A DNA stretch of 64,000 bases from an uncultured Bacteroidales bacterium (lineage in GTDB: Bacteria > Bacteroidota > Bacteroidia > Bacteroidales > Muribaculaceae). The notes under the pieces were generated by a model. The model was not told where the DNA came from and ran no database searches. It saw nothing but the letters and a program-made list of their open reading frames with translations. The translations under genes were made by a program, and so were the position numbers. Positions 1-64,000 of the stretch are shown one piece after another. The stretch spans positions 1-64,000 of the forward strand of contig CACZNH010000003.1 of assembly GCA_902782465.1 (NCBI GenBank). The letters are read 5' to 3'. Every line of letters begins with the position of its first letter. The first letter of the stretch is position 1.

Positions 1-648
1 GTCGGCACCCGACGAGCCACCGCCTTGAACAATCACACCGTCGATGACGTAGAGAGGTTCTGCGTTGGCGTTGATGGTTGCGGTACCACGCACGCGGATC
101 GAAGAACTTGAACCAGGAGCACCACTGGTCTGTACAGCGGTAACACCAGCTGCACGACCTTGCAGACTTTGGTCAAGCGAGGTGATGATAGAGCCCTTCA
201 CAGCACTTTCGCCCAGTGATACACTGGCACCGCTGATGTCGCTCTTCTTCATCGTACCATAGCCCACTACGACAACTTCGTCGAGAAGCTGATGGTCTTC
301 CTCAATGAAAATGTCGTAGTTGTTCTGCTGGCCAACCTTCACCTCCTTGGTGAGATAGCCCACATAGGTCACTACCAGTGTCTGGCCCGGGCTGACGTTG
401 AGCGAGAACTGGCCGTCATTGTCGGTGCTGGTGCCGTTGGACGTACCCTTAACGGCAACCGTGGCTCCGACAACCGGACCCATGGCATCGCTCACCACAC
501 CCGTAATCCTCTTGGTCTGCTGGGCCTGCTGCTGGGGAGCGTTCACGCCCCCGCTGCCGGCTGCCGACGCTTGCGGCGCCACGCCCAGCATGGCGAGCGA
601 GCACAGGGCCGCAATCATAGATTTTTTACAGTAATTGTTGAAATACAT
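1..648 (-). CDS. SusC/RagA-family TonB-linked outer-membrane receptor, N-terminal part (runs off left edge)
   Basis: The first 216 codons of a minus-strand gene are visible, starting with ATG at 648-646. Residues 1-30 form a long signal peptide (MYFNNYCKKS..., then a hydrophobic stretch ending in ASA). Residues about 48-115 are a CarboxypepD_reg-like domain (GVVSDAMGPVVGATVAVKG... TDNDGQFSL). After it come the TonB-box-like DEVVVVGYGT and the start of the plug domain (SLQGRAAGV..., SSSIRVRGTATI, PLYVIDGV). This is the classic SusC start, so the protein should be an outer-membrane glycan importer working with a SusD lipoprotein, which would lie further left. It is divergent from the mannan operon across a 536-bp gap, so it is probably the importer for the same substrate, but that is inference from position. 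An internal Met at residue 11 is an alternative start. Confidence 0.93.
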   Translation of the reverse strand, partial: MYFNNYCKKSMIAALCSLAMLGVAPQASAAGSGGVNAPQQQAQQTKRITGVVSDAMGPVVGATVAVKGTSNGTSTDNDGQFSLNVSPGQTLVVTYVGYLTKEVKVGQQNNYDIFIEEDHQLLDEVVVVGYGTMKKSDISGASVSLGESAVKGSIITSLDQSLQGRAAGVTAVQTSGAPGSSSSIRVRGTATINANAEPLYVIDGVIVQGGGSSGAD

Positions 649-760
649 AAGGTTTTGGTTTGAAATGAATAAAATGATTTTATATCGTTTTGAATGATGA
701 TTCTTGCTGACTCGGGGGGCCATAACCCCCTTTACCACAATGATAAAAATATAACCGTTG

Positions 761-768
761 CAAAATTA
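761..768 (-). promoter_or_regulatory. -7 box of the susC-like gene
   Basis: Reads TAATTTTG on the minus strand, matching the Bacteroidales -7 consensus TAnnTTTG. It predicts a transcript start near 753 and a leader of about 105 nt for the SusC gene. No well-spaced -33 element was found. Confidence 0.5.
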
Positions 769-870
769 ATGTGAATTATCCAACAAAATAAACTATTTCT
801 TGCCCCATATTGACACTTTCTTAACATTTTGAGGAAAAACCGAGGGGCGGCGGCGCCTCAACTATGCCAA

Positions 871-915
871 GCAGATGGCAAAAACGCTGTTTGTGGCCGT
901 TTTTCTGCCATCTGC
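871..915. other. Strong inverted repeat in the susC/mannan-operon divergent region
   Basis: Arms 871-886 (GCAGATGGCAAAAACG) and 898-915 (CGTTTTTCTGCCATCTGC) pair with a 2-nt bulge around an 11-nt loop (887-897). It lies upstream of both predicted transcription starts, so it is not obviously a leader attenuator. It could be a dyad operator, the terminator of an unseen transcript, or a small RNA hairpin. The rest of the 649-1184 gap is AT-rich and shows no gene. Confidence 0.5.
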
Positions 916-1110
916 CCGACATTTATCGACAATCCATGCATCAATTTTTGAATAAACTTGGCATCACCCCGGCAAATCCAGCAAGCACGTCAGCCCTCGG
1001 TTTGCACAAGTTTTGAATGAAAATGATAACAAAATCATGTTTTTCACGATGATTTACCCGCTTTTGATTCATTTAAAGGCCCCAAAATAATAAAAAAGTA
1101 TAAGAGATGG

Positions 1111-1136
1111 TAAAAATAGTACCACCCCATTTAAAG
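1111..1136 (+). promoter_or_regulatory. Candidate activator site upstream of the mannan operon
   Basis: An imperfect dyad (TAAAAAT ... ATTTAAAG around AGTACCACCCC) sits 10-35 bp upstream of the predicted -7 box. This is where hybrid two-component or AraC-type regulators of polysaccharide loci usually bind. The call rests on position and partial symmetry only. Confidence 0.3.
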
Positions 1137-1145
1137 AAATATACT

Positions 1146-1153
1146 TAATTTTG
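1146..1153 (+). promoter_or_regulatory. -7 box of the mannan operon
   Basis: TAATTTTG matches TAnnTTTG exactly, 31 bp before the first ATG (1185). The predicted start of transcription is near 1160, giving a leader of about 25 nt. Confidence 0.6.
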
Positions 1154-1184
1154 CCACATTAAACAACCTAATAACATTTTCTAA

Positions 1185-2471
1185 ATGAAACGCCAACTAC
1201 TGTACTTATTGCTGCTACTGGTGGCACTGCCGCTTGAAGCGCAAATCAGAGGTAACAACATCGTGGTCACTGTGGAACCGGACCATCAGGACTGGAACTA
1301 TCGAGTGGGCGAAAAATGCAAGTTCAATGTCGAGGTGCGCCGCTCGGGCACATTGCTCGCGGGCGTGGACATCGACTATGAAGCCGGTCCCGAGATGTAT
1401 CCCGACGTGAAGAAATCAGCCACCTTGAAAAAGGGGACCATGAGCTATACGGGCCAGATGAATACCCCAGGCTTTTATCGCCTGAAAGTCACCGCCCACG
1501 TCGATGGCAAGGATTACTCGGCATGGTGCACCACAGCCTACTCGCCCGAGCAGCTGAAGCCCACGACAGTTGACCCGAAAGATTTTGACCAGTTCTGGGC
1601 CAAAGCCATCGAGGAGGCCCGCTGGACCCGGCTAGAGCCCACCAAGGTGTTGCTGCCCGAGCGCTGCACCGGGGAGGTGAACGTCTATCAGGTCTCGTTC
1701 CACAACGTGCGTTGGGGAAGCCGCACCTATGGCATCCTGTGTGAGCCTGTCAAGCCTGGCAAATACCCCGCCCTGCTGCGTGTGCCCGGCGCCGGTGTGC
1801 GTCCCTACCAGGGCGACGTCTATACCGCTTCACAAGGCTTCATCGTACTCGAGATCGGCATCCACGGCATCGACGTGACCATGCCGCAGAGTGTGTATGA
1901 CAACCTGGCCAATGGCGCCCTCAACTGCTATTGGGAATATGGCATGGACGACCGTGACAAGAGTTATTACAAGCGCGTCATCGTGGGTTGCGTGCGTGCC
2001 ATCGACTACATTGAGCAATACACCGACTGGGACGGCAAAAACCTGGGCGTGACGGGCAGCAGCCAAGGCGGTTTCCTGTCGCTGGCAACGGCCGGACTCG
2101 ACAAGCGCGTGAGCTGCTACGGTGCAGTGCACTCGGCCCTGTGCGACCACACGGCTTCGCTTCAGGGCGTGGCTTGCGGTTGGCCCCATTATTTCTACTG
2201 GATGTCGCCCGAGCAGCGCCGGGCCAGTCAGGACAAGATTGAGGCCTCGCGTTATTACGATGGCGTGAACTTCGCCCGCCGCATCACCTGCCCGGGTTGG
2301 TTCTCGTTTGGCTACAACGACGACGTGGTGCCTCCCACGACCGCCTATGCGACCTACAACGTGGTAACTGCCCCCAAGACGTTGAGTGTCTATCAGCAGA
2401 CCGCCCACTTCTGGTATCAGGAACAATGGGACGAATGGTGCCAGTGGCTCATGGACCAATTGAGGCGTTAG
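1185..2471 (+). CDS. Secreted acetyl-xylan-esterase-type deacetylase (CE7 / AXE1 family)
   Basis: Predicted secreted alpha/beta-hydrolase of 428 aa. Residues 1-19 are a signal peptide (MKRQLLYLLLLLVALPLEAQ). Residues about 25-120 look like a beta-sandwich (Ig-like) domain, followed by the AXE1/cephalosporin-C deacetylase domain. The nucleophile elbow is G291-S-S-Q-G295 with Ser293. The acid is expected in the YNDDVVPP segment and the base His in QTAHFW near the C-terminus. The usual CE7 landmark RVPGAGVRPYQG is present. CE7 enzymes remove acetyl groups from oligosaccharides. As first gene of a mannan operon it probably deacetylates (gluco)mannan so that mannanase and phosphorylases can act; that substrate is inferred from context. 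The stop codon lies within the first unit of the heptad repeat array that follows. Confidence 0.85.
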   Translation: MKRQLLYLLLLLVALPLEAQIRGNNIVVTVEPDHQDWNYRVGEKCKFNVEVRRSGTLLAGVDIDYEAGPEMYPDVKKSATLKKGTMSYTGQMNTPGFYRLKVTAHVDGKDYSAWCTTAYSPEQLKPTTVDPKDFDQFWAKAIEEARWTRLEPTKVLLPERCTGEVNVYQVSFHNVRWGSRTYGILCEPVKPGKYPALLRVPGAGVRPYQGDVYTASQGFIVLEIGIHGIDVTMPQSVYDNLANGALNCYWEYGMDDRDKSYYKRVIVGCVRAIDYIEQYTDWDGKNLGVTGSSQGGFLSLATAGLDKRVSCYGAVHSALCDHTASLQGVACGWPHYFYWMSPEQRRASQDKIEASRYYDGVNFARRITCPGWFSFGYNDDVVPPTTAYATYNVVTAPKTLSVYQQTAHFWYQEQWDEWCQWLMDQLRR

Positions 2472-2632
2472 ACATTAGGCATTAGGCATTAGGCGTTAGG
2501 TGTTAGGTGTTAGGAGTTGGGGATGCGGATGCCACCTAAAGCCTAAAGCCTAAAGCCTAAAGCCTAAAACCTAAAGCCTAAAACCTAAAGCCTGAAAACT
2601 GAAAACTGAAAACTGAAAACTGAAAACTAAAG
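2468..2632. repeat. Heptad-repeat array around a GCGGATGCC core (copy 1)
   Basis: The whole gap between the esterase and GH130 genes is 7-bp repeats. Seven TTAGGNN-type units run from 2468 (the first contains the esterase stop codon) to 2516. A core GGATGCGGATGCCA lies at 2521-2534. Fourteen units follow (CCTAAAG/CCTAAAA, then CCTGAAA and ACTGAAA, last ACTAAAG) from 2535 to 2632, four bases before the next ATG. The left TTAGG units are complementary to the right CCTAA units, so the array can fold into a long imperfect stem. Confidence 0.85.
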
Positions 2633-2636
2633 AATA

Positions 2637-3809
2637 ATGAGTGAATTCAAGAATAAAATTACCGCTTTGCGCAAGCATCACGAGGAGTTACTGAACCGCA
2701 AGAATGAACCCCTCGCTTGGGGCAACGGCATCTACGAGAAATACAGGAATCCCATCATCACCGCCGAGCATACCCCGCTGGAGTGGCGCTATGACTTCAA
2801 CGAGCATGACAACCCCTACCTGATGCAGCGCATCATGATGAACGCGACGCTCAATGCAGGCGCCATCAAGTGGCAGGGCAGATATGTAGTCGTCGTGAGG
2901 GTTGAAGGCGCCGACCGCAAGTCGTTCTTCGCTGTGGCCGAGAGTCCAAACGGCGTGGACAACTTCCGTTTCTGGCCCGAGCCCATCACGATGCCCGATG
3001 ATGTGGTTCCCGCCACCAACATCTATGACATGCGCCTGACGGCTCATGAAGACGGCTGGATCTACGGCATCTTCTGCGCAGAACGCCACGATGACACTTG
3101 CCCGGGCGACCTGAGCGCTGCCACGGCTACTGCCGCCATTGCCCGCACCCGCGACCTCAAGACCTGGGAACGCCTGCCCGACCTCAAGAGCAAGAGCCAG
3201 CAGCGCAACGTGGCGCTTCATCCCGAGTTTGTAAACGGCAAGTATGCCTTCTATACCCGTCCCCAAGACGGCTTCATCGACGCAGGCAGCGGCGGCGGCA
3301 TCGGCTGGGCACTGGTGGATGATATCACCCATGCCGAAGTCGTTGATGAGAAAATCATCAACGCGCGCCACTATCACACCATCATGGAAGTGAAAAACGG
3401 TGAGGGTCCCCACCCCATCAAGACACCGCAAGGCTGGCTGCATCTTGCCCACGGCGTGCGCGGCTGCGCCTCGGGATTGCGTTATGTATTATATATGTAC
3501 ATGACAGCACTCGATGACCCCACACGCGTTATCGCTCAACCTGGCGGCTATTTCCTCGTTCCAGAGGGTAGCGAATATATCGGTGACGTGATGAACGTGG
3601 CCTTCTCTAACGGCTGGATTGCCGACGAGGACGGACGCGTGTTCATCTACTACGCCTCGAGCGACACCCGCCTGCATGTGGCCACCTCGACCATCGACCG
3701 CCTGGTGGACTACTGCATGAACACGCCTCAAGACGGCCTGACCACCACGGCCAGTGTGGAGACCATCAAGCGACTCATCGAGAAGAACCGATCAACCAAT
3801 AAAGAATAA
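2637..3809 (+). CDS. 4-O-beta-D-mannosyl-D-glucose phosphorylase (GH130)
   Basis: Cytoplasmic five-bladed propeller enzyme of 390 aa with no signal peptide. GH130 mannosylglucose phosphorylase splits Man-beta-1,4-Glc with phosphate into mannose-1-phosphate and glucose. The whole length matches the family as known in Bacteroides: N-terminal helix (KNKITALRKHHEELLNRKN), NPIITAEH, NIYDMRL with the proposed catalytic Asp131, and the ARHYHTIME and GVRGCASGLRYVLYMYM segments. It sits with a GPH transporter and an AGE epimerase exactly as in the described Bacteroides mannan pathway: mannobiose is imported, epimerised to mannosylglucose, then phosphorolysed. Start ATG 2637 lies just after the heptad array. 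The assignment within GH130 rests on overall similarity and context. Confidence 0.9.
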   Translation: MSEFKNKITALRKHHEELLNRKNEPLAWGNGIYEKYRNPIITAEHTPLEWRYDFNEHDNPYLMQRIMMNATLNAGAIKWQGRYVVVVRVEGADRKSFFAVAESPNGVDNFRFWPEPITMPDDVVPATNIYDMRLTAHEDGWIYGIFCAERHDDTCPGDLSAATATAAIARTRDLKTWERLPDLKSKSQQRNVALHPEFVNGKYAFYTRPQDGFIDAGSGGGIGWALVDDITHAEVVDEKIINARHYHTIMEVKNGEGPHPIKTPQGWLHLAHGVRGCASGLRYVLYMYMTALDDPTRVIAQPGGYFLVPEGSEYIGDVMNVAFSNGWIADEDGRVFIYYASSDTRLHVATSTIDRLVDYCMNTPQDGLTTTASVETIKRLIEKNRSTNKE

Positions 3810-3817
3810 ATAATAAA

Positions 3818-3898
3818 AGTTGTCAGTTGTACAGTTGTCAGTTGTCAGCGGCATCCGCACTCAACTGAAAGCTGAAAACTGAAAACTGAAAACTTAAT
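3818..3898. repeat. Heptad-repeat array with inverted core (copy 2)
   Basis: Between GH130 and the transporter: left units AGTTGTC (3818-3846, one unit expanded to 8 bp), the core GCGGCATCCGC (48-58 of line 3801+, i.e. 3848-3858), and right units of the ACTGAAA type (3864-3898). The core contains GGCATCCGC, the reverse complement of the core in copies 1 and 3, so this copy is inverted. CAGTT in the left units pairs with AACTG in the right units. Confidence 0.8.
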
Positions 3899-3902
3899 CG
3901 AA

Positions 3903-5246
3903 ATGGCAAGTTTAAAAGAAAAAATCGGCTACGCCCTTGGTGATGCGGCTGCCGGTGGCATTACCTGGAAAGTCATGTCAATCGCTTTCCCGTTGTTTTT
4001 CACCAACGTTTTTGGCCTCACGGTTGCCGACACGGCAACGCTGATGCTCATCGCACGCATGTTTGACGTCGTCACCGACCCCTTGATGGGCAGTCTGGCC
4101 GACCGCACACAGTCGCGCTGGGGCACCTATCGTCCATGGCTCATCTTCGGTGCCATCCCCTTGGGCCTGATATTCGCATTGTTGCTTTACACACCCGACT
4201 TCGGTCCCATGGGCAAGCGCATCTATGCCTACACGCTCTATCTGCTCATGATGGCCGTTTACACTGCCGTCAACGTGCCTTACGGCTCGCTGCTGGGCGT
4301 GATGACCGATGATGACAACGAGAAGAACCAGTTCTCGTCGTTCCGCATGGTAGGCGCCTATGCCATGGGCTTTATCACCCTGCTCTCGTTCCCCTATCTG
4401 CAGAAGATGGTGGGCGGCACCGAGGCACATCAATATGCCGTGCTGGGTGCTGCTCTTGGCTTCGTGGCCACAATCATGACGCTGGCCTGCGGTCTGCTGA
4501 CCAAGGAACGTCTGAAACCCATTCGTGCCGAGAAGTTCTCCTTCAAGCCCTTTGCCGACCTGTTCAAGAACAAGCCCTGGATTTACCTGACGCTTATCGG
4601 TATATGCACCAACTTTTTCAACGGCTTCCGCTATGCCGTGGCCGGTTACCTGATGGAATACTGCCTGCACGGTGACGTGACCGTGAGCGGCCTGATCATC
4701 AACTACACGGTGTTCATGACCTTTGGCGAGGTGACCTGCATGATTTTTGGCGGCCTGTCACCCAAGTTCACCCAGTGGATGGGCTCAAAGCGCAAAGCCT
4801 TTGCCGTTGCAGCCATCATCTGCATGGTGTTCTCCATCGCCTTCTTCTTTGTGCCGATGGATCCCAAGTACATTTGGGTATTGGTGGGCATCGTTATCCT
4901 CACTTCGGTTGGCGTGGGCCTGTATTCTCCGCTACTGTGGTCGATGTATGCCGACGTGGCCGACTATGCCACCGAGAAGAACGGCACCTCGTCGACGGGC
5001 CTCATCTTCTCGTCGGGTACGATGGCACAGAAGTTTGGCACGGCCATCTCGGGTTCGCTGGTTGCCCTGCTGTTGGGCATCGCCGGTTTCGTCTCGGGTA
5101 CAGACCCTGCCACGGGCCAGACGGTGGTAACCATCACCGACGCGGAATCAGTCCGCAACATGGTATGGGCACTGTTCTCGCTCTTCCCTGCTGCCATTAT
5201 CGTCATCATGCTTTACCTGCTGCATCTGTATCCCATCAAGAAGTAA
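3903..5246 (+). CDS. GPH-family sugar:cation symporter (probable mannobiose/mannosyl-oligosaccharide importer)
   Basis: Inner-membrane transporter of 447 aa with about 12 hydrophobic segments. It belongs to the glycoside-pentoside-hexuronide:cation symporter family (MelB-like). Family landmarks are visible: an N-terminal EKIGYALGDAAAG, helix II with FDVVTDPLMGSLADRT carrying the two acidic residues that bind the coupling cation in MelB, the loop SRWGTYRPWLIFGAIP, and a C-terminal half with LYSPLLWSMYADVADYATEKNG. Placement between GH130 and the epimerase points to import of mannobiose or related disaccharides. The substrate is inferred. The stop at 5244-5246 is one base from the next ATG, so translation with the epimerase is probably coupled. 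Confidence 0.88.
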   Translation: MASLKEKIGYALGDAAAGGITWKVMSIAFPLFFTNVFGLTVADTATLMLIARMFDVVTDPLMGSLADRTQSRWGTYRPWLIFGAIPLGLIFALLLYTPDFGPMGKRIYAYTLYLLMMAVYTAVNVPYGSLLGVMTDDDNEKNQFSSFRMVGAYAMGFITLLSFPYLQKMVGGTEAHQYAVLGAALGFVATIMTLACGLLTKERLKPIRAEKFSFKPFADLFKNKPWIYLTLIGICTNFFNGFRYAVAGYLMEYCLHGDVTVSGLIINYTVFMTFGEVTCMIFGGLSPKFTQWMGSKRKAFAVAAIICMVFSIAFFFVPMDPKYIWVLVGIVILTSVGVGLYSPLLWSMYADVADYATEKNGTSSTGLIFSSGTMAQKFGTAISGSLVALLLGIAGFVSGTDPATGQTVVTITDAESVRNMVWALFSLFPAAIIVIMLYLLHLYPIKK

Positions 5247-5247
5247 G

Positions 5248-6483
5248 ATGAACGACGATATCAAGACGCTGAAAGCCGAGGTTCAGGATGTGTTGGAAAA
5301 CAACATCCTGGACTTTTGGTTGTCCAATATGATAGATGACGAGCACGGCGGTTTCTACGGTCAAATGACCGGTGAGGGCCAGCTTGTCAAAGACGCCGAC
5401 AAAGGCGGTATCCTGTCTGCACGCATCCTGTGGGCCTTCTCGGCTGCCTACCGCGTGCTGGGCAATCCTGAATACCTGATGGCGGCAACACTCATCAAGG
5501 ACTATATCGTTGAGTATTTCTACGACAACGAGTTCGGTGGCACCTACTGGTCGGTGGACTATCTGGGCAATCCCAAAGACAGCAAGAAGCAGTTCTACGC
5601 CATCGGGTTCATGATCTATGGCCTGAGCGAATATGCCCGTACTACCGGCGACCAGCAGGCGCTGGATTATGCCATCAAGTTGTTTGACTGCATCGAGCAA
5701 CATTCGTTAGACAAGGTGAACAACGGCTATATCGAGGCACAAACCCGGCAGTGGAACGAGATTGCTGATATGCGCTTATCGGAACTCGACGCCAACTTCC
5801 CCAAGTCACAGAACACCCATCTACACATCATCGAGCCCTACACCAACCTGTACCGCTGCCTCACGGAATGCGAGGCCAGCCCCGTATCCAGCGACGTTGT
5901 GGAGCGTGTGGAAAAAGCCTTGCGCAACCTCATCGATATTTTCACCGACAAGATTCTGAATCCCGAGACGCATCATCTGGACCTGTTCTTTGACATGGAC
6001 TGGACCCGCGAGGCTGGTGCTCTCGAGAGCTACGGGCACGACATCGAGTGCTCATGGCTCATGCACGAGGCGGCACTGGTGCTGGGCGACCAGGCCGTGC
6101 TTGACAAAGTGGAACCCATCGTGAAACTTGTGGCAAAAGCCAGCGAAAAAGGCTTGAATGCCGACGGGTCGATGGTACACGAGGCCAATCTTGACACCGG
6201 CCGTGTCGATGACGACCGCCACTGGTGGGTACAGGCCGAGGCTGTGGTAGGATTTATTAACCTGTACCAGCACTTCGGCGATGAGAGCGCGCTGCAAAAG
6301 GCGCTGCACTGCTGGCAATACATCAAGGACAACCTCATCGACCATGAGGGCGGCGAGTGGTTCTGGAGTCGCGATGCACAAGGCAACATCAACCGCCGCG
6401 ACGACAAGGCGGGCTTCTGGAAATGTCCTTATCACAACTCGCGCATGTGTCTTGAAATCATGGAACGCAATTTCGAACAATAA
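5248..6483 (+). CDS. Mannobiose/cellobiose 2-epimerase (AGE family)
   Basis: Cytoplasmic (alpha/alpha)6-barrel enzyme of 411 aa, without signal peptide. AGE-family 2-epimerases interconvert beta-1,4-mannobiose and mannosylglucose, or cellobiose and glucosylmannose. Conserved landmarks are present: SARILWAFSAAYR near residue 50 (catalytic-site Arg), YGHDIECSWLMHEA near residue 264 (His and Glu), HWWVQAEAVVGF, WFWSRD, and FWKCPYHNSRMCLE at the C-terminus (second catalytic His). It feeds the GH130 enzyme two genes upstream. Because a cellobiose phosphorylase follows directly, it could also act on cellobiose-type disaccharides; sequence alone does not separate the two activities. Confidence 0.88.
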   Translation: MNDDIKTLKAEVQDVLENNILDFWLSNMIDDEHGGFYGQMTGEGQLVKDADKGGILSARILWAFSAAYRVLGNPEYLMAATLIKDYIVEYFYDNEFGGTYWSVDYLGNPKDSKKQFYAIGFMIYGLSEYARTTGDQQALDYAIKLFDCIEQHSLDKVNNGYIEAQTRQWNEIADMRLSELDANFPKSQNTHLHIIEPYTNLYRCLTECEASPVSSDVVERVEKALRNLIDIFTDKILNPETHHLDLFFDMDWTREAGALESYGHDIECSWLMHEAALVLGDQAVLDKVEPIVKLVAKASEKGLNADGSMVHEANLDTGRVDDDRHWWVQAEAVVGFINLYQHFGDESALQKALHCWQYIKDNLIDHEGGEWFWSRDAQGNINRRDDKAGFWKCPYHNSRMCLEIMERNFEQ

Positions 6484-6492
6484 ATATAAGAT

Positions 6493-8976
6493 ATGGAGAA
6501 CAAAAGATACGGTCACTTTGACGACCAACACCGCGAGTATGTCATCACCGACCCGCAGACGCCGTGGCCCTGGATCAACTACCTGGGCAACGAGGATTTC
6601 TTCTCACTGATTTCCAACACGGCCGGCGGCTATTCCTTCTACAAGGATGCCAAATTCCGCCGCTTGACGCGCTACCGCTACAACGGTGTGCCTATGGACA
6701 ACGGCGGCCGCTACTTCTACATCAACGATGGCGGCACCGTGTGGAATCCGGGATGGAAGCCCTGCAAGACGCCGCTCGACAGCTATGAGTGCCGTCATGG
6801 CATGAACTACACCCGCATCACGGGCAGCAAGAACGGTATCGAGGCATCGGTACTATTCTTTGTGCCCCTGCACACATGGGCCGAGGTGCAGAAGCTCACG
6901 CTCACCAACAACAGCAATGAGGTGAAGCGCCTCAAGCTGTTCTCCTTTGCCGAGTGGTGCCTGTGGAATGCAGCGACCGACATGGAGAACTTCCAGCGCA
7001 ACTTCTCGACCGGTGAGGTCGAAATCGAGGGCTCGGTTATCTATCACAAGACCGAATACCGCGAGCGCCGCAATCACTACGCATTCTACGGTGTGAACGT
7101 TCCTATCCAAGGCTTTGACACCGACCGTGAGACGTTCATCGGCCTCTATAATGAGTTTGCCAATCCTGATGCCGTCATCGAAGGCCGTCCGCGCAATAGC
7201 CATGCCCACGGTTGGAGCCCCATCGCCTCGCACTACATCGAGGTGGAACTGCAGCCTGGTGAAAGCCGTGACTATATCTTCCTGTTGGGCTATGTCGAGA
7301 ACAAACAAGAGGAGAAATTCATCGCTCCACAGGTCATCAACAAGACGCAGGCCGTGGCTATGATGGCACGCTTCGACACCAGCGAGAAGGTGGATGCTGC
7401 TTTTGCCGAGCTGTGCAACTATTGGGACAACCTGCTCAACATCTACACGGCACACACCGGGAACGATAAACTCGACCGCATGGTCAATATTTGGAACCAA
7501 TACCAGTGCATGGTCACCTTCTGCATGTCACGCTCGGCCTCTTTCTTTGAGAGCGGCATCGGACGCGGCATGGGATTCCGCGACAGCAACCAGGACCTCG
7601 TGGGCTTTGTTCACCTCATCCCCGAGCGTGCCCGTGAGCGCATCATCGACATCGCCTCGACGCAGTTCCCCGACGGCGGCTGCTATCATCAGTATCAGCC
7701 ATTGACCAAGCGCGGCAACAACGACATCGGCGGCGGCTTCAATGATGACCCCTGCTGGCTCATCTTCGGCACCGTGGCCTATATCAAAGAAACGGGTGAC
7801 TTCTCGATTCTCGACGAAATGGTTCCGTTTGACAACCAACCGGGCACCGAGGTCACGCTGTTTGAGCACCTGCAAGTGTCATTCAACCATGTGGTCAATA
7901 ACCTGGGGCCGCACAGTCTGCCCCTCATCGGCCGCGCCGACTGGAACGACTGCCTGAATCTGAACTGCTTCTCCTGGGACCCCAACGAGAGTTTCCAGAC
8001 CACTGAGAACAAGACCGAGGGCTCACAAGCCGAGTCACTGATGATTGCCGGTCTGTTTGTCGTGACAGGCAAGGACTACGTCGAGCTCTGCAAGATTCTG
8101 CCTGACCACATCAAGTCAATGCAAAATCTCAAAGATATCGATTTCGTCGCCGAGGCCGACCGTGCCCAGCTGCATGTCGACGAGATGGTCAATGCCGTCA
8201 AGGCCCATGGTTGGGACGGTGAATGGTATCTGCGTGCCTATGACTTCTACGGCAACAAAATCGGCAGCAACGAGTGCGAGGAAGGCAAAATCTTCATCGA
8301 GTCACAGGGATGGTGCACCATGGCGGGCATCGGTCTGGAAGAAGGACTCGTGGAGCGTTCGCTCGACTCGGTAAAGGAACGTCTGGAATGCGAACACGGC
8401 ATCGTGCTCAACAACCCCGCCTTCACCACCTATCATGTCGAGATGGGTGAAATCAGCTCCTATCCCGAAGGCTACAAGGAGAATGCGGGCATCTTCTGCC
8501 ACAACAATCCTTGGGTCATCATCGGCGAGACGGTGGCTGCCCGTGGCGATGACGCTTGGAGCCACTACAAGAAGATTCTGCCCAGCTATGTCGAGGAGGA
8601 CCGCCAGACGCTGCACAAGGTCGAGCCCTATGTCAACTGCCAAATGGTGGCAGGCAAGGACGCCTATCGTCCCGGTGAGGGCAAGAACTCATGGCTCACT
8701 GGCACCGCAGCGTGGATGTGGTACACCGTGTCGGAATTCATTCTTGGCATCAAGCCGCACTATGACGGTCTGCTCATCGACCCGTGTCTGCCCAAGACAG
8801 CGCACGACTACACGGTGACCAGGCGCTTCCGCGGTGCCGAATATGAAATCCATGTGAGCAACCCCAAGGGCGTGAGCAAGGGCGTTGCCAAGATGACTGT
8901 TGATGGAATGCCGGTCGAGGGCGCTGTCGTGCCCGCACAACCCGGCAAGCACATTGTCGAGGTCATCATGGGATAA
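6493..8976 (+). CDS. Cellobiose phosphorylase (GH94)
   Basis: Cytoplasmic enzyme of 827 aa, the normal length for cellobiose phosphorylase. The protein follows the family from its first residues ([51 protein letters not shown]). The catalytic Asp is in ADWNDCLN (Asp483), and [11 protein letters not shown] and [15 protein letters not shown] are also typical. The enzyme converts cellobiose and phosphate to glucose-1-phosphate and glucose. In this operon it complements GH130, so that both Man-Glc and Glc-Glc disaccharides, expected from glucomannan, can be phosphorolysed. The gap to the epimerase is 9 bp, within one transcript. Related GH94 specificities (cellodextrin, cellobionate) are less likely given the near-colinear match. 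Confidence 0.9.
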
Positions 8977-9024
8977 TCGTTTAATTGAATAGTTGAACAA
9001 CATTAACCATTATATATCACAACG

Positions 9025-11211
9025 ATGAAAAGATTCTCTCTTATCCTTGCAGCAATGATGTTCCTGGGTTCCGGCACGATGAGTGCTTGGCAGGGTGACG
9101 TTGCTGTGCAAACGCCCAACACCCAGTTGGTGCTGCACGCCCGCGAGGGCGGTGACCTGCGCATGGGCTACTACGGCAACAAGAGTGCCACACTGCAGCA
9201 ACTGCGCGACGGGGGTGCCGACCTTAACTTCTCGGCATTGCCCGCATTCGGCACCGTGGACGCCATCCATCTGCCTGCTATTCAGGTGCTGCATGCCGAC
9301 GGCGACCTGAACCTTGAGCTCAAGGTTACCAACTACGAAACGAGCAGCGACGACCGCTCGCAACTTCACATTTTCACAATGACCGACAAACTGCTGCCCG
9401 TCACAGTGAAAGTGTTCTATAAAGCCTACAAAAACGTGGACGTGATTGAGACTTGGACTGAAATCTCTCACCAGGAGAAACGTGCTATCACCCTCAAGCG
9501 CTTCGATTCCGGACACTTGACACTGCGCCAAGGCGACGTGTGGATCAGCCACCTGCACGGCAACTGGGCAGCCGAGGCCGAGCCCACGACCGAACCGCTA
9601 ACCCAAGGCCTGAAGACCATCCGCAATACCGACGGCGCCCGCAACTCTCACCTGGACGCTCCCGAGCTGATGATTTCGCTCGACGGTGAACCGCAGGAGA
9701 CCACGGGTCGCGTCATTGCAGCCATCCTGTGCTGGAGCGGCAACTACGAACTCCGCATCAACACGACAGGCCATCGTCAGCACCAGTTCTACGCCGGTAT
9801 CGATCCCATGTCATCAGAATATGTACTCGAGCCCAACGAACTCTTTGAAACTCCGCATCTGGCTCTTGCCTACTCTGAGGACGGCCTGGGAGGTGCCAGC
9901 CGCACCATCCATCGCTGGGCACGCACCGAGGGTATGTTCCACCGTGGCATGAAGACGGGCGACATCCTGCTCAACTCGTGGGAAGGCGTCGTGTTTGACA
10001 TCAAGGAGGAAACCATGATCAACATGATGGACGACATCGCCAAGTTTGGCGGCGAACTGTTCGTGATGGACGATGGTTGGTTTGGCGACAAGTATCCCCG
10101 CAACAACGACTCTTCGTCGTTGGGCGACTGGGTGGTTGACAAGCGCAAACTGCCCGGCGGCATCAGCACCCTCACCCAGGCGGCCCGTCAGCGTGGCATC
10201 AAGTTCGGCATCTGGATTGAGCCCGAGATGTGCAACACCGTGAGTGAACTCTACGAGAAACACCCCGACTGGATGCTTCAGACCAAGGGTCGCGAACTCA
10301 AACAAGGCCGTGGCGGCACACAGGTTGTGCTCGACCTGACCAACCCCAAGGTGCAGGACTTCATCTTCGGCATCGTGGACAACCTGATGACGCAGAATCC
10401 TGACATCGCTTATATCAAGTGGGATGCCAATGCCTCCATTCAGAACTACGGCTCGCTATACTTGCCCAAGAACAAGCAGAACAATATCTCCATCCTGTGG
10501 CACCGCGGACTCATCAACGTGCTCAAGCGCATCCGCGCCAAGTATCCCGACCTGGTCATGCAAGACTGTGCCTCGGGTGGTGGCCGTGCCAACTATGGCC
10601 TGCTGCCCTACTTCGACGAGTTCTGGGTGAGCGATAACAACGATGCCCTGCAGCGCGTTTATATCCAGTATGGAACCTCCTACTTCTTCCCTGCCAACGC
10701 CATGGCACAGCACATCGGCGGCTCTCCTTATTGGAACACGGGCGGCCGTGTCATCCCCATCAAGTTCCGCTGCGACGTGGCCATGAGCGGACGTCTGGGC
10801 ATGGAGCTGCAACCGCGACACATGAGCCAGGAGGAACACGACCAGTGCACACAGGCGTTTGCCGACTACAAGTTGCTGCGCCCCGTCGTGCAGACCGGCA
10901 ACCTCTATCGTCTGATTTCGCCCTACAACCGCAAGGGCGTCTCGTCCATCATGTTCAGCAACGATGCGATGGACCATGCCGTGTGGTTCGTCTACAAGGT
11001 TGACAACTACGTTGACCAGCCACTGCCGCGCATCCAGCTTGCAGGCCTTGATCCCGAACGCAGTTACACCATCACCGAGCGCAACGTCAAGGTGGGCCAA
11101 AAGCCATGCGAACTCAACGGCAAGACCTTCACCGGCCGCTTCCTGATGGACATCGGTCTTGAAGTGCCCCTGGCCAGCGACTACGCCAGCCGCATCTTCG
11201 AGCTCAGATAA
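9025..11211 (+). CDS. Secreted alpha-galactosidase (GH36)
   Basis: 728-aa enzyme with a signal peptide (MKRFSLILAAMMFLGSGTMSA), so it is periplasmic or outer-surface. The GH36 layout is N-terminal beta-supersandwich, central TIM barrel (ILLNSWEGVVFDIKEE, FVMDDGWFGDKYP..., GDWVVDKRKLPGGI, FGIWIEPEM) and C-terminal beta domain. The nucleophile is Asp467 in YIKWDANASI and the acid/base is expected at Asp537 in FWVSDNNDALQR; the DCASGGGRANYG segment is also conserved. It should remove alpha-1,6-galactose side chains from galacto(gluco)mannan before or after GH26 cleavage. Located 48 bp after GH94 in the same operon. Confidence 0.92.
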   Translation: MKRFSLILAAMMFLGSGTMSAWQGDVAVQTPNTQLVLHAREGGDLRMGYYGNKSATLQQLRDGGADLNFSALPAFGTVDAIHLPAIQVLHADGDLNLELKVTNYETSSDDRSQLHIFTMTDKLLPVTVKVFYKAYKNVDVIETWTEISHQEKRAITLKRFDSGHLTLRQGDVWISHLHGNWAAEAEPTTEPLTQGLKTIRNTDGARNSHLDAPELMISLDGEPQETTGRVIAAILCWSGNYELRINTTGHRQHQFYAGIDPMSSEYVLEPNELFETPHLALAYSEDGLGGASRTIHRWARTEGMFHRGMKTGDILLNSWEGVVFDIKEETMINMMDDIAKFGGELFVMDDGWFGDKYPRNNDSSSLGDWVVDKRKLPGGISTLTQAARQRGIKFGIWIEPEMCNTVSELYEKHPDWMLQTKGRELKQGRGGTQVVLDLTNPKVQDFIFGIVDNLMTQNPDIAYIKWDANASIQNYGSLYLPKNKQNNISILWHRGLINVLKRIRAKYPDLVMQDCASGGGRANYGLLPYFDEFWVSDNNDALQRVYIQYGTSYFFPANAMAQHIGGSPYWNTGGRVIPIKFRCDVAMSGRLGMELQPRHMSQEEHDQCTQAFADYKLLRPVVQTGNLYRLISPYNRKGVSSIMFSNDAMDHAVWFVYKVDNYVDQPLPRIQLAGLDPERSYTITERNVKVGQKPCELNGKTFTGRFLMDIGLEVPLASDYASRIFELR

Positions 11212-11303
11212 AGGAGTTAGGAGTTAGGAGTTAGGCGTTAGGAGTTAGGCTTTAGGGCGCGGATGCCAACTAATGACTAAGGACTAAGGACTTAAAACTA
11301 AAA
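11206..11303. repeat. Heptad-repeat array with GCGGATGCC core (copy 3)
   Basis: Begins at the GH36 stop codon. The left arm has units GGAGTTA x3, GGCGTTA, GGAGTTA, GGCTTTA (11213-11254). The core GCGGATGCC is at 11259-11267 in the same orientation as copy 1. The right arm has units ACTAATG, ACTAAGG x2, ACTTAAA, ACTAAAA (11269-11303). The GH26 start codon is 28 bp further on. Confidence 0.8.
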
Positions 11304-11330
11304 TAATCACCTAAACAAGACAATAAAAAA

Positions 11331-12431
11331 ATGAAAATGATGAAACCAAGACTGTTGCTCATCGCCCTGCTGTTTGTCTTTTGCGCATCACAGGCAGGCG
11401 CCCGTGCACCCCGAGTTGAGAAAACCCCGGCGCAAAAGTTGATTGAGCGCCTCACCAAGCTGCAAAAACGCGGCATCATGTACGGCCATCAGGACGACCC
11501 CTTCTATGGCATCACTTGGGAGTGGGAGCAGGGCCGTTCCGACACCTATGACCTTGTTGGCGACTACCCTGGCGTGATGGGCTTTGACTTGGGCGGCATC
11601 GAGATGGGTGACGACAAGAACCTGGATTCGGTACCGTTCAATTGGATTCGTGAAGAAATCATCAAGCATTATGAGCGTGGCGGTATCGTAACGCTGTCAT
11701 GGCATCCGCGCAATCCCATGTTGGGCACCACCGCTTGGATTGAGAGCGACATCCAGTCGTTTGAGGCAGCAAAGCCTTATCTTGAGAAAACCGGTCAGCT
11801 CGGTCTTGTCCTCGATCCCAGGAGCACGGTCAGGGAGATTCTGCCCGGTGGCAAGGGTCACGACAAGTTCATGACCTGGCTCAAACGTGTGGAGGATTTC
11901 ATCCTCTCGCTCACCGACAAGGACGGAAAACCTGTTCCTGTTATCTTCCGTCCCTGGCATGAGTACAACGGCGGATGGTTCTGGTGGGGCAAGGGCAATT
12001 GCACCGACGAGGATTTCCTGCGCTTGTGGAATCTTACCCAAGATTACCTCAACAAGAGCCTGTCCAAGTCCATCGTGTGGAGTTGCTCGCCCAACTTGGG
12101 GGTCAATCCGCAGGAATTCTATAACCGTTGGCCTGGTGACGACCGTGTTGATTTGTTAGGTCTTGACGCCTATCAGTGGGGTACCGAAGAAGATTTTGTC
12201 AAGCAGTGTAATGCCGATATGGACTTCCTGGACACCTATGCCCAGGAGCATGGCCTGCTGCTGGCAATCACCGAGTGCGGCTACAAGAATTCGCCCGATG
12301 CCACCTGGTGGAGCCGCGTGTTGCTGCCCATCATGGAGAAACACCATCCCTGCTATTTCTTGCCGTATTTCAAGCAAATGGCAAAGAAAAAGCAAATCCT
12401 CTTCGTCAAGGACATCAAGAAAGTGAAGTAA
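11331..12431 (+). CDS. Secreted endo-beta-1,4-mannanase (GH26)
   Basis: 366-aa enzyme with signal peptide (MKMMKPRLLLIALLFVFCASQAGA; no good lipobox). A single GH26 catalytic TIM barrel follows. GIMYGHQDDPFYG opens the domain, FRPWHEYNGGWFWWG holds the acid/base Glu211, and LAITECGYK holds the nucleophile Glu315. The enzyme hydrolyses internal beta-1,4-mannosidic bonds of mannan, glucomannan or galactomannan, probably giving mannobiose for the epimerase/phosphorylase route. There is no carbohydrate-binding module. It is the last gene of the operon and is followed by an intrinsic terminator. Confidence 0.92.
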   Translation: MKMMKPRLLLIALLFVFCASQAGARAPRVEKTPAQKLIERLTKLQKRGIMYGHQDDPFYGITWEWEQGRSDTYDLVGDYPGVMGFDLGGIEMGDDKNLDSVPFNWIREEIIKHYERGGIVTLSWHPRNPMLGTTAWIESDIQSFEAAKPYLEKTGQLGLVLDPRSTVREILPGGKGHDKFMTWLKRVEDFILSLTDKDGKPVPVIFRPWHEYNGGWFWWGKGNCTDEDFLRLWNLTQDYLNKSLSKSIVWSCSPNLGVNPQEFYNRWPGDDRVDLLGLDAYQWGTEEDFVKQCNADMDFLDTYAQEHGLLLAITECGYKNSPDATWWSRVLLPIMEKHHPCYFLPYFKQMAKKKQILFVKDIKKVK

Positions 12432-12465
12432 TCCAACAGTTAACAGTAAATCGTTATTCTACAAC

Positions 12466-12501
12466 AAAGAAAGCCGGCAAATGGTGCTGCCGGCTTTCTT
12501 T
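12466..12501 (+). terminator. Terminator of the mannan operon
   Basis: Perfect 14-bp inverted repeat, AAAGAAAGCCGGCA (12466-12479) and TGCCGGCTTTCTTT (12488-12501), with an 8-nt loop. The descending arm is T-rich. It lies 35 bp after the GH26 stop and ahead of the convergent restriction-modification genes. Confidence 0.85.
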
Positions 12502-12591
12502 GTGTTGGGAAGATTGTTAGTTGATTACTTGTGATGTATTACATAATTAAGTTCGTGAATACCGTTTTTCAATCTTATCAATGAACCTAAT

Positions 12592-14226
12592 CTACGGTTC
12601 GATGAAGACTGGGGTTCCCTTCTCGTTTTCGTGATTGATCTCGATCAGTTTCTTGATTAGGCACTGATTAACTAAAGGGCTGAGGTCCATATCAAGAGGA
12701 GTGATGTTAAAGGTCTCGTAGCTCTTTCGTATATACCAGCTTGGATAGCTCATCGCCTTGAGCTCATCATTATCCATCTGCTGATGTCCAACGACTTTGA
12801 AGGCTGTCAGTCTTTCGGGTTTCTCCAGCTCATATAGTACCAATAGAGAAGTCCTGTCAAACATGTCTCGATGCTCTTCCACGGATCCCTTTGTTCTTCC
12901 CAACCTCACATTATAGATGTTATGATCAAGAACCCATTCTCTCTGTCTCTTGTCCTTGGTACATCCAATGAGGATAGTCTTGTCTCCACCAAAGAAGTTA
13001 ATAATGGCCTGGTCGAAACGATTCCACTTGTAACACTCAAATGGTTCCGCTGCCTGCATTAGTTCATTGCCATTCTCAGAATAAGCTACTACCTTTGTCC
13101 GCAGGTCAATAATTCTTGCTTTCTCTGATTGTTCCACAATGCTGTGAGCAGCATCAAGTCTGAGGGTTGCATATTTGACCACGTTTGCAATAACAATCTT
13201 TTCTACTACACTCATCAACTTCTCCATAGCTGAGAGGTCTGGTTCACCAGCAACATTACAGGGAAGTGAGATATTTAATGCATCAGCGTCTTTTGCGTAA
13301 AAATTGTGCCCATAGTCGAATTGACCATTATGAGCAACTTTATGACAAGCTGTTGTGACAAAAATTGCGGCGTGTTTTGGTAGTTTCTCCGTATGTACCA
13401 CCGCAATATGGTCGTCTGCCCCATAGTCGTAATTACGATATTTAGCAGAGCCAAACATATCAATTGTTGTGGTATTATTGGAGAATACGTCAACTTGATT
13501 GCCTATAAATGCGGATATGCCAGTTTCTGCCTCTCCTGCAGTTACAAATGGAAGTGATCCTGGGATGCGATCATCGCCTTTTAAACGTTTACCACGAGTT
13601 GACTTGCCAAAAAGTTTTTCTATATTGAACTCCTGCCATTGCCAATTATGGAAGTTATCAAGTACTTCATAATCATCCTCATTAAGTACATAATCATTTA
13701 GTCCAGTGGCAAGTAGATAAGCCTCGAGTTCGCGCAAGCGCGACTCCTCGAGTTCGCGCAAGAAATTCTCCATAAACACGAAATCGATTTCCCCATCTGA
13801 ATTGATGGGGAGCGATATCTTGAAATCATGACTTTGCGAGCTTCTTAGTTTGTTCCCGTAAGAATACTTCCCATCTAATGATTTACCAATGATAGCAGAA
13901 ATGAATAGCATTGCGTTGGGAGAGTATTCTTTGATATCGCTCCAATATACTCCTGTGTCATCGCCAGCACCAAAAGCATAACTGCGATAGAAAGTATTGC
14001 CAAAAATATCAATAGTTATGGCATTGGCCGGGAACGAAGCAACAGGATTCGAGATATATCCAATTACACCTTGATTAGTAGTACCAGACATTACAAAAGG
14101 GATACTCCCAGGTTTTTGGTCTTCCTTTTTCAACCGACGCCCCTGCTCTATATGGTTAAATAATTCTTTCAATTTGTATTCACCCCACTTAACGTTTTGC
14201 AGCCTTTCGTTAAGCGGGGTTAAAGT
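12592..14226 (-). CDS. BcgI-like specificity (S/B) region with two target-recognition domains, probably translated by -1 frameshift from the upstream gene
   Basis: The frame from 14226 to the TAG at 12594-12592 encodes 544 aa. Two related target-recognition domains are visible. The first is WGEYKLKELFNHIEQGRRLK...PFVMSG. The second starts with WQEFNIEKLFGKSTRGKRLK...PFVTAG. These resemble HsdS and BcgI-type S subunits, which choose the DNA site. About 170 C-terminal residues (from SIVEQSEKARIIDLRTK on) are an extension I do not recognise. The first in-frame start-like codon, TTG at 14172, would cut off WGEY and other conserved residues. The frame is open back past the end of the nuclease/methylase gene, in the -1 frame. 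A frameshift signal at 14182-14245 would fuse both parts into one R-M-S protein of about 1,226 aa, as in single-chain type IIB enzymes. Confidence 0.82.
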   Translation of the reverse strand, partial: TLTPLNERLQNVKWGEYKLKELFNHIEQGRRLKKEDQKPGSIPFVMSGTTNQGVIGYISNPVASFPANAITIDIFGNTFYRSYAFGAGDDTGVYWSDIKEYSPNAMLFISAIIGKSLDGKYSYGNKLRSSQSHDFKISLPINSDGEIDFVFMENFLRELEESRLRELEAYLLATGLNDYVLNEDDYEVLDNFHNWQWQEFNIEKLFGKSTRGKRLKGDDRIPGSLPFVTAGEAETGISAFIGNQVDVFSNNTTTIDMFGSAKYRNYDYGADDHIAVVHTEKLPKHAAIFVTTACHKVAHNGQFDYGHNFYAKDADALNISLPCNVAGEPDLSAMEKLMSVVEKIVIANVVKYATLRLDAAHSIVEQSEKARIIDLRTKVVAYSENGNELMQAAEPFECYKWNRFDQAIINFFGGDKTILIGCTKDKRQREWVLDHNIYNVRLGRTKGSVEEHRDMFDRTSLLVLYELEKPERLTAFKVVGHQQMDNDELKAMSYPSWYIRKSYETFNITPLDMDLSPLVNQCLIKKLIEINHENEKGTPVFIEP

Positions 14227-14245
14227 TTTCCCAGGCCATCCTCCT
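14182..14245 (-). promoter_or_regulatory. Predicted programmed -1 ribosomal frameshift signal
   Basis: Read on the minus strand. SD-like AGGAGG lies at 14245-14240. The slippery heptamer G GGA AAA is at 14232-14226 in the nuclease/methylase frame (CTG GGA AAA CTT TAA). The zero-frame stop TAA is at 14222-14220. After a 5-nt spacer comes a stem-loop with arms ACCCCGCTTAACG (14220-14208) and CGTTAAGTGGGGT (14194-14182): 13 pairs including one G-U, around a 13-nt loop. A slip to the -1 frame gives GGG AAA ACT TTA ACC and enters the specificity frame. The order and spacing are those of known bacterial -1 sites. Confidence 0.75.
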
Positions 14246-16271
14246 CATTGCTGGATTTTTTCTTTAGCAGATTGCTTACCTCCCATGCAAGATACTCTGC
14301 TACTGTGTTGCGGAAATCATCGAGCGTGGGACGCGTATCTACTGGGGCAGTCTGGTTCCAGTCGGCTCCGTTTTTGGGGTCAATATGTCCCTCATAGAAG
14401 TCTTTCTCATTGATGTAATGAAGTTTCTCCTTGCCGTAGCGAACAAGTTGAACCACTTCTTCGTACCGTTCACCAGCATGGTCGGAATCGCGAAGATTCA
14501 CCGATGCCTTCTTCCGATTAGTGCGGGTGTAGCCATCGTTGGTGAAGTCGATGAAACGAACAATGTCGTCCTTCTGGTGCGCCTCACCTACGCGGAAAAC
14601 GTATATGTTGGTTTGTACCGAACTTTTGCCGATAAAAAGATCAAGCGGCATCTTGATGCTGGCTAGCAACGTAGAGTGTTCAAGTATGCTACGGTTATAC
14701 TCCACAGCCTTACCGCTTCCTGCCGAGTTCTGTATAATAATGGCAGCATAGCCGCTGTTCATCATAGAAAGAGCTCGCTTCACAAACACCATGCCATTGC
14801 CTGGAGCAGAATAAGGTGGATTAAGAACAAAAGCATTGGCTGGGAAAGGACGTGAAGTGTCTCCAAAACCATAATTTCCATCAAAGTTTAGAAGTGAATC
14901 CTGATTGAGTACGTTAGATGAACCGTCACCCATCAATATCATATTGAGGGTAGCAAGCATATAGATGTTCTCCAAAATCTCGAGGCCGAGAAGTTGGTTG
15001 GCTTTTATCTCAGCCTCTTTTATCAACAACTCTTCAGGTGAATTGATATGGGCTTTGGCATCTGAGAGCATTTCATTCATGGCAGCAACAAGAAGACCTG
15101 CGCTACCAGTAGCAAAATCCCAAACGTAGCTGTTGCGATTAACACGAGCCAATTTTACCAATAGTGTAGCAACGTATGATGGAGTGAGAACCACATCGTT
15201 GAGTTTATCCTGTGTAAACCCCAGCCAGTTGTACATCTCATTGAACAAGCGACCTGTGAAATCGGTTGATAGACCAATCTTATAGTAAATGCCGAGGTCA
15301 TCCACTACTTTGCAGAAAACTCGTTTCAGTTGGCTTTCGCCATTATCTGCACGATTGATGTTTTCTGTAGTTAGGGTGTTCTCTAATGTGCGAACAATAA
15401 GGTCCTGTTTATCTTTGGGTATTTTCTTACTATCATCAGCCAAAAAGGCTTTAATCTTACGGATGATAATGTCGCCATCACGTTGGCCTTGTTCCTGTGA
15501 GGAGGTGAGATCTTGCTTTTCAAGAGGCTTTACTTTATTGGGAATGCCAAGAGTAGCTATAATTGTTGCCGCTACAAGATAAACGCGTCCACTCTCAGAA
15601 ATACCTTTCTCGTTTTGATAAATGTCGTTGTTCAGTTTAATGAGGCTGATATTGATTTCCTGTTCGCGACGTTGCTTTAGTTTTTCTAGTTCATCAAGGC
15701 TGAGGCTGAGGTTATGAACCTGTTCAACGAAAGCTTCGAAATGTTTCGGAGTAAGGAATGAAAGGTCAGTAAAGTCACCTACTTGCTGACCTACGCCAAA
15801 GTTGTCTTTGCCAACGTAATAAACTCCAATCTCGTAATGCAGTTCTTCAGTAGCGGAGTCACGATAGCCAGTGATTCCAATGGAAATAATATGTTCATAA
15901 GTAGTGTAGTGTAATAGCGCAGTAGCATAATGAACAGAACCATTAACGGCATATTGACTGATATTCTTAAACTCAGGCTGTCCCTTGGCGTTACGATTGG
16001 CTACATGACCATCAGCGTCTAGTTTTACAAGTTTGTCTTTATATCCCTTGTATTCTATGAGTATCGGCCACCATTCGCCTCGGCTGTCTTTCAGCAACAA
16101 GCTACAATCTGGACGATTGCCCCCTGAACCACCTTGTTTTGATTCGTACTCCAGTAGAGCATTTTTGATTTCTTCGTTAGGAGCATCTTGCTCTATGAAA
16201 TATTTGAGCTTGTATTTTTTAAGCCAGCCATTAGCCAAATCGGCTATCTGTGGTTCTACTGATTGTGCCAT
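14220..16271 (-). CDS. BcgI-like type IIB restriction endonuclease/adenine-N6 methyltransferase (R-M, A subunit)
   Basis: 683-aa protein from ATG 16271. It has a PD-(D/E)XK nuclease region (NRPDCSLLLKD ... ILIEYKG: Asp55, Glu73, Lys75), a helical spacer, then a gamma-class N6-adenine methylase with motif I DFATGSAGLL (385-394) and motif IV NPPY (484-487). Nuclease-methylase fusion plus a separate specificity region is the BcgI type IIB architecture, which cuts on both sides of a bipartite site. An upstream in-frame start (16316) was not used because a -7 box (16289-16296) falls inside that extension. The zero-frame product ends KL* right after a slippery heptamer, so termination may yield an R-M subunit and frameshifting an R-M-S fusion. 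It is flanked by unrelated metabolic genes, consistent with a defence-gene insertion. Confidence 0.85.
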   Translation of the reverse strand: MAQSVEPQIADLANGWLKKYKLKYFIEQDAPNEEIKNALLEYESKQGGSGGNRPDCSLLLKDSRGEWWPILIEYKGYKDKLVKLDADGHVANRNAKGQPEFKNISQYAVNGSVHYATALLHYTTYEHIISIGITGYRDSATEELHYEIGVYYVGKDNFGVGQQVGDFTDLSFLTPKHFEAFVEQVHNLSLSLDELEKLKQRREQEINISLIKLNNDIYQNEKGISESGRVYLVAATIIATLGIPNKVKPLEKQDLTSSQEQGQRDGDIIIRKIKAFLADDSKKIPKDKQDLIVRTLENTLTTENINRADNGESQLKRVFCKVVDDLGIYYKIGLSTDFTGRLFNEMYNWLGFTQDKLNDVVLTPSYVATLLVKLARVNRNSYVWDFATGSAGLLVAAMNEMLSDAKAHINSPEELLIKEAEIKANQLLGLEILENIYMLATLNMILMGDGSSNVLNQDSLLNFDGNYGFGDTSRPFPANAFVLNPPYSAPGNGMVFVKRALSMMNSGYAAIIIQNSAGSGKAVEYNRSILEHSTLLASIKMPLDLFIGKSSVQTNIYVFRVGEAHQKDDIVRFIDFTNDGYTRTNRKKASVNLRDSDHAGERYEEVVQLVRYGKEKLHYINEKDFYEGHIDPKNGADWNQTAPVDTRPTLDDFRNTVAEYLAWEVSNLLKKKSSNEEDGLGKL

Positions 16272-16288
16272 AGTTTTACTCTTTATAG

Positions 16289-16296
16289 CAAAGTTA
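16289..16296 (-). promoter_or_regulatory. -7 box closest to the restriction-modification gene
   Basis: TAACTTTG on the minus strand fits TAnnTTTG. It predicts transcription from about 16281, 10 nt before the ATG at 16271, and excludes the upstream start at 16316. Confidence 0.45.
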
Positions 16297-16458
16297 ATTT
16301 CATGTTTATCAACCATTTAGTTTCCTGTAATTATTTCTACAGGAGACAAACTGCCTTGTTTCAAAAACAAACTCCAATGCAGTCCCTGCAGGCCGACCAA
16401 AGCCTATATAACCGCAAAGGAGTTTGTTATATCGTTCAACTCTCGGTCTTTCGCAGGT

Positions 16459-16489
16459 CAAGAATATTCTTGTTCCGGACGCAAAGATA
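16459..16489 (-). promoter_or_regulatory. Second -7 box with adjacent 14-bp perfect palindrome (candidate operator)
   Basis: TATCTTTG at 16489-16482 is a match to TAnnTTTG, with a predicted start near 16475. Directly downstream lies the perfect palindrome CAAGAATATTCTTG (16459-16472). A repressor bound there would block initiation, which would suit controlled expression of a restriction system. No regulator gene for it is visible in the window. Confidence 0.4.
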
Positions 16490-16578
16490 AGCTTTTTTCT
16501 TGAAAAATGGGCATATTACATATCTAATGATTTCACACAATCCCAAATCTCACAAAAACGCAAATCTGTAATCCGCTG

Positions 16579-16615
16579 CAAAATTACCCCATCCTAGTGC
16601 CAAATTTAGGCACTA
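16579..16615 (-). promoter_or_regulatory. Third -7 box and a 7-bp inverted repeat upstream of the restriction genes
   Basis: TAATTTTG at 16586-16579 matches TAnnTTTG, and TAGTGCC/GGCACTA (16595-16601, 16609-16615) forms an inverted repeat just upstream of it. The 16317-16649 gap also holds a CCTGTA/TACAGG hairpin (16324-16343) but no gene. The repeat could instead belong to the end of the aldo/keto reductase gene. Confidence 0.3.
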
Positions 16616-16649
16616 CGAACAGCAAAAACCTTAAAAAAGTCCCAATTTT

Positions 16650-17501
16650 TTAGTTCCAGGGCTTGAGGCCTAGGAATTTTTGTGCCAGGTCGGTGTCGTT
16701 GTTGAAGTCGTTGATGAGCGTTTCGCCCTGATCTAAGCGGCCGATGGCCTCCATGTCCTCGCTGGAGAGTTCAAAGTCAAAGATGTCGAGATTGCTTGCC
16801 ATGCGCTCCTTGTGCAATGTCTTGGGCACAGGCATGATGTCTTGCGACACCAGCCAGTTGAGGGCCACTTGGGCGTTGGTTTTGCCATATTTTGCTCCGA
16901 TGGCCTTGAGTGTCTCGTTTTCAAAGAAACCGTGCCGGCCCTGTGCCAACGGTCCCCATGCCATGAGTTGCGTGCCATAGTCCCTGATGAGTGCACGCAT
17001 GGCCTTTTGCTGGGCAAAGACATGGGTCTCGAGCTGCAGCACAGCGGGCTTGACGTCCATGTGCTCGGCGATGTCGATAAAACGCACGTTATAGAAGTTG
17101 CTCAGTCCGATGGCCCTTGCCTTGCCAGCCTGATAGGCTTTTTCCATCGCCCGATAGGTGCCATAGCAGTCACCATAGGGCTCATGCACCAGCAGCAGGT
17201 CAACATAGTCGGTGCACAGTTTGCGCAGCGACTCATCGATGCTTTGTGCCGCACGTTCCTCGCCGGCGTTGCTGATCCACACCTTGGTGGTGATGAACAG
17301 CTGGTCGCGCGGGATGCCGCACTTCTTGATGGCAGCGCCCACACCTTCTTCATTCTTATAGTCTTGGGCGGTGTCGATGCTGCGGTAGCCCATCTCAATG
17401 GCGTCCAGCACGCAGCGCTCGCATTCGGCTGGAGAGAGTCTGAATACTCCAAATCCCAGTGCGGGCATCTCTACACCATTGTTCAGTTGAATCGTTTTCA
17501 T
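16650..17501 (-). CDS. Aldo/keto reductase
   Basis: 283-aa NADPH-dependent oxidoreductase of the AKR superfamily, with a (beta/alpha)8 barrel in the cytoplasm. The catalytic tetrad positions are visible: Asp and Tyr in SIDTAQDYKNEEGVG, Lys in FITTKVWISN and His in LLVHEPYGD. ARAIGLSNFYNV and PVPKTLHKERMASN (coenzyme binding) are typical of the DkgA-like bacterial group. The substrate cannot be told from sequence. It lies 69 bp downstream of the GH2 gene on the same strand and may be co-transcribed. Confidence 0.88.
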   Translation of the reverse strand: MKTIQLNNGVEMPALGFGVFRLSPAECERCVLDAIEMGYRSIDTAQDYKNEEGVGAAIKKCGIPRDQLFITTKVWISNAGEERAAQSIDESLRKLCTDYVDLLLVHEPYGDCYGTYRAMEKAYQAGKARAIGLSNFYNVRFIDIAEHMDVKPAVLQLETHVFAQQKAMRALIRDYGTQLMAWGPLAQGRHGFFENETLKAIGAKYGKTNAQVALNWLVSQDIMPVPKTLHKERMASNLDIFDFELSSEDMEAIGRLDQGETLINDFNNDTDLAQKFLGLKPWN

Positions 17502-17570
17502 AAGGGTGATGTCATGTCATTGGGTTACTACTGATGGCAAAGGTTTACATCCCGAAGTTTTCTTTCTGGT

Positions 17571-20024
17571 TTATTGTGCAGTGATATTTAAATTTCCTGA
17601 CTTCAGACCGTTGCTGCTGCAGTTCAATTGAAGGGCAGCGGGCGTGTGTCCGCTCTGGATGAGAATCTGAGCCAGTCCGTTGAATGCCGGGATTTGGAAT
17701 GTGTGGCAGTCCAGTTCTTCGGGATGGTCGGGACCAAGGTAGGAAGGGTCTCCGTTGCCGACCCCCAAAATGCGGCCGTCTCCCTCGAGTGAGCAGGTCA
17801 GCATGGGGCAGGCGTCAGGAACGATACGCCCCTTGTTGTCCTGAATCTCAACGGTCACGATGGCCACATCGCGCCCATCGGCGGTGATATGCCCTCGGTC
17901 TGTTGTCAGCACAATTTTTGCCGCAGGGTTGGTGGTCTCGACAGTTTGTTTCAAGATGCGCTTTCCATTCTTGTATCCAACGGCAACTATGCGGCCCGGT
18001 TGATAGACGGCTTTCCATTTCAGGTGACCGTTCTTGGGCATCGCCTGTCGACCCAGCTGCTTGCCGTTCACGGTCAGCTCCACTTCATCACAGTTGCTGT
18101 AGGCCCAAATCTCCACTTCTTCACCCTCATGGCCTTGCAGGTTCCAGTGAGGGAAGATGTGCAGCACAGGCTCAGCGGTCCACCATGCCCGCAGATAGCT
18201 GGCCTCGTCTTTGGGAAATCCGCAATAGTCAAGAATGCCGAATTCCGAGTCATGGGCGGGATAGGACAGCGGATTGGGCTCGCCACGGTAGTCAAACCCC
18301 GTCCAATAGAAGAGACCTGCCGCCCAAGGACGTTCATCATAGAATTTCCATCCGCGCTCAATCACGTTCTCCACGCCTGGCTCCGTACCACGGTTGATGC
18401 TGACCATATGGCCGGGTTGGTCAGGTGAGTCAAAATAGACACCACGCGTGCCGCTGCCCGTGGTTTCTTCGGTACCCACGATTTTCCATGTGGGGTTGGC
18501 TTTCTTGCGGTTATCCACATCGTTTTGTGCGATATAGTTGAATCCAACCACATCGAGCCCCTTAATCAATTCAGACCCTCCGGCATTGGCGATTGTTGAA
18601 TGGCGGGTTGGGTCAAGCAGGCGGGTATATTCACGCATGGCGGCAGCAATGCGTGTGCCTTGAATGTTATTCTCCAGGCCCCACTCCTCGTTGCCGTCGC
18701 TCCACAGGACAATCGACGGGTGATTGCGGTCGCGCTTAATCATGTTTTCCAACAGCCTCAGGTGCTCGGCATTGATGCCCGCAAGTCGGTTTTCGTCAAT
18801 GACGAGTATGCCCTCGCGGTCGCAGATGTCAAGTTGCGCTGGCGTCATCGGGTTGTGGGATGCACGATAGGCATTGCAGCCCAATTTCTTCAGCTGCTGG
18901 ATGCGCCACGCCATGAGTGCCTCGGGGATAGCGGCTCCCACGCCGGCATGGTCTTGATGCATGTTCACGCCCTTGAGTTCAATCTCTTTTCCGTTGAGCA
19001 GAAATCCTCGGTCGGCGTCAAACTCCACATCACGGATGCCCGTTGTTGTCATGTAAACATCGGTCACCAGCCCGTTCACTTTGACGGTCGTTTCCACTTG
19101 ATACAGATAGGGGTCGATGGTGCTCCACAGATGCGGTCGGTCAAGTGTCAGCATCTGTTTGCAGCCGCTGGTCTGTTTGCCTTTCAGGTCAAGTGTTGCA
19201 GCGGTTGTCCTGCCCACTTCGTTGCCTTGAGCATCGAGCAGCCGGTGCTCTACGGTACACGTCTGCGGTTCCAACGAATGATTATTTACCTCGGTATCCA
19301 CATGAATGGTCGCTGAGGTGTAAGGGGCTTTGAGGTCGGCATAGACAAAGGTGCCGAATGGAGCCACACTGACTGCAGCCGACTTGATGAGCCATGCGTC
19401 CCGATAGATGCCGGCCCCTTCATAGAACCAGCCTTCTTCGAGCGTAGCGTCGGCTCGTACACAAACAAGGTTCTCACCGCCATAGTTCACATATTCAGTC
19501 ACATCATACACCTGCGTGGCATAGCCGCTGGGTTCGGTACCTATGTAGAAGCCGTTGAACCATACGCGGGCATTGCGGAAGATGCCGTCAAACTGCAGGG
19601 CAATGTGCTTGCCCAAGTCCGACTCGGGGATTGTGAGCACCTTGCGGTACCAGCCCACACTCGTTTCGGGATATTTGTAACCCACAGTTTTGTAGCCGTG
19701 CGAGTGGCTGGCCTCTTGAGCATAGGGCAAGGCAGTCACCCAGTCGTGCGGAATGCGCACCTCTTGCCATGTAGAGTCGCTAAACTTGATGGAGTATGGG
19801 CCCTCGTTGTGTATTGAGTTGGCCTTGGTCAAATAGTTGAAATACTCAGTGCCGCAGCCATAGTCCTTTGCCGGGTCGGCAGCGTTGCCCAGGGAGAATT
19901 TCCAGCCCTCGTCCAATCGTATGGCCTCACGCACATGCTGCGCATGGACAGACAGCATTGCACAAAGCATCCACCCCAGAATGGCAAGCCTCATCCCCAC
20001 ATGGTTACCGTCGATATTTTTCAT
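17571..20024 (-). CDS. Secreted GH2-family glycosidase (beta-galactosidase-like)
   Basis: 817-aa enzyme. A signal peptide is present (MRLAILGWMLCAMLSVHAQ, preceded by ten residues). Next come a GH2 sugar-binding jelly roll (GWYRKVLTIPES..., ARVWFNGFYIG), an Ig-like domain, and the TIM barrel with KGVNMHQDHAGVG. The acid/base Glu is in LWSDGNEEWG (near residue 445) and the nucleophile Glu is expected in VGTEETTGSG (near 519). C-terminal beta domains of the DUF4982 and Ig type follow. Exact specificity (beta-galactosidase, glucuronidase or other) is not resolved. The longer frame from 20060 is unlikely because a -7 box at 20063-20070 predicts transcription starting inside it; ATG 20024 is therefore used. 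Confidence 0.88.
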   Translation of the reverse strand: MKNIDGNHVGMRLAILGWMLCAMLSVHAQHVREAIRLDEGWKFSLGNAADPAKDYGCGTEYFNYLTKANSIHNEGPYSIKFSDSTWQEVRIPHDWVTALPYAQEASHSHGYKTVGYKYPETSVGWYRKVLTIPESDLGKHIALQFDGIFRNARVWFNGFYIGTEPSGYATQVYDVTEYVNYGGENLVCVRADATLEEGWFYEGAGIYRDAWLIKSAAVSVAPFGTFVYADLKAPYTSATIHVDTEVNNHSLEPQTCTVEHRLLDAQGNEVGRTTAATLDLKGKQTSGCKQMLTLDRPHLWSTIDPYLYQVETTVKVNGLVTDVYMTTTGIRDVEFDADRGFLLNGKEIELKGVNMHQDHAGVGAAIPEALMAWRIQQLKKLGCNAYRASHNPMTPAQLDICDREGILVIDENRLAGINAEHLRLLENMIKRDRNHPSIVLWSDGNEEWGLENNIQGTRIAAAMREYTRLLDPTRHSTIANAGGSELIKGLDVVGFNYIAQNDVDNRKKANPTWKIVGTEETTGSGTRGVYFDSPDQPGHMVSINRGTEPGVENVIERGWKFYDERPWAAGLFYWTGFDYRGEPNPLSYPAHDSEFGILDYCGFPKDEASYLRAWWTAEPVLHIFPHWNLQGHEGEEVEIWAYSNCDEVELTVNGKQLGRQAMPKNGHLKWKAVYQPGRIVAVGYKNGKRILKQTVETTNPAAKIVLTTDRGHITADGRDVAIVTVEIQDNKGRIVPDACPMLTCSLEGDGRILGVGNGDPSYLGPDHPEELDCHTFQIPAFNGLAQILIQSGHTPAALQLNCSSNGLKSGNLNITAQ

Positions 20025-20061
20025 ATTTCCTGACTTTGAAGATAATTCATTATCACACACT

Positions 20062-20240
20062 GCAAAGATAGTGCAAGCCGAGAGGAGAACAAAAAGAATT
20101 CATTCTTTTTTTATCCCGAGGCGCAGCCCACCTTCGCCGCCAGGCAACGGTAGTGCAAGCCGAATACAAAAACAAAAAAATATTTTTTGATTTTGTTGAG
20201 GCGCAGCCTATCTTGCCCGAGCGTAGCGAGGGAACGATAC
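20062..20240. repeat. Two tandem copies of a promoter-bearing imperfect palindrome
   Basis: Copy one starts GCAAAGATAGTGCAAGCCGAG at 20062 and ends near GAGGCGCAGCCCACC. Copy two (TAGTGCAAGCCGA..., 20151-20240) ends with GAGGCGCAGCCTATCTTGCC and GAGCGTAGCGAGGG. The outer ends are complementary (GCAAAGATAG with CTATCTTGC). The left edge reads TATCTTTG on the minus strand (20070-20063), a -7 box for the GH2 gene. The rest of the gap, 20241-20468, shows no gene. Confidence 0.65.
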
Positions 20241-20468
20241 AAAAAAATTGTGGCACAACCAGCCAATAAGGCAGAGGTTATCTCCGCTTGATCGACAGAG
20301 GCTTTGTGGGAATACATTGTACCCCCCTTTTGTGGTATAACAGGGGCTTTCAACAGTTATTACAGGATGGCAATATCTCATAAACTGCTAAATCATAATC
20401 CTTTAACGATTCTTTACGATTCTTGAAATACTGTCCGTAAATAGCGACAGGATCACGCTTCCAAAATC

Positions 20469-20507
20469 GAAGCCCCGCCACCCGGTATTTCCGGGTAGCG
20501 GGGCTTC
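20469..20507 (-). terminator. Terminator of the TPR gene cluster
   Basis: 17-bp stem with one mismatch: arms 20469-20485 and 20491-20507 (GAAGCCCCGC.ACCCGG and complement), 5-nt loop. Placed 44 bp after the TPR gene stop. A short T-containing tract follows on the minus strand. Confidence 0.75.
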
Positions 20508-20550
20508 ACTATTGTCATAGATAAAAATCTTGGCGGATGATGGATAATTG

Positions 20551-22137
20551 TTACGGTTTGAGCATCTCGATGCTCTCGATGGGGACGTTGTATTCCTCGT
20601 GGATGCGCTGGTCGAGTTGAGTTGGTGTCATCTTTAGGCACTCCTCGGCACGTTTAGGAACTTCAACCACGGCACGGTTCTTGTCGAGATAGGCAAGGGC
20701 TTGCTTGATGGCATAGGCAAAGCCTTCTTCTCCCGGATTCTTAACCTTGTGTTCCAGACCATATTCGATCATAGCAATCATAAAGGCCAGCATACCTACT
20801 TGGCTTTCGGCAACGCTGCAGTCGCGTATTTCTACCGATATTTCGTCGGAGTTCGTACACCAAGCGACAAGGAAACGTTGCACTTGGAATTGTATGTAAC
20901 TATTCGTGTCAAGCGGTTGGTCAAGCCACCAGCGAGAGAGCCTCAGGGCGTCGGCGCTATGTTTGCGGCAGTCCTTGGCATTAGAGACGTTTTCAAGTGC
21001 CGGGATGTCAAGATTGAGGAGGCGGTGCGCCTTTGTCCTCAAGGTGGGCCGTTCGGCCGAAGGAGTGAACGGGTGAGCTTCATACCATTGTGCAAAAGCG
21101 CCCAACTGTTGGGATGCTGTGGGGTCGGTCGCAGTCCACTGCTGGAAGGCATCCATATCGCCGTGAGCCAACAGAAACATGTTATAAGCTTGCCAATGGC
21201 CACTCTCACGCACCTGGCGCTGGAAATCCAGGATGGACACGTCAAAGTAGTCGTCGAACCGCTCATAAAACGAGTCGATAAACCGTCCGCGCACGTCGAT
21301 GAGAGACTGCAGAGTTATTTCCTTCTCGGGAGCCAATGCTTCCACCATCTCCTTTTCAAATGCTAAGGGTAACGCAATGAACACCTGCGAAGAGTCCTTT
21401 GTCATGCCGATCTCTTTCATCTGGGTAAACGAGGTGTGGATCACAGTTGAGTCACCCTGGCTGGTAATGTCGATATGATCTTTATACAGTTGATATAACA
21501 GGGCACTCATCTGTTCACTGAACTGTTGATAGGCATCATAAGTAAAATTCAATAGTCGTGCCGCCTCAGCATACATGATGGCCCAAAAAGGCTCGTATGA
21601 GTCGGAATACAGCAAAGCAAGGAAAAAATAGGCCAACGGTTGCTCCGGGTCTATTTCTATAGCTTTCTCATATAACTCGGCAGCCTTATCATAGTCCTCC
21701 CTCTTTTCGGCAATCTTTCCTTGTTCGACATAGAGAAGAACAGCATCGGGGAAACGCTCAAGACCACGATTATAGGCCTTGATGGCTTCTTTGGTTTTGC
21801 CCATTCCGTCAAGGCAGTTTCCCTCAAGTTGATACACTATGAAGGTGACAGCAGGGTGATCTTCCAGCCGTTTCACGATTTCCAGGGCCTTCTTATTTTC
21901 CCCTAATGCCCAATAGGCATAGCTCATATCGTAGAGCACATTGTAATTGTTGGGGTACTCCTTATCGAGGTTGCTCAGAATCTCGATAGCCGTTTCGGGC
22001 ATGCCCGTGTTTATCAGTGTGATGGCTTTCTCATAGCGGGTTCTGGCAGTTTCACTTAGGTCAGCGATTGTCGTCTGTGCCAATCCTGTGAAGACTGCCA
22101 CCAGGGCGATAATAATTGATAATAGCGTTTTTTTCAT
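20551..22137 (-). CDS. Secreted TPR-repeat protein of unknown function
   Basis: 528 aa with signal peptide (MKKTLLSIIIALVAVFTGLAQ). Residues about 25-200 contain around five tetratricopeptide repeats (for example MPETAIEILSNLDKEYPNNYNVLYDMSYAYWALGE is one helical pair, and DYDKAAELYEKAIEIDP another). TPRs bind partner proteins. The C-terminal 320 residues are helical with no domain I recognise. It is the last gene of a five-gene minus-strand run (25982 to 20551) with gaps of 11-36 bp, ending at a strong terminator. The cluster encodes only exported proteins of unknown role, so a shared envelope function is likely but unproven. Confidence 0.8.
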   Translation of the reverse strand: MKKTLLSIIIALVAVFTGLAQTTIADLSETARTRYEKAITLINTGMPETAIEILSNLDKEYPNNYNVLYDMSYAYWALGENKKALEIVKRLEDHPAVTFIVYQLEGNCLDGMGKTKEAIKAYNRGLERFPDAVLLYVEQGKIAEKREDYDKAAELYEKAIEIDPEQPLAYFFLALLYSDSYEPFWAIMYAEAARLLNFTYDAYQQFSEQMSALLYQLYKDHIDITSQGDSTVIHTSFTQMKEIGMTKDSSQVFIALPLAFEKEMVEALAPEKEITLQSLIDVRGRFIDSFYERFDDYFDVSILDFQRQVRESGHWQAYNMFLLAHGDMDAFQQWTATDPTASQQLGAFAQWYEAHPFTPSAERPTLRTKAHRLLNLDIPALENVSNAKDCRKHSADALRLSRWWLDQPLDTNSYIQFQVQRFLVAWCTNSDEISVEIRDCSVAESQVGMLAFMIAMIEYGLEHKVKNPGEEGFAYAIKQALAYLDKNRAVVEVPKRAEECLKMTPTQLDQRIHEEYNVPIESIEMLKP

Positions 22138-22148
22138 TGTATGGTTAA

Positions 22149-23207
22149 TTAGATGTCCTTGTTATCGGTTGATTCGTCATCGGGGATGTAGACGGTACAG
22201 TGGCGGCGTATCCACTCGATAGAGGTGCTTTCGCCACGCTTGTCATCGCCGAGGTCCATGATTTTTTCGTAGTAGTATTCCTTAGGCCAGCCATTGAAAA
22301 AATAACCGATATAGCTGTTCTCTTTGATCTCGACACCTTGACCTTGGGGCATGGTGGTTTTCAACGAGTCAAGAGCCTGGTCGCGCACCATGTCAAGGCT
22401 ATCGCTGGCCATGTCGCTTATCAATGATACTAAGCTCATGCCAAGATCAACCACGTCCTCAAAAGGAATAGTCGTAGTTGATTGGGTTGAGATGGCATAA
22501 TCGCCGTCGAAGTCATTCTCCTCGTCTTCAATGGCGGTGTAGCCAATCTTAACTGATACGTGCTGTGGATAACCTTCTTCCTCTGTATCCACTTCTTTGT
22601 CGCCGATGTCAAACGTGGAGCCGTGCAGACCGAAGAGATTCTCCAACTCCTCGTAGCAATTGCTGATGCCCTCCTTGGTTGAGAAATGGAGCGACAGGAC
22701 ATTTTCCAGCGACTTTCGAGGCATGATGCTATCCAGGTCTGGAATAGTGCTATATAGTGTGTCACATGTGGCCTTTACACCCTTCTTGAGCTGGTCGCGA
22801 ATCTCGCGCCAGTTGGTGATGCTTTTGAACAATCCCAACTCATCGGTTGTGAACTCGCACACGACCGACAGCATCAACTGCCTCATGGCATTTGTCATCA
22901 GGCTGGTGACCGTGTCGGCATCATGGAGGGTGAAACTCAGCGGAATGTACTTCATCTTGTAACCGTCGCTAGTGGAGTCGGTCACCACTATCATGAAATC
23001 TTCCTCGTAGGACTCACTAACTGTGGTATCATTATTTTCAATCTTGTATTCGATGTGCGCCTGCCTGTAGGTCATCGTGTCATTCTTCCAGAAGTAGCCC
23101 ACCACTGCAATCTCGTTCTCGGGCTCCTCTTGGCTTAACATCAGGTTCTGTGACCATGCTGTCATGGCCACACCGATCATGCACGCTAAAATACAAATTG
23201 TTCTCAT
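22149..23207 (-). CDS. Exported protein of unknown function
   Basis: 352 aa with an apparent signal peptide (MRTICILACMIGVAMTAWSQ). The mature part is rich in acidic residues and alternates predicted beta strands (RQAHIEYKIENNDTTVSESYEEDFMIVV) with a central helical region. The C-terminus is acidic (PDDESTDNKDI). I do not recognise a family. It lies 11 bp before the TPR gene and 24 bp after the FKBP_N-like gene, in one probable transcript. Confidence 0.7.
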   Translation of the reverse strand: MRTICILACMIGVAMTAWSQNLMLSQEEPENEIAVVGYFWKNDTMTYRQAHIEYKIENNDTTVSESYEEDFMIVVTDSTSDGYKMKYIPLSFTLHDADTVTSLMTNAMRQLMLSVVCEFTTDELGLFKSITNWREIRDQLKKGVKATCDTLYSTIPDLDSIMPRKSLENVLSLHFSTKEGISNCYEELENLFGLHGSTFDIGDKEVDTEEEGYPQHVSVKIGYTAIEDEENDFDGDYAISTQSTTTIPFEDVVDLGMSLVSLISDMASDSLDMVRDQALDSLKTTMPQGQGVEIKENSYIGYFFNGWPKEYYYEKIMDLGDDKRGESTSIEWIRRHCTVYIPDDESTDNKDI

Positions 23208-23231
23208 ATTCTCTCGTTATTTTATTAGGTT

Positions 23232-24128
23232 TCAATTATCTTCATCAGGGCGTTTATTGCCCGTTTCGGCCTCGGCCTTCTCGATACCTTTGACGGCCTC
23301 TTCGGGAAGGACGTCATCGATGTCGTCATTAGAATCAAGTTCCTCTGCAACCAGGACATCGAATAGTGCCTCATAATACTTCGCGAGGCACAAATCCACT
23401 TCTTCAACCGACATTTTGCGCTCTGTCAGTTCCAGGGAACCACGGGCACCGTCGATGATCGCATCGTAGTCGAAATCCAGTCCCATTTGGGCACTCATGC
23501 CCGTCGGTGCGGTGAAAATCATGATCGCAGCACCGCGGCCAATATCATAACTGTTGAAGGTGTGTGATTTTTCAAGAATGTCGGCCATTCCTGCTGCATA
23601 GGCCTGCCGATCTTTACTATCGGTCAGTTCTGGTTGGTATTGGGATTGGGGAAGATACAAGCCAACGAGGATGCCAAAAATCGTCCCATATCGGCACTTG
23701 TCTTCGGCTGACAAACCATGCCAGTCTTCTTCAAAAAACCGGCATGCCCCGATGGTATCTTGCGGAAGCTGGATAGTGCCATCGGCTACTTTGCGCAATC
23801 CACGTGCTATGCAGTTCATGTCTAAAACTGGAAGATATGGAAGTCCACCATCAGCCATGCGCTTCAAAAAGAAAAAGCCGTACATCTGCCCCTCACAGTA
23901 GGATATAAGCGCGACAGAATCTTGCTGATAGATGCTCAATCCATCTTCTAACCCCCGAAGAAATGCCTCACGGTCGGCCTGAGTTTGCAGGTACCCGTCA
24001 GCGGCAAACATGACACAGCGCGTGTAGTGATTGCCCATCGCATAGGAGAGTGAATCCAGCGTCTCCTGTGCGAACAAACTGCCAACGATGCAGGCAGCCA
24101 TGGTGAAAGATATCAGAAATCGTTTCAT
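23232..24128 (-). CDS. Exported FKBP_N-like domain protein without catalytic FKBP domain
   Basis: 298 aa with signal peptide (MKRFLISFTMAACIVGSLFAQ). The start of the mature protein, LDSLSYAMGNHYTR, followed by a helical region with LQTQADREAFLRGLEDGL, resembles the N-terminal dimerisation domain of FKBP-type prolyl isomerases, which begins with SYALG-like motifs. No FKBP catalytic domain follows; the C-terminus is an acidic, probably disordered tail. It is a close paralogue of the first ~260 residues of the LRR protein at 26259-28181. The FKBP_N assignment is tentative. Confidence 0.65.
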   Translation of the reverse strand: MKRFLISFTMAACIVGSLFAQETLDSLSYAMGNHYTRCVMFAADGYLQTQADREAFLRGLEDGLSIYQQDSVALISYCEGQMYGFFFLKRMADGGLPYLPVLDMNCIARGLRKVADGTIQLPQDTIGACRFFEEDWHGLSAEDKCRYGTIFGILVGLYLPQSQYQPELTDSKDRQAYAAGMADILEKSHTFNSYDIGRGAAIMIFTAPTGMSAQMGLDFDYDAIIDGARGSLELTERKMSVEEVDLCLAKYYEALFDVLVAEELDSNDDIDDVLPEEAVKGIEKAEAETGNKRPDEDN

Positions 24129-24146
24129 ATCGAATGGGATGATTTC

Positions 24147-25373
24147 TTAATTTTTTATCTTTGAATAAGCGTCTTTGAACAAACGCAGGATGGTGTTTAC
24201 GAAGTTCTCTTCAGTCGGATCGCCCTCAAGCCAGCCATAATTGAGGTGAGAAAAGCCATCGGGGTAATCACTGCCCGACGATGCCTCACCAGCTAAATCT
24301 CCTCCGCTAATTGCCATACCTCCCACGACATAGGGGTCGGCAACGTCAGATTCTCCAAAGAGATCTAAGCTCTTTTCCAGTGTATAGTAACGGCTCCAGC
24401 TGTTCTTCTTGTCTATCACGTAGGCAGCATACTTGCACAACGGTGAGTAGCTTGGCTCGGGCATGTGGATAACATGAACCGTAATCGAATCGTCCACCTG
24501 ATGCGTGCTGATTGACAGCGAGTCCAGGTCGCACTCATAGTGAGTGAACATAAACGTGGTACCCAACTGCAGGCTAAGCATCTTCAGATCTATCAATTGC
24601 TCCTCGTCAAGTTCACCGTTAGCATACCCTGATAGCCGTTGAGGCAAGATCCTGAATTGGAACACATAAGCGCTCAGCGTATCACCCTTATTGATGTTGG
24701 CTATGGCTTCATCAAGTTCTTGTATGGCGGCTTCCTCTTGCCCTTGCTTCAGTGCCTCCAGGCAACGGATGGCCTCATCTTGGCTTTTCGGGGTGCCCCA
24801 ACCGTTGAAGTAACACAAAGCCAACTTTTCAAAGGCATAAGAATAACCTTGTTCAGCAGACTGCTTGAGCAGGTCAAAACCTTTTTCCCAATTCCGTTCA
24901 ACGCCATCACCTGACAAGTATTTCAGGCCCAATTCGTATTGGGATTGAGCGTCTCCAGCGGCAGCACCCTGCTCGTAGTAATAGATAGCCTTGGCCAAAT
25001 CCTCTTCAGTTCCTTGTCCGTACTTGTATGCTTCACCCAACATGCCCATGGCGCCTGCATTGCCTTTCTGCGCTGAACTCATGAACCAGCGAAAGGCTTC
25101 GTCATAATCAGTCTCGACACCCAAGGCTTCTTTGTAGCATATTCCCATCCATAACTCTCCATAGCGGTTTCCCTTGTCAGCGGCATCGCGAATGAGCGAC
25201 ACAGCCTTTTCAGTATCCTGCTCAACACCTTCACCGAAAAGATAATTTATCGCCAGATCAACCTGGCAATTAAGGTTGCCGGCCTCCATGGAATCACGCA
25301 AGGCCTCAATCGATTGCGCCTGAACCGCAAGTGAACCGATAAGAAGGGTCACCAATAAAAGAAGCTGTTTCAT
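24147..25373 (-). CDS. Secreted Sel1-repeat protein
   Basis: 408 aa with signal peptide (MKQLLLLVTLLIGSLAVQAQ). Residues about 25-210 are Sel1-like (SLR) repeats of around 36 residues, such as AINYLFGEGVEQDTEKAVSL and LGLKYLSGDGVERNWEKGFD. Sel1 repeats are alpha-solenoid protein-binding units. The C-terminal half is unrecognised and contains a Gly/Ser/Asp-rich stretch. It is second in the five-gene run, 36 bp after the small 190-aa gene. The spacer between these two genes is nearly identical to the one between the paralogous small gene and the LRR gene at 28181-28218. Confidence 0.82.
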   Translation of the reverse strand: MKQLLLLVTLLIGSLAVQAQSIEALRDSMEAGNLNCQVDLAINYLFGEGVEQDTEKAVSLIRDAADKGNRYGELWMGICYKEALGVETDYDEAFRWFMSSAQKGNAGAMGMLGEAYKYGQGTEEDLAKAIYYYEQGAAAGDAQSQYELGLKYLSGDGVERNWEKGFDLLKQSAEQGYSYAFEKLALCYFNGWGTPKSQDEAIRCLEALKQGQEEAAIQELDEAIANINKGDTLSAYVFQFRILPQRLSGYANGELDEEQLIDLKMLSLQLGTTFMFTHYECDLDSLSISTHQVDDSITVHVIHMPEPSYSPLCKYAAYVIDKKNSWSRYYTLEKSLDLFGESDVADPYVVGGMAISGGDLAGEASSGSDYPDGFSHLNYGWLEGDPTEENFVNTILRLFKDAYSKIKN

Positions 25374-25409
25374 ATCGCAGTTTTGTTTACTTCTTTAATA
25401 ATTGTAATG

Positions 25410-25982
25410 CTATTTCATTTTGCAGACGATATTCATCTGTGTCAGTTCGTTGATCCAGTCATCTGTTTTTTCATCGATGGATTCCAAGAAGGGGTTGATG
25501 TCGTCACCATACGCCCTGCGCGTATAGAGATTGACCTGTATGGCTTTCTTCCCATTGACGATAACAGGTTTGCAGTGATTGATGTCAACCTCTGCAAAAT
25601 TCACCTTGCCGCCCGCCCCATCGAGCACCAAGAAATCAATGACATACTCTCCGTCTTTCTCATGGACGTAATAATAGGCACAGTCGGTCTTCTTGCGTTC
25701 CTCAAGATTCTGGATCATGTACTCGACATATTGAACAGTTCCTGCTTCTGAGAAGAGCAGCGTGACCGTCAACATCTGCTCATAATTATCAAACGTCTCA
25801 CCCTTAGGGAGCCATTCCTGAAGATAAAAAGCCTCATTTTGGTGTTGACACCACTTGAGTTCAAACTTCTTGTCTTGGAACTTGAGCGTTTTTCCAACAT
25901 TCAGATAATCAACTACTTCTTCCTGTGCAAAAGCCATCACACATGTCAGTATCATCATCAAGGAAAATCCAATTCTCTTCAT
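25410..25982 (-). CDS. Small exported protein, paralogue 1
   Basis: 190 aa with signal peptide (MKRIGFSLMMILTCVMAFAQ). The mature part is a compact alpha/beta domain (KTLKFQDKKFELKWC, CAYYYVHEKDGEYVIDFLVLD, GKKAIQVNLYTRRAYGDD). I do not recognise the family. A paralogue at 28218-28793 shares signal peptide, length and C-terminus (WINELTQMNIVCKMK). Upstream DNA is also shared by the two copies, up to the promoter-bearing repeat at 26049 that only this copy has. First gene of the run ending at 20551. Confidence 0.75.
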   Translation of the reverse strand: MKRIGFSLMMILTCVMAFAQEEVVDYLNVGKTLKFQDKKFELKWCQHQNEAFYLQEWLPKGETFDNYEQMLTVTLLFSEAGTVQYVEYMIQNLEERKKTDCAYYYVHEKDGEYVIDFLVLDGAGGKVNFAEVDINHCKPVIVNGKKAIQVNLYTRRAYGDDINPFLESIDEKTDDWINELTQMNIVCKMK

Positions 25983-26048
25983 ATCAGTTAAATAATGCTG
26001 TTAAAGAATACCAAAGAATAATTAAAAGTATACCAGTTAGTAAGCACT

Positions 26049-26150
26049 GCAAAGATAGTGCAAGCCGAGGGCAATGACAAGACAAAAAGGTTTTTTCTTG
26101 AATTGTTGAGGCGCAGCCTATCTTGCCTGAGCGTAGCGAGGGTACGATAC
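26049..26150. repeat. Promoter-bearing imperfect palindrome (third copy)
   Basis: GCAAAGATAGTGCAAGCCGAG at 26049-26069, an A/T-rich centre, then GTTGAGGCGCAGCCTATC and TTGCCTGAGCGTAGCGAGGG near the right end. This is the same element as at 20062-20240. The left edge supplies TATCTTTG on the minus strand (26057-26050), a -7 box about 68 bp before the start of the 190-aa gene. Confidence 0.65.
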
Positions 26151-26196
26151 AAAAAGTTTATAGTTCATTGTATATTTTTGATTTATTTCGTTTCTT

Positions 26197-26218
26197 GACC
26201 CGGCAGGATGCGCCGGTC
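26197..26218 (-). terminator. Possible terminator of the LRR gene
   Basis: GACC.GGC and GCCGGTC form a short GC-rich hairpin with one bulge, 41 bp after the stop codon of the LRR protein. There is no clear T-run, so the call is weak. Confidence 0.3.
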
Positions 26219-26258
26219 ATATTCCACAAAAAGAGGCTTTGTCAAAGGAGATAATGGC

Positions 26259-28181
26259 CTATGGCTCCATCTCCACGATATTGCCGAAATACTGGCTCCA
26301 TCTTGTATCGGCTTTATAAGCATCTAACGTGCCAACAGGCACATGCAGCGTCCGTTTTTTATAGTTAGCAAAATACAGATAAAATACCTCAGAATCCATT
26401 GAAACAAGTGAAGGATTATCGATATAACTATATACATCCTTCAGACCACTGCACATAGAGAATGCAAAACCACCGATGGTAGTGACGGAATTGGGGATGG
26501 TGATGCTGGTCAGTCCGCTGCAATTTTGGAATGCCATTTCACCAATGGTAGTGATGGAGTTGGGGAAGGCGATGCTGGTAAGGCCGCTGCAGCTAGAGAA
26601 TGCCTCAACGCCGATTGAAGTGACGGAATTGGGGATGGTGATACTGGTCAAACCGATGCAACCAAGGAACATACCATGACCGATTTCAGTGATGGAGTTG
26701 GGGATGTTGATGCTTGTCAGCCCACTGCAACCCCAGAACGCATCAGAGCTAATGGAAGTGACAGAATTGGGGATGTCAATACTTGTCAGTCCGCAACTAG
26801 AGAACGCAAATCTGCCAATAGAAGTGACGGAGTTGGGGATATCGATGCTTGTCAAACCGCTGCAGCCCGAGAACGCTGAAGAGCCGATGGTGGTGACGGA
26901 GTTGGGAATGGTGGTGTTCTTGCAACCTAAAATAAGCTTATTGCCAGTTGTCTCGATGATTGCATTGCAATTATTGCGGGAGTCATAGGTTGGATTACCA
27001 CTTACCACCACGATGCTAGTCAAACCGCTGCAGCCCTGAAACGCAAATTCGTCGATTTTAGTGACTGAGTTGCCGATGCTCACGCTGGTTAATCCACTGC
27101 AGTCTTTGAACGCATATACGCTGATGGAGGTGACGGAGTTGGGGATTTCGATGCTGATCAAACCGCTGCAGTAAGCGAACGCATAGATGCCGATGGAAGT
27201 GACGGAATAAGTAATGCCGTTGTCTGCGACTGTTTCGGGGATGGTCACGTGGCCTGAATATTTATTTGACTTAGGACTTTTGGCCACGGAGGCCTCGTTG
27301 CCGTTGATGTTGTAATAGATGCCATCGACCTCGAAGTCGTAAAGGCCTTTTTTGACGGCATCTTCTTCAACAATGACGACATCGATATCGTCATTATTAT
27401 CAAGTTCCTCTGCTGTTTGGACATCGTATTGTGCCTCAATTAAATAATACTTCGTATGTAACATTTCCGCTTCTTCAACCGACATTTTGCGCTCTGCCAG
27501 TTCCAGGGCACCACGGGCACCGTCGATGATCGCATCGTTATCGAAATCTACTCCCTTTTTGGGATTTATGCCTATCGAACTGGTGAAAATCATGATCGCA
27601 GCACCGCGGCCAACATCATAACTGTTGAAGGTGTGTGATGTTTCAAACATGTCGGCCATTCCTGCTGCATAGGACTGATCTTCTATTGTGATACTATCGG
27701 ACAGTTCTCGATCAGAGAAAATAAGACGCATGCCAAAGAAGATGCCTAAAATCGTCTCATAACGGCACTCGTCTTCGGCTGACAAACCAGGCCAGCCTTC
27801 TTCAAACGACTGGTACCCGATGGTATCTTGCGGAAGCTGGAAAGTGCCATCGGCTACTTTGCGCAATCCATGGGCTATGCAGTTCAGGTCAAACGCTTCA
27901 AGATAATGGGGGGTCTTCAACAAGAAAATGCCAGCCAGCAGCCCCTCACTGTAGGATTTAAATGCGACAGAGTCTTGCTGATAGATGCTCAATTCATCTT
28001 CGAGCCCCCGAAGAAATGCCTCACGGTCGGCCTGAGTTTGCAGGTACCTGTCATCGTCTCCTATGATTATGCGCGTGAAAATATCGCCCATCGCATAAGA
28101 GAGTGAATCCAGCGACTCCTGTGCGAACAAACTGCCAACGATGCAGGCAACCGTGGTGAATGATATTAGAAATCGCTTCAT
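26259..28181 (-). CDS. Chimeric exported protein: FKBP_N-like domain fused to BspA-type LRR_5 repeats
   Basis: 640 aa with signal peptide (MKRFLISFTTVACIVGSLFAQ). Residues 1 to about 265 are a paralogue of the 298-aa protein at 23232-24128 (shared YLQTQADREAFLRGLED and SHTFNSYDVGRGAAIMIF). From about residue 270 (YDFEVDGIYYNINGNEA) the protein changes to about ten 23-residue LRR_5 repeats of the form IPNSVTSIGxxAFxxCSGLT. It ends with LHVPVGTLDAYKADTRWSQY, the usual cap of BspA/TpLRR proteins, which bind host or bacterial surface partners. The join falls in the acidic linker where the shorter paralogue ends. It lies 36 bp after the 191-aa paralogue gene. Confidence 0.85.
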   Translation of the reverse strand: MKRFLISFTTVACIVGSLFAQESLDSLSYAMGDIFTRIIIGDDDRYLQTQADREAFLRGLEDELSIYQQDSVAFKSYSEGLLAGIFLLKTPHYLEAFDLNCIAHGLRKVADGTFQLPQDTIGYQSFEEGWPGLSAEDECRYETILGIFFGMRLIFSDRELSDSITIEDQSYAAGMADMFETSHTFNSYDVGRGAAIMIFTSSIGINPKKGVDFDNDAIIDGARGALELAERKMSVEEAEMLHTKYYLIEAQYDVQTAEELDNNDDIDVVIVEEDAVKKGLYDFEVDGIYYNINGNEASVAKSPKSNKYSGHVTIPETVADNGITYSVTSIGIYAFAYCSGLISIEIPNSVTSISVYAFKDCSGLTSVSIGNSVTKIDEFAFQGCSGLTSIVVVSGNPTYDSRNNCNAIIETTGNKLILGCKNTTIPNSVTTIGSSAFSGCSGLTSIDIPNSVTSIGRFAFSSCGLTSIDIPNSVTSISSDAFWGCSGLTSINIPNSITEIGHGMFLGCIGLTSITIPNSVTSIGVEAFSSCSGLTSIAFPNSITTIGEMAFQNCSGLTSITIPNSVTTIGGFAFSMCSGLKDVYSYIDNPSLVSMDSEVFYLYFANYKKRTLHVPVGTLDAYKADTRWSQYFGNIVEMEP

Positions 28182-28217
28182 ATCGCAGTTTTGTTTGTTT
28201 TTTTAATAATTGTAATG

Positions 28218-28793
28218 CTATTTCATTTTGCAGACGATATTCATCTGTGTCAGTTCGTTGATCCAGCCTTCTATTCTATCCTCAAAGGATTCTATGAAGG
28301 GTTGGACGTCGTCACCGTATGCCCTGTGCGTATAGAAATTGAGTTGTACGGCTTTCTTGCCATTGACAGTTACAGGTTTGTAGTGATGGATGTCGACCTC
28401 TACAAAATTCACCTTGCCTGCCGCATAGTCCATCACCATGAAATCAATGACATACTCTCCGCCTTTCTCATAGACGTAATAATAGGCGCAGTCTGACTTC
28501 TTGCGTTTCTCAAGTTCCTGAACCTTGGCCTCGACAGCATCTTGAGCTGTTAATTCTTCTGAGAAGGCCAGCGTGACCGTCAACATCTGCTCATAATCAT
28601 CAAACGTATAACCATCAGGCAGGTATTCCTGAATATAATAAGCCTCCATGGGATGTGAACACCACTTGAGCTCAAACGTCTTGCCTTGAAACTTGAGCGT
28701 TTTGCCAACATTCAGATAATCAACTACTTCTTCCTGTGCAAAAGCCATCACACAGGTCAGTATCATCATCAAGGAAAATCCAATTCTCTTCAT
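28218..28793 (-). CDS. Small exported protein, paralogue 2
   Basis: 191 aa, same signal peptide (MKRIGFSLMMILTCVMAFAQ) and fold as the protein at 25410-25982. Differences concentrate in the middle, for example KWCSHPMEAYYIQEYLPDG. The function is unknown. The 60 bp upstream (ATCAGTTAAATAATGCTG, then AAAGAATACCAAAGA) and the spacer downstream match the other copy. The pair therefore arose by duplication of a unit larger than the gene. Confidence 0.75.
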   Translation of the reverse strand: MKRIGFSLMMILTCVMAFAQEEVVDYLNVGKTLKFQGKTFELKWCSHPMEAYYIQEYLPDGYTFDDYEQMLTVTLAFSEELTAQDAVEAKVQELEKRKKSDCAYYYVYEKGGEYVIDFMVMDYAAGKVNFVEVDIHHYKPVTVNGKKAVQLNFYTHRAYGDDVQPFIESFEDRIEGWINELTQMNIVCKMK

Positions 28794-28888
28794 ATCAGTT
28801 AAATAATGCTGTTAAAGAATACCAAAGATTAATTTAAAAGTATACCAGTTTTAAGCAACCGCTTAAGCCTTGAAAAGACGCTGCTACG

Positions 28889-30319
28889 CTAATTCTGAGC
28901 CACGCGCACGGCACGGACGCACTGACCACCGCTGCGGTAGCCGTTGCCCCAGTACACGCCGTCCGAATAGAAGTACAGGTTGCGAGCGGTGCTGGAGCCG
29001 CCCGAGCCGAGCACGTGCGACCAATAGAAGCCGTGCGAGCCAGCATCGTTGAGCGAACTGTCGTAGCGTCCGCCCGCAGCGGGCAAGAAAATGCTGTTGC
29101 CGTTAGGACCGGTCACCAGGTGACCATTCACACCGCTGCTCGTCGTCCAAGTCCAAGTGCACTTGTCTTTCAGTTCTCCCAGTTGTGACGATGTAGGCAT
29201 GCGCCACTGCGGCCCCCAGTTGACGTAGGCGGCATCGTCCTCAGGATCCAACGATGACATGCCGTCGGTAAAACCGTCTGCACCGCAGCTGCTGTGGATG
29301 CAGTACTTCGTCAAGGTGATGTCACTGCCGTTGCACCACTTGTAGGTGCTCCAGTTGTACACCTCCTTTGGGGTAGTCTCGCCCCACGCGAAAAAGTCGC
29401 CAGACTGCTCGGGAGATTTGGCGCCGATGTTGCAGGTTGCCCACAGTGTACCACTAGGCAGGCCCAAATCGACGTACTCGTGATTCTGCGTCGGTGCTGT
29501 TCCGCCCAGGATGATGTTGATGATGGCGTTGACGTCGCCTATGTTGACGGCGTTGTCACCGTTCACGTCACAGGCCATGTTGCTGTTGCCGCTCAAGATG
29601 GCGTTGATGACCACATTCAAGTCGGCAATGTTGACTGTGCCGTCGCCGTTCACATCGCCCGGGATGTTGCCAGTGCGTGAGATGACAATATAGTCCGGCA
29701 TATGGTGGTCACCGCAGTAGATGCCATATCCGTAGCCCGTTTTTTCAATATAGGCATCCTCGGGGTAAGTGATGGCGCAATTCCTGAAAGTGATTCCATC
29801 GCCGATTCTTGAAACTTCACCACTGATTCTCGCCTGCACGTTGTCGAATGTGAGAGCAATACCAACGCCCTCGGAATTATTAGCGATATCCTTGGTCGTC
29901 TGCAAGGTGATGTCCTGGATGGTCAGGTGGGTGACAAGCAGGAAGAAGTCAATCCACGTACTGGAGGTATAAAGGGTGCCATTGCCCTTAATGGTAACGT
30001 TCTTGGAATTATAGCTATCGAAACCGATGGCCACATAACCATTGGTCGTGAGTTTACATTCTCCTTGAACAACAATAGTTGCGTCATCGGTAACACGGAT
30101 GGGTCTGACGTTATCGGAGGGCGTTCCGCTGTATTCAATCACGGCATCATCCAGGATGAGCGTGTGGCTGGCTTCGTCCCATGTGACGGTACCACCCTTG
30201 ATGTAAGGGGTGTCAAAATGGCCGTTCTCATCAGGGAACACACCGCACACCATTATTTGTGCACTGGCGCACACAGCAATCATGAGAACGGTGAGCAATA
30301 ACAGTAGGTTCCTTTTCAT
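28889..30319 (-). CDS. Secreted protein with dockerin-like repeats and a FISUMP domain
   Basis: 476 aa with signal peptide (MKRNLLLLLTVLMIAVCASAQ). Residues about 25-215 are beta-strand rich, with short hydrophobic repeats like a small beta-helix (ATIVVQGECKLTTNGYVAIG). Residues about 218-275 hold two dockerin-type calcium-binding repeats (GDVNGDGTVNIADLN and CDVNGDNAVNIGDVN, each followed by NAI(L/I)). Residues about 283-476 form a FISUMP domain (EYVDLGLPSGTLWATCNIGA ... GGQCVRAVR), named after a Fibrobacter succinogenes paralogous family. Both modules also occur in the giant protein at 57315-64000. A cell-surface or secreted binding role is likely; no enzyme motif is seen. Confidence 0.85.
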   Translation of the reverse strand: MKRNLLLLLTVLMIAVCASAQIMVCGVFPDENGHFDTPYIKGGTVTWDEASHTLILDDAVIEYSGTPSDNVRPIRVTDDATIVVQGECKLTTNGYVAIGFDSYNSKNVTIKGNGTLYTSSTWIDFFLLVTHLTIQDITLQTTKDIANNSEGVGIALTFDNVQARISGEVSRIGDGITFRNCAITYPEDAYIEKTGYGYGIYCGDHHMPDYIVISRTGNIPGDVNGDGTVNIADLNVVINAILSGNSNMACDVNGDNAVNIGDVNAIINIILGGTAPTQNHEYVDLGLPSGTLWATCNIGAKSPEQSGDFFAWGETTPKEVYNWSTYKWCNGSDITLTKYCIHSSCGADGFTDGMSSLDPEDDAAYVNWGPQWRMPTSSQLGELKDKCTWTWTTSSGVNGHLVTGPNGNSIFLPAAGGRYDSSLNDAGSHGFYWSHVLGSGGSSTARNLYFYSDGVYWGNGYRSGGQCVRAVRVAQN

Positions 30320-30355
30320 AATATATCATATTTAAAAGTTAATGTCTGTTCTTTC

Positions 30356-31114
30356 CTAAAGCTTTTCCTTTGCTTGATTCAAAGCGCCGACGCAGTCCTC
30401 ATATTCTTGCATCAGCTCATGGTTTTGGGCATCCGACTCAGGGTCAGCTTTTTCGTCCGTCTGCCGTTTGCTGAACTCGCTCATGTCTTCTTCGCTCACA
30501 TTCATCATCCTCATGCACTCGTTGCGATACCTCTTCATTTTCGTCAAGAAATCCCTGTTAGTCAAGGCATAATCAGGGAACGAGACAGCCAAGAGCGACT
30601 CCCGCGAGAGTGCGACGGGATTCTGTTCCGCATCTTTACTGAACTCATCCAGCAGCATTTCCTTGTATTTGTGACGGGCCAAATAGAACGATGAAACCTC
30701 ATTGACGAAGTTGACGTCACCGATGGTGTTGAACGTCTCGATACTTGTCGAGAAGATTCTCTCGGTGGTTTCAGGGAAATCAACCTGCAGCAATTCCATC
30801 GCAGTGCTAAACTTGAAACGCAGGCTGTCAAAATGTTCGGGATGCAATGCAATGTCGTGCTGCTTGCGCATGGCATCGACAAGGACAGTGTCTGCCCGTT
30901 CCAACTGTTCAATGGTCTTGTCGAAGTCATAAATGACCATCTTGACCATCTCCTTCCTGGCCGCATTTTTCTTGTGGTTGTCGATGACGGCAGCCGTTCC
31001 GAATGTAAGTACAATCGATACCGTAGTAGCGAGGAGCGCCAGCAGAAACTGTTTGACTGATGACATTCCACTACCAGCCTTTAGCGTTTTGGGAGTGAAT
31101 AGCTTTACGTTCAT
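30356..31114 (-). CDS. Membrane-anchored protein of unknown function
   Basis: 252 aa from ATG 31114. One transmembrane helix lies near residues 18-42 (QFLLALLATTVSIVLTFGTAAVI) and is followed by a long, mostly helical, charged region (KKNAARKEMVKMVIYDFDKTIEQLERAD...). I do not recognise the family. An upstream in-frame ATG (31174) was rejected because the -7 box TATCTTTG at 31149-31142 predicts transcription from about 31134, inside that extension. The gene ends 36 bp before the dockerin/FISUMP gene. Confidence 0.7.
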   Translation of the reverse strand: MNVKLFTPKTLKAGSGMSSVKQFLLALLATTVSIVLTFGTAAVIDNHKKNAARKEMVKMVIYDFDKTIEQLERADTVLVDAMRKQHDIALHPEHFDSLRFKFSTAMELLQVDFPETTERIFSTSIETFNTIGDVNFVNEVSSFYLARHKYKEMLLDEFSKDAEQNPVALSRESLLAVSFPDYALTNRDFLTKMKRYRNECMRMMNVSEEDMSEFSKRQTDEKADPESDAQNHELMQEYEDCVGALNQAKEKL

Positions 31115-31141
31115 ATCGCAGAAAAAATTGATTAGATATCG

Positions 31142-31149
31142 CAAAGATA
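31142..31149 (-). promoter_or_regulatory. -7 box of the membrane-protein gene
   Basis: TATCTTTG on the minus strand, an exact TAnnTTTG match, 28 bp before ATG 31114. Confidence 0.5.
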
Positions 31150-31216
31150 ACAAGTTTTTTTTCAAAATATGCACTTTAAACCCTACAAACAGTTCGTTCT
31201 TGACTAAATAATTGGA

Positions 31217-32467
31217 TTAGGAAAGAAAGTCGTCCGGATCAATGTCACCGGCAACAATAATGGTTTCATCATTACTGTTCCACTCGCTTGCAGCTGCTAT
31301 TTCTGACAGCCGTTCGGCATAAGACGCCGAGTAGCCGAGCCTCCTTTGCGACGATTCGGTCATGAGCAGGCGGCACAGCTTTTCGACCGCCGCAGGGGTG
31401 AGCCTGATGCCACACAGTTTAGAGCTGGAAAAGACACGGCGGATGACCTCTTCGGGCAGCGCATCCTCAAGGGCGATGCGGTTTTCCTCGGGGTAATATC
31501 CCAGGATTGAGGGCTCACAGTCTATCACAGTGTCAATCGTTGCCAGATTGTCACAGAAGACGACGTAGTGCCGCGGCTCCCGCATGACCTCGTGCAGCCT
31601 TTTCAGGGCCTCGTCGTCAAGGATGATAGCGTTGTAGAGGACATAAACGTAGGTGGCGGGCTGATTGTCGTTACGGTATGGGGAATTCCAGAGCCAGTAA
31701 TCCACATGGTCTTCCATGTCGAAGGTGTCATCAAACAAGGGGTTCTCCTTATCGAAGAAGACATTCCACAAGCGATAAGGATTCTTCATCTCGGGTTTGA
31801 CTAATTCCGCACAGTCGCCGATGCGGAGTTTCAGCCCGGGGACGCACATAATCAGCATCTTGGCGATGCTGCGATAAGCCACATGATGTGACAAGTCCAG
31901 CGGATACCAGTCGATGCCAACACTCCCATCACGGGACACAATCAGGTTGTAATCGGGGCTGTCACCGTTTGTGCTGGCGGCGTTCCGCTTCAGCCACTCG
32001 AGGGTTTTGCGCTTGAGTTGACCGTTTCCGGCCTCGTCGCACAGGCCATTCCAGAGGGTGGCAGCCTCCAGCACCTGATGGGCAAGGATGTCTTCGTCGC
32101 TGAGGGGGTCGCAACGGCGCGGCTCGCCCACCGTAAACCGGCACTTATCGTCCAGCTCCAGGTCAAAGCGAATGACACAGCCAGCATCCTTAGTCGCCAG
32201 CAGGAAGAAGTACTTGCCTGGCATCCATAACGAATGGTTGTGCATCGCCATGGATAATGTGCTGTCTGAGCGTTGTACCTGATGCTGGGGGTTCCATGTC
32301 GACTCTGCGACCATCAGCCTCAAGCTAGCGCTGTAGACCATAAAAGAATAGTCGATACTCGTATCAAACTCGCTACCCAGCTCGACCTGTACAAGCAGGT
32401 CGGCAAAATTGTATGCATATTGGTTGCTGCCGCTCTTGGGCAGCATCTTGACTGATAATTGTACCAT
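31217..32467 (-). CDS. Cytoplasmic protein of unknown function, possibly a degenerate AAA+ relative
   Basis: 416 aa without signal peptide. The N-terminal ~110 residues are strand-rich (MVQLSVKMLPKSGSNQYAYN..., SIDYSFMVYSASLRLM). The C-terminal ~120 residues (EVMREPRHYVVFCDN, then GYYPEENRIALEDALPEEVIRRVF and a helical end) loosely recall the part of a CbbX-type AAA+ ATPase after Walker B. No Walker A motif is visible, so ATPase activity is not claimed. Upstream lies a 361-bp gap with a hairpin and GGATAAT repeats. Confidence 0.6.
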   Translation of the reverse strand: MVQLSVKMLPKSGSNQYAYNFADLLVQVELGSEFDTSIDYSFMVYSASLRLMVAESTWNPQHQVQRSDSTLSMAMHNHSLWMPGKYFFLLATKDAGCVIRFDLELDDKCRFTVGEPRRCDPLSDEDILAHQVLEAATLWNGLCDEAGNGQLKRKTLEWLKRNAASTNGDSPDYNLIVSRDGSVGIDWYPLDLSHHVAYRSIAKMLIMCVPGLKLRIGDCAELVKPEMKNPYRLWNVFFDKENPLFDDTFDMEDHVDYWLWNSPYRNDNQPATYVYVLYNAIILDDEALKRLHEVMREPRHYVVFCDNLATIDTVIDCEPSILGYYPEENRIALEDALPEEVIRRVFSSSKLCGIRLTPAAVEKLCRLLMTESSQRRLGYSASYAERLSEIAAASEWNSNDETIIVAGDIDPDDFLS

Positions 32468-32480
32468 AGTTTTTATTTAA

Positions 32481-32523
32481 ACGCACTTCGTGCGTGGATA
32501 ATGGATAATGTTTAATGGATAAA
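32481..32523. repeat. Short heptad array next to a perfect hairpin
   Basis: The hairpin ACGCAC-TTC-GTGCGT (32481-32495) is followed by 7-bp units GGATAAT, GGATAAT, GTTTAAT, GGATAAA (32496-32523). Each unit holds a TAA. It resembles the arrays in the mannan operon in layout (hairpin plus heptads) but not in core sequence. Confidence 0.5.
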
Positions 32524-32592
32524 GAATTATAATAGTTCCCATTTCGGGAAAAGACCAATCAACTTCACAACATGTCAAGGAGCGCACGGCAA

Positions 32593-32649
32593 CTGTCGCC
32601 AAGGGACGACAAAGCCTTCAGGCGACAGGCCTGCCAAAAAATCAGGCAG
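32593..32649. other. Structured non-coding stretch
   Basis: Two nested hairpins: CTGTCGCC/GGCGACAG (32593-32600 with 32621-32628) and CTGCC/GGCAG (32631-32635 with 32645-32649). No gene is visible in the 32468-32828 gap. It could be a small RNA or remnant DNA. Confidence 0.3.
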
Positions 32650-32780
32650 CGTCACCTCGTCAATGACTGGTCAAAAAGGTTGGTAAAGGATAAAACTATT
32701 TCATCTGGAATAACTGATTGCCACGATTAGACCACCAAAGGCCGAAAAAGTTTAATCGCCGCCCATTGATGGAGGGTATC

Positions 32781-32818
32781 AAAAAAAACGGTTGTTCATC
32801 ACTAAGGTAGAACAACCG
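32781..32818 (-). terminator. Terminator of the C69 peptidase gene
   Basis: CGGTTGTTC (32789-32797) pairs with GAACAACCG (32810-32818). On the minus strand the stem is followed by eight Ts (32788-32781). It lies 11 bp after the stop codon. Confidence 0.85.
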
Positions 32819-32828
32819 TGTATCATGG

Positions 32829-34481
32829 TTACAGGGACTTGATGTCTTCGGAGCTTTCGGGCATGAGGTAACGGGTACCGGTGTCCTTGCTGATTTGTTC
32901 GCGGAACTGCTGGTCATAACCCGGCGTTGTGTAGCGTCCCGGAACAACGACGCCGTTCTCTGAGGGCTTGATGATCTGGTCGTTGTGCTTGACGGCGATG
33001 AGGCGGAAGAGCTTGTCCCAGCGCTGCATCATCCGAGCGGTGTAGGCAGCACTCTTGGCGGTGAGGTAGCTGACGCGTTCGCCCTTGGTGAGGGGCTCGA
33101 CGTCTTTCAACACCTGCGCCTGATCGGCAGCGTAGAAGTCCTCCAACTCCTGCTGTGCCTCACGCAGGTCGCCTATCATAGCGCTGTAGCGCGGATAAAT
33201 CATGTTGGCCACCAGATTGTTCATCCAGAAGGCGCTGCGCTCGCTGAACTCGGTGCTCACGTTGTTCTCGCGGCGGAAGGCCTCGGGCACGTCATTCACA
33301 CAGCAATATACGGGCACGTAGGCTATCATGTTGGCATCGTCGCAGTTGAAGTACATGATACCTCCCACCTCGTCGGGCAGCCAGTTGCGAAGCTGTGATA
33401 CCAACGTGAAGCCCGACTGAGGGGTGCCGATGGCGCGCTCACGGAAATAATTCTTTCCATCGACTTCCCAGTTCATGGGCAGCGGACGGTAAGGTGAACT
33501 CCAGGGTCCTGCACTCACGTCGGCCGTCATGTCAAGGGGAGTGCCCTCGTAATGGTCGCGCATGTCGTTCATGACGTCACGCACCGACAACTTCCTGTCA
33601 GGCTTGATGTAGAGCGGCAGATGGTCGCAAACGTCATGCTGGCCGTTGATATAGGGCAGGTACTTGTCCATCTCGGCCTTATCGTAGTGGTGGCGGAAGA
33701 AACTCCACACTCGGGCATCGGCATAGCGCACTGATGAGAAGGAAATCGGGCAATAGGCATCGCGGAAGCTGAAGTCCGCATCCTTGCCACTGAAGTAGCC
33801 TTTCTCACGTGCAAAGGAGATTACGTCTTTGGAATACAGGCAGTTCTTGGGGTCCTTCAACGGGAACTGGCGTATGCGGGAGAGGTTGGCATGGGCACAG
33901 ATGCAGTCGTCAGGGATGCGAACGGCTACCCACACGGCACCTTTCACGCCGGGTCCCTTACCCATGATTTCGAGAATCCAGGCCTCGTTCTTGTCGCACA
34001 CGGTGATGGTCTCTCCCGTGCTGGAGTAACCATACTGTTGCACCAGGTCGGTCATGACGACGATGGCCTCACGGGCCGTAGCAGCACGCTCCAGTCCCAG
34101 GTGCATCATGGTGAAATAGTCAAGCAAGCCTTCAGGGTTCTGCAGTTCCAGACGGCCATCGAAGGTGGTTTCCACGATGCTCACCTGCTTCTCATTAATA
34201 AAGCCGATGACGTCATAGGTGTATTCCGCTTGAGGGATATAGCCCTTCACGGGTCCCCTGCCCCACTCACGTACGGCAATCATCTCGTCCTTCTCATGCC
34301 TGCCGCCCGGAGTGCGCGACATGGAACCGGCAAAGCCATAGCCGTCACAATTATAGGTACAAATCACTGAGCCATCGACTGAGGCGGCCTTACCAACAAT
34401 CAGGTTGGTACAGGCCCATGACGGAGTGACGGCCAGCGCCAACATCGCCACGAGGGAAAGGAGAAACTGTTTCATTTTCAT
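32829..34481 (-). CDS. C69-family dipeptidase (Ntn-hydrolase)
   Basis: 550 aa. A signal peptide (MKMKQFLLSLVAMLALAVTPSWA) ends directly before Cys24. The mature protein therefore starts CTNLIVGKAASVDGS, the usual N-terminal nucleophile Cys of peptidase family C69 (PepD-like). The domain continues with SVIC...TYNCDG, REWGRGPVKGYIPQ, GYSSTGETITVCDKNEAWILEI and PRYSAMIGDLR. The enzyme should hydrolyse dipeptides in the periplasm or outside the cell, serving amino-acid supply. It starts 16 bp after the BspA-like gene on the same strand, probably co-transcribed. Confidence 0.88.
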   Translation of the reverse strand: MKMKQFLLSLVAMLALAVTPSWACTNLIVGKAASVDGSVICTYNCDGYGFAGSMSRTPGGRHEKDEMIAVREWGRGPVKGYIPQAEYTYDVIGFINEKQVSIVETTFDGRLELQNPEGLLDYFTMMHLGLERAATAREAIVVMTDLVQQYGYSSTGETITVCDKNEAWILEIMGKGPGVKGAVWVAVRIPDDCICAHANLSRIRQFPLKDPKNCLYSKDVISFAREKGYFSGKDADFSFRDAYCPISFSSVRYADARVWSFFRHHYDKAEMDKYLPYINGQHDVCDHLPLYIKPDRKLSVRDVMNDMRDHYEGTPLDMTADVSAGPWSSPYRPLPMNWEVDGKNYFRERAIGTPQSGFTLVSQLRNWLPDEVGGIMYFNCDDANMIAYVPVYCCVNDVPEAFRRENNVSTEFSERSAFWMNNLVANMIYPRYSAMIGDLREAQQELEDFYAADQAQVLKDVEPLTKGERVSYLTAKSAAYTARMMQRWDKLFRLIAVKHNDQIIKPSENGVVVPGRYTTPGYDQQFREQISKDTGTRYLMPESSEDIKSL

Positions 34482-34497
34482 ATTATTTATCGTCTCA

Positions 34498-36966
34498 TCA
34501 TTGATTGAGGATGATGTCTATGATAGCGTTGACGTCGCTGATGTTGATTGAGTTGTCACCGTTCACGTCACAATCCATGTTCATGTTGCCGCTCAAGATG
34601 GCATTGATGATGACATTCAGGTCGGCAATGTTGACTGCGCCGTCGCCGTTCACGTCACCACGCAGCGAATCATTGCTCCCGGTGAGATAGCCCGGATTAC
34701 TCGGGCCACCGTCGATATGGGCACGTGTGGCGTCCACAAAATTCTCATCATAGGCTGTGCCCTGACTACCGACAAGGCTGGTGCAGCCGTAGAACATATT
34801 GTCGGAATCAATCACGGCGCCAGTACGCCAATCATAACCGACACAGATTGTTTCCAGATGATTGCAGCCATTGAACATGCTTCTCATGTCTTTCACTTTC
34901 CGGGTATTGAAGCCACCTAGGTCAAGACTAGTCAATGAGCTGCAGCCGCTGAACATGGACTCCATTTCGGTCACACTGGAGGTTTTGAAGCTACTCACAT
35001 CCAGTGTTGCCAACGACTTACAGCCTTCGAACATCCAGCCCATGTATTTCACACTCGAGGTATTGAAGCCACTCAAGTCCAGAACGGCCAAAGTGTCGCA
35101 GCCCGAGAACATTCCAGCCATGTCCGTCACGCTTGAAGTGTCGAAGCCACTCAGGTCAAGGGTGGTCAATGATTCGCAACCGCTGAACATACGTGCCATA
35201 TTCGTCACCTTAGAGGTATTGAATCCACTCAAGTCAATGGATACCAATGACTTGCAGCCACTGAACACTGCCCACATATTCGTCACTTTCGTGGTATTGA
35301 TACGACTCAAGTCAAGGGTTGTCAAGGACTCACAGCCCGCAAACAATCGTCTCATCTCAGTCACATAGCTGGTGTTCAGACAGGCGAATCCGGCGATCGA
35401 GTCAAGCTGTTTCATTCCATAGAACCAACTGAACATGGACGTGGGACGGGCAATGACAAATGTGGTGTCAAACACCACCAGGGTAACGCTCTCAGCAAAA
35501 TCTGACCAAGCAGGACTGGCCGTTCCCTCGTTCAGCGAGTAGGACGTGCCCTCGCGGGTAGCGCCCTCCTCGTCGCAGTAGAATGTCAGCGTCGTGGAGT
35601 CAGTTGAAAGCACCGCATAGGCCGGTGGGGCTTTGAGGGTAAAATAGCCAGGATTGCTTTGTCCGCCGTCGATATGGGCATAGGCGGCATCCACATGGTT
35701 CTCATCATAGACAGTGCCTTCGCCACCGACAAGACTGGTGCAATCTTTAAACATTGCGTCAGATTCCGTCACGGCATCTGTTGACCAGATCTTTTTGACA
35801 TATATAGTTTCCAGTTTATTGCAGAAAACGAACATTTGTGACATGTCCGTCACGCTTGAAGTGTTGAAGCTACCCAGGTCAAGGGAGGTCAAAGATTTGC
35901 AGCCATTGAACATTGCCCACAAACTATTTATATTCTCGGTGTTGAAGCCGCTCACGTCAAGGGACGTGAGTGATTCGCAATTCACAAACATGGCATGCAT
36001 ATATTTCACCTTGGAGGTGTTGAAACGACTTAAGTCCAGGGACGTCAAAGATGGGCAGATATAAAACATGTATGACATGTCGGTCACATTCTCGGTATTG
36101 AAGCCACTCACGTCAACGGATGCCAATGACTGGCAGTTGGAGAACATCCATTCCATGTTGGTCACATTCTGGGTATTGAAACCACTCAGGTCAAGGGATG
36201 TCAAATATGGACAGTTTGAGAACATATGAACCATGTTGGTTACCTTCTGTGTGTTAAAGCTACTCACGTCAAGAGACGTCACTGCGCAGCCCGAGAACAT
36301 ATCGTGCATGTCGGTCACATTCGAGGTATTGAAGCCTTTCACATCCAGGGATGTCAAAGCCACGCAACTCAAGAACATACTTTCCATGTTTGTCACATTT
36401 TCGGTATTGAAGCTACTCAGGTTAAGAGTCGTCAATGAGTAGCAGCAAGCGAACATAACTGCCATATCCGTCACATTCCCGGTGTCGAAGCCACCCAAAT
36501 CCAATGACGTCAAAGATTCGCAGGCCCCAAACATGCCATGCATATTCTCCACTTTTGAGGTGTTGAAACCATTCACGTCAAGGGTAGTCAAGGATTTGCA
36601 GTCACCGAACATGCTTGACATGTCGGTCACCTCACTGGTATTTAGGTAAGTGATTCCAGTGATGGAGGTGAGCTTATACATTTGGTAAAACCAACCGCGG
36701 GTGGACGTGGGGCGCGCATTGACAAATGTGGTGTCAAAAACCGCCTGGGAGATTTTTAATCTATTCTCGAGCCAATCGGGATTATTATTCCCGGTATTCA
36801 TTGAATAGGACGTGCCCGTGCGGGTACTGCGCAGTTCATCGAAGTAGAACGTCAGCGTGCTGTCGGCTTCGGTAAACACGGCGTAGGCCTCTTGGGCTAG
36901 AGCACTGATTGAACACATCAGGCACGCCATGAGGGCCATCGCTTGAATGAGAAATCCTTTTTTCAT
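34498..36966 (-). CDS. BspA-family (DUF285) surface protein with C-terminal dockerin repeats
   Basis: 822 aa with signal peptide (ending ISALAQ). Two homologous halves are visible. Each opens with an AY-AV cap (TLTFYFDE... GTSYSMN, VVFDTTFV.ARPTS.F.WFY) and continues with 25-residue DUF285 repeats, NTSxVTxMxxMFxxCxSLTxLDLSxF. There are roughly 12 repeats in residues 90-395 and 9 in 525-735. The last ~55 residues are two dockerin-like calcium loops (GDVNGDGAVNIADLN, CDVNGDNSINISDVN). DUF285 proteins are surface adhesion or ligand-binding proteins in Bacteroidales and mycoplasmas. Repeat number may vary by recombination. First gene of a pair with the C69 peptidase. Confidence 0.9.
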   Translation of the reverse strand: MKKGFLIQAMALMACLMCSISALAQEAYAVFTEADSTLTFYFDELRSTRTGTSYSMNTGNNNPDWLENRLKISQAVFDTTFVNARPTSTRGWFYQMYKLTSITGITYLNTSEVTDMSSMFGDCKSLTTLDVNGFNTSKVENMHGMFGACESLTSLDLGGFDTGNVTDMAVMFACCYSLTTLNLSSFNTENVTNMESMFLSCVALTSLDVKGFNTSNVTDMHDMFSGCAVTSLDVSSFNTQKVTNMVHMFSNCPYLTSLDLSGFNTQNVTNMEWMFSNCQSLASVDVSGFNTENVTDMSYMFYICPSLTSLDLSRFNTSKVKYMHAMFVNCESLTSLDVSGFNTENINSLWAMFNGCKSLTSLDLGSFNTSSVTDMSQMFVFCNKLETIYVKKIWSTDAVTESDAMFKDCTSLVGGEGTVYDENHVDAAYAHIDGGQSNPGYFTLKAPPAYAVLSTDSTTLTFYCDEEGATREGTSYSLNEGTASPAWSDFAESVTLVVFDTTFVIARPTSMFSWFYGMKQLDSIAGFACLNTSYVTEMRRLFAGCESLTTLDLSRINTTKVTNMWAVFSGCKSLVSIDLSGFNTSKVTNMARMFSGCESLTTLDLSGFDTSSVTDMAGMFSGCDTLAVLDLSGFNTSSVKYMGWMFEGCKSLATLDVSSFKTSSVTEMESMFSGCSSLTSLDLGGFNTRKVKDMRSMFNGCNHLETICVGYDWRTGAVIDSDNMFYGCTSLVGSQGTAYDENFVDATRAHIDGGPSNPGYLTGSNDSLRGDVNGDGAVNIADLNVIINAILSGNMNMDCDVNGDNSINISDVNAIIDIILNQ

Positions 36967-37024
36967 ATCTGATAGTATTGTTTGTCTTTGTTCAGTTGAG
37001 GCGCACTAGCGCCATAAAACTAGG

Positions 37025-37032
37025 CAAAGTTA
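37025..37032 (-). promoter_or_regulatory. -7 box of the BspA-like gene
   Basis: TAACTTTG on the minus strand fits TAnnTTTG; predicted transcript start near 37018, leader about 50 nt. Confidence 0.5.
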
Positions 37033-37112
37033 ATGTTTTTTTCGCTAAACGATTCATTTTCTTCTTGGATATGATGATTTTGATGCCCATTGATGGCTGA
37101 ATCACAAATAAT

Positions 37113-37150
37113 CGCTGTTGATTTCCTCTTACCGAGGCAAACCAACAGCG
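37113..37150 (-). terminator. Terminator of the small lipoprotein gene
   Basis: CGCTGTTG (37113-37120) pairs with CAACAGCG (37143-37150); inner pairs TTT/AAA and CCTC/GAGG extend the stem. Located 25 bp after the lipoprotein stop. Confidence 0.6.
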
Positions 37151-37174
37151 CTTGAATGACTTGGAAAGACAAGG

Positions 37175-37822
37175 CTATTCAATATGGTCAAAACAGTCAT
37201 AATACACAAAATTTGGATTACGTTCCGCAAAGCCATAATTACTCTGTGTAAACTGAAACACAAATTTATAATCATCTAATATGGGCGATATTTCCACATA
37301 GATTGTTCTGCTCATATGCTTGTCAGTGATATGCATCGGTGCTACTTCAATCTTCCAAGTGTAATCATCCTGATTACAAGTGATATTATAGAATGAGCCG
37401 TTATAGTTATCGGCATTAACAGGCCTGAAACTCCGCGTCGTTAAAGAAGAGCGAGGGCGTGGCATATTGGAGTCAAAAACTTTTGCAATGAGAAAATAGT
37501 CATTATTTAATTCGAATTCATAGGAGCCACCTTCGACAGGAACAGGAAATATCTCACTGTAGATTTCATCCTTGAAAACCGTAGAAGGGTAATAACTGTT
37601 GATTTCTGCCTCATAAGCATCTTCAATAATGATATTGACGATTTCAAGCGGAACGAAGGCATCAATTTTTGCCGGAATGCGCTCTGCCAGTGAATGGACG
37701 GGTGGACCGGAGTGACGAGGTGGGCCTGAGGGATGAAGGGGACTAGACTCAAGAAGCGTACAGGAAGAGAGAAATGCACCGGCCAATACCATTATGGCTG
37801 ATATGATATTAAGGGTTTTCAT
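37175..37822 (-). CDS. Putative lipoprotein of unknown function
   Basis: 215 aa from ATG 37822. The signal sequence MKTLNIISAIMVLAGAFLSSC has a lipobox-like LSSC, so the mature protein would be lipid-anchored at Cys21. A short Pro/Ser/His linker (LHPSGPPRHSGPPVHS) follows, then a strand-rich domain (EGGSYEFELNNDYFLIAKVF, DYTWKIEVAPMH, YKFVFQFTQSNYGF). The EGGSYEF...D..F.I.KV pattern recalls small beta-sandwich surface lipoproteins, but no family is recognised. A TTG start 27 bp upstream is less likely. Confidence 0.7.
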   Translation of the reverse strand: MKTLNIISAIMVLAGAFLSSCTLLESSPLHPSGPPRHSGPPVHSLAERIPAKIDAFVPLEIVNIIIEDAYEAEINSYYPSTVFKDEIYSEIFPVPVEGGSYEFELNNDYFLIAKVFDSNMPRPRSSLTTRSFRPVNADNYNGSFYNITCNQDDYTWKIEVAPMHITDKHMSRTIYVEISPILDDYKFVFQFTQSNYGFAERNPNFVYYDCFDHIE

Positions 37823-38089
37823 AAGCGTTATATTTTGTGTCCTGCCCAATCAAAATGGGAAGGACTGGTGTAACATGTTTTTCTTTATTTATTAGATGAA
37901 AAATCGTGCATAAAGTTGAATCGCGTTTTCCCCGAAATAGACCAAAACCACGATTCAGTCGACAAATCCGACCAAAGCATATACTGCATATAAATGACAT
38001 TTAACAAACGCGCCATTTACGTTCATTCGCTGGTGACAGTGACTACAAAAAAATAAGTCATTGGAGTTGCGGGATTGCGGGAAAAATGG

Positions 38090-38097
38090 TAATTTTG
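38090..38097 (+). promoter_or_regulatory. -7 box of the HSDR_N-domain gene
   Basis: TAATTTTG, an exact TAnnTTTG match. It predicts a start near 38104, so the ATGs at 38115/38118 follow within about 15 nt and the frame's upstream start at 38061 is excluded. Confidence 0.55.
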
Positions 38098-38117
38098 CCT
38101 TCAAAGTAGTGACGATG

Positions 38118-38570
38118 ATGGTGGAGTTGAATTTACCGGAATATGAGTACAAGGTCAAAAAGCGGGAGGATGGCTCGTGGAGCATCTGGGACCGGCTGCG
38201 GGACCGCTGGGTGGCGCTGACGCCCGAGGAATGGGTGCGCCAGCACTTTGTGGAGTGGCTGATTACCGACAAGGCCTTTCCCGCCGCGCTGATGGGCAAC
38301 GAGGTGTCGCTGACGCAGAACGGCATCGCCCGACGCTGCGACACCGTGGTGGGCGACCGCACAGGCCAGCCGCTGGTCATCGTCGAGTACAAGGCCCCGA
38401 CCATCAACATCACGCAGAAGACGTTTGACCAGATTGTGCGCTATAACATGGTGCTGCACGCCCGCTATCTGATAGTGAGCAACGGCCTTAACCACTATTG
38501 CTGCCAGATTGACTACGACAACAACAATTACCGCTTCCTTGAAGAAATCCCCCAATACCACGAATTATAA
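38118..38570 (+). CDS. Stand-alone HSDR_N-type (PD-(D/E)XK) domain protein
   Basis: 150 aa, cytoplasmic. It matches the N-terminal nuclease-like domain of type I restriction enzyme R subunits (HSDR_N_2). The start is MVELNLPEYEYKVKKRE, followed by LTPEEWVRQHFVEWL. The core CDTVVGDRTGQPLVIVEYKAP supplies Asp and Glu-x-Lys of a PD-(D/E)XK site. HsdR motor domains, HsdM and HsdS are absent, and it is not next to the type IIB system. Such single-domain proteins are common in Bacteroidales; the job is unknown. A UvrD-like helicase follows 32 bp downstream, with its own -7 box between them. ATG 38115 is an equal alternative start. Confidence 0.8.
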   Translation: MVELNLPEYEYKVKKREDGSWSIWDRLRDRWVALTPEEWVRQHFVEWLITDKAFPAALMGNEVSLTQNGIARRCDTVVGDRTGQPLVIVEYKAPTINITQKTFDQIVRYNMVLHARYLIVSNGLNHYCCQIDYDNNNYRFLEEIPQYHEL

Positions 38571-38589
38571 CACGAATCAAAAAAAGTAG

Positions 38590-38597
38590 TATTTTTG
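38590..38597 (+). promoter_or_regulatory. -7 box of the UvrD/PcrA-like helicase gene
   Basis: TATTTTTG fits TAnnTTTG and ends five bases before the ATG at 38603. With the usual ~7-bp distance the mRNA would be leaderless or nearly so. Confidence 0.5.
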
Positions 38598-38602
38598 TAA
38601 CC

Positions 38603-40996
38603 ATGAATGAGGATTACCTGGAGAAACTGAATGAGCAGCAGCGGGCGGCAGTCGAGTATTGCGACGGACCGCAGCTGGTGATTGCCGGTGCAGGGTCTGG
38701 CAAAACACGCGTGCTGACCTATAAAATCGTGCACTTGCTGCATCAGGGCTATGAGCCGTGGCGCATCATGGCTCTGACGTTCACCAACAAGGCTGCCCGC
38801 GAGATGCGCGAGCGCATCGAGCCGCTGGCAGGCCCCGAGGCTAGCGCTCAGCTGTGGATGGGCACCTTCCACTCCATTTTCTCGCGCCTGCTGCGCCGCA
38901 ATGCCGAGCGCATCGGGTTCAAGAGCGACTTCACCATCTATGACCAGAGCGACTCCAGGTCTCTCATCAAGCTCATCGTCAAGGATATGGGTCTTGACGA
39001 CAAGGTCTATAAGCCCGCCACCATCCAAACGCAAATCAGCAATGCCAAGAATGCGCTGATTACCCCCGAGGACTATGCCCGCAACCCAGCGCTGGTCAGT
39101 GCCGATCGCGATGCCCAACGTCCCGAGACGGCCGCCATCTACAAGGCCTATTGTAACCGCTGCCGCATTGCGGGAGCGATGGATTTCGACGACCTGCTGC
39201 TGTACACCAACATCCTGCTGCGCGACAACGAAGACGTGCTGGAGCAGTATCAGGAGTTTTTCCGCTACATCCTCGTTGACGAGTACCAGGACACCAACTT
39301 CTCACAGCACCTGATTGTGCACCAGTTGAGCAAGAAATACAACCGGTTGTGCGTTGTGGGCGATGATGCGCAGAGCATCTACAGCTTTCGCGGTGCGAAT
39401 ATCGACAACATCCTGCGCCTGCAACGGTTCTATCCCGACATCAAGACCTTCAAGCTCGAGCGCAACTACCGCTCAACACAGACCATCACCGATGCCGCCA
39501 ACAGCCTCATCGAGAAGAACAAGGGACAGATTGCCAAACACCTGTTCAGCAAGAATGCCCTGGGTGACCGCATCCCCGTCATCCAGTGCTACAGCGACTA
39601 TGAGGAGGCCTACGTCGTCGCCAACCAGATAGCCGCATTGAAGGCTCGTCAGGGTGACAGCTATGAGGACTATGCCGTGCTGTACCGTACCAATGCGCAG
39701 TCGCGTGTGCTGGAGGAGGCATTGAGCAACGGAGGCCGCCGCGACAAGCACGGCAACATGCGCAGCGCCATCCCCTACCGCATCTATGGCGGATTGTCAT
39801 TCTACCAGCGCAAGGAGGTGAAAGACGCCATCTGCTACTTTAGGCTCATCATCAATCCCGACGATGACGAGGCGCTGCGGCGTGTCATCAACTATCCCGC
39901 ACGAGGCATCGGTGACACCACGGTAGGCAAAATCACCCACTGCGCGACACAGAACGGCGTGAGCCTGTGGCAAGTGATGAACCACGCCGACCAATACGGA
40001 CTGAACGTGAACCGCGGCACCCTCGCCAAACTGGAAAGTTTCACCACCCTGATGAATGGGCTTATCGAACTGAACCAGCTGGGCAGCGACGCCCTGACGG
40101 TCGCCAAGGAGGCCATTCGCCGCACACAAATCAAGAGTGTGCTCATGGGCGACAACACGCCCGAGAACATCAGCCGCATCGAGAACCTTGACGAGTTGAT
40201 GAACGCCGTGAACGATTTCCAGCAGGGAAAAGAGGAAAGCGGTGACGAGCATTGCCTGATAGGCGACTTCCTGGCCGAGACCTCGCTGCTGACCGACCAG
40301 GACATGAATGACCCCGACGGTGAAAAGGTTACCCTGATGACGGTGCATGCCGCCAAGGGATTGGAATTTAGGAACGTCATTATCGTTGGCGTGGAGGAAG
40401 ACCTGTTCCCCAGCGCCATGAGCGCCGGCTCGATGTACCAGATTGAGGAGGAGCGGCGGCTGCTCTATGTCGCCATCACCCGTGCCGAGGTGAACTGCAT
40501 CATCACCTATGCTACATCGCGTTACCACAACGGGCAGACCAAGTCCTGCGTCATCAGCCGTTTCCTGCGGGATATCGCACCCGAATACCTGCTGATGGGA
40601 AGCACCAACTCGGCACCCGTGCCGACGCGCAAGCGCAACCGTTGGGACGACTGGGACGACGAGCCCGTGGAGGAAACGCCCAGGCGGCGCACCGAGGCAC
40701 AGCCTCGGCCCACACGGACAACGCCCACACGGACAACGCCCCCGCGGACGGCGGCTCCATCAAGGACTGCCACACCCTCGAGGCCAGCGTCCCCTACCCC
40801 GGCGCCTGCCAACGGCAACTTCACCATCCACACGGTCGATGAACTGAGCGTGGGGGTCGAGGTGCTGCACCAGCGGTTCGGTCGCGGTACCGTTACCAGC
40901 ATTGACACCAGCGGAGACGCTAAAATCGATGTCGTCTTCAGCGACGGGCAGACGCGTAAACTGCTGTTGAAATTCGCCAAATTTGAAATCCTATAA
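38603..40996 (+). CDS. uvrD: UvrD/PcrA-type ATP-dependent DNA helicase
   Basis: 797-aa superfamily 1 helicase, 3'-5' translocase for repair and replication restart. Motifs in order are QRAAVEYCDGP (Q motif), GAGSGKTRVL (Walker A), LTFTNKAAREM (Ia), LVDEYQDTN (Walker B), GDDAQSIYSFRGA (III), RNYRSTQ (IV), LMTVHAAKGLEF (V) and LLYVAITRAE (VI). Residues about 685-745 are a low-complexity linker rich in Arg, Thr, Pro and Ala. The last ~50 residues (VGVEVLHQRFGRGTVTSID...VVFSDGQTRKLLLKF) are the PcrA/UvrD C-terminal Tudor-like domain that contacts RNA polymerase. Length is normal. Confidence 0.93.
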   Translation: MNEDYLEKLNEQQRAAVEYCDGPQLVIAGAGSGKTRVLTYKIVHLLHQGYEPWRIMALTFTNKAAREMRERIEPLAGPEASAQLWMGTFHSIFSRLLRRNAERIGFKSDFTIYDQSDSRSLIKLIVKDMGLDDKVYKPATIQTQISNAKNALITPEDYARNPALVSADRDAQRPETAAIYKAYCNRCRIAGAMDFDDLLLYTNILLRDNEDVLEQYQEFFRYILVDEYQDTNFSQHLIVHQLSKKYNRLCVVGDDAQSIYSFRGANIDNILRLQRFYPDIKTFKLERNYRSTQTITDAANSLIEKNKGQIAKHLFSKNALGDRIPVIQCYSDYEEAYVVANQIAALKARQGDSYEDYAVLYRTNAQSRVLEEALSNGGRRDKHGNMRSAIPYRIYGGLSFYQRKEVKDAICYFRLIINPDDDEALRRVINYPARGIGDTTVGKITHCATQNGVSLWQVMNHADQYGLNVNRGTLAKLESFTTLMNGLIELNQLGSDALTVAKEAIRRTQIKSVLMGDNTPENISRIENLDELMNAVNDFQQGKEESGDEHCLIGDFLAETSLLTDQDMNDPDGEKVTLMTVHAAKGLEFRNVIIVGVEEDLFPSAMSAGSMYQIEEERRLLYVAITRAEVNCIITYATSRYHNGQTKSCVISRFLRDIAPEYLLMGSTNSAPVPTRKRNRWDDWDDEPVEETPRRRTEAQPRPTRTTPTRTTPPRTAAPSRTATPSRPASPTPAPANGNFTIHTVDELSVGVEVLHQRFGRGTVTSIDTSGDAKIDVVFSDGQTRKLLLKFAKFEIL

Positions 40997-41009
40997 ACCA
41001 ATAATAAAC

Positions 41010-42155
41010 ATGGAAGAGTACAAGACGCCCTATTATATCGTGTATGAGGAAAAGCTGCGCCGCAACATCGAACTGATTACCGGCGTTGCCGAGCGTACGG
41101 GAGTGGACATCATCATGGCATTCAAGGCCAACGCGCTGTGGCGCACGTTTGACATTTTCAGAGAATACGGCATCGAGTCCACCGCCAGCTCGGTGAACGA
41201 GATGCTGCTTGCCAACGACGAGCTCAAGTGCCGCACCCACACCTATTGCCCCGCCTATACCGAGGACACCATCGATGCCTATATCGCCGGCAGCTCACAC
41301 ATCACCTTCAACTCGATTGAGCAATATCTGCGCTTTGCTGACCGCGTGAACCAGCACAATCAGGACTGGCCTGGCGAGCAGATTAGCTGCGGATTGCGCG
41401 TCAATCCCATGTGCTCGGTCATCGAGACGGACATCTACAACCCCTGCTGTCCCGGGTCACGTTTTGGCGTACTGGCAAGTGACCTGAAGGAGCTGCCCGA
41501 GGGAATTGAGGGTTTCCATTTCCATGCCTTGTGCGAGAGCACGAGTTTTGACCTGGAGAAAGTGCTGCTGGCATTGAAACAGCAGTTCGGGCAGTATCTG
41601 CCGCGACTGAAGTGGCTCAACATGGGCGGGGGTCACCTGATGACGCGCAAGGGGTACAACATCAAGCACCTGGAACAGGTTCTTGGGGCTTTCCAGGGTG
41701 CCTACCCCAACCTGCAACTGATTCTGGAACCCGGCAGTGCATGGTGCTGGCAGACGGGTGACCTGGAGGCCAGCGTGGTGGATGTGGTCACCAACAGCGG
41801 CATTTCCACGGCGATTGTGGATGTGTCATTTGCCTGCCATATGCCCGACTGCCTGGAGATGCCCTACAAACCCGTCATCAGCCAGGCCCTCGACGAGGTG
41901 GACCCGTCGAAGCCGACTTACCGCATGGGCGGCAATTCGTGCCTGAGCGGCGACTATGTGGGTGACTGGAGTTTTGAGAAACCGCTGCAGCGTGGCGACC
42001 GCATCACCTTCGAGGACATGAATCACTACACTACCGTGAAAACCAATATGTTCAACGGAATACAACACCCGTCCATCCTGCTGAAACGCATGGACGGCAC
42101 CATAGAGGTGCTGCGGGAATTTGATTACATCGACTACAAGACCCGAATGAGCTAA
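41010..42155 (+). CDS. nspC: Carboxynorspermidine decarboxylase
   Basis: 381-aa PLP enzyme of the alanine-racemase-fold decarboxylase group. It removes CO2 from carboxynorspermidine or carboxyspermidine, giving norspermidine or spermidine in the alternative polyamine route used by Bacteroidales. The PLP lysine is expected in MAFKANALW (Lys39). Other landmarks are SSVNEMLLA, GLRVNPMCS, GFHFHALCES, NMGGGHLMTRKGY, LEPGSAW and GNSCLSGDYVGDW (active-site Cys at the domain interface). Start ATG 41010 is 13 bp after the helicase stop; a TTG start overlapping the helicase end is less likely. The ODC-like fold and GNSCLSGD support NspC over diaminopimelate decarboxylase. Confidence 0.92.
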   Translation: MEEYKTPYYIVYEEKLRRNIELITGVAERTGVDIIMAFKANALWRTFDIFREYGIESTASSVNEMLLANDELKCRTHTYCPAYTEDTIDAYIAGSSHITFNSIEQYLRFADRVNQHNQDWPGEQISCGLRVNPMCSVIETDIYNPCCPGSRFGVLASDLKELPEGIEGFHFHALCESTSFDLEKVLLALKQQFGQYLPRLKWLNMGGGHLMTRKGYNIKHLEQVLGAFQGAYPNLQLILEPGSAWCWQTGDLEASVVDVVTNSGISTAIVDVSFACHMPDCLEMPYKPVISQALDEVDPSKPTYRMGGNSCLSGDYVGDWSFEKPLQRGDRITFEDMNHYTTVKTNMFNGIQHPSILLKRMDGTIEVLREFDYIDYKTRMS

Positions 42156-42179
42156 ATAACCATCAAGACATTGATTCTA

Positions 42180-42207
42180 ACACGAATGTCCATAAATGCC
42201 CACGAAT
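42180..42207. repeat. Left inverted-repeat block flanking the GxxExxY gene
   Basis: Decamer-period units ACACGAATGT, CCATAAATGC, CCACGAAT. The reverse complement of 42701-42738 reads ACACGAATGC, CCATAAATGG, CCATGAATGG, CCATGAAT, so the two blocks are inverted copies enclosing the gene. Confidence 0.75.
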
Positions 42208-42233
42208 AATCATAAATATTAATTGTTATCATT

Positions 42234-42692
42234 GTGGATTTTAAACGATATAGAACCATAGTTTATCGTGTTATTGGAACTGCGATGGAGGTGCACAAGG
42301 AGTTAAATTGGGGACTCCTTGAGCCTATTTATAACGAGGCCATGCACATGGAACTGATGAATAGGGGTATTGACCATGAAACACAAAAGAACATACCTTG
42401 TTATTACAAGGAGCAGAAGATGGAAAAGCATTATCAGATGGACTTAATCGTAGAGAACAATATCATTGTCGAGTTGGAGTCTGTCAACAAGCTGATACCT
42501 GCCCATCGCGCCCAATTGTTTAATTACATGAGGTTAACTAAGAAGCCTATTGGACTTCTCATTAACTTTGGGCAACCAAAAGTTCAAGGAGAAAGATATG
42601 GTCTTGACCCCATCACCAACGAATGTGTCCTACTGGATAAAGACATGAATGAACTTCACCTATTGGATGAAGACCAAGAAGGAGACGAATAA
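42234..42692 (+). CDS. GxxExxY-family protein (PD-(D/E)XK-like)
   Basis: 152 aa, cytoplasmic. The family signature is visible in LNWGLLEPIYNEAM (G-LL-E-PI-Y). The acidic/basic positions LIVENNIIVELESVNKL and the HRAQLFNYMRLTKKPIGLLINFG segment fit the GxxExxY group, considered relatives of PD-(D/E)XK nucleases. The usual ExK is here ELES, so catalytic ability is doubtful. The start is GTG at 42234. The biological role of the family is not established. The gene is enclosed by inverted decamer repeats (42180-42207 and 42701-42738), which suggests it travels or is maintained as a unit with them. Confidence 0.88.
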   Translation: MDFKRYRTIVYRVIGTAMEVHKELNWGLLEPIYNEAMHMELMNRGIDHETQKNIPCYYKEQKMEKHYQMDLIVENNIIVELESVNKLIPAHRAQLFNYMRLTKKPIGLLINFGQPKVQGERYGLDPITNECVLLDKDMNELHLLDEDQEGDE

Positions 42693-42700
42693 TAAAAATT

Positions 42701-42738
42701 ATTCATGGCCATTCATGGCCATTTATGGGCATTCGTGT
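42701..42738. repeat. Right inverted-repeat block flanking the GxxExxY gene
   Basis: Units ATTCATGGCC, ATTCATGGCC, ATTTATGGGC, ATTCGTGT, starting 8 bp after the GxxExxY stop codon. Inverted copy of 42180-42207 with one extra unit. Confidence 0.75.
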
Positions 42739-42763
42739 AATTTATCCGCAGGATTGGTGGGGA

Positions 42764-44038
42764 TTATTTTCCGGAGTAGGTGACGCCATAGCCGACGAAG
42801 TGGTCATAGCGCTCGCCCAAGGGTCTGTCATAGACCTTGACAAGGTACTCGTTGACGGTCTCGTAGTGGTCACCCTCAATGAGTGAAGTCAAACCCACCG
42901 ATGTGCCATCGGGCACCCAGAGATACATGTAATTGTACGCCCCCTGCTTGAGAAGCAGGTCGGCAGTGTAGCAGCCGTTAGAGGCATCATATTTCATCAT
43001 TGCCTGTGAGGCAGGATAGCCGTTAATGAACTCGCCATACAACCACACGTTGCCGCCATTGAGTTTGCCGCCGGCGTCCAGGGCAAAATGCGTAATCATG
43101 TAATCGGCCTCCAGGGGATTTTCATCGTAAGCCTCTGCATTACGGATGGTGAAGCGCCCAAACTGCGTTCTGTCATAAAGATACTGCATCTCGCTGCGTG
43201 GTTCATCGACCATGAGTGTTGCGTGATACATCGGCTCATAGTAACGGATGGAACGCACGCCCATGTTGATATTGTGGGCTGCAACCGTCTCAAAACGGCG
43301 GAACTCGTTGCCGGCGAAGAATATCAAGTCACGGTTATGGTCATAGGTGACATGGTCATTCATCACCATCAAGGGACGGGTGACAACCACCGCATTGTCT
43401 TCACGGGAGTTCTGAGAAACGATGCAGGTGAACTCGCTATAGGGGTCCTTGATTTGACCAGACTTGAAACGCACATCAAAGGACACCTGCTGGAAGCGGT
43501 TATTGTACTCCACGTCGGTGCGTGAGGTGACCTGCGGATAGACGCCCACCGTGCCCTCGCATACCGAAAAACGTGTCTGGAACAGCACTTCGTCAGGGTC
43601 ATCCTGCTCATATACCGTGAGCAGGTAGTTGCCGCTCACGAGCAGTTCCATATCGGCATTGGGGAGTGTGAACTGGTAGTTGTAGTAGTGGACATAGGTT
43701 GCCATGCTCTGCTCATAGTCATCAATGTCGGCGTAGTTGAAACCGCTGACGTACTCACTTTCCAGCAGTTGCGAAGGCTGCCAGTCGGCATTGCAGTGGG
43801 TGACGCTATAACGCAGGTAATGCACGTCGTAATCGATGTAGTCAAAGTTGACAACCAGGTAATTGTCACCATTCAACATCAAGACGGGCGGGATATACAT
43901 GTTGTTGTCAAGACACACCTTGAGGGAACGCACATTGTTATCAAAGATGTGCGTGCGGGTATCCACTCTGTTCTGTGCAGTTGCCGCCATAGCCATGAGC
44001 AGGCAGCAGGAGAGGGTTATGGCAAAGCGAAGTTTCAT
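42764..44038 (-). CDS. Exported DUF5103-type protein
   Basis: 424 aa from ATG 44038, with signal peptide MKLRFAITLSCCLLMAMAATAQ. Strand-rich throughout, with the sequence style of the Bacteroidetes-wide DUF5103 family: NVRSLKVCLDNN, YLVVNFDYID, YLRYSVTHCNADWQPS, FETVAAHNINMGVRSI, TFTLP-type strands and a C-terminal NEYLVKVYDRPLGERYDHFVG. The function is unknown; conservation and export suggest an envelope role. A further in-frame start (44068) would add ten residues before the signal peptide. Confidence 0.82.
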   Translation of the reverse strand: MKLRFAITLSCCLLMAMAATAQNRVDTRTHIFDNNVRSLKVCLDNNMYIPPVLMLNGDNYLVVNFDYIDYDVHYLRYSVTHCNADWQPSQLLESEYVSGFNYADIDDYEQSMATYVHYYNYQFTLPNADMELLVSGNYLLTVYEQDDPDEVLFQTRFSVCEGTVGVYPQVTSRTDVEYNNRFQQVSFDVRFKSGQIKDPYSEFTCIVSQNSREDNAVVVTRPLMVMNDHVTYDHNRDLIFFAGNEFRRFETVAAHNINMGVRSIRYYEPMYHATLMVDEPRSEMQYLYDRTQFGRFTIRNAEAYDENPLEADYMITHFALDAGGKLNGGNVWLYGEFINGYPASQAMMKYDASNGCYTADLLLKQGAYNYMYLWVPDGTSVGLTSLIEGDHYETVNEYLVKVYDRPLGERYDHFVGYGVTYSGK

Positions 44039-44083
44039 TGTGCTGAAATTTTTATTGGTTGGACTCAATAATGGCGCCAGGGT

Positions 44084-45064
44084 TTAACGCATGAGCAGGT
44101 AAACCATATAGCCGATATAGGCCGCCAGGAACAGGATGCCCTCGATGCGGTCAAACTTGTTCTTCTTGAACGTGTAGATGACCAAATAGAGCATAAACGC
44201 AGCTGCAAGCATCACCACATAGTCCACAATGTTGATAGACTGGAAGTGCAGCGGCCGAACGGTGGAGGCCACACCCAGAATAAACATCAGGTTGAACAGG
44301 TTGCTGCCGATAACGTTGCCCAGGGCAAGCTGAGGATTCTTCTTGGACGCGGCGATGATGGCGGTCACCAGTTCGGGCAGTGAGGTACCGACGGCGACAA
44401 TGGTGATGGCGATAACGGCATCGCTCAATCCCCATGCTACAGCCAGGTTCTTGGCACTGTCGAGAAACAGATTACCTCCGTAGATGAGCAAGGCGAGTGA
44501 AGCCAGCGCAACGGGCCACAGGAGCCAGGGGCTCTTGCCCGTGAGTGACGACTTGGCTTCCTCGTCAGCCTCTTGAATGGCCTTCATGGGATCCTTGCCC
44601 TTCTGGACAACCACCCAGCCCATGTATCCGATGAAGACAAGGAGCAGGACGATACCGTCCAGTTGATTCAGTGAACTCCGGAGTCCAGGGACAATGGAAT
44701 CGTTGGCAATGGCCATCACGAGCAGCGACATGAAGATGAGGAACGGGATGTCGCGCACCCGCTGCAGCCGCTCGATGGAGAAGGGCAAAATCGTCGCTGT
44801 CACACCCAAAATGAGTAAAATGTTAGCGATGTTGGAGCCCAACACGTTACCCATAGCAATATCACCATTGTTGGGCACCCTGCTCAGCGCCGAGGACACC
44901 GACACAAACAATTCGGGCGCACTGGTGCCTATACCCACAATCGTGAGGCCGATGATGAAGTTGGATATCTTGGCACGCTGGGCGATGGCCACCGACGAGT
45001 CCACAAGGTAGTTAGCCGCCAACAGCAGCAAGCCCAAGCCCAGCACAAGAAATAGATAGTCCAT
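44084..45064 (-). CDS. Na+/Ca2+ (K+-independent) antiporter, CaCA family
   Basis: 326-aa inner-membrane protein with about ten transmembrane segments in two inverted halves. Each half carries an alpha-repeat signature: VGIGTSAPELFVSVSSAL...GNVLGSNIANI and VAVGTSLPELVTAIIAAS...GNVIGSNLFNL. A hydrophilic loop (PMKAIQEADEEAKSSLTGK) joins them. This is the YrbG-type layout; such proteins exchange Na+ for Ca2+. It ends 45 bp before DUF5103 and starts 66 bp after the AlaRS stop. Confidence 0.9.
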   Translation of the reverse strand: MDYLFLVLGLGLLLLAANYLVDSSVAIAQRAKISNFIIGLTIVGIGTSAPELFVSVSSALSRVPNNGDIAMGNVLGSNIANILLILGVTATILPFSIERLQRVRDIPFLIFMSLLVMAIANDSIVPGLRSSLNQLDGIVLLLVFIGYMGWVVVQKGKDPMKAIQEADEEAKSSLTGKSPWLLWPVALASLALLIYGGNLFLDSAKNLAVAWGLSDAVIAITIVAVGTSLPELVTAIIAASKKNPQLALGNVIGSNLFNLMFILGVASTVRPLHFQSINIVDYVVMLAAAFMLYLVIYTFKKNKFDRIEGILFLAAYIGYMVYLLMR

Positions 45065-45083
45065 ATAAGAGCTATTGATAAAG

Positions 45084-45115
45084 CTACCGCACCACCAGGT
45101 ATAGCAGTGCGGTAG
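45084..45115 (-). terminator. Probable terminator after alaS
   Basis: Perfect 9-bp inverted repeat CTACCGCAC (45084-45092) and GTGCGGTAG (45107-45115), 15 bp after the alaS stop. No T-run, so it could also be a processing hairpin. Confidence 0.5.
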
Positions 45116-45130
45116 TGATGAACAATGTGA

Positions 45131-47749
45131 TTACTGATTCAATGCGTCGCACATAGCCTGCATGGCGTCGTCCAAGCCCTGGGGGTTGCGGCCGCCGGCC
45201 TGAGCGAAGTGGGGCTGACCGCCGCCACCGCCCTGGATGGCCTTGGCTGCGTTGCGCACGATGTCGCCGGCCTTCTTACCGCTCTTGACAACGTCCTCGC
45301 TGAGCATGACGGTGAGCATGGGCTTGCCCTCGTACTCGGTAGCAGCCAGGAAGGCAGTTGCCGTGGGGCAATCGGCCTTGATGGCCAGAGCCACACCCTT
45401 GACGATGTCGGGGAGACGTTCACCACGAAGGGTGATGACGTTGATGCCGTTTTCCTCCTTGGCCTCAGACTCGAGCTGCTTGGCCAGGGTGGCAATGCGT
45501 TGCTTCATGAAGTCATCAACCTGCTTCTTGAGGTCGGCATTCTCGCTGAGCGACTTCTTGAGCGCTGCGATAGCATCCGGGGCATTATTGAGCAACTCCT
45601 TGACTTGAGCAATGGAGTCCTGGAAGTGGTCAATCATATCCTCAACAACGGCACCGGTAACGGCCTCGATACGGCGGATGCCAGCGGCGATACTGCTCTC
45701 GCTGATGATGCGCACCATACCGATATTGCCCGAGTTGGAAACATGGGTACCACCACACAGCTCAACCGAGTCGCCATACTTGATGACACGCACATGGTCA
45801 CCGTACTTCTCGCCGAAGAGCGCCATTGCACCCATCTGCTTGGCCTCGTCGATAGGTATGTCACGATGCTCCTCACGCGGCAGGGACTCGCGAATCATCT
45901 TGTTGGCGAGGTGTTCCACTTGGCGGATTTCCTCGGGGGTCACCTTGCGGAAATGCGAGAAGTCGAAGCGCAGCGAGTGCGGGTCAACGTAGGAGCCCTT
46001 CTGCTCGACATGGGTGCCCAGCACTTGACGCAGGGCGGCATGCAGCAGGTGGGTTGCCGTGTGGTTGCACTCGATAGCACGACGGTCCTCGATGTCGATG
46101 GCGGCATGGAATGTGGCATTGACGTCGCTGGGAAGCTTGGAGGTGATGTGTACGGGCAGATTGTTCTCGCGCTTGGTGTCGGTCACCTCGATGACCTCGT
46201 CACCCAGGGTGAGGGTGCCGCGGTCACCCACCTGACCACCCATCTCGGCATAGAAAGGTGAACGGTCGAGCACAATCTGGTAGAATGACTTGTTCTTCTG
46301 GGTCACCTTGCGGTAACGCAGGATGTTCACGTCACACTCGGTGAGGTCATAGCCCACAAACTCGGTAACTCCATCCTTGAGTTCCACCCAGTCGGTCGCC
46401 TCGACGGCGGCGGCGTTGCGGGCACGCTGTTTCTGCTTCTGCATCTCGACGTTGAATTCCTCCTCGTTGACGGTCATGCCGTTCTCACGCAGGATGAGTT
46501 CGGTGAGGTCGAGGGGGAAACCGAAGGTGTCATACAGCGTGAATGCCTCCTTGCCATCGACAACGGTCTTGCCGGCAGCCTTAGTGTCGGCGATGACCTT
46601 CTCGATGAGCTTCATACCCGTCTCCAGGGTGCGCAGGAACGCGTCTTCCTCCTCCTTGGTGACGTGCTTGATGAGGTCGGCCTGAGCCTTGATTTCGGGA
46701 TAAGCCTCGCCCATGCCGTCAATCAGGGTGTCGATAAGGCGGTACATAAACGCCTCGCGGAATCCCAGGAAGGTGTAGCCGTAACGGACGGCACGGCGCA
46801 GGATGCGGCGGATAACGTAACCTGCCTTGGCATTGCTGGGCAATTGGCCGTCGGCTACCGAGAAAGCGATGGTGCGCACATGGTCGGCAATGACGCGCAT
46901 AGCAACATCGACATCCTTGTTCTCTCCATATTTCTTGCCGCACATTTCTCCCAACTTGCCGATGAGGGGCTGGAAGACGTCGGTGTCATAGTTCGATTTC
47001 TTGCCCTGGAGTGCCATGCACAGGCGTTCAAGACCCATACCAGTGTCGATAACCTTATTGGGCAGGGGCTCAAGCGAACCATCGACCTTGCGGTTATACT
47101 GCATGAACACGAGGTTCCAGATTTCCACTACCAGGGGATTGTCCTTGTTGACAAGCGCTGCGCCAGGCACAGCAGCCTTCTCCTCATCGCTACGCAGGTC
47201 GATATGGATTTCGCTGCACGGTCCGCAGGGACCCGTGTCACCCATTTCCCAGAAGTTGTCATGGGCATTGCCATTGAGGATGTGGTCCTGGGGCAAGTGG
47301 GCCTCCCAAAATTTTGCGGCTTCGTCGTCGCGAGGTACACCAATCTTTTCATCACCTTCAAAGACGGTGGCATACAGGTCCTTGGGGTCCAGTTTATAGA
47401 CATTTACCAGAAGGTCCCATGCCCAATCAATCGCCTCATGCTTGAAGTAATCGCCAAACGACCAGTTTCCCAGCATCTCAAACATCGTGTGGTGGTAGGT
47501 GTCGTGGCCCACCTCCTCGAGGTCATTGTGCTTGCCGCTCACACGCAGGCACTTCTGGGAATCGGCAGCACGTTTCCACTGGGCTTCCTTGTTGCCAAGG
47601 ATGATATCCTTGAACTGATTCATACCAGCGTTAGTAAACATGAGTGTCGGGTCGTCCTTGATTACCATGGGAGCCGATGGCACGATATGATGTCCATGCT
47701 CCTCAAAGTAGCGCTTGAAGGTTTCTCGGATTTCTTTTGCAGTCAGCAT
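45131..47749 (-). CDS. alaS: Alanyl-tRNA synthetase
   Basis: 872-aa class II synthetase of normal length, cytoplasmic, charging tRNA-Ala. Landmarks in order are the N-terminal catalytic core ([60 protein letters not shown]), [19 protein letters not shown], the editing-domain zinc ligands HTATHLLH and [10 protein letters not shown], and the C-terminal glycine motif [14 protein letters not shown]. The start ATG at 47749 is preceded by a divergent promoter region shared with the MerR gene. Confidence 0.97.
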
Positions 47750-47811
47750 AATTTTTTATCTTAATATGTTATAAATGTTCGTTTTTTGTTGCAAAGTCTA
47801 AACTATTTGTT

Positions 47812-47819
47812 TACCTTTG
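47812..47819 (+). promoter_or_regulatory. -7 box of the MerR-type regulator gene
   Basis: TACCTTTG fits TAnnTTTG. It predicts a start near 47826 and so rules out the in-frame start at 47817 in favour of ATG 47874. Confidence 0.5.
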
Positions 47820-47873
47820 CGCTGTTGTAATCAACCTGCAAAGGTAATCAATTCTATCAATTTGTGCAAGACC

Positions 47874-48230
47874 ATGCGAGAACTGGACAAAAAATTCTAC
47901 AAAATCGGTGATGTCTCGGAGATTTTGGGTATTCCCGAGTCCACCCTGCGGTACTGGGAAACCCAGTTCACCATCATCAGGCCCAAGCGCAACAAGAAGA
48001 ACATCAGGTATTACACCCCCAATGACATTGAAATCATCAGCAAGGTGTATTACCTGGTAAAGGAAAAAGGCCTCAAGCTGGATGCCGCACAGGCTCAAAT
48101 CCGCCATAACCGCGAGGGTGTGGACAAGCGTTTTGACGCTATCGAGCAGCTCAAGGATATCAAGCAACAGCTGCAATCGTTCCAAAACGCCCTCGACACA
48201 CTGTTTCCTGACATTCCTGCCGCCAAGTGA
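47874..48230 (+). CDS. MerR-family transcriptional regulator
   Basis: 118 aa. The winged helix-turn-helix of the MerR family occupies residues about 7-75: FYKIGDVSEILGIPESTLRYWETQF, then RRYYTP-like NIRYYTPNDIEIISKVYYLVKEKGLKLDAA. A short dimerisation helix follows (QLKDIKQQLQSFQNALDTLF). There is no obvious metal- or drug-binding domain. This short type is widespread beside alaS in Bacteroidales; its target is unknown. The gene is divergent from alaS and ends at a bidirectional terminator. Confidence 0.88.
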   Translation: MRELDKKFYKIGDVSEILGIPESTLRYWETQFTIIRPKRNKKNIRYYTPNDIEIISKVYYLVKEKGLKLDAAQAQIRHNREGVDKRFDAIEQLKDIKQQLQSFQNALDTLFPDIPAAK

Positions 48231-48278
48231 TTCCTGCAACGGCCGTGACTGACTCACGGACCAGGCAACCATAAAAAA

Positions 48279-48309
48279 CAGGCAGCGCGATTTGATATCG
48301 TGCTGCCTG
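48279..48309. terminator. Bidirectional terminator between the MerR and FadL-like genes
   Basis: CAGGCAGC.CGAT (48279-48291) pairs with ATCG.GCTGCCTG (48297-48309). T-runs follow on both strands (AATTTTTAC to the right; TTTTTT on the minus strand to the left). Confidence 0.85.
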
Positions 48310-48340
48310 AATTTTTACGATTCCTGTGATAGAACTCTTC

Positions 48341-49972
48341 TTAGAACCTCACGCCCAGGGTAAGCGACAGACGGTTGTTGTGGTCGGTCACGTCAGCGCT
48401 GACGTTGGGCTCATAACCCAACTCATCGTTGATGATTGAGAATGCGTTATAAACGCTGTTGCGAATCTTGTGGACGTAAGCCAAATCGGTGTAGAAGGAC
48501 TTGTAGCGATAACCCACACCACAGGTGATGTTGTGCACCGTGTTGTCATACTGGTAGGCAGGATTGGTGCCCACAGTGACAATGTTGTACTGATACTGGT
48601 CCACACCCTTCTCGACCTGAGTGGTCTTGATGCTGTATCCTGCACGCAGGCTCCAGTTGGGGTTGACGCGATATTCACCACCGACGCGGACGATGTGTGA
48701 AGGCTTGAAATAGTCCTTTACCCTATCGGTCACTTCAACGTAGTCGTTATTGCGGTCATCACCGACGCGCATCGTCTCGTTAGCGACATACTCATAGTCC
48801 AGGCTGATGATGCCACTGGTGCCGATGACGCCAGCCACACTACCCAGGAAATGCCACGGGGTCTTCATCGTATAGGTGCTCGAGTAGTCATAACCATCGT
48901 TGCTGCCCTTTTCTGCCCTATAGAGCATTTCGCCATTCTGGTAAGCCCTGAGCTCAGAGCCGACATAATAGGTATCGCGCATGTCATAGTAGGTGGGCGT
49001 GTGGAACGCAGCACCAATGCGCAACGCTTGGGTGGGACGCCAGATGAGACCCAACTTGAAGTTGACACCAGTACCCTCGGTGTGGAGATAGTTGTACAGA
49101 TTCCAATCAGCACGGGTGTTTTGATTGATAATGGGGCTGCGGAGCAAGTCGTAGTCATCGGCCATGATGTAGGCATTGTTCAACTCCTCGTCGTAGTACA
49201 TATTGCTCCTGTAATCCAGATCAAGGATGCCGAAATCAAGTCCCACATATACCTTGTTGGCGATATTGCCACCGAAGGCGATGTTATACTCATCGGCGTG
49301 ACCGCGCTCATCTACCTCATAGTAGGCAGCACCTGTCGTACCAGGTCCATAGAGACCTTGCATCGAGCCTCTGTCGTTAACGTTGATGATGCCCACGCTG
49401 CCATTGTTGTTAGTCAGCATGTCATAAGTCGTCACAGCAGCCCAGGGGGCATAACCATCAAAGTAGGGGTCGTATTCATTCGTCCCGTAAAGGTCATTAT
49501 GACCGTAACCATAAACATTGGCAAACTCGTCGGCAATGTAGTTACTCAGCGAGGTCTCGATGTTAGCCACGCCACCGGTGTAATGACGATTGTACGACTG
49601 CAGACGGTTGTAGGTAAAACCGAAGTTAAGGTTAGGCACCGACTCGCTGTTGAGACGGATAGCGCCCACATAGCCCACATTGTTCACGTTGAACTTGGTC
49701 TCGTTGAGGGTAGTCACACCAGCCTTGGTGCTATTGAAGTCCAGGCTGAACGTGATGCCCAGGTCGGAGTTGCGGTATACACCGATACCGGCAGGGTTCT
49801 GGGTGAGCGTCGAGAGATCGCCTCCGAGGGCTCCGAAGGCCCCCGCCATCGACTGGAAGCGCGAGGTACCCCGGAGTTCGGTTTGAGACATCTGCAGGAC
49901 ATCAAAAGCTTCCTGAGCGTTTATCATAAGAGGAAGTCCGCACACAAGGAGGGCAAAAACTTTCTTCTTCAT
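48341..49972 (-). CDS. FadL/OmpP1-like outer-membrane transport protein
   Basis: 543 aa with signal peptide (MKKKVFALLVCGLPLMINAQ). The N-terminal plug-like signature SRFQSMAGAFGALGGDLSTLTQNPAGIGVYR is typical of the Bacteroidetes FadL/TodX-like porins. The rest alternates aromatic-rich beta strands expected of a 14-strand barrel (LNFGFTYNRLQSYNRHY, VYVGLDFGILDLDYRSN, FKLGLIWRP, WSLRAGYSIKT). The chain ends in Phe (RLSLTLGVRF), as barrel proteins do. It should allow small hydrophobic substrates through the outer membrane. It lies 61 bp downstream of the Gly/Ser-rich protein on the same strand. Confidence 0.85.
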   Translation of the reverse strand: MKKKVFALLVCGLPLMINAQEAFDVLQMSQTELRGTSRFQSMAGAFGALGGDLSTLTQNPAGIGVYRNSDLGITFSLDFNSTKAGVTTLNETKFNVNNVGYVGAIRLNSESVPNLNFGFTYNRLQSYNRHYTGGVANIETSLSNYIADEFANVYGYGHNDLYGTNEYDPYFDGYAPWAAVTTYDMLTNNNGSVGIINVNDRGSMQGLYGPGTTGAAYYEVDERGHADEYNIAFGGNIANKVYVGLDFGILDLDYRSNMYYDEELNNAYIMADDYDLLRSPIINQNTRADWNLYNYLHTEGTGVNFKLGLIWRPTQALRIGAAFHTPTYYDMRDTYYVGSELRAYQNGEMLYRAEKGSNDGYDYSSTYTMKTPWHFLGSVAGVIGTSGIISLDYEYVANETMRVGDDRNNDYVEVTDRVKDYFKPSHIVRVGGEYRVNPNWSLRAGYSIKTTQVEKGVDQYQYNIVTVGTNPAYQYDNTVHNITCGVGYRYKSFYTDLAYVHKIRNSVYNAFSIINDELGYEPNVSADVTDHNNRLSLTLGVRF

Positions 49973-50033
49973 TTCGCAGATTTATTAGAATTAGATTGAA
50001 CTATAATGCGTGTGTATTACTCTTGTTTTCAGG

Positions 50034-51305
50034 TTAGCGACGACGGCCTCCGCCACCCGACGAACCGCCACTGCTGCTATGTGAGCCGCCGCTGGAGCCG
50101 CTGCTGTAGGAACGGCTGCCACCACTGCTGGAACCGCTGTAGGAACGGCTGCCGCTGCTGGATGAGCCGCTGTAGGAACGGCTGCCACTGCTGGATGAGC
50201 CACTGTAGGAACGGCTGCCGCTGCTGGAAGAACCGCTATAGGAACGGGTGCCTGCATTGGCCGAACGGGTGCCGCCATTGTAGTAACCACTGCTTGATGT
50301 GCGGTTGCCAGACTTTGGAGTTGCAACGTTGCCGCTGCCACGCGAGACGGTGCCACCAGTGCCACGAGTCGTCACATTGCCTCCGCCACGAGTCGTCACA
50401 TTGCCTCCGCCACGGTTGCCGGCATATCCGTCTCTATTGCCTACGCGACCACCGCTACGCGTTACATCAGTGCCGTTGTAGTGACGGTTAATGCCTTCAC
50501 GGGTAGTACGTCCATTCGGGTTGCGGTTGCTTGCCAGACCCACACGTCCGTGGTTTCCTCGCCAGCCATTGTTATCATGGCGATATCCATGAGAGCCACC
50601 GCTCCAGTAACGAACGTTGTCATACCAGGGAGTCCAGCCATAGTAGTGATGTCCATACCAAGGACGAGCGCCCCAATAGGTCCATCCCCACAACGAGGGA
50701 CCGTGCCAGTGGCTGTACCACGGCGAATACCATCCGACATACCAGGGATCGTGCCAACCGGCATACCAGGGGCTGTAATAGGCCAGCGACCAGGGGTCAT
50801 ACCATCCTGTGTACCAGGGATAGTAGGAAGTTGTCCATCCGTAAGAGGCAGCATATCCCATATCGGTGCCAACGACAAGATTGATGGTAGGCGACTCGTC
50901 ATAATAGAGTTCCACCAGGTCATCGTCGTCACTCAGAATCACGACGTCAGGATTGTAGAAACGCTCGATTCGGCGGGTGTTGGCAAAAGCCTCATCCTCC
51001 AAATCGTAGATGGTATCACCATTAATGTCTACCTCAAAGGTAGGCTCGAAGGCGCCACGGCGGTTGTACTCATCCTCGTCACGCTCGACGCGGTAGTTTT
51101 CCTGTGCCGCAACTTTGTACTCGTCAGGGACCTCGCCGTAAACGACAACGGTCTTTGACTTCTTATCGACCTTGGTTTCCTTGGTCTTTCCAGAAACAGA
51201 CTTTGAGGCATCGTAGTAGATGTCGTCATAGTCCTGGGCCAAAACAGTGCCGGCAGTTAGAGCCAACACGCCCATCAGTGCAAATACTCGGTACTTCATA
51301 ATCAT
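50034..51305 (-). CDS. Exported low-complexity protein with Trp/Tyr-Pro-rich and Gly/Ser/Tyr repeat regions
   Basis: 423 aa with signal peptide (KYRVFALMGVLALTAGTVLAQ). An acidic N-terminal part (about 25-145) is followed by a Trp/Tyr/Pro/His-rich tract (about 150-230: WYDPW, YYSPWYAGWHDPW, WYSPWYSHWHG), a Gly/Asn/Arg region, and from about 350 five units of the 11-mer SRSYSGSSSSG. It ends GGSSGGGGRRR. No family is recognised; the composition suggests a disordered, possibly surface-exposed or adhesive protein. An ATG two codons later (51299) is an equal start. It probably forms an operon with the FadL-like gene. Confidence 0.75.
   Translation of the reverse strand: MIMKYRVFALMGVLALTAGTVLAQDYDDIYYDASKSVSGKTKETKVDKKSKTVVVYGEVPDEYKVAAQENYRVERDEDEYNRRGAFEPTFEVDINGDTIYDLEDEAFANTRRIERFYNPDVVILSDDDDLVELYYDESPTINLVVGTDMGYAASYGWTTSYYPWYTGWYDPWSLAYYSPWYAGWHDPWYVGWYSPWYSHWHGPSLWGWTYWGARPWYGHHYYGWTPWYDNVRYWSGGSHGYRHDNNGWRGNHGRVGLASNRNPNGRTTREGINRHYNGTDVTRSGGRVGNRDGYAGNRGGGNVTTRGGGNVTTRGTGGTVSRGSGNVATPKSGNRTSSSGYYNGGTRSANAGTRSYSGSSSSGSRSYSGSSSSGSRSYSGSSSSGSRSYSGSSSGGSRSYSSGSSGGSHSSSGGSSGGGGRRR
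50106..50270 (-). repeat. Five 33-bp tandem repeats in the Gly/Ser-rich gene
   Basis: GTAGGAACGG recurs with an exact 33-bp step at 50106, 50139, 50172 and 50205, and as a variant at 50238. Each unit encodes 11 residues (SRSYSGSSSSG). Confidence 0.85.
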
Positions 51306-51599
51306 ATTGTATTTAATATTTAACCTTTCGAGTTTAGAACTTTCGTCATTTAGACAATAACTTTTTAGAAAAGTTTAAGTTGATTTATAAAAAACGCTGC
51401 AAGTTATGAATTAAATAATTATGTGAGTAGTTTTTTTTAGTAAAAAAACGCAAAAAGTCCTCTTTTTTAACCTTATGCACCGCGTGAAATGCAATAAACG
51501 TGCCAATGCAATGGTGTGAGGCACAAAAACGACACCAGATAGCAAATATTATTCTTTTTGGTCATTTTAAGCAGCTGTTGGATTTGTTGATGTCCCAAG

Positions 51600-51652
51600 A
51601 CAAAAAAGAATGTCATTCTTTTTGTTCTCAGCTCAGCTTGAACTAATTTTGC
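51600..51652. repeat. Divergent copy of the promoter-bearing palindrome
   Basis: On the minus strand it reads GGCAAAATTAGTTCAAGC, then GAGAACAAAAAGAATG and CATTCTTTTTT, resembling the element at 20062 with its left edge pointing towards trmN6. Its -7 box is TAATTTTG at 51644-51651. The rest of the 51306-51599 gap is AT-rich without a gene. Confidence 0.5.
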
Positions 51653-51660
51653 CATCGATT

Positions 51661-52371
51661 ATGGGACGAGAGAAGATTTTTCGCTTCAAGCAGTTTTCCG
51701 TGAAGAATGACCTCACGGCGATGAAGGTGGGCACCGACGGTGTGCTGCTGGGAGCCTGGTGTCCTGTCAAGGACACACGGCGTGTGCTGGATGTTGGTAC
51801 TGGCTGCGGTGTCATCGCACTGATGATAGCGCAGCGAAATGCTGATGCTTGCATCGATGCCATCGACATTGACCATGGTGCGATTGAAGAAGCCACTCTC
51901 AACTTCTCAAATTCGCCATGGGCCAAACGGTTGACGGCCATCGAGGGAAACTATAACAGCATGACACAAGAGCGTTACTATGACCTCATCGTCTCTAACC
52001 CACCCTTTTTCACCAACGGCATTCTGCCCACCGGTGAAGCCCGCACTACGGCCCGCCACACGGGTTCGCTCACTTATCGCCAGCTCATTGATGGCGCAAT
52101 GGGGTTACTGACCAATGACGGTTCACTGGCACTCATTTCACCTACCGATGCCGAGGGTGACATCATCGAGGCAGCGACATTCGCCTCATTACCCGTGCGG
52201 CAACTGGTACGCGTGATTCCCGTTGAGGGTGCTGCCCCCAAGCGCACACTGTGGCTGCTGTCGCGACGCGACATGGACTACATCGAGGACTGGATCACCA
52301 TCGCGCACCGTGATGGCACTTTCACGAGCGAGTATGTCGCCCTAACCGGGGCGTTTTACCTGAAAATGTAA
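51661..52371 (+). CDS. trmN6: tRNA1(Val) (adenine37-N6)-methyltransferase
   Basis: 236-aa SAM-dependent methyltransferase, cytoplasmic. The N-terminus FRFKQFSVKNDLTAMKVGTDGVLLGAW is the family hallmark. Motif I is LDVGTGCGVIALMIAQR, and the substrate-adenine motif is IVSNPPFFTN, as in YfiC/TrmN6. It methylates A37 of tRNA1(Val). ATG 51661 is chosen because the -7 box TAATTTTG (51644-51651) lies inside the upstream extension of the frame from 51610; the mRNA would be almost leaderless. Confidence 0.9.
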   Translation: MGREKIFRFKQFSVKNDLTAMKVGTDGVLLGAWCPVKDTRRVLDVGTGCGVIALMIAQRNADACIDAIDIDHGAIEEATLNFSNSPWAKRLTAIEGNYNSMTQERYYDLIVSNPPFFTNGILPTGEARTTARHTGSLTYRQLIDGAMGLLTNDGSLALISPTDAEGDIIEAATFASLPVRQLVRVIPVEGAAPKRTLWLLSRRDMDYIEDWITIAHRDGTFTSEYVALTGAFYLKM

Positions 52372-52392
52372 CTATTGTCTGAAAAAACAAAA

Positions 52393-52422
52393 GTCCCGAG
52401 ACTGTTGAAAGTCGGTCGGGAC
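52393..52422 (+). terminator. Terminator after trmN6
   Basis: GTCCCGA (52393-52399) and TCGGGAC (52416-52422) form a stem 22 bp after the trmN6 stop. The T-run is poor. The remaining gap to 52696 holds only the uvrB promoter. Confidence 0.5.
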
Positions 52423-52664
52423 CTATATGTTCTGTGTCGCGTGATGCTTCGTCAGCAGTTTGACACAAGGTTGAAGTGTTTTATTATTAAGAAAAAGTCA
52501 GTTTTATTTCGTTTGAAGCATACAATTCTTCATCGAAGTCGATATAATGACTAACAAAATTCCAAAAGGTTTAACCGCACGATGAATTTTAACACTCATT
52601 AACATTTTACCCCTTTTTGGGCACAAAACTGACTGATGAATGCTGGCAACTGACATCTTTTTAG

Positions 52665-52672
52665 TATTTTTG
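52665..52672 (+). promoter_or_regulatory. -7 box of the uvrB operon
   Basis: TATTTTTG fits TAnnTTTG; predicted start near 52679, 18 nt before ATG 52697. No LexA-like site was recognised. Confidence 0.5.
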
Positions 52673-52696
52673 CAGATTGGAGTCAAATCAGTAGAG

Positions 52697-54769
52697 ATGG
52701 AATACAGACTACACAGTGAATATGAGCCGACTGGTGACCAGCCTCAGGCAATTGCCGAGTTGGCTAATGGCGTGAATGACGGCATTCCCTACCAGACGTT
52801 GTTGGGCGTGACGGGTTCGGGTAAGACGTTCACGATGGCCAATGTCATCGCCCGCACGGGACGTCCCACCCTGGTCTTGTCGCACAACAAAACGCTGGCT
52901 GCCCAATTGTATGCCGAGTTCAAGAGTTTCTTTCCCGAGAATGCGGTACATTATTTTGTCTCCTATTATGACTACTACCAGCCCGAGGCCTATATCCCCT
53001 CTACGGACAAGTATATCGAAAAAGACCTTGCCATCAATGACGAGATTGAGCGATTGAGGCTCTCGACGGTGACGGCACTGCTGAGCGGACGTCGCGACAT
53101 CGTGGTGGTGTCGAGTGTGTCGTGCCTCTATGGCATGGGCAACCCCGAGGACATCACAGCCAATGCCATCGAACTCAAGGTAGGCGACCAAATCGGTCGC
53201 GACGACCTGCTGCACCGCCTCGTGGACGCCCTGTATTCACGCAGCGACACAGAGTTGCGCATGGGAACCTTCCGGGTCAAGGGCGACACGGTCGACATTT
53301 TCCTGAGCGACGAGGACATCATGTTGCGCATCATCTTCTGGGGCAACGAGATTGAGCGAATCCAGATTCTCGACAGCGAGACGCAGATGCCTACCGAGGA
53401 TGTTGAGGGTTTCAAGATTTTCCCCGCCAATATCTTCGTCACCACCAAGGAGCGCATGAAGGCTGCCATGGGGCAAATTGACCTTGACCGCGAGACCCAA
53501 GTAGCAGCATTCGCCCGTGAGAACCGCTTTGCCGAGGCCAAAAGGTTGAACGAGCGAGTGACCTATGACATGGAGATGATGCGCGAAGTGGGATACTGCT
53601 CGGGCATCGAGAACTATTCGAGATATTTCGACGGCCGTCGTCCCGGCATGAGGCCTTTCTGCCTGCTGGATTATTTTCCCGACGATTTCCTGACCATTAT
53701 CGACGAGAGCCACGTGACAGTGCCGCAAATCCGTGCCATGTACGGCGGCGACCAGTCACGCAAGACCAATCTGGTACATTACGGGTTCCGACTGGAGGCA
53801 GCGCTAGACAACAGGCCGCTGCGATTTGAAGAGTTTGAAACGTTGACTCACCAGACCATCTATGTGAGCGCCACACCAGCCGACTATGAGTTGAACAAGA
53901 GCGAGGGCATCATCACCGAACAGCTCATCCGCCCGACAGGTCTGCTGGACCCGCAGATTATCGTTCGTCCCTCACAGGGACAGGTCGATGACCTGGTAGA
54001 GGAAATCCAGCTGCGCATCGAGCGCCATGAGCGCACCCTGGTCACCACGCTTACCAAACGCATGGCCGAGGAGTTGAGCGACTACCTCAAGCGGCTGGAT
54101 ATCCGCACAGCCTATATGCACAGCGACGTGGAGACCCTGGAACGCATCGAAATCATCGACAACCTGCGTGCCGGAGCCATCGACGTGCTTGTGGGCGTGA
54201 ACCTGCTGCGTGAGGGCCTTGACCTGCCCGAAGTATCGCTGGTGGCCATCCTCGATGCTGACAAAGAGGGTTTCCTGCGCAGCCGTCGTTCGTTGACACA
54301 GACTGCAGGCCGTGCAGCACGCAACCTGAACGGTACGGTTATCATGTATGCCGACAACATCACCGACTCGATGCGTCAGACCATCGACGAAACTGAACGC
54401 CGCCGCACCCTTCAGCTCAAGTATAACGAGGAAAACAACATCACGCCCACCGCCATCATCAAGGCGCGCACCGCCATCATCGGTCAGGATACAGATATGC
54501 ACCATCCCAGCGTTCCCAGCCGCCACAACCAGTCACCGATGCCCGCCAAGGCGCCCGACCTGCGCTATACCGAGGAGTTTGACTCCAGTGCGGGAGTCGC
54601 TGCCGACCCCGTTGTCGCCTACATGAGCGGTAAGGACATGAAGGCCGCCATCGACCGCTTGAAGACCCAGATGATTGAGGCCGCCAAGCGTATGGACTTC
54701 CTCGAGGCCGCCCAATACCGCGACGAGATTCTGAAACTGGAGGAAATGATGAAGGAGAAAAGCAATTAG
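52697..54769 (+). CDS. uvrB: Excinuclease ABC subunit B
   Basis: 690-aa UvrB, the damage-verifying helicase of nucleotide excision repair. Landmarks are GVTGSGKTFTMAN (Walker A), the beta-hairpin YYDYYQPEAYIP that clamps DNA, DFLTIIDESHVT (Walker B), YVSATPADYE, VGVNLLREGLDLPEVSLV, QTAGRAARN and the C-terminal UVR motif (IDRLKTQMIEAAKRMDFLEAAQYRDEIL split over two helices). ATG 52697 is preferred over the frame's first start at 52640, which lies upstream of the -7 box. It is followed by ygiQ after a 17-bp gap of three TTAG heptads. Confidence 0.96.
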   Translation: MEYRLHSEYEPTGDQPQAIAELANGVNDGIPYQTLLGVTGSGKTFTMANVIARTGRPTLVLSHNKTLAAQLYAEFKSFFPENAVHYFVSYYDYYQPEAYIPSTDKYIEKDLAINDEIERLRLSTVTALLSGRRDIVVVSSVSCLYGMGNPEDITANAIELKVGDQIGRDDLLHRLVDALYSRSDTELRMGTFRVKGDTVDIFLSDEDIMLRIIFWGNEIERIQILDSETQMPTEDVEGFKIFPANIFVTTKERMKAAMGQIDLDRETQVAAFARENRFAEAKRLNERVTYDMEMMREVGYCSGIENYSRYFDGRRPGMRPFCLLDYFPDDFLTIIDESHVTVPQIRAMYGGDQSRKTNLVHYGFRLEAALDNRPLRFEEFETLTHQTIYVSATPADYELNKSEGIITEQLIRPTGLLDPQIIVRPSQGQVDDLVEEIQLRIERHERTLVTTLTKRMAEELSDYLKRLDIRTAYMHSDVETLERIEIIDNLRAGAIDVLVGVNLLREGLDLPEVSLVAILDADKEGFLRSRRSLTQTAGRAARNLNGTVIMYADNITDSMRQTIDETERRRTLQLKYNEENNITPTAIIKARTAIIGQDTDMHHPSVPSRHNQSPMPAKAPDLRYTEEFDSSAGVAADPVVAYMSGKDMKAAIDRLKTQMIEAAKRMDFLEAAQYRDEILKLEEMMKEKSN

Positions 54770-54786
54770 CAGTTAGCTTTTAGATA
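54766..54786 (+). repeat. Mini heptad array between uvrB and ygiQ
   Basis: TTAGCAG, TTAGCTT, TTAGATA fill the space exactly: the uvrB stop TAG is inside the first unit and the ygiQ ATG follows the last. No core hairpin. Confidence 0.6.
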
Positions 54787-56631
54787 ATGAGCCAGGACAA
54801 GCGACATACCGACCACCGCATCAAGGGACAATGGCTGCCCACGACCAAAAAGGAAATGGACCACTTAGGATGGGAGCAAGCCGACGTCATCCTGTTCAGC
54901 GGCGATGCCTACATTGACCATCCGTCGATGGGAACTGCTGTCATCGGGCGCGTGCTGGAGGCTCATGGATACAAAGTTGCCGTCGTGCCGCAGCCCAACT
55001 GGCGCGACGACCTGCGTGACTTCAAAAAATTAGGACGTCCTCGGCTATTCTTTGGCGTGTCGGCAGGGGCGATGGACTCGATGGTAAACCATTATACTGC
55101 CGCCCGCCGCAAGCGCAGCGACGACGCATACACTCCCGACGGCCGCGCCGGAGCACGCCCCGACTACCCCACTATTGTCTATTGCGACATCCTCAAGCGC
55201 CTGTTCCCCGATGTGCCCGTTGTGGCAGGCGGCATCGAGGTGTCATTGAGGCGATTGGCACACTATGACTACTGGCAGGACAAGCTGCGCCCCTCCATCC
55301 TCATGGACTGCCATGCCGACCTGCTCATCTACGGCATGGGCGAACAGCCCAGTATCGCCATTGCCGAGGCCTTGGCTGCAGGTAAGCGCATCGAGGAACT
55401 GACCGACATACCCCAGACGGTGGTGCGCCGCCCTCTCAGCGAGTTGCCCGCCGCCAACAACGATACCGACGTGGTGCTGCACTCCTACGAGGAGTGTCAG
55501 AAGTCAAAAAAAGCCCAAGCCGAGAATTTCAAGGTCATCGAGGTGGAGAGCAACCTGTGGCACGGACACAACGTGTGGCAGGCAACGGGTGATACCGCCG
55601 TGAAGGTGAACCGCACCAACCCGCCGATGACCACCGAGCAGATAGACGCCTCATTTGACCTGCCCTATACGCGTCTGCCCCACCCCCGCTACCAGGGCAA
55701 GCGCATTCCCGCCTATGAGATGATACGTCACTCGGTGTGCATGCACCGCGGATGCTTTGGCGGATGTGCCTTCTGCACCATCAGCGCCCATCAGGGCAAA
55801 TTCATCGCTTCACGCAGTAAGGAATCCATCCTGCGTGAGGTCAAGCAAGTCGTGCAGATGGAGGACTTCAAGGGCTACATCAGCGACTTGGGCGGTCCCA
55901 GCGCCAACATGTACGGTATGCACGGTAAGTACCTGGAGCGGTGCCAGCGGTGCAAACGTCCGTCGTGCCTGCATCCGCAACCGTGCGCCAACCTCAATAC
56001 CGACCACAGCCAGTTGCTCGACATCTACCACGCCGTGGATGCCCTGCCCGAGGTGAAGAAGTCGTTCATCGGCAGCGGTGTGCGCTATGACCTGTCGATG
56101 CACCGCACTGGCGACCCGCGCGTGGATAAGGTCAACGCACAATACAACGAAGAACTCATCCGCTTCCATGTGTCGGGAAGATTGAAGGTCGCGCCCGAGC
56201 ACACCAGCGACGAGGTGCTGATGCTGATGCGCAAACCCTCGTTTGAGCTGTTCAGGCGCTTCAAGGCGCTATTTGACCGCGTGAACAGGAAGTACAACCT
56301 GCGTCAGCAGCTCATCCCCTACTTCATCTCGTCGCATCCCGGCTGCCATGAGGCCGATATGGCGGAACTCGCCGCCATCACCAAGGAGTTGGATTTCCGT
56401 TTGGAGCAGGTGCAGGACTTCACGCCCACGCCGATGACCGTTTCGACCGAGACCTACTACACGGGCATGCATCCCTACACGCTCAAGCCCGTCTTTTGCG
56501 CCAAAACGCCGATGGAGAAGCAGGCACAGCGGCTGTTCTTCTTCTGGTATGACCGCAAGAACCGCGCTGCCATCACCGCGGCACTCAAGCGCATCCGCCG
56601 CAGCGACCTGTTGAGAAAATTGTACCCTTAA
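54787..56631 (+). CDS. ygiQ: YgiQ-family radical SAM protein
   Basis: 614 aa, cytoplasmic. The N-terminal YgiQ domain starts WLPTTKKEMDHLGWEQADVILFSGDAYIDHPS. The radical SAM cluster motif is Cys323-FGG-Cys327-AF-Cys330 in MHRGCFGGCAFCTIS, and a typical cysteine-rich stretch follows (LERCQRCKRPSCLHPQPCANLN). The C-terminal DUF3362-like part is present (DFTPTPMTVSTETYYTGM). The reaction of this family is not known. Co-transcribed with uvrB by spacing. Confidence 0.92.
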   Translation: MSQDKRHTDHRIKGQWLPTTKKEMDHLGWEQADVILFSGDAYIDHPSMGTAVIGRVLEAHGYKVAVVPQPNWRDDLRDFKKLGRPRLFFGVSAGAMDSMVNHYTAARRKRSDDAYTPDGRAGARPDYPTIVYCDILKRLFPDVPVVAGGIEVSLRRLAHYDYWQDKLRPSILMDCHADLLIYGMGEQPSIAIAEALAAGKRIEELTDIPQTVVRRPLSELPAANNDTDVVLHSYEECQKSKKAQAENFKVIEVESNLWHGHNVWQATGDTAVKVNRTNPPMTTEQIDASFDLPYTRLPHPRYQGKRIPAYEMIRHSVCMHRGCFGGCAFCTISAHQGKFIASRSKESILREVKQVVQMEDFKGYISDLGGPSANMYGMHGKYLERCQRCKRPSCLHPQPCANLNTDHSQLLDIYHAVDALPEVKKSFIGSGVRYDLSMHRTGDPRVDKVNAQYNEELIRFHVSGRLKVAPEHTSDEVLMLMRKPSFELFRRFKALFDRVNRKYNLRQQLIPYFISSHPGCHEADMAELAAITKELDFRLEQVQDFTPTPMTVSTETYYTGMHPYTLKPVFCAKTPMEKQAQRLFFFWYDRKNRAAITAALKRIRRSDLLRKLYP

Positions 56632-56646
56632 GTGATTTAGAGCTAT

Positions 56647-57183
56647 ATGAAACGCGTTTTGACCCTGATATTTCTCATCTGCTGGCTGTTCAATGGCATG
56701 GCCAACGATGGATTGCGCCATGCCACCGATGTGCTATGCCTCGTGCCCGACGCCACTGCACTGGGTGTCGCCATCGCCAAGCATGACACCGAGGGGTTGA
56801 AACAACTGGGACTGAGCACTGCCACCTGCCTGGCCGTGAACTACGGACTGGAACTGTGCATCAAGAAGGACCGTCCTGACGGCACAGGCCACCACGCCTT
56901 TCCCAGCACCCACACGGCAGTCGCCTTCAACGGCTCGACCTTCCTGATGAGGCGTTACGGCTGGCAGTGGGGCGTGCCCGCCTACGCACTCTCCACTTTC
57001 GTCGCCTGGGGACGCGTCCACACCGACCGCCACGACTGGTGGGACGTCCTGGGAGGAGCCGCCATCGGCGCCGGCGCCGCCTTCATCTTCACCCGCCCCT
57101 TCGTCAAGGACGTGGACATCGCCATCGCCCCCACCGCCTTCGGCGACACCGGCTATGGCCTCACCGCCACCCTCACATTCTAG
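56647..57183 (+). CDS. PAP2-superfamily membrane phosphatase
   Basis: 178 aa with an N-terminal hydrophobic signal or anchor (RVLTLIFLICWLFNGMAN) and further hydrophobic segments. The three PAP2 motifs are visible: KKDRPDG (K-x-x-R-P), FPSTHTAVAF (PSxH) and AWGRVHTDRHDWWDVLGG (SR-x-x-x-x-H-x-x-x-D type, with Gly for Ser). Such enzymes remove phosphate from lipid carriers or lipid A-like substrates at the periplasmic face; the substrate is not determinable here. It lies 15 bp after ygiQ and ends at a 26-bp hairpin. Confidence 0.85.
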   Translation: MKRVLTLIFLICWLFNGMANDGLRHATDVLCLVPDATALGVAIAKHDTEGLKQLGLSTATCLAVNYGLELCIKKDRPDGTGHHAFPSTHTAVAFNGSTFLMRRYGWQWGVPAYALSTFVAWGRVHTDRHDWWDVLGGAAIGAGAAFIFTRPFVKDVDIAIAPTAFGDTGYGLTATLTF

Positions 57184-57251
57184 AGCCCAAAAACTACGAA
57201 CCTTTAGCTAGGCGAAGCCAATTTCATAAATTGACCTAATTTAGGCATCCG

Positions 57252-57310
57252 CCCCTTTAATAGACAGCAATCCTGCCTTCACTCGGCGGGATTGCTGTCT
57301 ATTAAAGGGG
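57252..57310. terminator. 26-bp hairpin between convergent genes
   Basis: Arms 57252-57277 and 57285-57310 pair over 26 bp with a single G-U and a 7-nt loop (CCCCTTTAATAGACAGCAAT... and complement). It lies 69 bp after the PAP2 stop and 4 bp after the stop of the giant protein gene. Probably a bidirectional terminator, although a pure T-tract is missing. Confidence 0.75.
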
Positions 57311-57314
57311 AGAA

Positions 57315-60300
57315 TTAAAGGGCGAGACGCAAACCAGTCCAGTTACGAGAATCCGATGGCGTGAGTCCCCGATTGAATCGACTTGACACACGACAATACT
57401 TTGCGTCAAGATCCCATCCTCCTCCACGAAGAACTCGATAAGTACCAGATGACGGCCCTGTAGGATTCGTCTGAGATGTACTGCTATAACTGCCATACCA
57501 ATCCTGTACCCATTCCCACACGTTACCGCTCATGTCATAAATACCCAACTCATTGGCGCTCTTACTCATAACAGGATGAGTTTTACTGCTAGAATTACTA
57601 GTATACCATGCGACATCACCAACTGTGTTACTCCCGGCGTATTTGTAACTTAAACTCTTTGTGCCACCTCGGGCAGCGAACTCCCATTCAGCCTCAGTAG
57701 GCAAACGGAATGTTCTTCCTGTCAATTGGTTTAGTTTAGTAATAAACGTCTTGCAATTACTCCATGACACTTTTTCAACTGGACGTTGCAAATCGCCAGT
57801 GAAGTTACTCGGATTGCTTCCCATTACAGCCTTCCACAACTCTTGTGTCACTTCTGTTTGACCAATACTATAACTCGATAGTGTTACTTGATGCGCAGGT
57901 TTTTCTGTTACACCACCATCGCTTCCTTGTTCAGCAGTCGCGCCCATGGTAAACGTGCCGCCTTCAACCTTAATCATCTTGAACGTAACACCGTTGACGG
58001 TGAAGGTTTCCTCCTCAGCAGGCGCTGGTTCGGTGTTGCGCACAGCACGCACAGTGTGTCCCATACATCGGTAACCGCCATAAAGGAGCACACCATCCGA
58101 AGTGAAATGTATGTAGCGTGCAGTGTTTGGCCTGGTGCCGTTAATGTCACAAGTCCAATAGCGACCGTTAGAACCCGCACTGTAGAGCGAGGAGTAATAG
58201 CGATAACCTGCAGCAGGGAAGAATATCGTTTTACCATTGGGACCAGTGACCAGATAACCGTTCACACCGTTTCTTGTTGTCCACAACCAAGTGCAGTTGT
58301 TCAGCAGTTCTTGCCTTTGATCATCGGAAGGCATCCTCCACGATGAGCCCCAATTCACGTAGGCAGCATCATCTCCAAGCATTAGCTCATTCTTATTGTC
58401 AACAGTGCCGAAAACACTGTTGTTACAATACTTCGTTAACGTGCTGTCTCTGCCGTTGCACCATTTGTAAGTAGCCCAGTTGTAATTTGTCTTAGGCTCT
58501 GTCTCGCCCCAGGCGAAGTAGTCGCCGTACTCCTCCGGAGTACTGGCGCCGACGTTGCACGTAGCCCACAACGTGCCGCTGGGCAGCCCCAGGTCAACGT
58601 ACTCATGACCTTCGGATTGGGGAGCCAAGGCGGAAATGGTGAGTACCATTGTCGCCGTCTCACTGATGAGTTTGCCTTCTTCTTGAGCGGTGGCAGTGAC
58701 GTTGACGGTGTAGTCTTGGTTTCCACGGGCAAGGGTATATGGGTTCTCAACTAGCGAGCCATTGACATACAGCTTCACATCGCCGTTGCCTGTTGCTGTG
58801 ACGATTACCGCATTGTTCGTTGTCTCGTGGCTGATAACAGGCGTTGCCGTCGGGACAGCGGGTTCGGTGACGATGACGGTGAGGACGGCAGTGGCACCAG
58901 TGGAGGTGTTAGTAACAGTAACGGTGTTGGTGCCAGCAGCTGTTCCTGTCACTTTCAGTTTGCCATTGGTGATAGTGCTGGTGAAGTTGTCGGTACTGCC
59001 AGCAACGCTATAGCTGCCGTTGCCGTTCAGGATGTTAACCGTCTTGCTCTCACCCACCTCGACCGTCACGACGGTCTCAGCCAAGCGGAACTTAGTGCTA
59101 TTGTCCGGGTCGAGAGCGATGCGGAAGCCAAAGCATGCAACTTTACTCCAGGGCTCATTGGCATCGCGATGAGTTACGGGTGTTGCACTATTCAGCCAAT
59201 CTCCACCACGACAGACTCGATAAGCATAATCGCCATGATCAGCAGGACCATGTGGATTTATCTGAGCGGTACTAGTATAAGTACCTTCCCAATCTTGGCA
59301 CCACTCCCTAAGATTTCCACTCATGTCATAGATACCCAATTCATTAGGACGCTTGGTAGCGACGGGGTGAGTGGTTCTGCTGGAATTGTCAGAACACCAG
59401 GCTACCACATCAATGGTGTCGCTACCAGAGTAACGGTAACCATGGCTCCTCGTTCCACCTCGAGCTGCAAATTCCCACTCCGCCTCGGTAAGCAACCTGA
59501 ATTTCATACCTGATAATTGATTGAGATTCAATATGAAATCTTGACACTCATTCCACGATACATTATCAACTGGCAATAGCATATTACCCTTAAAGACACT
59601 TGGATTGCTGCCCATCACAGCCTGCCACAGTTCTTGAGTCACCTCGGTTTGACCGATTTTGTAGTCCGAAAGAGTCACTTGGTGTATGGGCTTAGCGGAA
59701 TAATCATTATCGTCACCCATCATGAACGTGCCGCCGGGGACTGTAATCATTTTGAAGGTGACGCCGTTGACGGTGAAAGATTCTTCCTCAATTGGAGTGG
59801 ATTCGGAAACGCGGACGGGGCGAACTGTGAAGCCGTAGTAGCGGTTATCGCTATCCACACCGCCCAAGTTATCATCCGAATCAAAGATGAGATAGTCTGC
59901 ACCTAAGCTGACTTCGTTTTGGAGAGTGCGCGACCAACAGTAGCCTTTGGTAGCCGCGTAATAGTGCGTACTATTGTAACGGAATCCCGCTGCTGGTAAG
60001 AAGAAGCTATTCCCGTTGGGACCTGTGTACAACCGACCATTCACACCGTTAAGTGTAGTCCAGTGACAAGTACAATAATTGTACAACTCTTCAAATTGCT
60101 CGTCAGACGGCATACGCCACTGTTCACCCCAGTTCACGTAGGCGGCATCATCTTCAGGGTCAAGCTCTGTCTTGTTGTCAACAATGCCAAAACTGCTGTT
60201 TGTGCAATACTTTGTCAATAATTCATCAGTGCCGTTATTATACCACTTGTAGGTCGTCTGATTGTAGGTAGTCTTAGGTTCGGTTTCACCCCAGGCAAAG

Positions 60301-63300
60301 TAGTTGCCGTAGTCCTCGGGGCGGTTGGCGCCGACGTTGCATGTTGCCCACAGCGTGCCGCTGGGCAGGCCCAGGTCAACGTACTCGTGTTCGGTGGGGC
60401 CGTCAGGCCAGAGGTTTTGGATGCGCATGAAGGCGACGTGGAAGATGCAGACGTCTCGCCAGTTGACTGCGCCGTCGCCGTCGAGGTCACCGTTGCCATA
60501 GGGTAACGACCCATTATACGCACAATACAAGATTGAATTGAAGTCCGCAATGCCAATCATACCATCGCCATCGATGTCATATTTTGCCATATTTTGTGAC
60601 ACGTCATCGAAGGGATATCCGTTCCAAGACTTCATCAGGTCACTGTAAAGGATATTGATCAGTGCAGTATTATCACTCACATCAATATATGTAGCGTAAT
60701 CAAAGATAATGTCTCCGTCGCCGTTGACGTCGGCGGTGTAATTGCTCAATGGTGTTCTACCCTTGAAGATGCGGTAGAGTTCGCCATAGTCGTTCTCGTC
60801 AATCACGCCGTCAAGATTGACGTCACCGCGTTGCCATGAAAGAACTGTTACAACCATCGATGCGGTGTCACCAGTAATTAAGTCGGTAACGATAATTGTT
60901 GATACGCCAAGTGCAACACTTGATATCGTCAAATACTTACTATCAATGGATGCAGTCACACTTGTTCCATCAACCGACACACTAAAGTTGCCACTACCGT
61001 TTATGATAGCAACTGAGGTGGTTTCAGAAGTATCGTCACTTACGTGCATCGTCAATTCATTGAAAGGCAAGGACAGCGGGATAATCGGTTGGTTGACGGT
61101 GATGGTGACGGTGGCGGTGGATTGGGTGAGGACGTCGGTGACGGTGAGGGTGGTTGTGCCGGCCTTGAGGGCGGTCAACGTGAGGGTCTCGCCACTGATT
61201 ACATAGCTCACCACGCCACTTACTGAACTGGTGACTGTGTAGTTGCCACGGCCGTTGACCATAGTGACTGTCGCAGTCTGGCCCACATCCATCGTCAATT
61301 CGCTCTGTGACAGGCCGAAGGGGGCGACGGGTTGGGTGACAAGTACGGTGAGGATGGCACTCTCGCCGGTAGCGTTGTCGGTGATGCTGACCGTTGTCGC
61401 GCCGACTTCATTTGCAGTGACGGTGATGGTCTCACCGCTGAGCACACAGGTCACGACTGACGAGCCGGCATCAAGGGTATAGTCACCGCTGCCGTTGAGG
61501 ATGTTGACCGTCTGCTGGTCGCCAGGCTCCATCGTCAACATCGTGCTCGACAGGCCAAAGCGCAGCGGGTTGTCCACATCCTCGGCCAGACGCAGACCGT
61601 ACTGGTTACCAGTCGCTGTAGGTGCGTAGTAGATTCGATAAGATACACGACAAGACCTGGCAGCAGAATTCCACGAGCCGCCACGCATAATCCTCTGGGA
61701 GCCCGATGCGGGTCCATGGGGATTCACTTGAGCGCCCTCGCTATAGGCACCATACCAATCCTGGCACCACTCCATGACGTTACCGCTCATGTCGTAGATT
61801 CCCAACTCGTTAGCCATTGACGTGGAGCCGACGACGTGGGTCTTGCTGCTGGCATTGCCATTGTACCAGGCGATGTTGCCGATGGTGTTGCTGCCGGCAT
61901 ACTTGTAACCCTGGCTGCGGGCGCCGCCGCGTGCGGCATATTCCCACTCGGCCTCGGTGGGCAGGCGGTAATGCTTGCCCGTCTTCTCATTAAGCTTTGA
62001 GATGAACAGCTGGCAGTCCTCCCACGAGACATTATCGACGGGATACTGCAAATTGCCCGTGAAGGTGCTCGGGTTGCTACCCATGACGTTCTGCCACAGT
62101 TCCTGGGTGACCTCGATATTGGAGATTTTAAAGTCGTTGAGGGTGACGGTGTGGACCGGTTTCTCCCTGACATAGGCATCGGTGCCCTGCTCCTCGGTTG
62201 CACCCATCTTGAAGGTGCCGCCACGCACGTAAATCATCTCAAAGTCGGCGCCATCGACATCCTCGGGCTCGTTGGTGCCCGCCGGTTCGACGACGGTAAT
62301 TGAAAGAGTTTTTGACTCCTGTGCTACATTGTCAAGCACAGTGACGGTGGTGTGACCCGGTGTGATGGCCGTGATCGACAGTTTATCGCCGTTGACTACG
62401 TAGCTCACAATGCCGCTTACCGTACTGGAAATGGTGTAGCTGCCGCTACCATTTTTGATGGTGACACTGCGGTTGTCACCCACCTCCATCCACAGCGACT
62501 GGCGCGTGAGCGAGAGATAGTAAGAATAGGGATATTCCAGCGCTACACGCAGACCCGGCAAAGTCGTGCCAAATCCGCCCGCCGAACGAGCCGAAACACG
62601 ACAATCGGCGGCTGTACTGCTCCAGCGGCCGCCACGCGCAACGTGCTGGCTACCCGTTACGGGCCCCATGGGGTCAAACGCCGGTTCGTCACTATAGGGT
62701 CCGTACCAGTCCTGACACCACTCGTCCACGTTACCGCTCATATCATAGAGTTTGCGCTCATTGGCCCTCTTGGTGCCGACGGCATGAGTCGTGCCGCCGC
62801 TGTTGCCTGAATACCAAGCGACCGTGCCGGCAGAGTTGCCACCGGCATACTTGTAGCCCTTGCTGCCACTGGCGCCACGAGCGGCATATTCCCACTCGGC
62901 CTCGGTGGGCAGGCGGAACGGCAGGTCGAAAATGTCACTCAGACGGGCGATAAACTCCTGTGCCTCGTCCCAAGTGATATTGTCCACTGGCAGCTGCAGG
63001 TTACCCTTATTCACGCTATTGTTGTAGCCCATGACGGCTTGCCACAGTTGCTGGGTCACCTCGGTCTTACCAATGCCGTAAGCGGGCACCAACGAGCGGT
63101 GAACGGGTAACTCGTTGGCATTAGCCGAACTGCCCTGTTCCTGTGTGCCACCCTGGTCAAAAGCACCGCCATTGATGTATTTAATCCAGAAGGTAACATT
63201 GCGGTACTTGTAGGGAATCTCACCCTGAGTGACAATGACAGTGATGATGGTCCATACGCCAGAGGTGTTGTCCTTGACGTTGACTGTTGTCGTTCCCTCA

Positions 63301-64000
63301 CTGAGGCCTGTCAACGTCAGCGTTGAGCCCGACAGGCTGTAGCTGACGATGCCGCCGCCACCTGCCGCTACATAGTTACCACTGCCATTGGTAATGCCAA
63401 CGGTAACCTGCTCGCCCACTTCCATCTCAACAACGCGGTGGGTAACCACCATCAGGCCGTCGGTACCGGAGTTGGCGGCATCGCGAGCCAGACGCAGGCC
63501 GATGCGGCTGTCGCTGTAGTCCTGCGGCTTGCTGGCACGGCTGGACACGCGACACGCGCTGGCGTCATCGTCCCATGTGCCGCCACGCACCACGCGGTTC
63601 ATCACAGCTCCGTCAGCCGCCACACCCACGGGGTTGTTCTGGTTGTCGGCACTATATGGGCCGTAGGTGTCCTGGCACCACTCGCCCACGTTGCCGCTCA
63701 TATCGTAGATGCCCAAAATATTCTTGGTCTTTTGCTTAACGGCATGAGCCGTACTGCCGCTGTTGCCGCTATACCAGGCGACGTTGCCGATGGTGTTGCT
63801 GCCGGCATACTTATAGGACGAGTTATAACGCCCGCCCCGGGCGGCATATTCCCATTCGGCCTCGGTCAGCAGTCGGTACTGCCGGCCTGTAAGGCTATTC
63901 AGGCGGCTGATGAACACCTGGCACTCCTCCCATGTCACCTGTTCCACAGGCAGGTTGTCGCCCTTGATATGACTCGGATTGCCGCCCATGACGCGTTTCC
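57315..64000 (-). CDS. Giant modular surface protein: five SUMF1/FGE-like modules, Ig-like, dockerin-like and two FISUMP domains (N-terminus beyond right edge)
   Basis: At least 2,224 aa are visible and the frame continues past 64000, so the start is missing. Order, counted from Met at 63989: FGE-like 1 (1-170), Ig-like (~172-255), FGE 2 (~268-485), Ig-like, FGE 3 (~585-810), three Ig-like (~815-1050), dockerin-like Ca2+ loops (~1055-1173: DVNLDGVIDENDYG, DIDGDGMIGIADFN, DLDGDGAVNWRDV), FISUMP 1 (~1200-1395), FGE 4 (~1416-1635), Ig-like pair, FISUMP 2 (~1795-1985), FGE 5 (~2000-2224). FGE modules show TEVTQELW, LPTEAEWEYAARGG and YDMSGNVxEWCQD. The first catalytic Cys of true formylglycine-generating enzymes is absent (RGGSWNSAARSCR), so the modules are more likely C-type-lectin-like binding folds. 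A surface adhesin or glycan-binding role is inferred. Confidence 0.85.
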   Translation of the reverse strand, partial: KRVMGGNPSHIKGDNLPVEQVTWEECQVFISRLNSLTGRQYRLLTEAEWEYAARGGRYNSSYKYAGSNTIGNVAWYSGNSGSTAHAVKQKTKNILGIYDMSGNVGEWCQDTYGPYSADNQNNPVGVAADGAVMNRVVRGGTWDDDASACRVSSRASKPQDYSDSRIGLRLARDAANSGTDGLMVVTHRVVEMEVGEQVTVGITNGSGNYVAAGGGGIVSYSLSGSTLTLTGLSEGTTTVNVKDNTSGVWTIITVIVTQGEIPYKYRNVTFWIKYINGGAFDQGGTQEQGSSANANELPVHRSLVPAYGIGKTEVTQQLWQAVMGYNNSVNKGNLQLPVDNITWDEAQEFIARLSDIFDLPFRLPTEAEWEYAARGASGSKGYKYAGGNSAGTVAWYSGNSGGTTHAVGTKRANERKLYDMSGNVDEWCQDWYGPYSDEPAFDPMGPVTGSQHVARGGRWSSTAADCRVSARSAGGFGTTLPGLRVALEYPYSYYLSLTRQSLWMEVGDNRSVTIKNGSGSYTISSTVSGIVSYVVNGDKLSITAITPGHTTVTVLDNVAQESKTLSITVVEPAGTNEPEDVDGADFEMIYVRGGTFKMGATEEQGTDAYVREKPVHTVTLNDFKISNIEVTQELWQNVMGSNPSTFTGNLQYPVDNVSWEDCQLFISKLNEKTGKHYRLPTEAEWEYAARGGARSQGYKYAGSNTIGNIAWYNGNASSKTHVVGSTSMANELGIYDMSGNVMEWCQDWYGAYSEGAQVNPHGPASGSQRIMRGGSWNSAARSCRVSYRIYYAPTATGNQYGLRLAEDVDNPLRFGLSSTMLTMEPGDQQTVNILNGSGDYTLDAGSSVVTCVLSGETITVTANEVGATTVSITDNATGESAILTVLVTQPVAPFGLSQSELTMDVGQTATVTMVNGRGNYTVTSSVSGVVSYVISGETLTLTALKAGTTTLTVTDVLTQSTATVTITVNQPIIPLSLPFNELTMHVSDDTSETTSVAIINGSGNFSVSVDGTSVTASIDSKYLTISSVALGVSTIIVTDLITGDTASMVVTVLSWQRGDVNLDGVIDENDYGELYRIFKGRTPLSNYTADVNGDGDIIFDYATYIDVSDNTALINILYSDLMKSWNGYPFDDVSQNMAKYDIDGDGMIGIADFNSILYCAYNGSLPYGNGDLDGDGAVNWRDVCIFHVAFMRIQNLWPDGPTEHEYVDLGLPSGTLWATCNVGANRPEDYGNYFAWGETEPKTTYNQTTYKWYNNGTDELLTKYCTNSSFGIVDNKTELDPEDDAAYVNWGEQWRMPSDEQFEELYNYCTCHWTTLNGVNGRLYTGPNGNSFFLPAAGFRYNSTHYYAATKGYCWSRTLQNEVSLGADYLIFDSDDNLGGVDSDNRYYGFTVRPVRVSESTPIEEESFTVNGVTFKMITVPGGTFMMGDDNDYSAKPIHQVTLSDYKIGQTEVTQELWQAVMGSNPSVFKGNMLLPVDNVSWNECQDFILNLNQLSGMKFRLLTEAEWEFAARGGTRSHGYRYSGSDTIDVVAWCSDNSSRTTHPVATKRPNELGIYDMSGNLREWCQDWEGTYTSTAQINPHGPADHGDYAYRVCRGGDWLNSATPVTHRDANEPWSKVACFGFRIALDPDNSTKFRLAETVVTVEVGESKTVNILNGNGSYSVAGSTDNFTSTITNGKLKVTGTAAGTNTVTVTNTSTGATAVLTVIVTEPAVPTATPVISHETTNNAVIVTATGNGDVKLYVNGSLVENPYTLARGNQDYTVNVTATAQEEGKLISETATMVLTISALAPQSEGHEYVDLGLPSGTLWATCNVGASTPEEYGDYFAWGETEPKTNYNWATYKWCNGRDSTLTKYCNNSVFGTVDNKNELMLGDDAAYVNWGSSWRMPSDDQRQELLNNCTWLWTTRNGVNGYLVTGPNGKTIFFPAAGYRYYSSLYSAGSNGRYWTCDINGTRPNTARYIHFTSDGVLLYGGYRCMGHTVRAVRNTEPAPAEEETFTVNGVTFKMIKVEGGTFTMGATAEQGSDGGVTEKPAHQVTLSSYSIGQTEVTQELWKAVMGSNPSNFTGDLQRPVEKVSWSNCKTFITKLNQLTGRTFRLPTEAEWEFAARGGTKSLSYKYAGSNTVGDVAWYTSNSSSKTHPVMSKSANELGIYDMSGNVWEWVQDWYGSYSSTSQTNPTGPSSGTYRVLRGGGWDLDAKYCRVSSRFNRGLTPSDSRNWTGLRLAL

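What the first reader, a model, noticed from the sequence alone, without database searches (positions are those of the whole stretch)
14182..14245. Textbook -1 frameshift signal joining the nuclease/methylase and specificity frames of a type IIB restriction system
On the minus strand an AGGAGG lies 7 nt upstream of G GGA AAA in the zero frame. The zero-frame TAA follows within two codons, and a 13-bp stem-loop begins 5 nt after the heptamer. The -1 frame is exactly the specificity frame, which has no ATG or GTG start and whose conserved WGEYKLKELF lies upstream of its first start-like codon (TTG). Slippage would give one R-M-S chain of about 1,226 aa, as in known single-chain type IIB enzymes, while termination gives an R-M subunit. 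I know of no described programmed frameshift in a BcgI-like system. It would set the ratio of free subunit to fused enzyme from one mRNA.
Basis: partly seen in the sequence, partly recalled or inferred. Interest (0 to 1): 0.92.

Follow-up and report, generated by a model that had tools for sequence, protein, structure and literature searches.

The report
Frameshift-made subunits of a restriction enzyme
A bacterial DNA-cutting defence enzyme appears to be read from one message in two ways, because some ribosomes slip back one letter at a conserved spot, giving a short and a long version of the protein, which could explain how the enzyme gets its parts in the right ratio.

Summary
It is not an assembly error: relatives of the RM gene (44-85% identity) in related Bacteroidales, an Acinetobacter plasmid, E. 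coli chromosomes and phage contigs keep the -1 relation. Of 47 RM loci examined, 39 have S at -1, and 37 of these (29 of 31 distinct junctions) carry an in-phase slippery heptamer. The heptamer type changes between lineages (GGGAAAA, GGGAAAG, AAATTTT, AAAAAAG) while its place is kept. The hairpin covaries and, in 28 of 29, is stronger than the encoded peptide requires. The other loci start S with their own ATG (5, one of them at -1), fuse it in frame with one recognition domain (4), or keep only a U_UUU tetramer (1, at -1). Best reading: a -1 programmed ribosomal frameshift makes RM (termination) and RMS (fusion), probably assembling as (RM)+(RMS), the 2 RM: 1 two-domain S ratio reported for BcgI and BsaXI. 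Frameshifting itself and the stoichiometry are inferred, not measured. I found no description in the papers searched. New variant of a known kind.

The parts
14220..16316 (-). RM gene, zero frame: N-terminal PD-(D/E)xK-type nuclease (motif assignment recalled), helical connector, N6-adenine methylase; ends LGK-L-stop
   Evidence: ORF; N6_Mtase 1.7e-19; PADLOC IIG REase-MTase 2.8e-228; D70, E88, K90, D400 and N499-P-P-Y invariant in the 12 RM proteins (D70 only nearly invariant in the 11); Foldseek matches to EcoKI M and BsaXI
14240..14245 (-). Shine-Dalgarno-like AGGAGG, 7 nt before the heptamer
   Evidence: sequence; at least 5 nt SD match in this 15-nt zone in 18 of 29 junctions vs 6.4% of background windows
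14226..14232 (-). slippery heptamer G_GGA_AAA in the zero frame
   Evidence: sequence; conserved, or GGGAAAG, AAATTTT or AAAAAAG at the corresponding place
14220..14222 (-). zero-frame stop TAA
14182..14220 (-). 13-bp stem-loop (arms 14208-14220 and 14182-14194), 5 nt after the heptamer; presumed stimulatory structure
   Evidence: fold; covariation; synonymous-shuffle control
12592..14226 (-). S part read after the -1 slip (544 aa): two target-recognition domains plus a C-terminal extension
   Evidence: homology to relatives starts at the heptamer
14245..14247 (-). TGA that closes the S frame upstream; S frame overlaps RM by 25 nt
12595..13077 (-). C-terminal extension of S, possibly a YTH/EVE/ASCH-like (PUA superfamily) fold; not part of the frameshift signal

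Best explanation
The RM and S frames of this BcgI-like type IIB restriction-modification locus are one gene decoded by a -1 programmed ribosomal frameshift. Ribosomes reading G_GGA_AAA meet a 13-bp hairpin ahead and an SD-like pairing site behind. A fraction slips back one base to GGG_AAA and continues into S, making an RMS chain. The rest stop within two codons and release RM. RM and RMS probably pair to give two RM units around one two-domain S, the (RM)2S shape reported for BcgI and BsaXI, with S tethered to one RM. Shown here: sequence, conservation, covariation, lack of a usable common start for S. Inferred: slippage itself, its efficiency, and the (RM)+(RMS) assembly.
For: (1) 39 of 47 RM loci have S at -1; 37 of the 39 (29 of 31 distinct junctions) have an in-phase X_XXY_YYZ heptamer in the overlap (de-duplicated; in L029 the contig ends 22 codons into S). 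At the rate seen in the RM bodies (170 of 18,146 codon positions) about 2.5 of 29 overlaps would. (2) The heptamer differs by lineage but sits at the corresponding place: GGGAAAA 12, GGGAAAG 9, AAATTTT 4, AAAAAAG 4 of 29; the zero-frame stop follows within two codons in 27 of 29. Of the distinct -1 junctions whose RM has Gly-Lys there, 21 of 21 write it GGA AAR with a G before, though the residue before is Leu, Gln, Ala or Glu; GGA is 29% of Gly codons in the RM bodies. (3) Hairpin: on 19 ungapped junctions 94.7% of cells pair, 5 pairs change on both sides (12 of 500 shuffles reach 5), covariation score 0.311 vs 0.215 shuffled (0 of 500 reach it), while slid versions pair 35-47%. MFE beats synonymous recodings of the same S peptide, mean z -3.47, z below -2 in 28 of 29. 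(4) SD-like element enriched. (5) 22 of 29 junctions have no ATG/GTG between the upstream S-frame stop and the first S motif, and 14 of 29 no ATG/GTG/TTG; no start position is shared by all. (6) RMs fused in frame (L022, L025, L046) carry about 180 aa of S, one recognition domain (Pfam counted one stretch in L022 and L046), vs two stretches in 7 of the 8 frameshift S proteins scanned, 8 of 29. L046, which nests among GGGAAAG loci, has no GGGAAAR and no strong hairpin.
Against: No direct evidence of a fusion peptide. The 29 junctions were chosen because they have a heptamer, and many are related, so shuffle counts are not probabilities. G_GGA_AAA is called inefficient in E. coli in the introduction of PMC4066793, though listed among 'more efficient' motifs later in it. 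L035 has only a U_UUU tetramer. L054's hairpin z is only -1.4 and its 60-nt lowest-energy fold is not the shared stem; the own-start locus L061 reaches -2.5 and fused L055 -2.8 on a sliding window. 15 of 29 loci have some ATG/GTG/TTG that could in principle start S. L046 still has two other in-phase heptamers nearby, TTTAAAA and AAAAAAT. The EcoKI M-S fusion restricted in vivo without added HsdM, which its authors ascribe to proteolysis or stalled translation. SD use in Bacteroidales is weak (recalled). BcgI itself works with a free S.
Confidence: 0.92

Rival explanations
1. S is a separate protein, translated by coupling or reinitiation at a non-AUG or TTG codon near the RM stop.
For: RM and S overlap as in coupled genes; the own-start relatives L038, L039, L061 and the distant BcgI-like L062, L064 do this with ATG. 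15 of 29 junctions have some ATG/GTG/TTG before the S motif.
Against: No start codon position is shared by all; 14 of 29 have none. Coupling needs neither an in-phase heptamer nor a covarying hairpin at near-fixed spacing. The frame relation is -1 here, while 4 of the 5 ATG-started relatives among the 47 are +1.
Confidence: 0.05
2. Sequencing error or a disrupted gene: one base is wrong or lost, and the two frames are normally one ORF or S normally has an ATG (for example the +1-frame ATG at 14239-14237).
For: The window is from a draft assembly of 45 contigs. L055 has the same site with one more A and is fused in frame.
Against: Same frame relation with a heptamer in 28 other distinct junctions, some from complete genomes. 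The ATG is absent in L018 and others and its frame is not S.
Confidence: 0.01
3. Transcriptional slippage at the A or T run makes a mixed mRNA pool that fuses the frames.
For: Some junctions have A6 (AAAAAAG loci, L021).
Against: In the GGGAAAR junctions other than L021 the A run is 3-4 long, shorter than slippage usually needs (recalled); slippage does not explain the GGG half, the SD-like element or hairpin spacing.
Confidence: 0.02
4. Frameshifting is real, but the only functional product is RMS, with free RM a by-product rather than a needed subunit.
For: Single-chain enzymes with two recognition domains exist; TstI works as a homotetramer (PMC4027205 passages).
Against: If RMS alone were enough, in-frame fusion would be simpler, yet the 4 in-frame fusions seen here (L022, L025, L046, L055; L025 and L055 judged by length and sequence only) carry one recognition domain in the fused chain. 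An engineered EcoKI M-S fusion needed extra free HsdM to cleave in vitro (PMC3510504 passages).
Confidence: 0.25

Closest known systems
BcgI / BsaXI, two-gene type IIB systems
   Same: RM chain (nuclease + N6-adenine methylase) followed by an S with two recognition domains; BsaXI chains are among the best fold matches of RM (ranks 2, 5, 6, E 2.5e-9 to 1.5e-8, about 700 alignment columns but TM-score only 0.25-0.31). (RM)2S reported for both (PMC11997821, PMC3874165 passages).
   Different: There S is a separate subunit from its own reading frame; here S has no usable start and lies in the -1 frame behind a slippery site.
AloI / TstI, single-chain type IIB enzymes
   Same: The predicted long product is R-M-S in one chain of about 1,240 aa (AloI-like about 1,250 aa, PMC3874165 passage).
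   Different: They are a single polypeptide (1 RM : 2 recognition domains, whose action is called a mystery in PMC3874165); here a terminated RM is made too.
dnaX -1 frameshift (SD-like, A_AAA_AAG, hairpin; recalled)
   Same: Same three elements in the same order; 4 distinct junctions of E. coli type even use A_AAA_AAG.
   Different: In dnaX the shift makes the shorter product (recalled); here it makes the longer one and adds a DNA-recognition subunit.
IS3-family transposase -1 frameshift
   Same: Shift fuses two overlapping ORFs, the second at -1 (PMC4066793 passages).
   Different: Mobile-element transposase, not a defence enzyme.
Engineered EcoKI HsdM-HsdS fusion (type IMS, PMC3510504)
   Same: M-S fusion plus free M gives an active enzyme in vitro.
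   Different: Man-made in-frame fusion; here fusion and free subunit appear to be made together by recoding.

Membership tests
-1 programmed ribosomal frameshift | X_XXY_YYZ heptamer in zero-frame phase inside the ORF overlap | tested here: met
   window, and 37 of 39 loci with S at -1
-1 programmed ribosomal frameshift | RNA structure starting 4-10 nt downstream (rule from PMC4066793) | tested here: met
   5-nt spacer, 13-bp stem; covariation
-1 programmed ribosomal frameshift | upstream SD-like stimulator (optional) | tested here: met
   present in window; at least 5-nt match in 18 of 29 junctions
-1 programmed ribosomal frameshift | downstream frame conserved and without own start | tested here: met
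   window: no ATG/GTG before the S motif, one TTG inside it; set: 22 of 29 without ATG/GTG, 14 of 29 without TTG too
-1 programmed ribosomal frameshift | trans-frame product detected | not testable with these tools
   no proteomic or ribosome-profiling data
type IIB BcgI-like RM | nuclease and N6-adenine methylase in one chain | tested here: met
   methylase; nuclease by PADLOC IIG model and invariant residues, not by activity
type IIB BcgI-like RM | S with two recognition domains | tested here: met
   two PADLOC Specificity_II stretches in window S, though Pfam gave only one stretch; two Methylase_S stretches in 7 of 8 relatives scanned
type IIB BcgI-like RM | S translated separately from its own start | tested here: not met
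type IIB BcgI-like RM | (RM)2S assembly and double-strand cuts on both sides of the site | not testable with these tools
   needs purified enzyme
single-chain type IIB (AloI/TstI) | one uninterrupted R-M-S ORF | tested here: not met
   zero-frame TAA 14222-14220; a zero-frame stop follows the heptamer in each of the 29 junctions

The most novel reading that the evidence does not exclude
A recoding-dependent class of type IIB restriction-modification systems: one gene, one mRNA, with a -1 frameshift of roughly half the ribosomes setting RM : RMS so that an (RM)(RMS) pair forms two active centres around one two-domain S. The slippery heptamer is re-tuned to each host's tRNA pool after horizontal transfer (AAA-ending where a tRNA-Lys(CUU) exists, AAG-ending where not). 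Loss of frameshifting by in-frame fusion goes with loss of one recognition domain.
Probability: 0.5. Interest if true: 0.88.

Novelty: new variant of a known kind. Interest (0 to 1): 0.82.

Why it matters
Programmed frameshifts with comparative support are few in bacterial cellular genes outside dnaX, prfB and mobile elements (recalled). This one sits in a mobile defence system found across several lineages and bears on a published puzzle: how R-M-S fusions with two recognition domains get one RM per domain (PMC3874165). It also means that genome annotation misreads these systems: in E. coli records S is split into a pseudogene 'missing N-terminus and C-terminus' and a second CDS, or started at an internal or non-standard codon. 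The change of slippery heptamer between lineages gives a natural experiment on how frameshift sites adapt to their hosts.

Tried and rejected
Idea that a 1-nt indel separates S from the +1-frame ATG (MAWENFNPA-): rejected, the ATG is not conserved and the frameshift relatives keep -1. Viral-contig scan with an exact heptamer-plus-stem pattern found 0 (the pattern demanded CCCCACT, which even the window lacks). Rfam: no relevant family in 13900-14500 (two snoRNA matches far below gathering). PDB by sequence: no match for RM or S at E <= 0.01. NCBIfam: no match for S, only a sub-cutoff match for RM. tRNA-Lys idea: a tRNA-Lys(CUU)-like pattern, not checked with a tRNA finder, was found in 7 of 8 genomes with GGGAAAA and 1 of 4 with GGGAAAG (looser pattern; one-sided hypergeometric 33/495 = 0.067, by hand): suggestive only, and the window's own genome is the one exception among the eight. 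Phylum-wide search: 1 of 395 genomes at E <= 1e-40, the window's own. A tree of 41 RM proteins does not make any heptamer type one clade (L027 and L058 fill under a quarter of its columns). The Gly-codon count is partly circular, because GGGAAAR fixes GGA; it counts only as 'no -1 junction with Gly-Lys writes it otherwise'.

Full report
What is there. On the minus strand the RM ORF (16316-14220, 698 aa) ends ...CTG GGA AAA CTT TAA. AGGAGG (14245-14240) lies 7 nt before GGGAAAA (14232-14226), and a 13-bp hairpin (14220-14182) starts 5 nt after it. The S frame is -1, shut by TGA at 14247-14245, and has no ATG or GTG before the first S motif; its first start-like codon is TTG at 14172, inside that motif. 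A composite pattern, written after seeing the window and relatives, occurs once in the window and in none of 100 shuffles. Shifting gives 697 + 544 = 1,241 aa.

What the proteins are. RM has a methylase domain (PF02384), scores 758 bits against a PADLOC type IIG REase-methyltransferase model, and keeps D70, E88, K90, D400 and NPPY in all 12 RM proteins aligned (motif names recalled; D70 is only nearly invariant among the 11). Its predicted fold is weak in places (mean pLDDT 69.9, pTM 0.45); the best matches are type I methylase subunits and BsaXI (E 2.5e-9 to 1.5e-8, TM-score 0.25-0.31). No PDB chain matches RM or S by sequence at E <= 0.01. S has a Methylase_S domain (one stretch) and two PADLOC Specificity_II stretches. 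By content this is a BcgI-like type IIB system. Cleavage was not testable.

How relatives were found. The S protein found 15 loci in named genomes, of which only L002 also holds RM. The RM protein was searched in samples of 297 family, 393 order and 395 phylum genomes (9, 9 and 1 with a match at E <= 1e-40, the window's own genome counted each time), in four further families (2 of 14, 1 of 19, 4 of 71, 1 of 140 genomes, each counting a genome already found), in viral contigs (1 and 13 loci, one shared), plasmids (38 records), phages (51 records) and E. coli genomes (29 of 5,426). Of the plasmid, phage and E. coli hits I fetched 14. That the window's order is Bacteroidales is my inference from the named relatives.

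What the junctions show. Of the 61 loci held, 47 have an RM match with its C-terminus (L001 and L017 are both the window's own). In 37, S lies in the -1 frame with an in-phase heptamer (in L029 the contig ends 22 codons into S; in L040 S is only 226 aa); L035 is -1 with U_UUU only; L057 is -1 with its own ATG; L024, L038, L039 and L061 are +1 with their own ATG; L022, L025 and L046 are in-frame fusions; L055 is an in-frame fusion followed by a tetranucleotide-repeat tract. The 37 collapse to 29 distinct junctions: GGGAAAA 12, GGGAAAG 9, AAATTTT 4, AAAAAAG 4. Some overlaps hold a second in-phase heptamer (L021, L032, L041). In 28 of 29 the lowest-energy fold of the next 60 nt puts a stem close behind the heptamer; in L054 the lowest-energy fold is a different one. 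The zero-frame stop follows within two codons in 27 of 29, later in L026 and L032. Two distant BcgI-like loci (L062, L064) have their own ATG.

Chance and constraint. Zero-frame heptamers occur at 170 of 18,146 codon positions in RM bodies, so 2.5 of 29 overlaps would hold one by chance. The 29 were picked for having one; the fair figure is 29 of 31 distinct -1 junctions (37 of 39 loci). Relatedness inflates any product of probabilities and none is claimed. Among distinct -1 junctions with Gly-Lys at the site, 21 of 21 write GGA AAR after a G, though four different residues precede it. On 19 ungapped junctions the stem pairs in 94.7% of cells with 5 doubly changed pairs; slid versions pair 35-47%. 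A clear case is U-A to C-G at columns 41/63 (6 sequences), where the 5' side is a silent Leu change and the 3' side changes Lys to Glu in S (codon reading mine). Against synonymous recoding of the same S peptide, mean z is -3.47; 13 of 29 had none of 300 recodings as stable; the weakest are L054 (-1.41) and L021 (-2.01). Fused and own-start loci gave lowest sliding z of -1.1, -2.1, -0.6, -2.8 (L046, L022, L025, L055) and 0.4, -0.6, -2.5, -1.5, -0.3 (L038, L039, L061, L024, L057); the frameshift set on the same kind of statistic ranged from -5.7 to -1.3 (28 of 29, L029 too short), so the two sets overlap at the weak end. L055 keeps a GGGAAAA site with one more A, which puts S in frame, so its hairpin may be a remnant (inference). 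L046 has no GGGAAAR but two other in-phase heptamers nearby.

Starts. Between the upstream S-frame stop and the first S motif, 22 of 29 junctions have no ATG or GTG and 14 of 29 no TTG either. In 7 of 8 frameshift S proteins scanned the best Methylase_S stretch begins at residue 13-24 counted from the heptamer; in L033 the best stretch is the second domain.

Evolution. In a tree of 41 RM proteins, 20 of 21 GGGAAAR and all 4 AAAAAAG rows form one group (support 100/98) together with the fused L046 and L055. A second group (94/86) holds the AAATTTT loci, L035, five own-start loci, the fused L022 and L021 with GGGAAAA, which pairs with own-start L057. So gain and loss of frameshifting, own starts and fusions have alternated. 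In E. coli, phage L028 (GGGAAAG) and chromosome L040 (AAAAAAG) have almost the same RM, so the signal was exchanged, perhaps along with S, while the -1 relation stayed. Such replacements are in my view the strongest argument that the shift itself is selected.

Mechanism. Slippage of the Gly and Lys tRNAs from GGA-AAA to GGG-AAA, helped by the hairpin and the SD-like site, is the standard model (recalled; PMC4066793: passages, section 20). That paper ranks G_GGA_AAG and A_AAA_AAG among the best motifs in E. coli and calls G_GGA_AAA inefficient there in its introduction. The E. coli and Acinetobacter members here end in AAG; of 13 GGGAAAR junctions from genomes of the window's order (L002 included) 9 end in AAA and 4 in AAG. 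A tRNA-Lys(CUU)-like pattern was found in 7 of 8 GGGAAAA genomes and 1 of 4 GGGAAAG genomes, which fits but is not significant.

Why two products. BcgI and BsaXI are reported as (RM)2S (PMC3874165, PMC11997821; passages). PMC3874165 calls it a mystery how single-chain enzymes with 1 RM: 2 recognition domains act. An engineered EcoKI M-S fusion worked in vivo but cleaved in vitro only with extra HsdM; its authors suspect that free HsdM arises in vivo by proteolysis or stalled translation (PMC3510504 passages). A frameshift giving RM and RMS would meet that need, and the relatives fused in frame carry one recognition domain in the fused chain. I put 0.65-0.7 on this functional reading and 0.92 on the frameshift.

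Novelty. No paper joining BcgI or restriction systems with a programmed -1 frameshift at an M-S junction showed up in ten library searches; I saw the listings and abstract beginnings, capped at 15-25 papers a search (25 of 45, 25 of 639, 15 of 18). Passages were seen in PMC3510504, PMC4027205, PMC3711429, PMC4066793, PMC11997821, PMC3874165 and PMC3850674. The last asked whether a C-protein-REase fusion undergoes frameshifting and saw no evidence of it. Supplementary tables of the frameshift surveys PMC3711429 and PMC4066793 could not be read, and a 2011 survey (PMC3199440) is not held, so a line in such a table cannot be excluded.

Noticed in passing
window 12595-13077 (-): S carries a ~160-aa C-terminal extension with no Pfam match, shared (58-70% identity) with proteins of named Prevotellaceae and Bacteroidales genomes, e.g. 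the end of an 859-aa ORF in Hallella seregens (L007) and of a 294-aa ORF behind a 750-aa helicase-like, HsdR-looking ORF (L003). AlphaFold model pLDDT 81; Foldseek's best hits are YTH and ASCH domains (best E 2e-3, none at E <= 0.001), so a PUA-like modified-base reader module is possible.
   Followed up: partly
L055 (IMG/VR 2558860905), end of the zero-frame ORF: RM fused in frame to one recognition domain (one extra A at the GGGAAAA site), followed by a GACA/CAGA tetranucleotide tract that would join a second recognition domain in another frame: looks like a phase-variable second half of S.
   Followed up: partly
L040, L041, L059, L060 (E. coli chromosomes): Automatic annotation handles S badly: a pseudogene 'missing N-terminus and C-terminus' plus a second CDS where one search finds one open frame (L059, L060), a start at an internal TTG (L040), or a start at a codon that is not ATG/GTG/TTG (L041).
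   Followed up: no
L028 versus L040: Nearly the same RM but different slippery signals (GGGAAAG vs AAAAAAG) and stems: the 3' end of RM may travel with S when specificity is exchanged.
   Followed up: no
L063 (Streptococcus satellite phage Javan305) 1018-1467: Isolated stretch matching only RM residues 12-161, with no methylase or S match reported beside it: probably a remnant of such a system.
   Followed up: no
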